Shown piece after piece: positions 1 to 32,381 of a stretch of DNA of 32,381 nt. The DNA lies in the IMG/VR virus record IMGVR_UViG_3300046010_004592, positions 1 through 32,381 of that record; one strand, written 5' to 3'. Under the pieces are notes generated by a model that did no database searches, was not told the origin of the DNA, and saw only the letters and a program-made list of their open reading frames with translations. The stretch is from a virus. The position numbers were made by a program, and so were the translations under genes. The first letter of the stretch is position 1. The number at the start of each line of letters is the position of its first letter.

Positions 1-51
1 AAATGGGTTACCATTTAAGTCTTGTGCGCCAAATTTTGAAGCTGTTGTCAT
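1..51 (-). CDS. Start of a gene cut by the left window edge
   Basis: Seventeen codons are visible, beginning MTTASKFGAQDLNGNP, and the rest lies outside the window. The start is supported by an AGGAG ribosome site about 10 bases upstream and by a late-promoter box (GATAAATA) 29 bases upstream. It follows the 1581-aa fibre gene on the same strand, so it is probably another late structural gene. Seventeen residues are too few to assign a family. Confidence 0.7.
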   Translation of the reverse strand, partial: MTTASKFGAQDLNGNPF

Positions 52-79
52 TTTATTATAACTCCTAGATCGTTTTTAT

Positions 80-87
80 TATTTATC
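80..87 (-). promoter_or_regulatory. T4-type late promoter box GATAAATA
   Basis: The minus strand reads GATAAATA, one base from the T4 late consensus TATAAATA. The box overlaps the TGA stop of the upstream fibre gene and lies 29 bases before the ATG at 51. In T4 such boxes are read by the gp55/gp33/gp45-modified host polymerase; use here is inferred from sequence only. Confidence 0.6.
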
Positions 88-3000
88 ACCAAGCTGATGT
101 CCATAGGTTGTTTAGCGTTAAAACGCGATCAACATATTTTTTATTTGGTACATCGGTTGGATTTGTTGGTGCTGTGTTTTGTGTTGCAGTACCATTTAAG
201 GTTAATTGTGAACCTGCTGCATACGTATCAGTTGATCCAGATTCGTGTGTAATTGCAGATCCTGCTGCATAGTTTTCCGTAGATCCAGTTCCGTGATTAA
301 CACCGGTTGGGAATTGAACTTTGTTACCAGCTGCTGGTTGAATTACTAAATCAACGTTATTCAATGTAGTAATTACATTACTAGATTGAAAAATATTACC
401 AGCAGTTAAACTTGTTACTGCTAAGTTTGCACCACCTGCACCTAATTGGCTAGCAATAAATGTTTTAATTGCTCGTTGTGTAGGAATTAATGCATCACTA
501 TTTGCAGTAAATGTGCCATCTGTACTAAATTGGCTAATCGTTGCTCCACTGCCGCTAAGTTGTAAACTATATAATCCAGATAAGTTAAAATTACTAGCGT
601 TCAAAGTAGCAATACCAGTCGCTTGTTGTACAGTAAACAAATTACCTACGTTAAAGTTACCATCTTGGTCAGTACATGTATAGAATACACGTCCGCCACC
701 ATTTTGTGTAACTTGTGCTGCAGCGGTTGGCTGTACTAACGGGTTATTAGGATAGTTTGTAGAAACAACATTTCCTGTTCCGATTGCTAAAAAGTCATGT
801 CCAGTTAATCGTACTTGACTGTATTGCGCTCGTATTGTTACTGCAGTACCTTGATCAGGAGCTAATGCAACTGATAAAGATGGATTAATTTGTAATGTTG
901 CAGTGTAATTTCCAGCTGATCCAGATTGACTAGATACTAAAACTACAGCATAGAAGTTAGTATTTCCAGCAATTGCAATTGATGATCCAGGTGTAGGAAG
1001 ATCAGTCAGTGCTTCGATTGTTAAATAATAACCAGTTTGTAAGAATTCAGCAACACCGTCACCTGTAATAGTAGCAAGTGCAGTTGTATAGCTAGTACCT
1101 CTATTACCCCATGTTGGTTGTCCTAAAACTCCATTTTGTTTTCTTACAGTGTATGTACCTGCGCTCGATGCATTTGGATCAATGATATTCATTGTAATAG
1201 AACCGGTGTATCCAGAACCCGGATTAATGATTCTAATTGCACTAATTGCACTCCCTGAAACAACTGCTCTAGCTATTGCGCCTGAGCCGCCTGTGCCAGT
1301 AAATGTAATTCTTGGTTCAATGCTATAAGTTGTTGTTGAATCTAATGCGGTATGGACTAGTGTGCCAGCTACCGCAACATCCCAACCTGGAGTACCTGTT
1401 GATTCTTGGTAAATCGTAGCAACTTTTGTACCTGCATTAAATGCCTGAATATAGCCGTATTGTCCAGTACCTTTACCTGCAGTTAACATTATTCTCATAC
1501 CAATGTATTGTGATGCGCTTGCAGTATCAGCAGCCGATAATGTAATCGTAGTTGCATCACCGATTTGCGCAGAGTTTACAGCTCTAATGTAACCGTTACC
1601 ACCGTTAGCAATACGTACTTCAGCAATTGCATTATTAAAGATGTTAGGAGAACTAACTGCTGCATTAAATCCTGTTCCAGTGATTGAATATGTTGCTGTT
1701 GAATATTCTTGCCCGGCGTTTGAATATTCTAACCATAAAATATTGTTACCGTCAGTTAATACATTTGTTATAGTTGCGTGTTGAGCACGGTTAGTAACAG
1801 TACCTGTAATTGGAATTTCAGTAGCATCATATGTTTCAGAAACTGATCCTAATGTACCATATGAGTTGTTACCGTTTGTTGCACGAATTTTACCACCAGA
1901 CTCACTCAAATAACCAATGTAGTTGTAATATGTAAATACCGAAACAAGTTCTGTTCTAGCATTTGTTCCTGTACACCATACACCAATACCGTCATTAATA
2001 ACTTGTGTAAAATCGTTTGCAACGATCGATTTATTGCCGCCACTATGTAATGAACCGTCAATTTTTAAACCAACACACATTGTACCAATTGTTGTTACAT
2101 TTTGAACGTAAGGTGATCTAGATATAATCCATACTGATGTATCGTCAACACCAGTACCTGGATCTAAACTAACAAATGCACCTGCAGTTGGACGTTTCGT
2201 ACCATAGCTATTAACAGGACCTAACGTACCAGTTAAACCAGTAAGTGTCATATTTCTAACACCAGAACCACTTCTAACATAGAACATGTTTGATGTTAAG
2301 TAACCGGCAGCTGGCTGAACAATAGTACCGCGTAACTCGTCGCCTACTAATGCAACATTAGGCGGAATACTAATTGGTAAAATTTCGTCATATGTACCGT
2401 TTTTTACAAAAATAGTTGCAGTTTCGCCTTGGTTAGCTATTGGAATCGAAGTTGTACTAACTGCAGCTAGTGCGGTAGTAATAATTCCAAATAATGTTGT
2501 TATTTTAGTGCTTGCCCCAGATTCAGCAGTGTAGCTTAAATTAATAGTTTGCGATACTGGACTCGGAGCAGACATTAGGGTTTGATAATTTTGTGCAGGG
2601 GCAGTGTTGCTAAGTGCGTTTCCTGTTAATCCTAACAATTTTGTAATAGCTGCCTTAATGTATTCAATCTCAGCTGCTACGGTTGTATTAACAAGTGTAT
2701 TAGTACTACCTGGAGAAAAATATGATAATGCAGTTTCAACTGATTGACTATTACCGCCTCTAGAAATATCGTAAATCATTGCATCAACAATATACTTTGC
2801 ATCACGTTGAGTTCTAGTTGCATCAAACACTGAACTAGGAGTAAATGGTGAATTACTATTAGCTTTTTGATAAAGCATCCAATAATACATTTCTTTTACC
2901 ATCCAGTTTTTATTTGCAGTTAATAAGAATCTAGCATTAGGATTAAACACACCGTTAGTAACTGCATTACATGCATATTTGATAGTTCTCCATGGTTTAT

Positions 3001-4831
3001 CTAACGTAGGACCGTAATCTGCAGCATCGGTTCCGTTAGTAGAAACATAAAATACGTTATCAATAGTACCAAATGCATCCCATGTTGGCAATCCGTTCAT
3101 AACACGTAATACTTGTCCGTCTGATCCAATTCCTAATCTTGTGTCAGATCCACTACCTGATCTATATGTAATATCGCCTGCGGTTGTGTTAAACGAGTTT
3201 GCACTGCCTTGTGCTAATAGTGTCCAATAAGTACCGGTTATATCCGCATCCGGTCTATTGCCAGCAGCAGCAGTGTGAGATAAAATACATGAATATGATG
3301 TTGAAGTATATGATACAACATCACCTAATTTGTATTCAGTACCGCTTGTCCATGCACCTTTACTCATTAAACCGGTGCTTAATAATGTCCAAGTACTTGT
3401 ACTTGTTGGTGGTGCAGTGTTAGTATTATCTATAGTAGCAACATACGTATACGCACCGTATCTAACAACATGGCCAACTAAGTATGCAGTTGCACTAGAC
3501 CAATCTCCCATCATTTTAAAGCCGGTAGTAATTGGGCTCCAATTACTTAAACTTAATGATGGAGTATTGTTAACGTTATTTGTAGTTAATGATACGTAAG
3601 TATAACCACCATATGTAACTACATCACCTAATGTATATGAGTCAACTGTGTTCCAGGTATCTACATATTGCAATCCTTCAACAAATATACTAAAGTTTGT
3701 AGTATTAAATGTACTGTTTGAAGTATGAGATGTATTACAAATCCATACATCGGCGCCGTACTTAACGACGTCATTTACTTTGTACGCAACCGGTTGAGAC
3801 CAATCACCTACAAAATTAATACCGTTGACTAAAACATTCCAGTTTGATTGATTTGTTTCAAGTGCAGCTGCGCTAGTGTGGCCAGTTTGACAAATGTAAG
3901 TAGTTCCACCGTAAGTAACGATGTCACCAATTTTATAATAAGTAGTTGCACTCCATGAACCACTCCATGAAACACCGTCTACTAATAAAGACCAGTTTGC
4001 AGAATCTAAATAAAACCCACTATTTGCAGTTGAACTTGATGTATGTCCAGTTGTACAAATATATTCTTTTGCACCAAATTTAGCAATATCACCAATTTTG
4101 TAATATGTAGAAATTGTCCATGTACCTTTCCAAGTTTGTCCTGTAGTTAACGGATCCCAGTTTGTTGAAAGATCAGAGTAAAATCCGCCTGCTAAAACTG
4201 AACTAGAAGTATGCCCTAATTTACAAATATAGCCATTTGCACCGTAAGTAACAATATCTCCAATTTTGTAATATGTAGATGTACCCCATGCACCAATCCA
4301 AGTTTGGCCATCAGTTAGTAAAGTCCAATTTGATGCATCTGCATAAAAACCGCTGTTAGCAGTTGCACTTGAAGTATGTCCTGATGTACAAATATAATTC
4401 TTACCGCCAAACTTAACAATATCACCAATCTTATAAAATGTAGAAGTACCCCATGTACCAATGAATACATAACCATCTGATAATAATGTCCAGTGTGTAG
4501 TTAAATCAGAATAAAATCCGCTGTTAGCAGTTGCACTTGAAGTATGTCCTGATATACAAATATAGTCTTTTGCACCAAATTTAATAATATCATTTTCTTT
4601 ATATACAGTACTAGGTGCCCATGATCCAGCCCAACTAACACCATCTGACATTACTGTCCATTTTGGTGTAGCTGCAGTTAAGTCAGAATAAAACGCACCT
4701 GATGTATGCCCAACTAAACATACATAAGTTCTACCGCCGTACTTTACTATATCATCTTTAACATACGCGTGTGACGTGATCCATGAACCTTGCCAAACAA
4801 AACGTAGTCGTCCTAATTTAAACTCTGCCAT
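86..4831 (-). CDS. Giant tail-fibre/adhesin with ten carbohydrate-binding-like repeats and a beta-helix region
   Basis: The 1581-residue protein is a probable receptor-binding fibre. Residues about 11-545 hold ten repeats of about 50 residues with the pattern W-x-G-x-W ... Y-K-x-G-D-I-V-x-Y-G ... Y-I-C ... G-H-T-S, which resembles small aromatic-rich carbohydrate-binding modules (CBM5/12-like, by pattern only). A short G-D-I-T-Y-R-S-G motif follows, then FYVSTNGTDAADYG near residue 594, typical of right-handed beta-helix (DUF1565-like) fibres. Gly/Ser/Thr-rich beta sequence continues to the end, where PTDVPNKKYVD near the C-terminus resembles fibre-tip sequences. AAGGAA precedes the ATG. Polysaccharide binding at the cell surface is inferred; no catalytic motif was recognised. 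Confidence 0.8.
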   Translation of the reverse strand: MAEFKLGRLRFVWQGSWITSHAYVKDDIVKYGGRTYVCLVGHTSGAFYSDLTAATPKWTVMSDGVSWAGSWAPSTVYKENDIIKFGAKDYICISGHTSSATANSGFYSDLTTHWTLLSDGYVFIGTWGTSTFYKIGDIVKFGGKNYICTSGHTSSATANSGFYADASNWTLLTDGQTWIGAWGTSTYYKIGDIVTYGANGYICKLGHTSSSVLAGGFYSDLSTNWDPLTTGQTWKGTWTISTYYKIGDIAKFGAKEYICTTGHTSSSTANSGFYLDSANWSLLVDGVSWSGSWSATTYYKIGDIVTYGGTTYICQTGHTSAAALETNQSNWNVLVNGINFVGDWSQPVAYKVNDVVKYGADVWICNTSHTSNSTFNTTNFSIFVEGLQYVDTWNTVDSYTLGDVVTYGGYTYVSLTTNNVNNTPSLSLSNWSPITTGFKMMGDWSSATAYLVGHVVRYGAYTYVATIDNTNTAPPTSTSTWTLLSTGLMSKGAWTSGTEYKLGDVVSYTSTSYSCILSHTAAAGNRPDADITGTYWTLLAQGSANSFNTTAGDITYRSGSGSDTRLGIGSDGQVLRVMNGLPTWDAFGTIDNVFYVSTNGTDAADYGPTLDKPWRTIKYACNAVTNGVFNPNARFLLTANKNWMVKEMYYWMLYQKANSNSPFTPSSVFDATRTQRDAKYIVDAMIYDISRGGNSQSVETALSYFSPGSTNTLVNTTVAAEIEYIKAAITKLLGLTGNALSNTAPAQNYQTLMSAPSPVSQTINLSYTAESGASTKITTLFGIITTALAAVSTTSIPIANQGETATIFVKNGTYDEILPISIPPNVALVGDELRGTIVQPAAGYLTSNMFYVRSGSGVRNMTLTGLTGTLGPVNSYGTKRPTAGAFVSLDPGTGVDDTSVWIISRSPYVQNVTTIGTMCVGLKIDGSLHSGGNKSIVANDFTQVINDGIGVWCTGTNARTELVSVFTYYNYIGYLSESGGKIRATNGNNSYGTLGSVSETYDATEIPITGTVTNRAQHATITNVLTDGNNILWLEYSNAGQEYSTATYSITGTGFNAAVSSPNIFNNAIAEVRIANGGNGYIRAVNSAQIGDATTITLSAADTASASQYIGMRIMLTAGKGTGQYGYIQAFNAGTKVATIYQESTGTPGWDVAVAGTLVHTALDSTTTYSIEPRITFTGTGGSGAIARAVVSGSAISAIRIINPGSGYTGSITMNIIDPNASSAGTYTVRKQNGVLGQPTWGNRGTSYTTALATITGDGVAEFLQTGYYLTIEALTDLPTPGSSIAIAGNTNFYAVVLVSSQSGSAGNYTATLQINPSLSVALAPDQGTAVTIRAQYSQVRLTGHDFLAIGTGNVVSTNYPNNPLVQPTAAAQVTQNGGGRVFYTCTDQDGNFNVGNLFTVQQATGIATLNASNFNLSGLYSLQLSGSGATISQFSTDGTFTANSDALIPTQRAIKTFIASQLGAGGANLAVTSLTAGNIFQSSNVITTLNNVDLVIQPAAGNKVQFPTGVNHGTGSTENYAAGSAITHESGSTDTYAAGSQLTLNGTATQNTAPTNPTDVPNKKYVDRVLTLNNLWTSAW
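3197..4801 (-). repeat. Ten tandem CBM-like repeats within the fibre gene
   Basis: Repeat starts are marked by W/F/Y-x-G-x-W at residues about 13, 67, 123, 178, 234, 289, 340, 389, 440 and 490 of the fibre. Repeats 2 and 3 are nearly identical at DNA level over the segment encoding GHTSSATANSGFY (plus-strand about 4345-4400 and 4515-4565), which indicates recent duplication. Repeats 8-10 are the most diverged and repeats 8 and 9 lose the HTS motif. Confidence 0.85.
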
Positions 4832-4857
4832 TTGTTAATTCCTTAAAATATATTTTA

Positions 4858-4865
4858 TATTTATT
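4858..4865 (-). promoter_or_regulatory. Late promoter box AATAAATA
   Basis: The minus strand reads AATAAATA, one base off TATAAATA, overlapping the TAA stop of the 121-aa gene and 27 bases before the ATG of the 1581-aa fibre. It would give the fibre its own late transcript. Confidence 0.5.
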
Positions 4866-5229
4866 ACGCATTGTCGGGACCATTGTAACTATATCTTTGA
4901 TTTACTCTAGCTACAAATTCGCCATTGCTGTTTATGTAATAATAAATGTTTCTGTCGTCCCATCTCATTTGTTCATAATTTAAATTAGGGTAGATTAAAT
5001 TATGGTATATATCGCGTCCTTCCAAGAAATCAACCCCAACATCAAATTCAGTAAAATTGTCAATTTCGTCTCCAGGAGCGTTTATTTGAATCGAATCAGT
5101 ATTACTTAACTGATCAACTTTTGAAATATAAAGGTCACCGTCATCAGTTCTGCGAAGTGCATACAAATATCGAGGTGCACCTCCTAAATCGTCAGTTGAT
5201 TGACCATATACGTTATTGCTATTACTCAT
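4864..5229 (-). CDS. Small virion-associated protein, unknown function (121 aa)
   Basis: This acidic, Asp/Asn/Tyr-rich protein has no recognised domain. It starts MSNSNNVYGQSTDDLGG and contains a Tyr-rich stretch (RNIYYYINSNGEF). AAGGAAAT lies directly upstream of the ATG, right after the stop of the 109-aa gene, so the two are probably co-translated. Its place between two fibre genes suggests a structural or fibre-accessory role, by context only. Confidence 0.7.
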   Translation of the reverse strand: MSNSNNVYGQSTDDLGGAPRYLYALRRTDDGDLYISKVDQLSNTDSIQINAPGDEIDNFTEFDVGVDFLEGRDIYHNLIYPNLNYEQMRWDDRNIYYYINSNGEFVARVNQRYSYNGPDNA

Positions 5230-5238
5230 GTTATTTCC

Positions 5239-5568
5239 TTATATAACTTCGGCGTAACTAATTACTGCATCTACGCTATTTGTAGTATCGCTAGTAATTG
5301 TTAAGATACAATTGCCTGCTATAATTAATTTTTCGCCGTTAGTAATAACCTTAGAGCTAGTATACGGTTGAATAATTAAATTGTTAATATATACACCTGT
5401 TACTCCGTTTGAATCAGTAACTGAAATATCTACAAATATTTCATTGTCTGTAGTATTTGCTAAATTGCACCCGATGACTGTAAAATAACTAGTTGCACCT
5501 GGGGTTAATGCTTGAATTGGAGTAGTTCCAATATCTTTCTTTACTGTTGTTCTTAAAAATGTAGCCAT
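5239..5568 (-). CDS. Small beta-rich structural protein (109 aa)
   Basis: The predicted product is beta-strand rich, without signal peptide or membrane segment. Its pattern (TVIGCNLAN ... YINNLIIQPY ... ITNGEKLIIA ... a final S-x-x-x-V) parallels the 113-aa protein encoded at 14128-14469, suggesting the same fold. The gene starts 3 bases after the stop of the 1421-aa fibre and has only a weak GGA ahead of it, so translation is probably coupled. A virion-decoration or fibre-linker role is a guess. Confidence 0.7.
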   Translation of the reverse strand: MATFLRTTVKKDIGTTPIQALTPGATSYFTVIGCNLANTTDNEIFVDISVTDSNGVTGVYINNLIIQPYTSSKVITNGEKLIIAGNCILTITSDTTNSVDAVISYAEVI

Positions 5569-5571
5569 TGC

Positions 5572-8500
5572 TTATCCAAAAATTAATGCGGATGCTAATC
5601 CAATTTCGTTTGCTGCAGCAGTAGTAACACCGCCGGTGTCACCTGCAACACTGTTCCATGTTAACCCGTTAAATAATTCAACAACACCGTATGCAGTATT
5701 AAATCTCATCATGCCAGTTTCTGGATTAGACGGCCGATTAGTTGCAGTATCACCAACCGGAATTACTACCCCGCCAGTTCCTGCAAATTTAACATAACCA
5801 GTACCGCTATTAACAAATTCAGTAACTGCATTTGGTACTACATTTGTTATTGTATCATTAGATACACGTAAATTTCCAAGATGTACTCCACCGGTTCCTG
5901 ATGCAGTAATATTAATATCAGTATCAGCTACTAACGTAGTAATGGTATTACCATTAATATCTAAATTATTAGTTTGAAACCTTTCTGTAAATAATTTTTC
6001 GTTGTCAATAGTTGCTGTTAAATGATTATTAGCATAAAAATATAATATGTTATCGTTAGCACCAGGTGATGATTCTGCTAATATACGAGTATTACCGCTA
6101 TTATCTATAACTCCGCTAAGTTGTAACCAAAATCCGTCAACCGTTATTACTATTCGTGTTCCGCCGCCGATTGTAGCGATGCCTGTAGTATATCCAGTTC
6201 CAGGAGTTGTAATTGTAATACCAGTTATACTAATACTGCAACGTGCATCATTGTTTCCACCGATAATTACAATACCAGTTTGTCCAATAAATCCAGCAAT
6301 GGTATCATATTGTACTGCCGAAAGTATAGATCCAGGAACTTTTACTGTATAACTTTCATATCTAGATAATGTAGTATTATACCTTATCATTCCGTTAGTA
6401 GGTAATAACGGTCTTTCTAATGTAGTACCAACTGGAATTTTTAAACTAGTAGTACTATCAATTATAACTCCGCCTGTTCCTTGTGGAGTTAATGTTATAT
6501 CAGAGTTGGTTGCGATACTAGCAATACCGTTATCGGTAATTTTTAATCCTTCAACAATGACTCCACCGGTACCTGTTCCAAAAATTTCTAAATCAGTATC
6601 TGTTACATTAGTGTAAATTGAGTTATTTGATATTGTAATTTCTGGTAACTCTAAGTCACCTGTACTTGTAATATTCCCAGTTACTGTAATTGTACCACTT
6701 GTACTAATGTCTCCAGTTTGAGTAATATCACCGGTTTGAGTAATATCACCAGTAATTCCGACATCTTGTAAATAAGTAGTACCAGTTGTAACAGTTAAAT
6801 TTTGAGTAACTGTTAAATTTTGATCAATCTGTACATTATTTGACGGTACATAAACTTGTCCGCTACCATTTGCAGTTAATGTTAAATCATCATTGTTTAA
6901 TGTTGTGCTAATAGTGTTGTTGTCAATTACTAACCCATCTATTTCTGCACGACTTAAAAATGCATTGTTCCATCGTAAATTAGTAGTACCTAAATCATAA
7001 AAAGCAGTAGTTGCTGGAACAATATTACTTGTGATTCCAGCAGTAAATGTAACAGTATCAGTAGATTGATCACCAATTGTAATGTTTCCGCCAATAGTAA
7101 CATCACCAGTAACATCTAAATTACCAGTTACATATGTATTGTTTTGTAAATTAATTGCACCGTTTGCTGCAGTTACATTTATATTCCCTGACAAACTTTC
7201 AATTGTATTACCGCTAATTTTAATATTACCAGTAGTAATATCTTGCGATGTAATAGATGTAGTATGTGTCCCATCACTAAAAGATACACCAGTAGTACTT
7301 GTAATTGTTAAATTTTGATTGTTGAATAACACATCACCACTATGCTGATCAATGTAGAAGCTATCGCCAACTCTAAAATCACCTTCTTCATTAATAGTCG
7401 TGTAATAAACTTGAGCATTGTTAAGTTTTACAATCTCGTATGGATCAACATCAGGATTTTCAGGTCCTTCATTATGTGGAGTATTTGATGAGTCTTTCCC
7501 TGAACCAGTATATGAAAAGTTGTGACTAGTTAAGTTCAGTACAACTCCGTCACCGTCAGCGTATACGCCGTAAGTACCGTATATATTTGCAGATCCAATT
7601 GATCGTAATTCAACACCAAAATCGCTATAGTCTGCAAAGTTAATAATACTTGCAGTTCCGCCTGCTGAAGATCTAATGTCCTGGAACGTAATACCATTAT
7701 CTAAAATAGTAGTCGAGTTGTTACTTCCATCAAAATGTAATAATAATACTGTAGATAAATCGCCTAATGATTCTGAACTAGGAACTACAAATGTACCAGT
7801 GTACCTTGCAATACCTTTACAAATTCTAACACCGTCAATATATCCAGTAAATCCTAATGTGTTATCAAACCGAGCACCTATGCGTACAGGACTTTGAATA
7901 TACACAGTAGTGTCTGTATAAGTAGACCCTGACTGCACACCGTTAATAAATATTTTAGATGATGTACCGGCGCGTGATAATGCAACATGTGTCCACGTAT
8001 TCACTGCAACTACATCAGTAGATGTGATTACTGCAGTACCATTAACAGTAAATGCAACTTGATTAATAGAATTTAATGATAGCACGATTGCAGATTGTGG
8101 AGTACTAGTACGCATATCAATTAAAATTTGAGTTGCTCCAGAATTAACTGTTTGATACACCCATAATTCAATAGTAAAATCACCACTACCAAAAGTAAAA
8201 TCAGGTTGGCTAGCAATGTTAAGAAAGTCACCAGTACCGTCTAAGTATAAACTTGAGTTGCCAAACTTATATTCACTAGTTGATATTTTAGCATTTCCGT
8301 TAGCGAAAATTGCTTTAGGGATTCTATCTGATATAGTCTGAAATCCACTTTGTTTTCCTGTTAGGTTTACAAAGTTACCATCAAAACTATCAATAGTTCC
8401 AGATGCAAGAACAGTAGTACCGTTAGTATCGTAATATGTGACGGTATTTCCAACGTTCCATGTGCCTGCTTTATTGTTAATTTTTAATCTAGTTTTACCA

Positions 8501-9837
8501 ATACCTGCAAATCCAGTTGTGCCTGAATACGCATAAATTCCTTTATCAGCAAAGTAAGTAAACGAATTTAACCATTCAATTCTAACACCGTTAGTTGCAA
8601 CAATAGTTTCTTGATTAGGTGTAATAAATGTAGCAGAGTGAAATAATGCAGTTACTTCTTTACTGGCAGAGTTTGCAATGCTACCATCAAAGAACGCACC
8701 CTTACCTGCATCGTTGCTGTCGTATCCATACGGATCAGTAGTGCTAGTAGTCGAACCTTTAGTAATAACAGAAATGTTTCTCATGTAAGGGCTACGAGAA
8801 GATACTAAGAAATTAGATGCAAATCTAAATGCATATCCGGTATTATCGGTTTCATTATATCTGTATCCGCTAATAGTTAAATCTTCAATTGTAGTTTCAC
8901 CATTCAGCAAGAATGCATCTTTATCAATAGTGCCTGCAGTTGGTTGAATAGTTACTGATCTTATTCCCGCACCTTTAACGGTAACACCTGCAGGAATAGT
9001 CATTGGAAATATTTCTGTATATGTACCAGAATAAATATAAACTGTTGTGCCTGCTACTGCTAACGATAGAGCATGTTTAATAGATGCAACTGGATTGTTT
9101 TCATGTACACCTGCATTAGAATCGTTACCGCTAGTTGCAACATAAATTGTGTTGCCTTGTGGTAAGATTAAGTCAATACCGTTAACATGTAATGTATCTG
9201 AAACAATGTTAGTTGCTTGTATGTTGCTAATATAACTAGTACCCCAAGCATGTCCGCTTGCAGTAGGATCACTACCTAAATCGTAAGTATTGGTTGCGTC
9301 TGGGTTAATGTTACTGGTAATTTCTGCATTAAACGTAACACTATCGGTATTTGCATCACCTAAGGTGATATTACCGTCAGCAGTAATTGTACCAGTAGCA
9401 TGTATGTTACCAGCAACGTAAACGTCAGAGTTGATATTAACTTGACCGGTACCGTTAGTTTTAATTTCTAAATTAGAATTAGCAGTAGTTGCTTGGATAA
9501 TGTTTGATGAGATTTGTATGTTGTTGTCAACAAGTAATTTACTTTGATATACAACAGGATTAGATCCGGATGGTTCTAAACTAATAACACTGTTGCTACT
9601 AGAAATTATATTAGAATTTAAAGTAAATGAAGCAATGTTAGCTTGAGTAGTTGTTTCTAAATTAGTTGTGCGGGTAGTGCCGGTGACGTCAAGTGTGTAT
9701 TGTGGTGTTGCATTCTTAATGCCAATTCGCCCGTTTACTACATCTAAAAATAATAAGTCGGTCTCAAAGGCTAAATTTACACCATCACGAAGAAGGTTTG
9801 CCTTTAAGAGCGGACCAGAAATTCGACCAACAGCCAT
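5572..9837 (-). CDS. Beta-helix tail fibre with inserted LamG-like domain (1421 aa)
   Basis: The first about 50 residues (GRISGPLL, NLAFETDLLFLDV, RIGIKNATP) match the N-terminus of the 1044-aa fibre and probably form the virion-attachment region. IYVATSGNDSNAGVHENNP at about 231-249 and GTYTEIFPMTIPAGVTVKG at 271-289 are beta-helix (DUF1565-like) signatures. Residues about 515-705 (LYLDGTGDFLNI, FTIELWVY, WTHVALSR, IFINGV, IGARFD, GYIDGVRI) look like a laminin-G/concanavalin sugar-binding domain that the paralogue lacks. Two copies of a fibre module with R-(Y/F)-N-T followed by an E/Y-rich strand occur in the last third. AAGGAGA precedes the ATG. The leader is unusually long (about 100 bases). 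Confidence 0.85.
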   Translation of the reverse strand: MAVGRISGPLLKANLLRDGVNLAFETDLLFLDVVNGRIGIKNATPQYTLDVTGTTRTTNLETTTQANIASFTLNSNIISSSNSVISLEPSGSNPVVYQSKLLVDNNIQISSNIIQATTANSNLEIKTNGTGQVNINSDVYVAGNIHATGTITADGNITLGDANTDSVTFNAEITSNINPDATNTYDLGSDPTASGHAWGTSYISNIQATNIVSDTLHVNGIDLILPQGNTIYVATSGNDSNAGVHENNPVASIKHALSLAVAGTTVYIYSGTYTEIFPMTIPAGVTVKGAGIRSVTIQPTAGTIDKDAFLLNGETTIEDLTISGYRYNETDNTGYAFRFASNFLVSSRSPYMRNISVITKGSTTSTTDPYGYDSNDAGKGAFFDGSIANSASKEVTALFHSATFITPNQETIVATNGVRIEWLNSFTYFADKGIYAYSGTTGFAGIGKTRLKINNKAGTWNVGNTVTYYDTNGTTVLASGTIDSFDGNFVNLTGKQSGFQTISDRIPKAIFANGNAKISTSEYKFGNSSLYLDGTGDFLNIASQPDFTFGSGDFTIELWVYQTVNSGATQILIDMRTSTPQSAIVLSLNSINQVAFTVNGTAVITSTDVVAVNTWTHVALSRAGTSSKIFINGVQSGSTYTDTTVYIQSPVRIGARFDNTLGFTGYIDGVRICKGIARYTGTFVVPSSESLGDLSTVLLLHFDGSNNSTTILDNGITFQDIRSSAGGTASIINFADYSDFGVELRSIGSANIYGTYGVYADGDGVVLNLTSHNFSYTGSGKDSSNTPHNEGPENPDVDPYEIVKLNNAQVYYTTINEEGDFRVGDSFYIDQHSGDVLFNNQNLTITSTTGVSFSDGTHTTSITSQDITTGNIKISGNTIESLSGNINVTAANGAINLQNNTYVTGNLDVTGDVTIGGNITIGDQSTDTVTFTAGITSNIVPATTAFYDLGTTNLRWNNAFLSRAEIDGLVIDNNTISTTLNNDDLTLTANGSGQVYVPSNNVQIDQNLTVTQNLTVTTGTTYLQDVGITGDITQTGDITQTGDISTSGTITVTGNITSTGDLELPEITISNNSIYTNVTDTDLEIFGTGTGGVIVEGLKITDNGIASIATNSDITLTPQGTGGVIIDSTTSLKIPVGTTLERPLLPTNGMIRYNTTLSRYESYTVKVPGSILSAVQYDTIAGFIGQTGIVIIGGNNDARCSISITGITITTPGTGYTTGIATIGGGTRIVITVDGFWLQLSGVIDNSGNTRILAESSPGANDNILYFYANNHLTATIDNEKLFTERFQTNNLDINGNTITTLVADTDINITASGTGGVHLGNLRVSNDTITNVVPNAVTEFVNSGTGYVKFAGTGGVVIPVGDTATNRPSNPETGMMRFNTAYGVVELFNGLTWNSVAGDTGGVTTAAANEIGLASALIFG
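7630..8502 (-). other. LamG-containing cassette absent from the paralogous fibre
   Basis: Aligned by eye, both fibres share EWLNSFTYFA(D/N)KGIY followed by GFA, and then rejoin at (V/S)ELRS ... NIYGTYG. In the 1044-aa protein the two blocks are almost adjacent (residues 401-425 and 432-446). In the 1421-aa protein about 290 residues separate them, and these include the LamG-like domain at about 7723-8295. This is a domain insertion in one paralogue or a loss from the other. Confidence 0.7.
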
Positions 9838-9847
9838 ATACTCTCCT

Positions 9848-9927
9848 TAACCACCGTGTTTCACGGCTAACCACCTTACATTGCGGGTTTACCACAGTTT
9901 CGTCTCGTGGGATTTTGGTCCATCCCA
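9848..9927 (-). promoter_or_regulatory. Structured leader of the 1421-aa fibre mRNA
   Basis: Two perfect hairpins are seen. One is TGGGAT pairing with ATCCCA (9908-9913 with 9922-9927). The other is CCGTG-AAA-CACGG (9854-9866), which is framed by a direct repeat GGTGGTTA (9848-9855 and 9868-9875). The ribosome site AAGGAGA abuts the second repeat. Most other genes here have leaders below 30 bases. A translational control element is possible but unproven. Confidence 0.4.
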
Positions 9928-9937
9928 TCAGTAAAAG

Positions 9938-9945
9938 TATTTATC
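9938..9945 (-). promoter_or_regulatory. Late promoter box GATAAATA
   Basis: The minus strand reads GATAAATA one base after the TAA stop of the 1044-aa fibre and about 100 bases before the ATG of the 1421-aa fibre. It would generate the structured leader described at 9848-9927. Confidence 0.6.
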
Positions 9946-9946
9946 T

Positions 9947-12900
9947 TTATCCAAGTATAATAGCCCAAGTGTTCATAATGTCGTCAACTTCCTCAGGAGT
10001 AGCAAAGTCTGCAGATCCAACTGCTGAATCCCATATAGTACCATTAAAGATTTCTAATAAGTCACGTTCGGTATTAAATCGAGTTTCACCCAAGACTGGA
10101 TCTATTCTTCGTTCATCGTTAGTTCCTGATGGAATAACAATACCAAATGTTCCGCCAAATTTAAAATAGCCATTAGTTGTTCCTTGCATTGTTAATACTT
10201 GATTAGGGTTAAGTAGAATTTTATTAGGTTTTAAAACAAGATTGTTTAAGTTTATAGAAGCAGTACCGTTTTGAGGAAAGTAAATATCCTCATCTGTTAA
10301 CACTGTAGTAATTGTGTTATTTAGAATGTGAAGATTATCAACTTCTACAGAATTAGAAAATAATTTAGAAGAGTCGATAGTAGCAACTACTGTACCATCT
10401 ATACCAAATCGCAATGTGTTGTCATTAGACCCTGGTGTTAATTCAGGAGTAATATATGTTGTTCGTTCGGTATCGTACAAATTAGTAAAACTTTCTAGCC
10501 CATCTGGGATATTATACCCTTCATATAAGTTAGTTGTACTGTTATGTCTAATTTGTCCAATTTCATATAGATAATTAGATAATTCATTTTCATATGGTAT
10601 TGTTAAATATTTTGTAGAATTTATTACAGTGTTACCTGTACCGGCTGGAGACACAATTAAACTTTTTTGTAAGTTAGTAGTTGCAAATGTCCATCTATTA
10701 CTAATTGTAGTGTCAGTAAATTTTAATTTATCGTCAAAAACAACCCCACCTGCACCGTTAGCATATAAGGTTAACGTATCTCCAGTAGTTACTGTATAGA
10801 TTTGATTATTAAGTATCTTAACACCATTTGATCTCAAATATGATGTAGGACCGTTTAGTATTATATTATCTGTATTATGTAATGTACCAGTTAACCCAAT
10901 GTTTCCTGTTTGATTTATATCACCAACAAGTGTTACTAAACCAGTAATATCTGTGTTTCTTAAAGAAGTATCACCGTAAATTGTTGTAGTACCGATACTA
11001 GTTAAGCTATTTGAAACTACTACATCAGTAGATGTAATTTGAATATTACCTGTACCGGCTGATACTAATCTTAGATCAGTATCAGGTGTTAATGTCGTTA
11101 TTGTATTGTTTGTAATTCGAGTAACATTGTCAACATTAATGCCTTTTAAGAACGCAGTATGCCATCCAAAATCACTCGTTCCTAATGTATAGTCGCTAGT
11201 AGTTTTTGGTTTAAATGTTTGTGTTAACAGAGGAACAATTGTAAGTGTATCAAGTACATCGTTACCTAAAAATACGTTACCTTTTACATTAGTATCACCT
11301 GTAACATCTAGCAATCCAGTAACAAATACATTTGTATTAAGATATGTATTAGTTGATGCTGCTAATATGTTAATAGGACCAACTAATGAATCAATGTTAT
11401 TGTCATGTATACGGATGTTACCAGTTTGAACTGCAGTCATGTTAACCGTAGTAATACCGTATTCAGTTTCAAAAACTAGTCCGCCGGTTGCTCCAAAATT
11501 AATATGTTGAGCATTAAAAACTACTTGGCCAGTTTCTTGATTAACATAGAATATATCACCTACACGAAAATCACCTACATGATCCATGCTATCATAAAAG
11601 ATAGTACCATTGTTAATTGCAACAACTTCATTTTCTTGTATTACTGCTGCTTTATCATTATTTGAACTGTTGCCTAATCCAATGTAACTAAAGTTATGTG
11701 ATGACAAATACGCCTTAGTATTTGCACCGTCTGCAACTGCACCATACGTACCGTATATGTTAGAACTATTCATACTTCGCAGTTCTGAACCGTACTTAAC
11801 GTGTTGGCTAGCAAACCCTAGTGTACCGGTAGTTAAGTAAATACCTTTATTTGCAAAGTAAGTAAATGAATTTAACCATTCAATTCTAGTTCCGTTAGTT
11901 GCGTGAATACCAATTGCATCCGGGACAATCATTGTTACTGCATGAAATAACATCGACGCTTGATTGCTAGAACTGTTAGCTACACTACCATCAACTAACG
12001 CTCCATTACCTGCATTAGGCCCAGCTGTTATTACTGTAACATTTTGCACATACGGACTACGAGTTGATACTGTAAAATTATTTGCAAAACTAAATCCGTT
12101 ACCAGGAGAATAAAAATCCCTAACAGTTAAGAATGATACTGTAGTATCACCGTTAAGTAAAAATGCATTGTTTGTGTTAGTACCAGTAGTCGGTTTAACA
12201 ATTACATTTCGAATGTCCATACCACGGACACTAACACCTTGCGGAACAGTTAACGGAAATATTTCAGTATATGTACCTGGAAAAATAACAATTTCGTCGC
12301 CAGATACTGCATTATTAAGGGCAAACTTTAACGAACGATACGGTGCATGTGCATGCACACCTAACAGAGAATCACTACCCGTAGTTGAAACATAAATCGT
12401 GTTTCCAGGCGACAAAATTAGATTAATGTGATTAGCAGTAAACCCAACAGATGATGTAATATCAGTAGATTTAACATTAACTGAATATAATTTTCGCCAA
12501 TATTTACTTAATATTCCTAACCCGTGTGTGCTATTAGTAGGTAATAAATCACTAGTAAGATCTGTATTAAATGTTACACTATCGAGATCATTATTACCAA
12601 ATGTAATAGTGCCGTCCCATGTAACATCACCAGTTGCATGTAATGTTCCATCAATGTTAACAGTAGTGGTAGTAAAGTTTACAATACCAGTACCGTTAGG
12701 ATTAATTTCGATATTACTATCAGCAGTAAGATTTTCTATCTTTTGATTAGTAAAGCTAAGATGCGCAGTTTGAATCTCTTTAGCTTTAATAATAGGATTA
12801 GTAGTTTGATCAGGACGTATGTAAATTGTCCCAAGAGGGTTTTGTATTTTGTTTGTAAGTATTGTAAAATTAGCAATATCGGCTTGTGTATCAACAACTA

Positions 12901-13081
12901 GATAAGTAGTTCTTGCATTAGCTACAGATAAATTTCGAGTTGGTGCATCATTCTTAATACCAATTTTTCTATTATTAACATCTAGATAAAGTAAGTCTGT
13001 ATCAAACGCTAAGTCTTCACCGTTTCTTAATAAGTTTTCTGAGAGTAACGGACCACTCACTCTACCCATTTCAATACCCAT
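9947..13081 (-). CDS. Beta-helix tail fibre, paralogue of the 1421-aa protein (1044 aa)
   Basis: The protein begins MGIEMGRVSGPLLSENLL and shares the N-terminal attachment block (DLAFDTDLLYLDV, IGIKNDAP) with its downstream paralogue. IYVSTTGSDSLLGVHAHAP at about 229-247 and GTYTEIFPLTVPQGVSVRG at 269-287 are beta-helix (DUF1565-like) signatures, followed by STRSPYVQNVTV and EWLNSFTYFANKGIY. The C-terminus has the R-F-N-T ... EIFNG-x-x-W module and ends WAIILG, like the paralogue's ALIFG. The ATG at 13081 is preferred over the in-frame ATG four codons later because AAGGA lies 6 bases upstream of it. It is probably a virion fibre; its partner and receptor are unknown. Confidence 0.85.
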   Translation of the reverse strand: MGIEMGRVSGPLLSENLLRNGEDLAFDTDLLYLDVNNRKIGIKNDAPTRNLSVANARTTYLVVDTQADIANFTILTNKIQNPLGTIYIRPDQTTNPIIKAKEIQTAHLSFTNQKIENLTADSNIEINPNGTGIVNFTTTTVNIDGTLHATGDVTWDGTITFGNNDLDSVTFNTDLTSDLLPTNSTHGLGILSKYWRKLYSVNVKSTDITSSVGFTANHINLILSPGNTIYVSTTGSDSLLGVHAHAPYRSLKFALNNAVSGDEIVIFPGTYTEIFPLTVPQGVSVRGMDIRNVIVKPTTGTNTNNAFLLNGDTTVSFLTVRDFYSPGNGFSFANNFTVSTRSPYVQNVTVITAGPNAGNGALVDGSVANSSSNQASMLFHAVTMIVPDAIGIHATNGTRIEWLNSFTYFANKGIYLTTGTLGFASQHVKYGSELRSMNSSNIYGTYGAVADGANTKAYLSSHNFSYIGLGNSSNNDKAAVIQENEVVAINNGTIFYDSMDHVGDFRVGDIFYVNQETGQVVFNAQHINFGATGGLVFETEYGITTVNMTAVQTGNIRIHDNNIDSLVGPINILAASTNTYLNTNVFVTGLLDVTGDTNVKGNVFLGNDVLDTLTIVPLLTQTFKPKTTSDYTLGTSDFGWHTAFLKGINVDNVTRITNNTITTLTPDTDLRLVSAGTGNIQITSTDVVVSNSLTSIGTTTIYGDTSLRNTDITGLVTLVGDINQTGNIGLTGTLHNTDNIILNGPTSYLRSNGVKILNNQIYTVTTGDTLTLYANGAGGVVFDDKLKFTDTTISNRWTFATTNLQKSLIVSPAGTGNTVINSTKYLTIPYENELSNYLYEIGQIRHNSTTNLYEGYNIPDGLESFTNLYDTERTTYITPELTPGSNDNTLRFGIDGTVVATIDSSKLFSNSVEVDNLHILNNTITTVLTDEDIYFPQNGTASINLNNLVLKPNKILLNPNQVLTMQGTTNGYFKFGGTFGIVIPSGTNDERRIDPVLGETRFNTERDLLEIFNGTIWDSAVGSADFATPEEVDDIMNTWAIILG

Positions 13082-13094
13082 ACTAGTTCCTTAA

Positions 13095-14126
13095 TTATTT
13101 GTCAAAGCCGTGCAAGACTGTAACTACTTTGCCTAATGGCGGGGGAGAACTAAATTTTACATAATATCCCGACGGCGGTTGCACACTGTTTGAAATTGTA
13201 AGTTGTTGCGGTGAAGGTAACGTACCGTTTTGTATCGGTAAACTAATTACAACGCTTATCAATGCATCAGTAGTTGGTTCAGATATTGCTGATATAATTG
13301 TACTACCGTTTTGAATATTAGCATGACCGCTAATAGATGCTCCAATAATGTCTATTGATGTATAAACTGCATTAGAACTTTTAATTTGTCCTGCTACTGT
13401 TGACACGCCCGGATCAGACCCTAATGTAAAACTAACTGAACTATTAGACGATGCAGTTACTGTCCATGTTCCATTATACGCAGTTGGTATAAACCCAGTT
13501 ACTACAATAGTTGTGCCAACTGCAAATGGAGTTTGAGCTAATGTCGGAGTTGATGAAAACGTTAATGTTGCTGTGTTAGCTGACCAACTTGCACTTGTTC
13601 CTAATAGATGACTATTAAAATATATAGTCGATGTTCCTTCGGGTGATATGTAACTCGTAGTCGGAGTATATGTTTCAGTAGGAGCTGGAGGATCTTGTAC
13701 AACTGTATAATTTGTTATTGCAAGTTGAAGAACATTTTCAACTACAACTGTAATATTTTTAGCAATTTGAGGTAAATCCCAAGTGCCGCCGCTTTGTGCA
13801 AGTAATACAGGTGCAGGATTTAATGGTCCAAAGTATACATTAGTACTATCGCCTGCACCTAAACTTTGTTGAGTAATTAACGCAGGTTCTTTAAATCTTA
13901 AACTACGCCAGTTATTAGCTTGATAAACTTCAATCTCATCAAGCGTAGTATTATACCTTATCATTCCGTTTACTGTAATTGCAGCAACTGGACGTTGTGC
14001 AGTAGTACCACTCGGTAACGTTAAGTTATTTGTAGTAGTCATAACTACCGCATTATTAATGTCAACAGAGAGTCGTTGATCATATGGTGCTCTGCGATTA
14101 ATTACTTGTTTACGTAAATATCTCAT
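13095..14126 (-). CDS. Tail-fibre-like structural protein (343 aa)
   Basis: Residues about 37-76 (SGTTAQRP, NGMIRYNTTLDEIEVY, NNWRSL) form the same module found near the C-termini of the two beta-helix fibres. The remainder is Ser/Thr-rich beta sequence, including an immunoglobulin-like stretch around 165-240 (TATLTFSSTP, ITVTGF-like, YNGTWTV) and a C-terminal YYVKFSSPPPLGKVVTVLHG. The start lies 1 base from the preceding gene's stop, with GGTGG upstream, which suggests coupled translation. The role (fibre or fibre adaptor) is inferred from the shared module and location. Confidence 0.75.
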   Translation of the reverse strand: MRYLRKQVINRRAPYDQRLSVDINNAVVMTTTNNLTLPSGTTAQRPVAAITVNGMIRYNTTLDEIEVYQANNWRSLRFKEPALITQQSLGAGDSTNVYFGPLNPAPVLLAQSGGTWDLPQIAKNITVVVENVLQLAITNYTVVQDPPAPTETYTPTTSYISPEGTSTIYFNSHLLGTSASWSANTATLTFSSTPTLAQTPFAVGTTIVVTGFIPTAYNGTWTVTASSNSSVSFTLGSDPGVSTVAGQIKSSNAVYTSIDIIGASISGHANIQNGSTIISAISEPTTDALISVVISLPIQNGTLPSPQQLTISNSVQPPSGYYVKFSSPPPLGKVVTVLHGFDK

Positions 14127-14127
14127 G

Positions 14128-14469
14128 TTATACCACCAATGTGCTTAATGTTACTACTAAATTGGCTGGACTATCGCTTTTTGCATAAAGTTTATCATTG
14201 TTTGCTAGTACCATTTTTTCTTGATCAAACGATACAGTTTCACCAGCTGGAATAGGTAAACCATTGACTATTAAATGTTTATCTTGTATAGTAGTTCCGT
14301 CGGCTGCAGGTATTGCATACAAGTATAAATTTGTTTGTCCATTTAATGGATCAGCTGGATTAAATGTAACTTTATTACATACAATAATAGTAGTAATAGC
14401 ATTATTACCAGAACTAGTATAAATTGCTGCTGGCGTTGTTGCGTTAATTTCTATATTTGAAATTGCCAT
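14128..14469 (-). CDS. Small beta-rich structural protein (113 aa)
   Basis: No family was recognised with certainty. The protein is beta-rich with the order IIVCNKVT, LYLYAIP, LIVNGLPIPAGETVSF, MVLANNDKLYAKSD and VVTLSTLVV, which parallels the 109-aa protein at 5239-5568. AAGGA is placed 8 bases before the ATG. It sits in a tight run with its two neighbours (gaps of 1 and 9 bases), so it is presumably made with them late in infection. A virion component is likely. Confidence 0.75.
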   Translation of the reverse strand: MAISNIEINATTPAAIYTSSGNNAITTIIVCNKVTFNPADPLNGQTNLYLYAIPAADGTTIQDKHLIVNGLPIPAGETVSFDQEKMVLANNDKLYAKSDSPANLVVTLSTLVV

Positions 14470-14478
14470 GTGTTATCC

Positions 14479-15585
14479 TTAAAAAAGCATACTTAAAAGT
14501 ACTGCTCGATTTTTACTTACTAATTCATCGTTATTATACAAGTTTGAACCGTAGGTATTGTTATTTGTAAAATATATTCCTGTTCGTCCAGGACCTTCAG
14601 TATCCTTTGAATATATCTTAGTTTTATTTGGTATTGATGTTGTTTCAATTGTATTGTTAGGTGTTTGATCGTTTAATGTTAGTATGGCATTTATTTCAAC
14701 TAAATTAGCATCTGATTGTAAAATTAAAGGAGATTGAACTACTGGAGAGCCCGATCCAACATTTTTAATAATGTTACCAAATAAGTTAATAGTGTCAACA
14801 CTTAACCCGGAAGTTGTTATAGTTGCCCGCTGGTTTGTATTAATTTTAAAGTTTATTATCGATGCATTAGTTGTCTCAACCATTGAAACTATGTTACCGG
14901 CTAATGTTGAATAAATGGTATCAACATCTGCCATTCCTGCTTTTAGATTACCTGCGCGGACATATGTGTTAACGTATTTTTTAGTAGTAAGACTGTTATT
15001 AGTTGCATGTATTGGATTAGAATTACCTGCAATTAATCGATCTTCGTAACTTAATCCGCCATGTGTTGAATTAACAAGAGACAAATACGTATTAGAATTA
15101 TGCAAATTAAATTGAATATCAACAATTCCGTTATTTGAAATAGAAGTAACTTCAATACCGGCTAATTGCAAACTTGATAACGCAACAGTAGTATTATATT
15201 TTGTTCTTAATGCAAATGTTCCATTATCATAATTAGTTGATGTTGTGTTATAATGAGGAACCTCTTCGTCAAATAAAATCGATGCCGATGCTACTTGAGT
15301 ATTAATTCGTCCTCTATCAATTTCAATTCCTGATGTTCTTGTAATAACACTGTTAACAGTGCGAGGGGAAATTCCAGATAACCCAGGGTCTCCGTTATTT
15401 AGAACTATTATATTGTCTTTAACAGTAGCATTAATTGATTCAATAGTAGTAGTTAGGCCTTGTACATCAAGATCGCCTGTAATAATTACTGACCCTGATA
15501 ATGCACCAGTATCTAAAACAATAGAGTTACCGGCTGGCACTGTTACTCTATAATCACCTTCGCTAACTTTTAATATTTTTGACAT
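14479..15585 (-). CDS. Fibre-family structural protein (368 aa)
   Basis: It starts MSKILKVSEGDYRVTVPAGN and continues with SGSVIITGDLDVQGLTTTIES and DNIIVLNNGDPG, the style of N-terminal region seen in long beta-structured fibres of aquatic T4-like phages (recalled, not searched). The body is Asn/Thr/Ile-rich with repeated short beta strands, and has no catalytic motif or membrane segment. It ends YNNDELVSKNRAVLLSMLF. AAGGA precedes the ATG. The gene lies just downstream of an intrinsic terminator (15597-15618), so its transcript may start by read-through or from a promoter not recognised here. Confidence 0.75.
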   Translation of the reverse strand: MSKILKVSEGDYRVTVPAGNSIVLDTGALSGSVIITGDLDVQGLTTTIESINATVKDNIIVLNNGDPGLSGISPRTVNSVITRTSGIEIDRGRINTQVASASILFDEEVPHYNTTSTNYDNGTFALRTKYNTTVALSSLQLAGIEVTSISNNGIVDIQFNLHNSNTYLSLVNSTHGGLSYEDRLIAGNSNPIHATNNSLTTKKYVNTYVRAGNLKAGMADVDTIYSTLAGNIVSMVETTNASIINFKINTNQRATITTSGLSVDTINLFGNIIKNVGSGSPVVQSPLILQSDANLVEINAILTLNDQTPNNTIETTSIPNKTKIYSKDTEGPGRTGIYFTNNNTYGSNLYNNDELVSKNRAVLLSMLF

Positions 15586-15596
15586 TTATATTCCTT

Positions 15597-15618
15597 AAAA
15601 GAGGGCCTTGCGGCCCTC
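15597..15618 (-). terminator. Intrinsic terminator after the 313-aa structural gene
   Basis: The minus strand reads GAGGGCC-GCAA-GGCCCTC followed by TTTT. This is a perfect 7-bp G+C-rich stem with a 4-base loop, 15 bases after the stop codon. Confidence 0.9.
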
Positions 15619-15633
15619 ATTATGTTGATTATA

Positions 15634-16575
15634 TTAACCGTTATCGATTGTTACAGAAACACCTGTTGCTGCAGCACCAAATGTCCATTGAATTTGTGAT
15701 CCTTCTGCAAATTCATAACCTGCACCAGCTGATGCGTTACGCGATAATGTAGCTTTATGTCCTGTTAATTTAGTAACATAATATGTACTTCCTGTAAAAT
15801 CAGTAGCAGTAATAGTCATGTCGCCAACCTGTGTAGCAATACTAGATTTCAGTGTTGCAACAATAGGTGTCCCGGCTGTATCAGATGTGTTAATTTTATA
15901 ACGATTTTTTGAAACTTGTTTAACAATATCAGCTTGTTTAACACTTGAACCAGTATATGCTTGAGCAATAATTGCAGCTTCTGGGTTAAACCCTGAACCA
16001 GCAGGTGCTGTATTAGCAACTGGACTTGTCATAACTGATGTTCCGAGTACTACGCCACCGCCTGATGCAGTTGCTACAGGAACAGTTGTTGTATAACCAG
16101 AACCTGAATCAGTTACTAAAACTTCTTTAGCTTGATATGTAAGTGTTAATACTACACCTGCACCACTGCCGCCTGTAGTAGTAGCTGATGTTAACGCTTG
16201 AAAACTACCACGTGATGCTCCGATACCTGTAAAACTTACAGATGCTACTGCACTACCTGATAATGTAGCAACTCGAGCAACTGCAGAACCTCCTGAAGTT
16301 GTTATAGTAAGTAAATCACCAACAACGTAAGTACCAGTTTGTGTGCCACTTACTGCAGCAGATGCTGCTTCAGATGTAATAGTTGCAGTTGGTGATTGAC
16401 CGCTTAATAAATTAGGTGTACCTGTAAATGAAATTGTAGGACGAGTAGTATATGCACCAACAGTTGTTACTGGTACGCTAGCTAGTCCTTTACCGCCGAT
16501 GCCATCATCTGCAGCTGTGATTGTTGAACCGGTGTTACGGTTACCGAAATATTTTTTATTTAATGGACGTCCCAT
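15634..16575 (-). CDS. Gly/Ala/Thr-rich structural protein (313 aa)
   Basis: The reading frame is open 22 codons further upstream, but the start is taken at MGRPLNKKYFGN because AAAGGAGA lies 5 bases before that ATG and no ribosome site precedes the longer form. The body has repeated glycine-rich beta segments (GSGYTTTVPVATASGGG, GGSGAGVVLTLTYQ) and ends QIQWTFGAAATGVSVTIDNG. It stands between the head module and the fibre genes, with its own late box upstream and a strong terminator downstream, so it can be a monocistronic late unit. The precise virion role is unknown. Confidence 0.8.
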   Translation of the reverse strand: MGRPLNKKYFGNRNTGSTITAADDGIGGKGLASVPVTTVGAYTTRPTISFTGTPNLLSGQSPTATITSEAASAAVSGTQTGTYVVGDLLTITTSGGSAVARVATLSGSAVASVSFTGIGASRGSFQALTSATTTGGSGAGVVLTLTYQAKEVLVTDSGSGYTTTVPVATASGGGVVLGTSVMTSPVANTAPAGSGFNPEAAIIAQAYTGSSVKQADIVKQVSKNRYKINTSDTAGTPIVATLKSSIATQVGDMTITATDFTGSTYYVTKLTGHKATLSRNASAGAGYEFAEGSQIQWTFGAAATGVSVTIDNG

Positions 16576-16606
16576 TTGATTTCTCCTTTGACGTTTTATG
16601 TCATAC

Positions 16607-16638
16607 GCAGTGGGTACTGCATAAGTTTGCAAGTGCAA
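16607..16638 (-). promoter_or_regulatory. Two small hairpins in the leader of the 313-aa gene
   Basis: The 5' leader between the late box and the ATG holds GCAGT-ACCC-ACTGC (16607-16620) and TTGCA-CT-TGCAA (16627-16638). Both are perfect inverted repeats. They may shield or stabilise the transcript; no known riboswitch class was recognised. Confidence 0.35.
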
Positions 16639-16654
16639 CACTTATTTGACAAAG

Positions 16655-16662
16655 TATTTATC
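16655..16662 (-). promoter_or_regulatory. Late promoter box GATAAATA
   Basis: The minus strand reads GATAAATA with the TAA stop of the 190-aa gene embedded in it, 80 bases before the ATG of the 313-aa gene. Confidence 0.6.
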
Positions 16663-17230
16663 CGTAGGTGATACCTACTCCTATCTGATTTACAATAACT
16701 AGATCGCGATGTGGATATACTTGATTACTTCTAAAACTAATAGCAACTCCAAACGACTCGTTTGAAACATCTGTGCTAGTTAAAGTAGTTCCCCAAAGTT
16801 CTACAGGACTGCCGTATACATTTGTATTGCCAATTATCGGTAGCAACGGACTATTCTCACCTGTATACATGTTACTTTGTACTGGATTAACAGGACTAGC
16901 CATGTTGTCTCCAATGTATTCGTCATTTAATCTAAGTTGTATACGTAGATCTTCAGTTCTTGAAAATCTTTTCATATCTAAATATAATTCTATTCCTGTT
17001 ACAGGTAATCCTGTATCTGGAATATTGAATCTAGAACACCATAACTCGTTAGTATTACTGAGGAATTTTTCCATCCACAGACCACTAATAGTGTACAACG
17101 GTTGCTTACTAGTAATACAATTATCTGGAGATACTGTACCATTGATATTCCATTCTATTAAAGGTTGAATTAAATCGTGTTGTTCGCCATATTCTGTTAC
17201 GTCGTTAGGATAATAAAATTGTGTAGTCAT
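16658..17230 (-). CDS. Structural protein downstream of gene 23 (190 aa)
   Basis: No family is assigned. The protein starts MTTQFYYPNDVTEYGEQHDL. It alternates polar and aromatic residues and has the look of a compact beta-sandwich (GIELYLDMKRF, DLRIQLRLNDEYIG, SFGVAISFRS, RDLVIVNQIGVGITYG). The ATG lies only 12 bases beyond the T-run of the gene 23 terminator and has no ribosome site in front. Translation may therefore depend on read-through, or on a near-leaderless transcript from a weak GGTAAATA box at 17235-17242. Its position next to the capsid gene suggests a head or neck component, by context only. Confidence 0.7.
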   Translation of the reverse strand: MTTQFYYPNDVTEYGEQHDLIQPLIEWNINGTVSPDNCITSKQPLYTISGLWMEKFLSNTNELWCSRFNIPDTGLPVTGIELYLDMKRFSRTEDLRIQLRLNDEYIGDNMASPVNPVQSNMYTGENSPLLPIIGNTNVYGSPVELWGTTLTSTDVSNESFGVAISFRSNQVYPHRDLVIVNQIGVGITYG

Positions 17231-17242
17231 ATTGTATTTACC

Positions 17243-17271
17243 ATAAAAAAAGGGCTCCTAAGAGCCCTTTG
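17243..17271 (-). terminator. Intrinsic terminator after gene 23
   Basis: The minus strand reads AAAGGGCTC-TTAG-GAGCCC followed by a run of seven T, beginning about 25 bases after the gene 23 stop. It should end most of the capsid transcript and protect its 3' end. Confidence 0.9.
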
Positions 17272-17294
17272 TGTAAAATAAAGTTAAGTAAACC

Positions 17295-18470
17295 TTAGCT
17301 AAATTTAACGTTACCGTTAGTGATACCAACACGACCTAAATAGTCAGCAGCATTACCTAAAGATGACGCAGTGTTAGAAAGTTCAACATAACCATAACGT
17401 GTCATAAACGATACAACTGGTTCAAATGTTGATGGATCTAAAACAACACCTGAAGACATCAAAGGAATGTAAGGGCAATAAAACGCAGGAGCGTCTGATT
17501 CTGAACCACCTTTGTAACCAATTAAGATTGAAGTGCTGTCTTGTGCATAGCTGTTAACATACACTTTCAATGAATTGTTTAATGTACCAACAAATTTTGT
17601 GTTAGTCGGAGCTTCAAAAGTACCTTCAGTTGTACGAGCAAACGCTGAAGTAGTAGCTGATTGTAAAATTGTTAATGCAAATGGAGATACAACAGCATAG
17701 TTACCAGCGCCACGACGTGTACGTTGTGCAATTAAGTTACTTACGCGGTTGATTTGAACAGCCAATGCAGCATGTTCGTCACCTACAAATGTAGCTGTAC
17801 CAGAAACGTTAGCTTGGTTATAAGTTTCAACGTCTGAACCAGCTAAAGTTAACAATGAAGCAATAATTTCTTGATCAATCTCAGCAGTAATTTCTTGAGC
17901 TAAAGCAGCCATAATTTCTGCTTCTACGTCAATACCTTGTTGTGCTTGAGCGTCTTGAGCAGATTCGAATGTCCAGCGAGCTGACAACTTACGTGTTTTA
18001 GCTTCAACTGTTTGTTTCAAGATTTGAATGCTCATTTTTTTGCCTGCTTGTCCTTCTAAAGTTGCAGTTGAAGCAGCTTTAGCAGCTGACGATAAGGCTA
18101 CATCGTTACCTGAATAGCTTTCTGCAATTTTGAATGGACTTAATGCTTCTTCACCAGCTACTGTGCTGTTTGAATTATCTGCATAACGAACACGCAATGT
18201 ATGAATTTGTCCAACTGGACCAGTCATTGGTTGTACGCCAACTAATTCGTTAGCAATAACGGTTGGCATTACACGACGGATTACTGGTAAAATCACGCGG
18301 TTTAAAGTTGCAACGTTGCCAGCAGAGGTAGCACCAGCAGTAGGAGATTCCATTAAATACTTGCGTGTATTTTCAAGTGTTACGCCCATTACTGATTTTT
18401 TTGTACCTGACAAGCCTTCTAAAAGTGCTTGTTTTGTTTCTGCCCAACGGCCATTAAGTAGTTCTGACAT
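17295..18470 (-). CDS. 23: Major capsid protein, T4 gp23 family
   Basis: Recognised by its place directly after 22 and by typical gp23 sequence: RVILPVIRRVMPTVIANELV, GVQPMTGPVGQIHTLRVRY, QTVEAKTRKLSARWTFE and YVELSNTASSLGNAADYLGR. It forms the hexamers of the head shell. At 391 residues it is clearly shorter than T4 gp23 (521 residues), with less sequence between the conserved blocks. L39-M40-E41 before SPTAGAT fits the (L/I)-x-E rule for gp21 cleavage and may be the maturation site; L16-L17-E18 also fits. A TAGGAGA ribosome site precedes the ATG, and a strong terminator follows. Confidence 0.95.
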   Translation of the reverse strand: MSELLNGRWAETKQALLEGLSGTKKSVMGVTLENTRKYLMESPTAGATSAGNVATLNRVILPVIRRVMPTVIANELVGVQPMTGPVGQIHTLRVRYADNSNSTVAGEEALSPFKIAESYSGNDVALSSAAKAASTATLEGQAGKKMSIQILKQTVEAKTRKLSARWTFESAQDAQAQQGIDVEAEIMAALAQEITAEIDQEIIASLLTLAGSDVETYNQANVSGTATFVGDEHAALAVQINRVSNLIAQRTRRGAGNYAVVSPFALTILQSATTSAFARTTEGTFEAPTNTKFVGTLNNSLKVYVNSYAQDSTSILIGYKGGSESDAPAFYCPYIPLMSSGVVLDPSTFEPVVSFMTRYGYVELSNTASSLGNAADYLGRVGITNGNVKFS

Positions 18471-18485
18471 TTAAATTCTCCTAAA

Positions 18486-18493
18486 TTTTTATA
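18486..18493 (-). promoter_or_regulatory. Possible late promoter box TATAAAAA before gene 23
   Basis: The minus strand reads TATAAAAA, one base off TATAAATA, and overlaps the TAA stop of gene 22, 16 bases before the gene 23 ATG. T4 gene 23 also has its own late promoter. The short distance puts the expected start only about 10 bases before the ATG, so the call is uncertain. Confidence 0.4.
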
Positions 18494-19583
18494 GTCCAGC
18501 GAGGCGGCGGATATCGATGATATTCGATTCATCTTCGCTGCTACGGGTGGTGTTGGAAATTTGTTTATTTCCGGTTATTTCTTTAGCTTCTACAAGAGCT
18601 TGTCTTTTTTGTGGTGCTGCTTTACCAGATACAACTGCTGGTAAATATCTTTCAAAACTTTCATTAAGCTTTGCAGTTTTCACACTCGTCATCAATTCAC
18701 CCATGATAGAACGTTGTTCTGCGCTCAGTGGAGCTAACAATTCGCTCATGATTGCTTTTCTTTCTTGCGACTCTTTCAGCGCACGAATTTCTGCTTGTTT
18801 GCTTTCTAATATTTTTTCAGCTTTGACAACTGCGTGTGCAGCTTCATTGATGGCTAAATCTTTCATGTCTATGACTTTGAGCAACTTTGCAGTTTCGGAT
18901 TTCTCATTCAAGTAACTCGATTGGTATTCAGCAGCAAACGCTTCGAATAGCTTACGACCAAAGTCTGTACGACGTGCTGATTCAATGTCTTCTTTTAATG
19001 AAGTAATTTCAGCGTTTAAGGTTTGACCTACAACACTTTCTACCATTGTAGCTGCGCGTTTAACAAATTCTTGTTTTACTCGTTTGATTTCTTGACGACC
19101 TTCACGAATTAGACGAACTTTTGATTCGGCTAAGTCCTGTTTGTCTTTATAAAATTCTGTAATTTCTTGAGCCAAAGCCTCGACGACAAAGTGTTCTAAT
19201 GTACCAAATTTATTGGCCATAGACATTTGATCTTCGTGGAGTTCTTTAACTTCAGAAGCCAATTGGCGTGTTACGAATTTATTCATAACTGTTGCACTTT
19301 CGGACATTTTTCTAGCAAATTTAACTTTCATTTCTGCTAGTTGTTTGCGATCATCGACAAACTCACTAAGTTCACTAGACAGTTGTTCAGAGATCATACG
19401 ATCAACTGCTTCAACCATTGTGTTCTTATCATGTTCGTACTTCTGAGCAAACTCTTCGCGGAGTTGATGAGCAACAATTTCACGGTTTTCAACGATACGT
19501 TGTTCCCATGCTTGCTCAATTGACTCTTTGATTTCTGCCGAAACCACATTGTTTTCAAATAACGTTTTTAATGCATCCAACAT
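18489..19583 (-). CDS. 22: Prohead scaffold (core) protein, T4 gp22 family
   Basis: The 364-residue, highly charged, almost entirely helical protein lies between 21 and 23 as in T4. Long heptad-like stretches rich in Glu, Lys, Ala and Gln (for example around residues 27-210) predict coiled coils, and there are no Cys or membrane segments. Members form the internal core on which gp23 assembles and are cut to small peptides by gp21; several L/I-x-E sites are present. It is longer than T4 gp22 (269 residues). AAAGGAGA lies between the endonuclease stop and its ATG. The C-terminus (SSEDESNIIDIRRLAGL) carries short conserved-looking core residues. Confidence 0.9.
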   Translation of the reverse strand: MLDALKTLFENNVVSAEIKESIEQAWEQRIVENREIVAHQLREEFAQKYEHDKNTMVEAVDRMISEQLSSELSEFVDDRKQLAEMKVKFARKMSESATVMNKFVTRQLASEVKELHEDQMSMANKFGTLEHFVVEALAQEITEFYKDKQDLAESKVRLIREGRQEIKRVKQEFVKRAATMVESVVGQTLNAEITSLKEDIESARRTDFGRKLFEAFAAEYQSSYLNEKSETAKLLKVIDMKDLAINEAAHAVVKAEKILESKQAEIRALKESQERKAIMSELLAPLSAEQRSIMGELMTSVKTAKLNESFERYLPAVVSGKAAPQKRQALVEAKEITGNKQISNTTRSSEDESNIIDIRRLAGL

Positions 19584-19598
19584 ATGTGATTCTCCTTT

Positions 19599-20258
19599 CT
19601 ATTGGAGTATGTCTAAATTTAGACATTCTGTGTTATCTATTAGAGTACCTGATAGATTGTTTAGTTTTTTAGCTTTTTTAGCTAATTTAGTATTTCTTAT
19701 TTTTTCTTTTGTTTCAATTGAACGAGGAATACCTTTTAACGCATTACTACGTTTTTTATTTGATTCGTTAGTCTGCACATATCCAGTTACCCCTTTATTC
19801 CATGCTATTTTTCCAAACATTGGATTATTATTTCCTGTCTTGCAGATGCTTAATTTTTGTCGCGTTGCAATTGATGGGCTAACTCCGGGTTTACCTAATT
19901 TAGCTTTTGAAATTTTTTCTTTTTGAGACACTAGCATCGCTTTGCCTTTATTATGCGGTGTTAACCCAGCAGTTGAAAATTTACCATTACTGTTATGACG
20001 ATTAAAACTCATTGGATCATTTGCTGCATCTAACAATACTAATATACTAGTTTCTAATTCTCTAATATATTGAGGGTTACTAATAACTAAAATTGTATGC
20101 TTCCAATCATTTTGATTTTCTAAAATCATAGGCTTAACAACTTTACTAGAGCAAATATATCCGTCATTTGGAAAACATCCTTGCTTAGTTCTAGACCCTA
20201 TATACCATTTGTTAGATGGTATATGTGTCCATTTATAAAGATATGCGTGTGTTCTCAT
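19599..20258 (-). CDS. Free-standing GIY-YIG homing endonuclease
   Basis: The N-terminal domain (about 1-90) shows the divergent GIY-YIG core Y6-L7-Y8 and Y19-I20-G21, with R23 shortly after and a catalytic-type glutamate in IRELET (E67 or E69). Residues about 98-190 carry NUMOD3-like DNA-binding repeats (GLTPHNKGK, SQKEKISKAKLGKPG, NPMFGKIAWNKG, SNALKGIPRS), giving a basic C-terminal half. It is a seg-type selfish nuclease inserted between 21 and 22. Its ATG overlaps the TGA of 21 (ATGA), so it is translationally coupled. It leaves gene 22 with an intact ribosome site. No intron is apparent. Target sequence and activity are unknown. Confidence 0.9.
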   Translation of the reverse strand: MRTHAYLYKWTHIPSNKWYIGSRTKQGCFPNDGYICSSKVVKPMILENQNDWKHTILVISNPQYIRELETSILVLLDAANDPMSFNRHNSNGKFSTAGLTPHNKGKAMLVSQKEKISKAKLGKPGVSPSIATRQKLSICKTGNNNPMFGKIAWNKGVTGYVQTNESNKKRSNALKGIPRSIETKEKIRNTKLAKKAKKLNNLSGTLIDNTECLNLDILQ

Positions 20259-20881
20259 TTTAATCCATTAATAATATTCATTAATGATTCTTTAAGATAC
20301 CGTTGTGCCTTTGCATCTCCTTTCACCTCTTCCGCTAATCGGAGTGAACTAAGCCCGCCTTTTGAATTCATAAGGTGTTCATAGATAGGTGTAGGATATG
20401 CTCCCGGTGCCGACGGCTGTGCAACCATATCAACTGTGATAATCTCAAAATCTGATACTTCACCGTTACCGCTATCACTAACGTTGCCGGATCCGCGTGA
20501 ACTTACGCCTAGCTTCACTCCGCTCTCTAACATAGTACGGATAAGTTGTCCCATTGGGGTTGGTAAAATTTTAAGTTTACCATACCCATTCGGTCCTTCC
20601 ATCCACATGTTAGTTATCATATGTGAAACTCGGTCTAAATTTATTTTTAGATCATCTGGGTGATCTACTTCTCCAAGCACAGAATAACCATTTTGAATCT
20701 GATCGTTAAGGGTTTTAACAGCCTTGCTAATCTCACTTACAGGATAAACACGTTGGTTAGCATTACGAATGCCACCTTGAATGCAAATACCACTCATATG
20801 CAAACTTTTACCGTCCCGTTCGTCAGATTCAACGATCATTTGTGCTTCGTTGAAGCTAAGGTTTTCTCGGAGATGTAACAT
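20255..20881 (-). CDS. 21: Prohead maturation protease, T4 gp21 family
   Basis: The 208-residue protein matches the gp21 serine protease family (herpesvirus-assemblin-like fold). The catalytic His is probably H74 in LGEVDHPDDL and the nucleophile S127 or S128 in GVSSRGSG. SLHMSGICIQGG and NQRVYPVSEI are further family blocks. It cleaves scaffold and capsid proteins after (L/I)-x-E inside the prohead before DNA packaging. The start MLHLRENLSF is 3 bases from the preceding stop, with no strong ribosome site, which suggests coupling to the gp67-like gene. Length is close to T4 gp21 (212 residues). Confidence 0.93.
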   Translation of the reverse strand: MLHLRENLSFNEAQMIVESDERDGKSLHMSGICIQGGIRNANQRVYPVSEISKAVKTLNDQIQNGYSVLGEVDHPDDLKINLDRVSHMITNMWMEGPNGYGKLKILPTPMGQLIRTMLESGVKLGVSSRGSGNVSDSGNGEVSDFEIITVDMVAQPSAPGAYPTPIYEHLMNSKGGLSSLRLAEEVKGDAKAQRYLKESLMNIINGLK

Positions 20882-20884
20882 ATA

Positions 20885-21757
20885 TTACTTTCTGCCTGGA
20901 ATTAAGCTTCTTTTGTTAGTTCCATTGTCACCTGTAGATTTTTTCTCTGCACCGTGGCCTTTTGGAACTGGTTTTAATTTAGGAGCTTTTGCATTACCAG
21001 GAACATTTTGATTACCGCCATCCATTTTAGATGTAGTAGGTTTTAACAATCCGCCTTGTGTACCTTCACCAGTAGCTGTGCCACCAAATTTAGGAGCTAC
21101 GCCGCCCATGTCATTGTATTTTGGTTTGTTAAAAATGCTTTTGTTGTTAATGCCGTTGTCACCGTGTTTTGGTAATGCAACTTTGTTAACATATTCAAAC
21201 ATACTTTGGAATTCGTCAACTTCTTCGTCATCGCCCATGCCTAATTCGTCATCGCCCATGCCTAATTCGTCATCGCCCATGCCTAATTCGTCATCGCCAC
21301 CAAACATATCAGCGTGTTCTGGTTCATCATCTTCACCAGCCATTAATTGTTCAAATTCTGCTCTTAGATCGTCTAATGAATCTTTTAAATCATGAACTTC
21401 GTCTTGTAGTCCGGCTAAATCGCCGCCTTCTTCGTCGCCAAATTCGTCATCAGAACCAAATTCGTCGTCGCCTTCTTCATCACCAAACTCACCGTCGTCT
21501 TCTGCATCGTCATCTCCGAATCCGCCAAACTCTCCGTCGTCTTCTGTATCGTCTTCTGAGTCGTCTTCGCCTTCTTCGTCATCATCGCCAAATGCTTCGC
21601 CAACTTCTTCTTCATCTGTAAATTCGTTTTCTAATAAATTTTCATAAATTTCGCGTGATTTTGCTACAACAATATTGTGAAATATATCTTTTGCTGCTTC
21701 ATGATCTTCATTGATCAATGCCTCAAGCATGGCTTCAAATTTTTTGCGGTCAGTCAT
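20885..21757 (-). CDS. Acidic prohead core protein, gp67-like
   Basis: The first about 45 residues (KKFEAMLEALINEDHEAAKDIFHNIVV) form a short helix-rich head. A strongly acidic Asp/Glu/Gly tract follows at about 46-180, then a basic Gly/Lys/Pro-rich tail (KLKPVPKGHG, SLIPGRK). T4 gp67 is a short protein with a comparable helical start and acidic tail encoded between 20 and 21, which is the basis of the call. At 290 residues this one is much larger and may combine core functions (67 and 68). AGGAG precedes the ATG. The acidic tract contains a perfect 7-residue tandem repeat. Confidence 0.7.
   Translation of the reverse strand: MTDRKKFEAMLEALINEDHEAAKDIFHNIVVAKSREIYENLLENEFTDEEEVGEAFGDDDEEGEDDSEDDTEDDGEFGGFGDDDAEDDGEFGDEEGDDEFGSDDEFGDEEGGDLAGLQDEVHDLKDSLDDLRAEFEQLMAGEDDEPEHADMFGGDDELGMGDDELGMGDDELGMGDDEEVDEFQSMFEYVNKVALPKHGDNGINNKSIFNKPKYNDMGGVAPKFGGTATGEGTQGGLLKPTTSKMDGGNQNVPGNAKAPKLKPVPKGHGAEKKSTGDNGTNKRSLIPGRK
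21224..21298 (-). repeat. Perfect 21-bp tandem repeat (DDELGMG) in the gp67-like gene
   Basis: Three identical 21-base units (21224-21244, 21245-21265, 21266-21286) plus a 12-base partial unit encode GMGDDEL repeats. Because the unit is a multiple of three, copy-number change keeps the frame. Confidence 0.95.
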
Positions 21758-21871
21758 GTTAATCTCCTGTGATAGTTTCGTTTTCTACAAGGCTGTCTTA
21801 TATTTACACTACTTATTAAAAAGAATGCAAAAATAGGGTCAAACCGGTGTTTTTTTAAACATTTTAGATTT

Positions 21872-21879
21872 TATTTATG
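21872..21879 (-). promoter_or_regulatory. Possible late promoter box CATAAATA
   Basis: The minus strand reads CATAAATA, one base off TATAAATA. It contains the TAA stop of the 83-aa gene and lies 115 bases before the ATG of the gp67-like gene. The intervening 117-base gap is A+T-rich and holds nothing else recognised. Confidence 0.45.
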
Positions 21880-22126
21880 CAGCGGGTGCAGGTGTTGAAT
21901 ACATTGTGTTAATAAATTGTAATTCAACCTCTTGTTCTAAAATATGAGCTTCACTGCTCTTACGTAATTCGTTTATTTGTCTAAGTGACAGTCTAGTCTT
22001 ACGTGTATCTGAACGATGTAAACTTCCGCTATCGTTTTCAGAATCATACCGTAACTCACTTGCAACATGCCGAGTGTTAGGGTCAATATAAAAAAGTTCT
22101 CTTAATATCATATATCTATTTATCAC
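21875..22126 (-). CDS. Small protein between 20 and the gp67-like gene (83 aa)
   Basis: The frame starts at a GTG whose last two bases are shared with the TGA stop of gene 20 (GTGA), which suggests re-initiation. An ATG five codons further in (MILRELFYIDP) is the alternative start, but neither has a clear ribosome site. The product is charged and mostly helical (RLSLRQINELRKSSEAHILEQEVELQF), ending in PAPAA. In T4 small core proteins (67, 68) are encoded after 20, so a prohead-core role is possible. The sequence itself was not recognised. Confidence 0.65.
   Translation of the reverse strand: MINRYMILRELFYIDPNTRHVASELRYDSENDSGSLHRSDTRKTRLSLRQINELRKSSEAHILEQEVELQFINTMYSTPAPAA
22117..22124 (-). 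promoter_or_regulatory. Late promoter box GATAAATA at the end of gene 20
   Basis: The minus strand reads GATAAATA overlapping the gene 20 stop. The expected start lies inside the 83-aa gene, so it would serve the downstream gp67-like gene rather than the 83-aa product. It could also be a chance match. Confidence 0.35.
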
Positions 22127-23871
22127 ATTGGTGGTGCAGCGCCGCCCATTGGCGCTGCTGGTGGCATGCCTTGACCCATACCGCCCATTCCTTGATCCAT
22201 ACCCAGGTCCATATCAGCAGGAGCAGATAAATTTCCTGCCATTCCCATATCTCCCTCCATACCTGCTGCGGATAAACCTGCACTGCGTAGTTCTCCTGCG
22301 GCATCTGTATGTGTAGGCTGACCTTTACCTTGTTCTTCACCCCATAATCTTTCGTTTTCTGCCATTTCATCTTCTGATAATCCTAAAAATCTTTTCAATG
22401 CAAAGCGTTTACTCATGTAAGGCACTGCTTGAATTGTATTAAATGTATTAATTCTTTCCGAATCTAGTCCTGCTTGACGAGCACTAGCAAAGTTCATTGG
22501 GGGATTAAACGCTAATTCAAACAAGTTTGCATCAATATTAACGCCACGACCATACATATACATCTTAAATTCATTTGTAAACGCTTCTGTGATTAAACTT
22601 TGCAATCTTTCACAGTATTTGTTAAATCTTAACTCTTGAATGTATGCTGTACCTACACGACCGTCATTAAAACTTGCTTGCGAATCGTCTGCGCCAGTTG
22701 GTAAGTAGCTACTTGGTATACGTAAACCACGGAATAATTTGTTTGTAAAGAATTTTAAGTCATCAATTTCGCCTAAATTAGTACCGCCTGGCAATGTTTC
22801 AACTTTAGAACCACGTCCTTCTGCAGTTTGAGGGAAGAAATAGTCTTCGTTTATACTTAATGGATTGTATGCACTGTCGATTACGTTCTGTCCGCCGCCA
22901 CTTTGACTAGGAATTCTACGTTGATGTATCTCATTTTTAACTCTTTCTACAAATGCCATAGCTAAATGGCTAGGCATATTACCTACGTCAATGTGAAATA
23001 CACGTCTTTCTGGAGCTCTTTGTATACGATATATTAAAATAGCATCTTCTAAAAGTTCTTTTTGCTTATAAACTTTAAAAATATTCTCCAACAAGCTGTT
23101 ACCAAATGGATAATTGTTATCTAATCCTTCAGAAAGTGACAAATGAACAACATGTTCTGCGTCAACTGCATGTTCTGTTTCAGCTAAACCAAATCTAGAA
23201 CCACTACTTGAGCTAGGATACGGACCGCTAGCACCTTTTTGAGCACCAGGTGCACCCATATAGCCTGCTCCGGATGTCATGCCGCCGCCTGATTGTCTAG
23301 GATTAATGTTAGGTGTGATGCGAGTTGCAACAAGATTTTCAAAGTTAGGAGCTAGATCTTTAATAATATATTGTACAGGTTTCTTTCCGTCGCTTTCATT
23401 TACAATAACTGTTACAATTTTACTAGGGTCAACCCAATTCCATTTTTGATTTTCAGGGTCTCTAATAAAGAAAGCATCTCCATATTTGAACACGTTGCGC
23501 ACAATACGGAAGATTTTAGTATCAAATTGTTGCAGTTTATTCCATTGTTGCAAATATTCACCTAAAATTCGTATTTCAGAGTTAGTACCTTTGCTATTCC
23601 ATCGTACTGTAAATGGACTTTTACCGTCTTTTAGCTTTTGTGTGCAAAATTCAGCAAGAATATCCAATGCAGCATTAATCTCTGGGTCGCTATCCATTAC
23701 TTCGTATTGTTGATAACGGTCAATACGGTTAGGACTACCGGTATAAACGTCCGGCAAGTAGCTAGAATAGTTGGTCCTAGCTGGTCCTGCTTTAGAATTT
23801 TGAGTTGTATTTGAAGAACGATTATATTCGTAGTCAATATCAACTGGTGAAAAGTGTTTTCGCCATGTCAT
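22123..23871 (-). CDS. 20: Portal vertex protein, T4 gp20 family
   Basis: The 582-residue protein (T4 gp20 is 524) shows family blocks: RIDRYQQYEVMDSDPEINAA near the start, FRIVRNVFKYGDAFF, WNWVDPSKIVTVIV, EHVVHLSLSEGLDNNYPFG, LLEDAILIYRIQRAPERRVF, and the segment ending RIPSSYLPTGADD. It forms the dodecameric ring through which DNA is packaged and nucleates head assembly. The C-terminus is a Gly/Met/Ala/Pro-rich low-complexity tail (GMGQGMPPAAPMGG) that the core family does not need. AAAGGAAA precedes the ATG. Confidence 0.95.
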   Translation of the reverse strand: MTWRKHFSPVDIDYEYNRSSNTTQNSKAGPARTNYSSYLPDVYTGSPNRIDRYQQYEVMDSDPEINAALDILAEFCTQKLKDGKSPFTVRWNSKGTNSEIRILGEYLQQWNKLQQFDTKIFRIVRNVFKYGDAFFIRDPENQKWNWVDPSKIVTVIVNESDGKKPVQYIIKDLAPNFENLVATRITPNINPRQSGGGMTSGAGYMGAPGAQKGASGPYPSSSSGSRFGLAETEHAVDAEHVVHLSLSEGLDNNYPFGNSLLENIFKVYKQKELLEDAILIYRIQRAPERRVFHIDVGNMPSHLAMAFVERVKNEIHQRRIPSQSGGGQNVIDSAYNPLSINEDYFFPQTAEGRGSKVETLPGGTNLGEIDDLKFFTNKLFRGLRIPSSYLPTGADDSQASFNDGRVGTAYIQELRFNKYCERLQSLITEAFTNEFKMYMYGRGVNIDANLFELAFNPPMNFASARQAGLDSERINTFNTIQAVPYMSKRFALKRFLGLSEDEMAENERLWGEEQGKGQPTHTDAAGELRSAGLSAAGMEGDMGMAGNLSAPADMDLGMDQGMGGMGQGMPPAAPMGGAAPPM

Positions 23872-23894
23872 ATATAATTTCCTTTGTTTTTATC

Positions 23895-26800
23895 TTATCC
23901 CAACAAGTTACCTGATAATCCTTTAGTTGCTTTGACTTGTTTATGACTATTACTGCTAATAGTATCGGTATGTTGGGCCATTTGTGCCATAGTCTTATTT
24001 AACTGTATTAACGCTTCGTGTAGATCTTTTAATGTTGTTTCTTTTGATACTATAGCAGGAGCTACAGGTGGTGGTTGTACTGGTTTAGGTGGCTCTATCG
24101 GTTTAGGTTTTTCTGTAGGTTTAGGTTGTTCAATGTCTTTCTTTGATAACGCTGCATGATCCGGTTTTACATCTTTAATTGACGCATGTGATTGTTTTAC
24201 TTCAGCCGAAACTCTAGTATTGTAGTCATTAAATGTTTCTAATCCAAACTTTTTGTACATTTCCTTAACATGTGCTTGCTCTTTTGTTTCAGGCGGCTTC
24301 TTAATGTCAGCTTTAGATGGTTCAACTTTAGGTTTATCATCAATTTTAGCAGGTTCTTTAGATTTATCATCTTTAATATCAGGTTTTTGTTTATAATAAC
24401 TTGAATGCTGTCTATCAAGCTCTGCTTTTTGCGCTGCAATTGCTTCTGGACTATTATCTATTGTTCCGATGCTTTCTTGCATGCGTTTATTTTTAGCATC
24501 TATTTCTGCTTGTGGAATTTCTTCGTATTTTACATTGCCTTTGGCAAATCCAGGTTTATTATCTCCTTTAAATATTCCAGAAATAGACGAACCTACATCA
24601 CTAAATGTATCTGATATCGAATCAAAGAACCCTTTTTCTTTTGGTTCTTCTTTAGGTGGTTCATATTTAGTAGTAATATCTTCTAATTTTGGTAATCCTG
24701 CAGGTTTAATAGTTGCATCTAATGATTTAAAAGAACTTCCAAGCTGTTCACGCAACTGATCAAATTTAGGATCAGTAACTGGTTTTATACCTTCAGGTTT
24801 TAATGGTGGTGGTTTATTACCACTACTATACATTGCAAAATTCTTTTCAGCATCGGTCATTTCCTTAATAGGCTTATCAGTTACTTTAGGTTTTTCAGCT
24901 AATGACTTTGCAGTTGCACCATGCTCTTTCATAAAGGTCTTTTCAGCTTCTAATGCTTGTGCAACTTGTTTTGCTTGTGCTTCTTTAGCAGTTTTATTTT
25001 TAACTTCGGCATGTTTAGCTTCTTCTTCAGCATGAAGTTTTAACTTACCTTTAGTTTTGATTAGATCGTCTTCATATGTAAGTGCTAATTTTGCAACTTC
25101 TTCTTTTTTCTTAGCTAATTTCTCTGCAGATTCGGCATTTGGCTTAGTATTGTCTGCTTTCATTTGCTCATAGTCAAAAGATGCGTTTTCTAATGCTTCA
25201 CGTTTCTTTTGTAATGCTGCACGAGCTGCGGACGGTCCTAATTTGTCTTCTGCAGCTTTACCAGAGTCACTAAGATCCATTTGCGACATACCAATTTTAG
25301 ATATATCGCCAGAATTCATTGATTGTTTAAACTTAGCTAAGTTAATTAGGCTTTCGTCTAACTTAGAAACATCAGGCGCTTTAGGTTTAGGCGGAGGAGC
25401 AACTGTAGTTTTAGATTTTTCAGCTGATGCTGACTTAACTTCAGTTAGCGAACCAGTAACTGATTTACCTAAATCTTCCATATGTTTAGCAACAGCAGTA
25501 ACTGCAGGGTCGTCTGCAGGACGTCCTTGTTTTAATAAATCTGCAAGTTGTGATTCAATAATTGGACGATCATGCTTTGCATCTTCATCGGTTCGCGTAC
25601 TAAGTTCTTTTAATTTGTCTTTTGCCCAACTAGTATCAACATCCCACTTAGTTTGTTTAAAACTACCTTTTGGTAAATCAGTTCCTTCTTCAAGTGTTTT
25701 TAATTCTTCAGGAGTCTTGGCTTTTGGAGTTGATTGAGTGCCAATAATTTTGTTAAAATGTTCACCTAACTGTGCAATAGATTGCTGTTCTACTAATTTA
25801 AAAGGATTATCTGCAGATTTTTGTTCTGTTTTTTCTTCTTTAGTAATACCAGCTTTAATAGTAGTAGCTAGTTGTTTCATTTCAGCTTTTGCTATTTCTG
25901 ATTGTTTAGATTCAACTGGTTTAACTTCTGGTTTAACTTCAGCTTTAGGTGGTTCAACTGGTTTAACTTCTGGTTTAACTTCAGCTTTAGGTGGTTCAAC
26001 TGGTTTAACTTCTGGTTTAACTTCAGCTTTAGGTGGTTCAACTGGTTTAACTACTGCAGTTTTAGTTTGCGGAGTAGCTTTTTCAATTGCTTTAGTAACT
26101 GTTTCATGCATTTCTTTTGCTTGAGGAGCAAATGTAATGTTTTTAAATTTCTCAGCAATTTCACCAAACTGTTTAGCAACACCTTTCATTTCAGTATTAA
26201 TATCTGTAAACGTTTTGCCTAGATCTGTTAGTTGTGGTGTAGCTGCAGTTTGATCTGTTGGTTTTGCAGTATCTTTAACATCTGTAGTAGACGGTGCAGA
26301 TGCTTTTGATTGTTTTTGTTCAGCCGACGGAGATGCAGGTGGCATCATTTGCTGAATGAATCGTTTCATTTGATCTTCATTAGCTACAATTTCATTACCG
26401 TGTAGCTCTGCAAGCTCACCTTTAGGATCAAAAGGTGTAAACATGTCTTTAAAACCGCCACCTCCTGATAAGAATTTTTCAAATTGAGGAGTACCATCGG
26501 CAAAATGCCATTTAGGTGATGCACCTGATTGTTCTGGAGTTAATTTTGTTGCATTGTTACTAGCTTCTTGAGCTTTTTTATGAGCATCACTTAACGGTAT
26601 AGCTGATTTAAACCCATCAGTAATCTCTTTAGCCATGTTTCCGGGTGTTGCTTGTTCTTGTGTTCTAGGTTTAAGTGCATCGTTAATGCCACTAAATGTG
26701 TTAACTAGTTTATTTCCTGATTCAACTAAGTCACCAAACACCTTAGATGCACCGGCTGACATGTCTTTTAATGTACGATCAGCTTTGTTTAGAGTAGTAT

Positions 26801-28082
26801 CAACTTCTGAACCTTTAAACTTTTCACCTTTTTCGTCTTCACCTTTTTGATTGTTATGAACTTCTGCGCGAATCATTCGTCTAGCAGTAGCTTCATCAAT
26901 ATTATTACCTTTATTTCTTTCTTCGTCTATCTTTGTTTGAATCTGAGGCAATTCTTTATTATTTGTTTGTGCTTCAATGGCTCGATTAGTAACACCACCT
27001 TGACCATATTGCACCATGTCTTTAAAGCCATCAGAATTTTGCCATTTATCGACTGCTTCAACAGCTTTCTGCATTTGAACTTTAGCTGCAGTTTTTTCTT
27101 CGTCGGTTCTTGCATTCTTCATTGCTTCTGCAGCTTTTTGCAATTCTGGACCAGCACTACCCATTGCAGCCATAGATTCTGCACCTTCTTTGGTGCGTAA
27201 TCCGCCTGTAAATGTTTCTTGGAATACACGTTTAGCAGCTTCTGGCATTCCTGCCATCTCTCCCATGGATTCGTTAAATCTATTACGTGCATCTTTGTCT
27301 AATCTAGATAATGCAACTTGAACAACTGCATCTTCGTTACGTTTTCTTAGGTCATCCTCTTGTGCTTTTCTACTTAAACCAGTTACACGAGTAGTTTCAT
27401 CCATTGACGCAGTTAGTCGAATAGCAGAATCAATTGCAGCATTCTTAGTTTCGATATCTGACATGTCAATACCGCGTTGACTAGCCATTGCTGCTTTAGC
27501 TACTTCGGTAACATCCTCAGTTTGTAGTCCAAATTCTTTTAATTTGCTAACTACATCTGATTCTTGTAACCCTTTTGTAAATTCTAAGAAGTTAACTTGT
27601 GACCGGTTCATTGTAGAACCTAATCCATTTAGTTCAGTTGCGTTTCTTTTAAGAATATCACCGTATTCTTCATGTGTTAATCTTGCACCTTTAACTAACC
27701 GATCCATTTCTCCTAAGTTATTGTTAAAGTTGGCACCGTATTCGCCAAATTCAGTATTCTTTTTATGTGCATCAAGTACAGAGTCACCAACTTTATTAGC
27801 TAAATCACCAAGTGTTTTACCAAGCAAGCCCCCATTATTTTGCAATGCACCAGTTAGCACATGAAATCCATCTGCTACTTTTGAACTACCTTCCCAAACA
27901 CGTTTAAGAGCGCCTGTAGTAGCACCTACCATATCTACAAATCGATCAGTTACTCCGGATCCAGAGTTTGAACCTTGAGAAATTGGTCTACTGCTAGGAG
28001 CAACGCTGCCTCCGCCTCTGTTAAGATTTCTATTGAGTGTTTCTATTGCTTCGGTAAGGCGTTCTGTTTCTGTTTGAGCCAT
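23895..28082 (-). CDS. Probable tail tape measure protein (1395 aa)
   Basis: This is the second-largest frame in the head/tail half: long, charged and mostly helical in residues 1-470. A Gly-rich segment FADGTPQFEKFLSGGGG (about 526) and GELAELHGNEIVANEDQ (about 550) are reminiscent of the FADGG...GE.G.E.V motif common in tape measure proteins. Residues about 640-740 are Pro/Lys/Glu-rich with three exact KPVEPPKAEVKPEV repeats. The rest is low-complexity and charged, with a Pro-rich PKPIEPPKPVQPP stretch near the C-terminus. No membrane segment or lytic domain was seen. It is far longer than T4 gp29 (590 residues). Divergent adjacency to the gp26-like gene fits a tail-assembly role. It could instead be another internal or baseplate protein. 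Confidence 0.55.
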   Translation of the reverse strand: MAQTETERLTEAIETLNRNLNRGGGSVAPSSRPISQGSNSGSGVTDRFVDMVGATTGALKRVWEGSSKVADGFHVLTGALQNNGGLLGKTLGDLANKVGDSVLDAHKKNTEFGEYGANFNNNLGEMDRLVKGARLTHEEYGDILKRNATELNGLGSTMNRSQVNFLEFTKGLQESDVVSKLKEFGLQTEDVTEVAKAAMASQRGIDMSDIETKNAAIDSAIRLTASMDETTRVTGLSRKAQEDDLRKRNEDAVVQVALSRLDKDARNRFNESMGEMAGMPEAAKRVFQETFTGGLRTKEGAESMAAMGSAGPELQKAAEAMKNARTDEEKTAAKVQMQKAVEAVDKWQNSDGFKDMVQYGQGGVTNRAIEAQTNNKELPQIQTKIDEERNKGNNIDEATARRMIRAEVHNNQKGEDEKGEKFKGSEVDTTLNKADRTLKDMSAGASKVFGDLVESGNKLVNTFSGINDALKPRTQEQATPGNMAKEITDGFKSAIPLSDAHKKAQEASNNATKLTPEQSGASPKWHFADGTPQFEKFLSGGGGFKDMFTPFDPKGELAELHGNEIVANEDQMKRFIQQMMPPASPSAEQKQSKASAPSTTDVKDTAKPTDQTAATPQLTDLGKTFTDINTEMKGVAKQFGEIAEKFKNITFAPQAKEMHETVTKAIEKATPQTKTAVVKPVEPPKAEVKPEVKPVEPPKAEVKPEVKPVEPPKAEVKPEVKPVESKQSEIAKAEMKQLATTIKAGITKEEKTEQKSADNPFKLVEQQSIAQLGEHFNKIIGTQSTPKAKTPEELKTLEEGTDLPKGSFKQTKWDVDTSWAKDKLKELSTRTDEDAKHDRPIIESQLADLLKQGRPADDPAVTAVAKHMEDLGKSVTGSLTEVKSASAEKSKTTVAPPPKPKAPDVSKLDESLINLAKFKQSMNSGDISKIGMSQMDLSDSGKAAEDKLGPSAARAALQKKREALENASFDYEQMKADNTKPNAESAEKLAKKKEEVAKLALTYEDDLIKTKGKLKLHAEEEAKHAEVKNKTAKEAQAKQVAQALEAEKTFMKEHGATAKSLAEKPKVTDKPIKEMTDAEKNFAMYSSGNKPPPLKPEGIKPVTDPKFDQLREQLGSSFKSLDATIKPAGLPKLEDITTKYEPPKEEPKEKGFFDSISDTFSDVGSSISGIFKGDNKPGFAKGNVKYEEIPQAEIDAKNKRMQESIGTIDNSPEAIAAQKAELDRQHSSYYKQKPDIKDDKSKEPAKIDDKPKVEPSKADIKKPPETKEQAHVKEMYKKFGLETFNDYNTRVSAEVKQSHASIKDVKPDHAALSKKDIEQPKPTEKPKPIEPPKPVQPPPVAPAIVSKETTLKDLHEALIQLNKTMAQMAQHTDTISSNSHKQVKATKGLSGNLLG
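25911..26051 (-). repeat. Perfect 42-bp tandem repeat in the tape-measure-like gene
   Basis: Three identical 42-base units (25911-25952, 25953-25994, 25995-26036) and a 15-base partial unit encode the 14-residue repeat KPVEPPKAEVKPEV. Exact identity implies recent expansion or ongoing homogenisation. The frame is preserved. Confidence 0.95.
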
Positions 28083-28107
28083 TTTAAAATTCCTAAAATT
28101 TTGAGTA

Positions 28108-28115
28108 TATAAATA
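28108..28115 (+). promoter_or_regulatory. Perfect late promoter TATAAATA for gene 26
   Basis: This is an exact T4 late consensus on the plus strand, 32 bases before the gp26-like ATG. It is the only plus-strand match outside a coding region that I saw. Confidence 0.75.
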
Positions 28116-28127
28116 CGGTTAATTATA

Positions 28128-28135
28128 TATTTATC
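28128..28135 (-). promoter_or_regulatory. Late promoter box GATAAATA for the tape-measure-like gene
   Basis: The minus strand reads GATAAATA 46 bases before the 1395-aa gene's ATG, which has its own TAGGAAT ribosome site. It faces the plus-strand box at 28108-28115 across only 12 bases, so the two predicted transcription starts nearly coincide. Confidence 0.65.
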
Positions 28136-28146
28136 CGGAGATAAAA

Positions 28147-28971
28147 ATGGCTCAAAATCCTTTACAACAATATTACAGACAACCAAAAGTGTTTATTCAA
28201 TTACCGTCAGGTGGCATTTACAATAAATTAGGAACATTATCAGGCGATGTATCTCATATGCCAATTTATAGCATGACAGGCATGGATGAAATAATCATTA
28301 AAACTCCAGATGCATTAATATCTGGTAAGAGCACGGTTTCAATTATTGAAAGTTGTTGCCCATCTGTTAAAAATGGTTGGGAAGTAACTTCATTAGATTC
28401 TGATTTGTTATTAGTTGCAATTCGAATTGCAACGTTTGGAAACGTTTTAGAAATTACAAACGTATGCGATAAATGCGGAGAAGAAAACGACTATGACGTT
28501 AATTTAACTACAGTAGTTGATCATTTTGCAAAATGCAAGTATGATAACGAAATTAGTTATAACACGTTAACAATTAAATTGCAACCACTAACGTACAAGC
28601 AAACAACTGATTTTTCTATTCGTAATATGAGATTACAACAACAATTAGGTGCAACTGCAGGTAAATCAGACGAAGAACAAAAACAAATTATTGCTGATCT
28701 GTTTAAGGATTTAGGTAATTTGCAAAATGATATATATTCTGCTAGTATTGAATCAGTTGACACCGGAACAGTGGTAGTTACTGAACCTAATTTTATTTTT
28801 GAATGGTTAACTAATTGTGATAAAGACGTATTTGACAAAATACGTGATCAATTTAATAAAAATAAAGAAGTTTGGAAAGTTCCTGATGTTAACGTTAAAT
28901 GTGCCGCATGCGGACATGCAATAAGTTTATCAATTGATTTAGATCAAGCAAATTTTTTCGCAGCCGCCTAA
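28147..28971 (+). CDS. 26: gp26-like baseplate hub/tail assembly protein
   Basis: The 274-residue protein begins MAQNPLQQYYRQPKVFIQLP-SGG, the typical start of the T4 gp26 baseplate family in aquatic T4-like phages (Pfam T4_baseplate, recalled). Two CxxC pairs, C107-x2-C110 and C252-x2-C255, suggest a zinc-ribbon-like fold. T4 gp26 is 208 residues and is needed for baseplate hub assembly. GGAG lies 7 bases before the ATG and a perfect late promoter lies further upstream. The zero frame ends ANFFAAA-stop. A slippery heptamer sits 10 bases before the stop, so a fraction of ribosomes probably makes a longer product. Confidence 0.85.
   Translation: MAQNPLQQYYRQPKVFIQLPSGGIYNKLGTLSGDVSHMPIYSMTGMDEIIIKTPDALISGKSTVSIIESCCPSVKNGWEVTSLDSDLLLVAIRIATFGNVLEITNVCDKCGEENDYDVNLTTVVDHFAKCKYDNEISYNTLTIKLQPLTYKQTTDFSIRNMRLQQQLGATAGKSDEEQKQIIADLFKDLGNLQNDIYSASIESVDTGTVVVTEPNFIFEWLTNCDKDVFDKIRDQFNKNKEVWKVPDVNVKCAACGHAISLSIDLDQANFFAAA
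28953..28959 (+). promoter_or_regulatory. -1 frameshift slippery heptamer T-TTT-TTC
   Basis: In the zero frame of gene 26 the bases read T TTT TTC, a canonical X-XXY-YYZ heptamer in which both tRNAs can re-pair with TTT after slipping back one base. It overlaps a second candidate, A AAT TTT (28950-28956). The zero-frame stop TAA follows four codons later. Confidence 0.75.
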
Positions 28972-29192
28972 TTAGACTTTCTCGCAATGATATTATAAAA
29001 TATCTAATTAGGCTCGATAATGAAGTTAAACGGTTTAAACTTGAACTTTATAGACTATGTTGGTATATGCGAGGAGGTATAAATATCAACGATCTTCTAT
29101 ATTCACTAGGACCTGAAGATCGCGATATTATGTATGATATTGTTAAAGACAATATTGAATTAACTAAAGTTTCTCGAATGCCGTTACTTTAA
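28959..29192 (+). CDS. -1 frame extension of gp26 (77 codons), made by frameshifting
   Basis: After a slip at 28953-28959 the -1 frame is open for 77 codons to TAA at 29190-29192, giving a fusion of 271 + 77 = 348 residues. The extension runs RSRLIRLSRNDIIKYLIRL and later LYRLCWYMRGGININDLLYS, GPEDRDIMYDIVKDN and TKVSRMPLL; it is mostly helical. The frame holds no ATG, GTG or TTG between its preceding stop (TGA at 28935-28937) and codon 37 (ATG 29067), and that ATG has no ribosome site. Independent translation is therefore unlikely. T4 genes 26 and 51 both act in hub assembly, so this may be a gp51-type domain; that is unverified. The last 9 bases overlap the convergent 278-aa gene. Confidence 0.75.
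   Translation, partial: RSRLIRLSRNDIIKYLIRLDNEVKRFKLELYRLCWYMRGGININDLLYSLGPEDRDIMYDIVKDNIELTKVSRMPLL
28966..29013 (+). promoter_or_regulatory. Stem-loop downstream of the slippery site
   Basis: GCCTAATTAGA (28966-28976) and TCTAATTAGGC (29003-29013) are perfect 11-bp complements with a 26-base loop, which itself can form GATATT-ATAA-AATATC (28989-29004, competing for two bases). The stem begins 6 bases after the heptamer, the usual spacing for a frameshift stimulator, and it contains the zero-frame stop codon. Confidence 0.7.
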
Positions 29193-30020
29193 TTGTAGTT
29201 TACCATTTGCATCTCTAGTAACTCTATCCCATGTTCTGTATGCACTGTCGTCTGTTGGTGCTACAATTTGTTTCATTTGAGATGGATCAAGACGCTGTTT
29301 TTTAGGCGGTGGAGGTGTATCTGGTTTAATTGCCCATGGGCTGTTTGGATCTGCTGGGGTATCTGTTTTTCCTGCGTCTGGCTTTGGTGCATTTGGATCG
29401 GCAGGTGTAGTTATATCGTGATACCCTTGTTCTACATGTTGCTTTGCCCATTCAAACCCTTTCTTAAACATATCAATGATATCTGATCCGTAACCAGGAA
29501 CATCTTCAATTTTTACGTCTACTAATGTAGCTAATAAATTACTAATTGCAATTCTTCCTGCATCTGACGACAACCATAACATAGCAGCTGCTTGAACAGC
29601 AGGACCTAATGTTTTAAATATTCTGCCTAGGAGTGGTCCTATAATTGGTATAAATCCAAATAATTCAGACAAGAGAAATATACCAACATCACCCATGGTT
29701 AATGTACCTGCAATTGTAGCTAACTCGGTAATTAAATAACCGCGCTCTATTTGTCTTCGTTGCTCAAGATCTGCAGGCTTATCTTTTAAAACTTCTTCCC
29801 AATGATTCATATTCATAAAATAGTCAGCAATTGGTTTAATAAAAATTACACAATATGTTGTGTTTTTTAATTTTTTAATAATTACATCAAACTTGTTAGG
29901 TGTAGAAGGACCGCCTACTGCATTTCTTAACCGATTTGCTCCTGCAGTTACTGCACTATCAAGTGATTGACCAAATGTAGGTGCTTCATAAAGATTTGTT
30001 GTGATTTCTCGAATTTTCAT
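29184..30020 (-). CDS. Protein with hydrophobic, Gly-rich centre, unknown function (278 aa)
   Basis: It starts MKIREITTNLYEAPTFGQSL, a style of N-terminus I recall from other aquatic T4-like phage proteins. Residues about 95-165 are hydrophobic (ELATIAGTLTM, VGIFLLSELFGFIPIIGPLL, AAMLWLSS) and could form one to three membrane or membrane-active helices. The C-terminal third is Pro/Asp/Lys-rich and disordered (PADPNAPKPD, PPPPKKQRLDP). Two ribosome-like sites precede the ATG (TAAGGAAT nearest) and a late box (AATAAATA) lies 51 bases upstream. A virion or envelope-interacting protein is possible; holin function is not supported by length or layout. Confidence 0.7.
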   Translation of the reverse strand: MKIREITTNLYEAPTFGQSLDSAVTAGANRLRNAVGGPSTPNKFDVIIKKLKNTTYCVIFIKPIADYFMNMNHWEEVLKDKPADLEQRRQIERGYLITELATIAGTLTMGDVGIFLLSELFGFIPIIGPLLGRIFKTLGPAVQAAAMLWLSSDAGRIAISNLLATLVDVKIEDVPGYGSDIIDMFKKGFEWAKQHVEQGYHDITTPADPNAPKPDAGKTDTPADPNSPWAIKPDTPPPPKKQRLDPSQMKQIVAPTDDSAYRTWDRVTRDANGKLQLK

Positions 30021-30070
30021 AATATTCCTTATAGATACTTCCTTTCGTAATATCCCTTATATAATATGAA

Positions 30071-30078
30071 TATTTATT
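30071..30078 (-). promoter_or_regulatory. Late promoter box AATAAATA
   Basis: The minus strand reads AATAAATA, 51 bases before the ATG of the 278-aa gene and downstream of the hairpin at 30101-30120, which would insulate it from upstream transcription. Confidence 0.5.
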
Positions 30079-30100
30079 AAAAATTAATTCTCATATTAAA

Positions 30101-30120
30101 AGATGAACTAACGTTCATCT
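30101..30120 (-). terminator. Possible terminator hairpin AGATGAAC/GTTCATCT
   Basis: This is a perfect 8-bp stem with a 4-base loop. On the minus strand it is followed by only TTTAAT, and on the plus strand by GTATTTT, so termination would be weak in either direction. It separates the early-type genes on the right from the late gene on the left. Confidence 0.45.
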
Positions 30121-30714
30121 GTATTTTCGCTATCGCTCAATACTGTTATCTAAAGAAACTTAAGAAAGAAAAAAATTAAATTATATATGAAATAATAATT
30201 TATATTTTAATTATGAAAGATAATAGATATCACTTTTGAAGTCAGATGCACCCTAATAAACTTGGATGCATGATTTCACCCCATCGCCATGGAATCGCAG
30301 TAAGATTTTACGTGACTGTAGACTCTCATATTGGCTACCTCCGGACCACTACTTACAGGTATTTTTAAGATATAACTTTCAGGTGCTATGTATATCATTA
30401 TGAAATTGTTACTATTACTAGTATTCTACAGATTTAAGAACTATGTATTCTGTTTCAAATACAGCTAGTCCACCATTCCGATTAAACAAAGCATTGACGT
30501 CAATGGACGTTGCTTTTGGCATCCTCTCGCGTGAGGGTAGTGTTTAAAAGTCGTTGCACAATCAACGATTTGAGCAGCGGTTCTCGTTTCCAGAACTTGA
30601 CCCAGCAGTATTACAATCCGGCCTGCCAACCTTATGTTAGTGTGAAATATAAAAGTGTTTTGTGTGTTTTGTCTAGTATTTACAAATATGTTTTGAACAA
30701 GGGATTAAAAGTGA

Positions 30715-31131
30715 TTACTTACGAGCAGCAGCTTCTGCTAAATCGTTAGCACGTTCGTTACCAGGAATACCTGAATGAGCTTTAACCCATTGCCAATCTA
30801 TAGTGTGTGCAGCAGCAACAATTTCTAATTTTAACCATAAATCTTGATTTAAGTAACCGGTTTTCTTATTCTTTTTCCAATTAGGAAACCATTGAGTAAA
30901 ACCGTCAACAAGATATTTTGAATCAGAATATATTCTAACATTGCACGGTCTTTTTAAACGCGAAAGTGCTTCGATAGCAGCTTGCATTTCCATGCGATTG
31001 TTTGTTGTTTGTGGATCTGCGCCAGAGAATTCTTTAATGACGTCTCTGTATTGCATAGTAGCTCCCCATCCGCCTTTACCTGGATTTGGAACACATGCGC
31101 CGTCTGTATAAATTATTACAAGTTCTTCCAT
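30715..31131 (-). CDS. rnhA: Ribonuclease HI (cellular type)
   Basis: The start is taken at MEELVIIYTDG (138 residues). The frame is open 13 codons further to a TTG, but the ATG start places the catalytic residues exactly as in E. coli RNase HI: D10 (YTDG), E48 (NRMEM) and D70 (SDSKY). H119 (KAHSG) and D130 (ERANDLA) complete the site. It cleaves RNA in RNA:DNA hybrids and would remove primers or R-loops. T4's own RNase H is an unrelated FEN-like 5' nuclease, so this is a different solution. No clear ribosome site is seen. A GATAAATA box lies 41 bases upstream. Confidence 0.95.
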   Translation of the reverse strand: MEELVIIYTDGACVPNPGKGGWGATMQYRDVIKEFSGADPQTTNNRMEMQAAIEALSRLKRPCNVRIYSDSKYLVDGFTQWFPNWKKNKKTGYLNQDLWLKLEIVAAAHTIDWQWVKAHSGIPGNERANDLAEAAARK

Positions 31132-31171
31132 AGTGTTTTGTGTTAGATAATAGTTGTTAGTTTTAAACAAA

Positions 31172-31179
31172 TATTTATC
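31172..31179 (-). promoter_or_regulatory. Late-type box GATAAATA before the RNase H gene
   Basis: The minus strand reads GATAAATA 41 bases before the RNase HI ATG, in a 110-base spacer. It has the same sequence as the boxes before structural genes, although a replication gene would be expected to be early or middle. Confidence 0.4.
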
Positions 31180-31241
31180 TGCACGTCTTCTCCACCTTGT
31201 TAGAAACGATTATACAGCATTAGGAAAGGAAAGTCAACTGA

Positions 31242-31763
31242 TCATTTTGCTAAACACAACGTTTTAACAACTTCGTGGTTTGCATTCCAAAAAGAATCGT
31301 AATCAGTAAATACCCATTTACCGTTCTTTTTAGAGTAATAGTCTACACTTTTTTGTAGTTTGAATTTTTTGATATGCTTATGTTCAAACGCAATATAAGA
31401 GCCTTTGCGATTAAACTTCATCATGATAATATTAAAGTCATCTGTATCAGCAACTTCTAAAGTTTGCTCAATCCAAGTATCTAAAATCTTAATTTCACCT
31501 GCAGTAAACAATTGATGAAATGGAAAATCAGCATACGATTTACATTCAGCATTAAAGTGTTTCCAATTTAATGGCGGTACAATATCACCTTTCATAGAAC
31601 GAATTTGTCCTTCGTGTAAGAAGTCTTTGCGCACTGCATTCTTACCTCCAATGTATGCACCACTTCCCGGAACACGAATGAAAGATGCACTATACAGTGA
31701 GCTTAAATGTTTTGATACCGTGTTTTCCCAACTGTTTCCTTTTGTTTTGCTTTTACTTGGCAT
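31242..31763 (-). CDS. PD-(D/E)XK-like nuclease, possible Holliday-junction resolvase
   Basis: The 173-residue protein has E13 in GNSWENTVSKHL, D60 in KGDIVPP, and E73-C-K75 in NAECKSY. This is the spacing of a PD-(D/E)XK nuclease core (E ... D ... ExK), preceded by a Gly-rich RVPGSGAYIGGK loop as in archaeal-type resolvases. It may act in recombination or DNA processing next to gp46. GAGGA lies 6 bases before the ATG and the gene follows the 99-aa gene by 15 bases, probably in one operon. The family is inferred from motif pattern only. Confidence 0.6.
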   Translation of the reverse strand: MPSKSKTKGNSWENTVSKHLSSLYSASFIRVPGSGAYIGGKNAVRKDFLHEGQIRSMKGDIVPPLNWKHFNAECKSYADFPFHQLFTAGEIKILDTWIEQTLEVADTDDFNIIMMKFNRKGSYIAFEHKHIKKFKLQKSVDYYSKKNGKWVFTDYDSFWNANHEVVKTLCLAK

Positions 31764-31778
31764 AAAGTCCTCTTTACT

Positions 31779-32078
31779 TTAATTATCCTGATCTTTGTTA
31801 GCATCTAACGCCTTTTGATTACGTTCTGCTATCATAGCAATTGCACGTCTGCTAGGTTGTTTAGGGGAAAAATTTGCATATCTCCAATCCTGAACAACAA
31901 TGCGTTGCTGATCACAGAGTTGTCTTAGTTTAAGACTAACTCGTTTAAGTTCTTGCAAACATTTACGTACTTGCGTGCCACTGGCTTCGGATTGCTTTGT
32001 AACCCAACGTTGGTTTGCGCGAAAGTATTCGTCAAATGCTTTCATTATTTCTTCGTGTAATTCTTCATTTGGTGACAT
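31779..32078 (-). CDS. Hypothetical protein (99 aa)
   Basis: A small, charged, helix-rich product (MSPNEELHEEIMKAFDEYF, VRKCLQELKRVSLKLRQLC) with an Arg/Lys/Gln-rich second half. No family was recognised. It lies between gp46 and the PD-(D/E)XK-like nuclease in the same direction. A late-type box AATAAATA lies 20 bases upstream, and only a weak GGAA ribosome site precedes the ATG. A nucleic-acid-related role is plausible from its neighbours but nothing in the sequence shows it. Confidence 0.65.
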   Translation of the reverse strand: MSPNEELHEEIMKAFDEYFRANQRWVTKQSEASGTQVRKCLQELKRVSLKLRQLCDQQRIVVQDWRYANFSPKQPSRRAIAMIAERNQKALDANKDQDN

Positions 32079-32097
32079 AACTATTCCATATAATAAC

Positions 32098-32105
32098 TAT
32101 TTATT
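32098..32105 (-). promoter_or_regulatory. Possible late-type box AATAAATA
   Basis: The minus strand reads AATAAATA 20 bases before the ATG of the 99-aa gene, in the 67-base gap after gp46. It is a one-base mismatch to TATAAATA in A+T-rich sequence, so it may be chance. Confidence 0.35.
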
Positions 32106-32145
32106 AGTCGTGAGAATGCCACTCTAAAAATAAAGTGGCATACAT

Positions 32146-32381
32146 TTATCGTATTTCTAAATCTGTATCGTACGACGTAAAACTATTCTCTTTTACAACT
32201 CTAAGTACATTGTTAACACGACCAATTAGTTCTTCTTTATGACTAATTAAGAACACGTTTTTATGACGTTCTCTTGCCATACCTTTTAGTACAGTTAACG
32301 CACTTTCAATACCATTAGCATCTAAACCGTTGTCAATAAGTTCGTCTACAAATAACAAGTTAATACCTTGATATAGACTTT
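32146..32381 (-). CDS. 46: Recombination endonuclease ATPase subunit, T4 gp46 (SbcC/Rad50 family), C-terminal part
   Basis: Only the last 77 or so codons are in the window; the gene is cut by the right edge. INLLFVDELIDNGLD is a Walker B motif with catalytic D-E followed by the D-loop region, and NVFLISHKEEL is the switch (H-loop) histidine of SMC/Rad50-type ABC ATPases. gp46 works with gp47 (Mre11-like) to resect DNA ends for recombination-dependent replication. The ATP-binding Walker A, coiled coil and signature motif lie outside the window. Confidence 0.88.
   Translation of the reverse strand, partial: SLYQGINLLFVDELIDNGLDANGIESALTVLKGMARERHKNVFLISHKEELIGRVNNVLRVVKENSFTSYDTDLEIR

Follow-up and report, generated by a model that had tools for sequence, protein, structure and literature searches.

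A ten-unit CBM5/12-like array at the N terminus of a T4-like phage tail fibre, probably a tail-proximal stalk

Small domains of the CBM5/12 type are already known from fibres and spikes of phages. In the accessible sections of the Milano structure report, residues 1–175 of gp124 form a tail-binding module of two small domains followed by a β-helix (PMC10811340). The long fibre of phage 7-7-1 is anchored by residues 1–120, according to the available part of its description (PMC12796354), and this fibre, too, has a β-helix preceded by a tail-binding N-terminal module with small domains of the CBM5/12 type. Domain D2 of the CBA120 tail spike TSP1, part of the head-binding domain, has the fold of the ChiA1 chitin-binding domain, and the authors state in the available extract that there had been no report of such domains binding polysaccharide (PMC3966878). 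The joint domain of A-1(L) gp33 (residues 111–215) binds the wedges, as given in an excerpt of PMC10966104. The order of parts found in the fibre presented here is thus already known, with CBM-like domains located at the tail. Regarding the chitinase modules themselves, the portion of PMC8449059 at hand stresses exposed aromatic residues for CBM5/12 binding, with a Tyr-Trp or Trp-Trp pair in CBM5, and the title of one of its references names Trp687 and Gln679 as chitin-binding residues of ChiA1.

The window, that is the whole stretch of DNA analysed, is an entire virus record of 32,381 bases (IMGVR_UViG_3300046010_004592). The array gene (positions 86–4831, minus strand) encodes a protein of 1581 residues. 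The phage is a large T4-like one, and the protein belongs to the PHROG 9851 tail fibres (E = 1.1e-232 for the whole protein against the tail fiber profile). The major capsid protein has its best matches in jumbo T4-like phages (Phosso and Vibrio phage 2.275.O, then CBB and GAP32), with at most 69% identity, and the best named relatives of the fibre are T4-like cyanophages and one pelagiphage, each with less than 60% identity. The PHROG 9851 tail fibers of the marine T4-like phages P-SSM5, S-CAM1 and Pelagibacter phage Mosig belong to the same family, with the same leader and an N-terminal array, but they have 5–6 units instead of ten and a shorter C-terminal part. The family is very common: in each of six profile scans of viral contigs, at least 543–593 relatives were confirmed. 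With its ten units, the window fibre is one case of a widespread family.

The protein begins with a conserved leader of ten residues, MAEFKLGRLR (4802–4831, minus strand), in which seven positions (M1, A2, F4, K5, L6, G7 and R8) are invariant in the 52 aligned family members. Ten contiguous units of 49–56 residues follow (aa 11–542, window 3206–4801), as claimed in the preliminary description. Delimited by alignment and all on the minus strand, they are R1 (aa 11–64, 4640–4801), R2 (aa 65–120, 4472–4639), R3 (aa 121–175, 4307–4471), R4 (aa 176–231, 4139–4306), R5 (aa 232–286, 3974–4138), R6 (aa 287–337, 3821–3973), R7 (aa 338–386, 3674–3820), R8 (aa 387–437, 3521–3673), R9 (aa 438–487, 3371–3520) and R10 (aa 488–542, 3206–3370). 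Units R2 to R5 carry a GFY-type loop, a class common to the loci L016, L018 and L019. The W-x-G-x-W ... HTS signature that had been attributed to all ten copies is less regular: the strict W-x-G-x-W is found in five units (R1, R2, R4, R5, R6) and HTS in seven (R1–R7). The relationship to CBM5/12 was borne out by the HMM search. Pfam PF02839 (CBM_5_12) matches the protein over nine stretches with E = 8.9e-52 and 173.3 bits against a cut-off of 26.2, and six of the nine single matches lie above the curated cut-off. Eight of the nine end at model position 29–32 of 44, so that the units cover the front of the model.

An AlphaFold model of residues 1–644 as a monomer has a mean pLDDT of 81.9 and a pTM of 0.45. 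The best PDB matches of the array model in Foldseek are the 7-7-1 tail fibres, then chitin deacetylases, then the Milano baseplate. With VIA-align, unit R8 has its best structural match in residues 134–184 of the A-1(L) tail fibre 8kec_a (Z 9.4, 0.9 Å over 49 residues). These residues fall within the joint domain if chain a is gp33, as the chain length suggests; this is a single domain inside another kind of fibre, in contrast to the tandem array. Unit R9 superimposes onto chitinase C 1wvv_B (Z 8.7, 1.2 Å over 46), and unit R10, which also matches chitin deacetylase CBMs, onto 1ed7 (Z 5.9, 1.4 Å over 44). Residues 75–118 of Milano 8fqc_P1 (Z 6.8, 1.5 Å over 44) and residues 74–119 of 7-7-1 9rkv_M (Z 6.2) were also matched with VIA-align; Z-scores of 6–9 to phage modules are about the level of common small folds. 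The family sequence profile matches 9rkv_M over residues 29–102 (E = 0.0016) and, weakly, 8fqc_P1 (Milano gp124) over residues 29–95 (E = 0.7). The CBM5/12-type fold, which structure prediction had been expected to confirm or deny, is therefore supported by both the sequence and the structural matches (1wvv_B, 1ed7). Like Milano gp124, the window fibre has matching small domains in its N-terminal module, with ten domains instead of the two of Milano and 7-7-1. Paired array genes are not mentioned in the available text on these two phages (PMC10811340, PMC12796354), and CBA120 TSP1 D2, likened here from its partly accessible description, is a single domain and not an array.

The N-terminal placement of the repeats, considered unusual at first, is the rule in the family: the first unit begins at residue 10–19 in all 507 of the 5′-complete arrays among the matches listed. 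In a first set of 85 proteins, restricted to best matches and to the longest array gene of each locus, there are 8 units in 73 proteins, 10 in four, 5 in three, 7 in three, 9 in one and 6 in one. Unit numbers group by lineage among the matches listed. Unit types are position-specific across the relatives. The outer units R1 and R7–R10 have position-matched counterparts, and variation is confined to the interior block. Where unit starts lie far apart, the cause is mostly an insert in the loop that joins HTS to the last Trp, and not the loss of a unit. Such inserts, of about 70–220 residues in the loop of single units, are found in gene A of L117, L127, L139, L163 and others, and in gene B of L102 and others; the insert of L117 is a CBM5/12-like unit itself.

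The DNA of repeats 2 and 3 had been regarded as near-identical and as a sign of active expansion. R2 and R3 share 118 of 165 nucleotides (72% of DNA, 65% of amino acids) with a dS of 0.86, and R5 is equally close to both (119/165 and dS 0.53 with R2; 120/165 and dS 1.01 with R3). The nearest unit pairs in the window are thus at 72–73% DNA identity. Ten units are also present in two near-identical contigs, L001 and L002. L001 differs from the window by 9 nucleotide changes over the gene, none of them in the array, and L002 by 74, of which 4 are in the array, where change is significantly less frequent than in the rest of the gene (Fisher p = 6.6e-9). Comparison of repeat number and synonymous divergence, which had been put forward as the test of expansion, gives a stable number, old copies and a clustering of unit numbers by lineage. 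Active expansion was accordingly rejected; judged by their divergence, the copies of the array are not young. R2 and R3 have an exact run of 36 nucleotides in common (4518–4553 in R2, 4350–4385 in R3, minus strand). Permutation of identical codons gives p = 0.006 for this run, uncorrected for 15 pairs, and a short tract of gene conversion between R2 and R3 is therefore possible.

In most relatives the array gene is not alone. Two adjacent array genes, A upstream and B downstream, are present in 67 of the 85 loci. The two genes are homologous, and it is gene B that carries the leader type of the window ORF. Units were counted in both genes by HMM with an end pattern. The raw counts were equal in 117/129, 21/26 and 23/24 pairs of three successive sets (161/179, among the matches listed). 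After inspection, 175 of 177 evaluable pairs among the matches listed are plainly equal, and two more (L117 and L437) are equal provided that a segment resembling a unit, lodged within another unit, is left uncounted. The 177 pairs are divided into 84 with 8/8 units, 92 with 7/7 (including L117 and L437) and one with 9/9. Repeat pairs had been removed when the first 250 residues of both genes were identical in the first set, or the first 200 of either gene in the second and third sets, so that near-copies remain. When the pairing of 153 pairs was shuffled 2000 times, with relatedness ignored, 75.5 pairs were equal on average and 96 at most.

The 18 raw mismatches were judged by eye once the counting rule had come under suspicion, with 14 resolved and two set aside, which counts against the reading built on the equal numbers. 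Eleven of the 12 unequal pairs among the 129 were judged to be miscounts: nine in which the end pattern had cut too early, which are 8/8, and two that are 7/7. The full sequence was considered for gene A of L027, L062, L131 and L161, plus L117 and L224; the remaining six pairs have the same spacing pattern as L062 and L224. In L117, a whole unit is nested in the loop of unit 6 of gene A. Among the five unequal pairs of the 26, L336, L363 and L380 were miscounted at inserts, and L395 and L400 are truncated loci that were left out. In L437, a unit-like segment lies within unit 5 of gene A, for which the alternative reading is a true 8 versus 7; L241 has the same anatomy, yet was counted as 7.

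The equality of unit numbers in paired genes suggests stalks of matched length. The partly accessible literature that was searched contained no description of equal unit numbers in paired fibre genes. The equal numbers could also be merely inherited, from a single duplication of one array gene per lineage after which neither copy changed its number of units. Such an explanation concerns the equal numbers and leaves the function of the array aside. It is favoured by the homology of A and B and by the small number of independent changes. In a tree computed for 86 B genes from the region that follows the array, the unit number switches 4 times between 7 and 8. Four independent pairs lie on starred branches and gene A is concordant in all four (two-sided sign test, p = 0.125); on the A tree, 2/2 are concordant on starred branches (p = 0.5), with 4 on all branches. 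With so few independent changes the sign test is unable to reach 0.05. In a joint tree, all 86 A rows and 8 single-gene rows, that of the window included, form a 94-row group without B rows (support 91, with an open fork and a midpoint root). This grouping argues against simple inheritance, as the duplication into A and B seems older than the changes between 7 and 8 units. The 9/9 locus L403 also argues against it. There, A4 and A5 are mutually nearest (71% of amino acids, 126/165 nucleotides), and so are B4 and B5 (75%, 122/165), so that A and B each seem, from these identities, to have made their own duplication at the same index. In the 7/7 loci, the absent unit is assigned to positions 2–4 in both genes in 74 of 74 pairs scored, with small score margins. 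Altogether inheritance is considered a rather unlikely explanation of the equal numbers. That the paired fibre proteins of large aquatic phages have stalks which need the same number of beads and run in register, the number changing jointly at the same interior place, is put forward tentatively, at somewhat less than even chances. If true, the reach of the fibre would be set by a two-chain protein ruler, of which the single-gene lineage of the window would be a one-chain version. Equal bead numbers provide a simple, testable rule on the joint building of two fibre proteins. One record of 76.6 kb, IMGVR_UViG_3300021373_002801, has two separate array pairs (L157 and L202), each 7/7.

The window belongs to the single-array kind at this place, since its ORF directly follows a 121-aa neighbour (PHROG 8997 by profile match; 4864–5229, minus strand). 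In many two-gene relatives, this 121-aa gene lies about 4–6 kb upstream of B, with gene A in between. Across 83 loci, it is directly upstream of the array gene in 6, at another distance in 56 and without a match in 21. Loci with one 5′-complete array number 127 among the matches listed, and 67 of these have more than 5.5 kb upstream without a second array; this set includes the truncated locus L185 as well as L280, L305 and L323, which have a weak extra match. The 67 loci show 5, 6, 8, 9 or 10 units. The only array of a 197-kb S-CAM1-like record has five units; records of 353 and 200 kb each have one pair of long arrays and, at other places, a few isolated matches. In L001 (5965–11927) and L002 (8047–14009), the gene that directly follows the fibre gene on its downstream side encodes a protein of at least 1987 residues without array units and runs off both contigs.

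The preliminary description proposed multivalent weak binding, in which the beads would work as carbohydrate-binding modules and hold the phage on a surface polysaccharide. In agreement with this, the Pfam CBM_5_12 score is far over the cut-off, the fold matches the CBMs of chitinase and chitin deacetylases, and the window units have the fold and the core aromatic residues in common with the CBM5/12 modules of bacterial chitinases. They differ from these modules by a replaced ligand loop and by their arrangement in tandem without linkers. In the alignment, none of the ten units has the loop Trp of the ChiA1 Trp687 type. The exposed aromatic binding residues of chitin-binding CBM5/12 are thus lacking, and an aromatic pair, F-Y, is present in the ligand loop of R1–R5 only. 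The loop of R7 has a single Phe and that of R10 a Tyr next to the last Trp; those of R6, R8 and R9 contain no aromatic residue in the alignment. The matches listed comprise 2824 distinct units, and the loop was compared in the 1494 of HT[SA] type without big inserts. Of these, 22 have a Trp like that of ChiA1 with another Trp behind it, and 1472 lack it. Ten of the 22 were inspected and are mostly like the first units of S-CAM1-type cyanophages.

All 52 aligned members have an aromatic residue at position 47 of unit 1 (F47 in the window), and this favours binding, as do the F-Y pair and the ChiA1-like Trp of the 22 family units. At F162 and F273, by contrast, the aligned rows have Leu in 46/51 and 46/50 cases, window included, and the remaining conserved aromatics mostly belong to the repeated core. 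Also against sugar-binding beads are the Pfam matches that stop at position 29–32 of the model, the tail-proximal location of the matching modules in solved phages, where they hold the protein to the tail, and the equality in unit number of paired genes. Multivalent binding of polysaccharide by the array is therefore held to be unlikely, while unit 1, or the F-Y loops of R1–R5, may bind weakly, given the residues they carry. A CBM annotation tempts one to regard a phage fibre as a glycan adhesin. In this fibre, the placement of the array, its changed ligand loop and the relatives of known structure indicate a structural role, and the way this very common family is annotated would be affected.

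It is proposed instead that the array is probably a stalk close to the tail, by which a long tail fibre is also anchored. This reading relies on the solved spikes of Milano and 7-7-1, which have the same order of parts and attach via such domains. That the stalk would be built to length, rather than be a sticky head, relies on the matching unit numbers of neighbouring fibre genes. The fold family, the N-terminal position and the fixed order of the units are established, as are the equal numbers; together with the changed loop and the solved relatives, the position and the equal numbers fit a stalk better than a multivalent head. The invariant leader would dock on the tail. The CBM5/12-type beads would stack in fixed order into a presumably stiff spacer whose length is set, and the parts beyond it (helical, β-helical and C-terminal) would reach and bind. 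The fibre is presumed to trimerize. In most relatives, the two adjacent genes would make two stalks of equal bead number, and the paired proteins may pack alongside each other in register or assemble together. The lineage of the window has a single array gene at this place, with ten beads, the extra ones in the interior, R2–R5. The possible signs of binding in R1–R5 and at position 47 of unit 1 count against a stalk. It also counts against a plain anchor that identity to distant relatives is lower in the array (about 41%) than beyond aa 850 (about 53%). No virion structure of the array family was found.

The array might alternatively be a docking hub, a rack for other fibres or spikes like the XD domains of CBA120 TSP4 or RaK2 gp528. 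Tandem N-terminal domains are docking sites in TSP4 and were proposed as such in gp528, as stated in the available parts of PMC8825819 and PMC10253068. The several fibre-like genes that flank the array gene and the position-specific unit types would suit this function. However, XD2 and XD3 are jellyrolls, another fold, in the same partial accounts, and a hub is deemed very unlikely. The XD fold (T4 gp10, CBA120 TSP4) was absent from the structural matches listed, though it may lie beyond that listing.

Behind the array, residues 543–1581 were modelled with a mean pLDDT of 66.6 and weak matches to beta-helical proteins. The β-helix said to follow the repeats is accordingly plausible, and the β-rich region of about aa 805–1335 (827–2419, minus strand) is probably β-helical from the model and the weak structural matches. 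Relatives align at aa 851 in 72 of 83 cases, with a mean identity of 53%. Between the array and this region, a helical domain (about aa 590–789; 2465–3064, minus strand) has a phycobiliprotein-like fold in the model. It matches 7ap5_BBB (Z 14.5, 6.0 Å over 162 residues) and 2vjh_B (Z 14.5, 2.7 Å over 134), and Foldseek gives a probability of 1.00 for several phycobiliproteins. The top match of its sequence profile is CpcA (phycocyanin alpha), at E = 0.55 only, and the Pfam search gave no phycobilisome match to this domain. A C-x-R-D motif, like the bilin site of phycocyanin, has Cys in 280 of 323 distinct copies in the helical domains of the family among the matches listed; in the window, Thr replaces this Cys. 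A bilin-binding fibre is possible.

Young repeats are present elsewhere in the window: a 42-nt unit in 3.5 copies (99%) at 25911–26056 in an ORF of 1395 residues, and a 21-nt unit in 3.6 copies (100%) at 21224–21298 in an acidic ORF. Near the capsid genes, a 219-aa ORF (19599–20258) is, by eye, a candidate GIY-YIG homing endonuclease.
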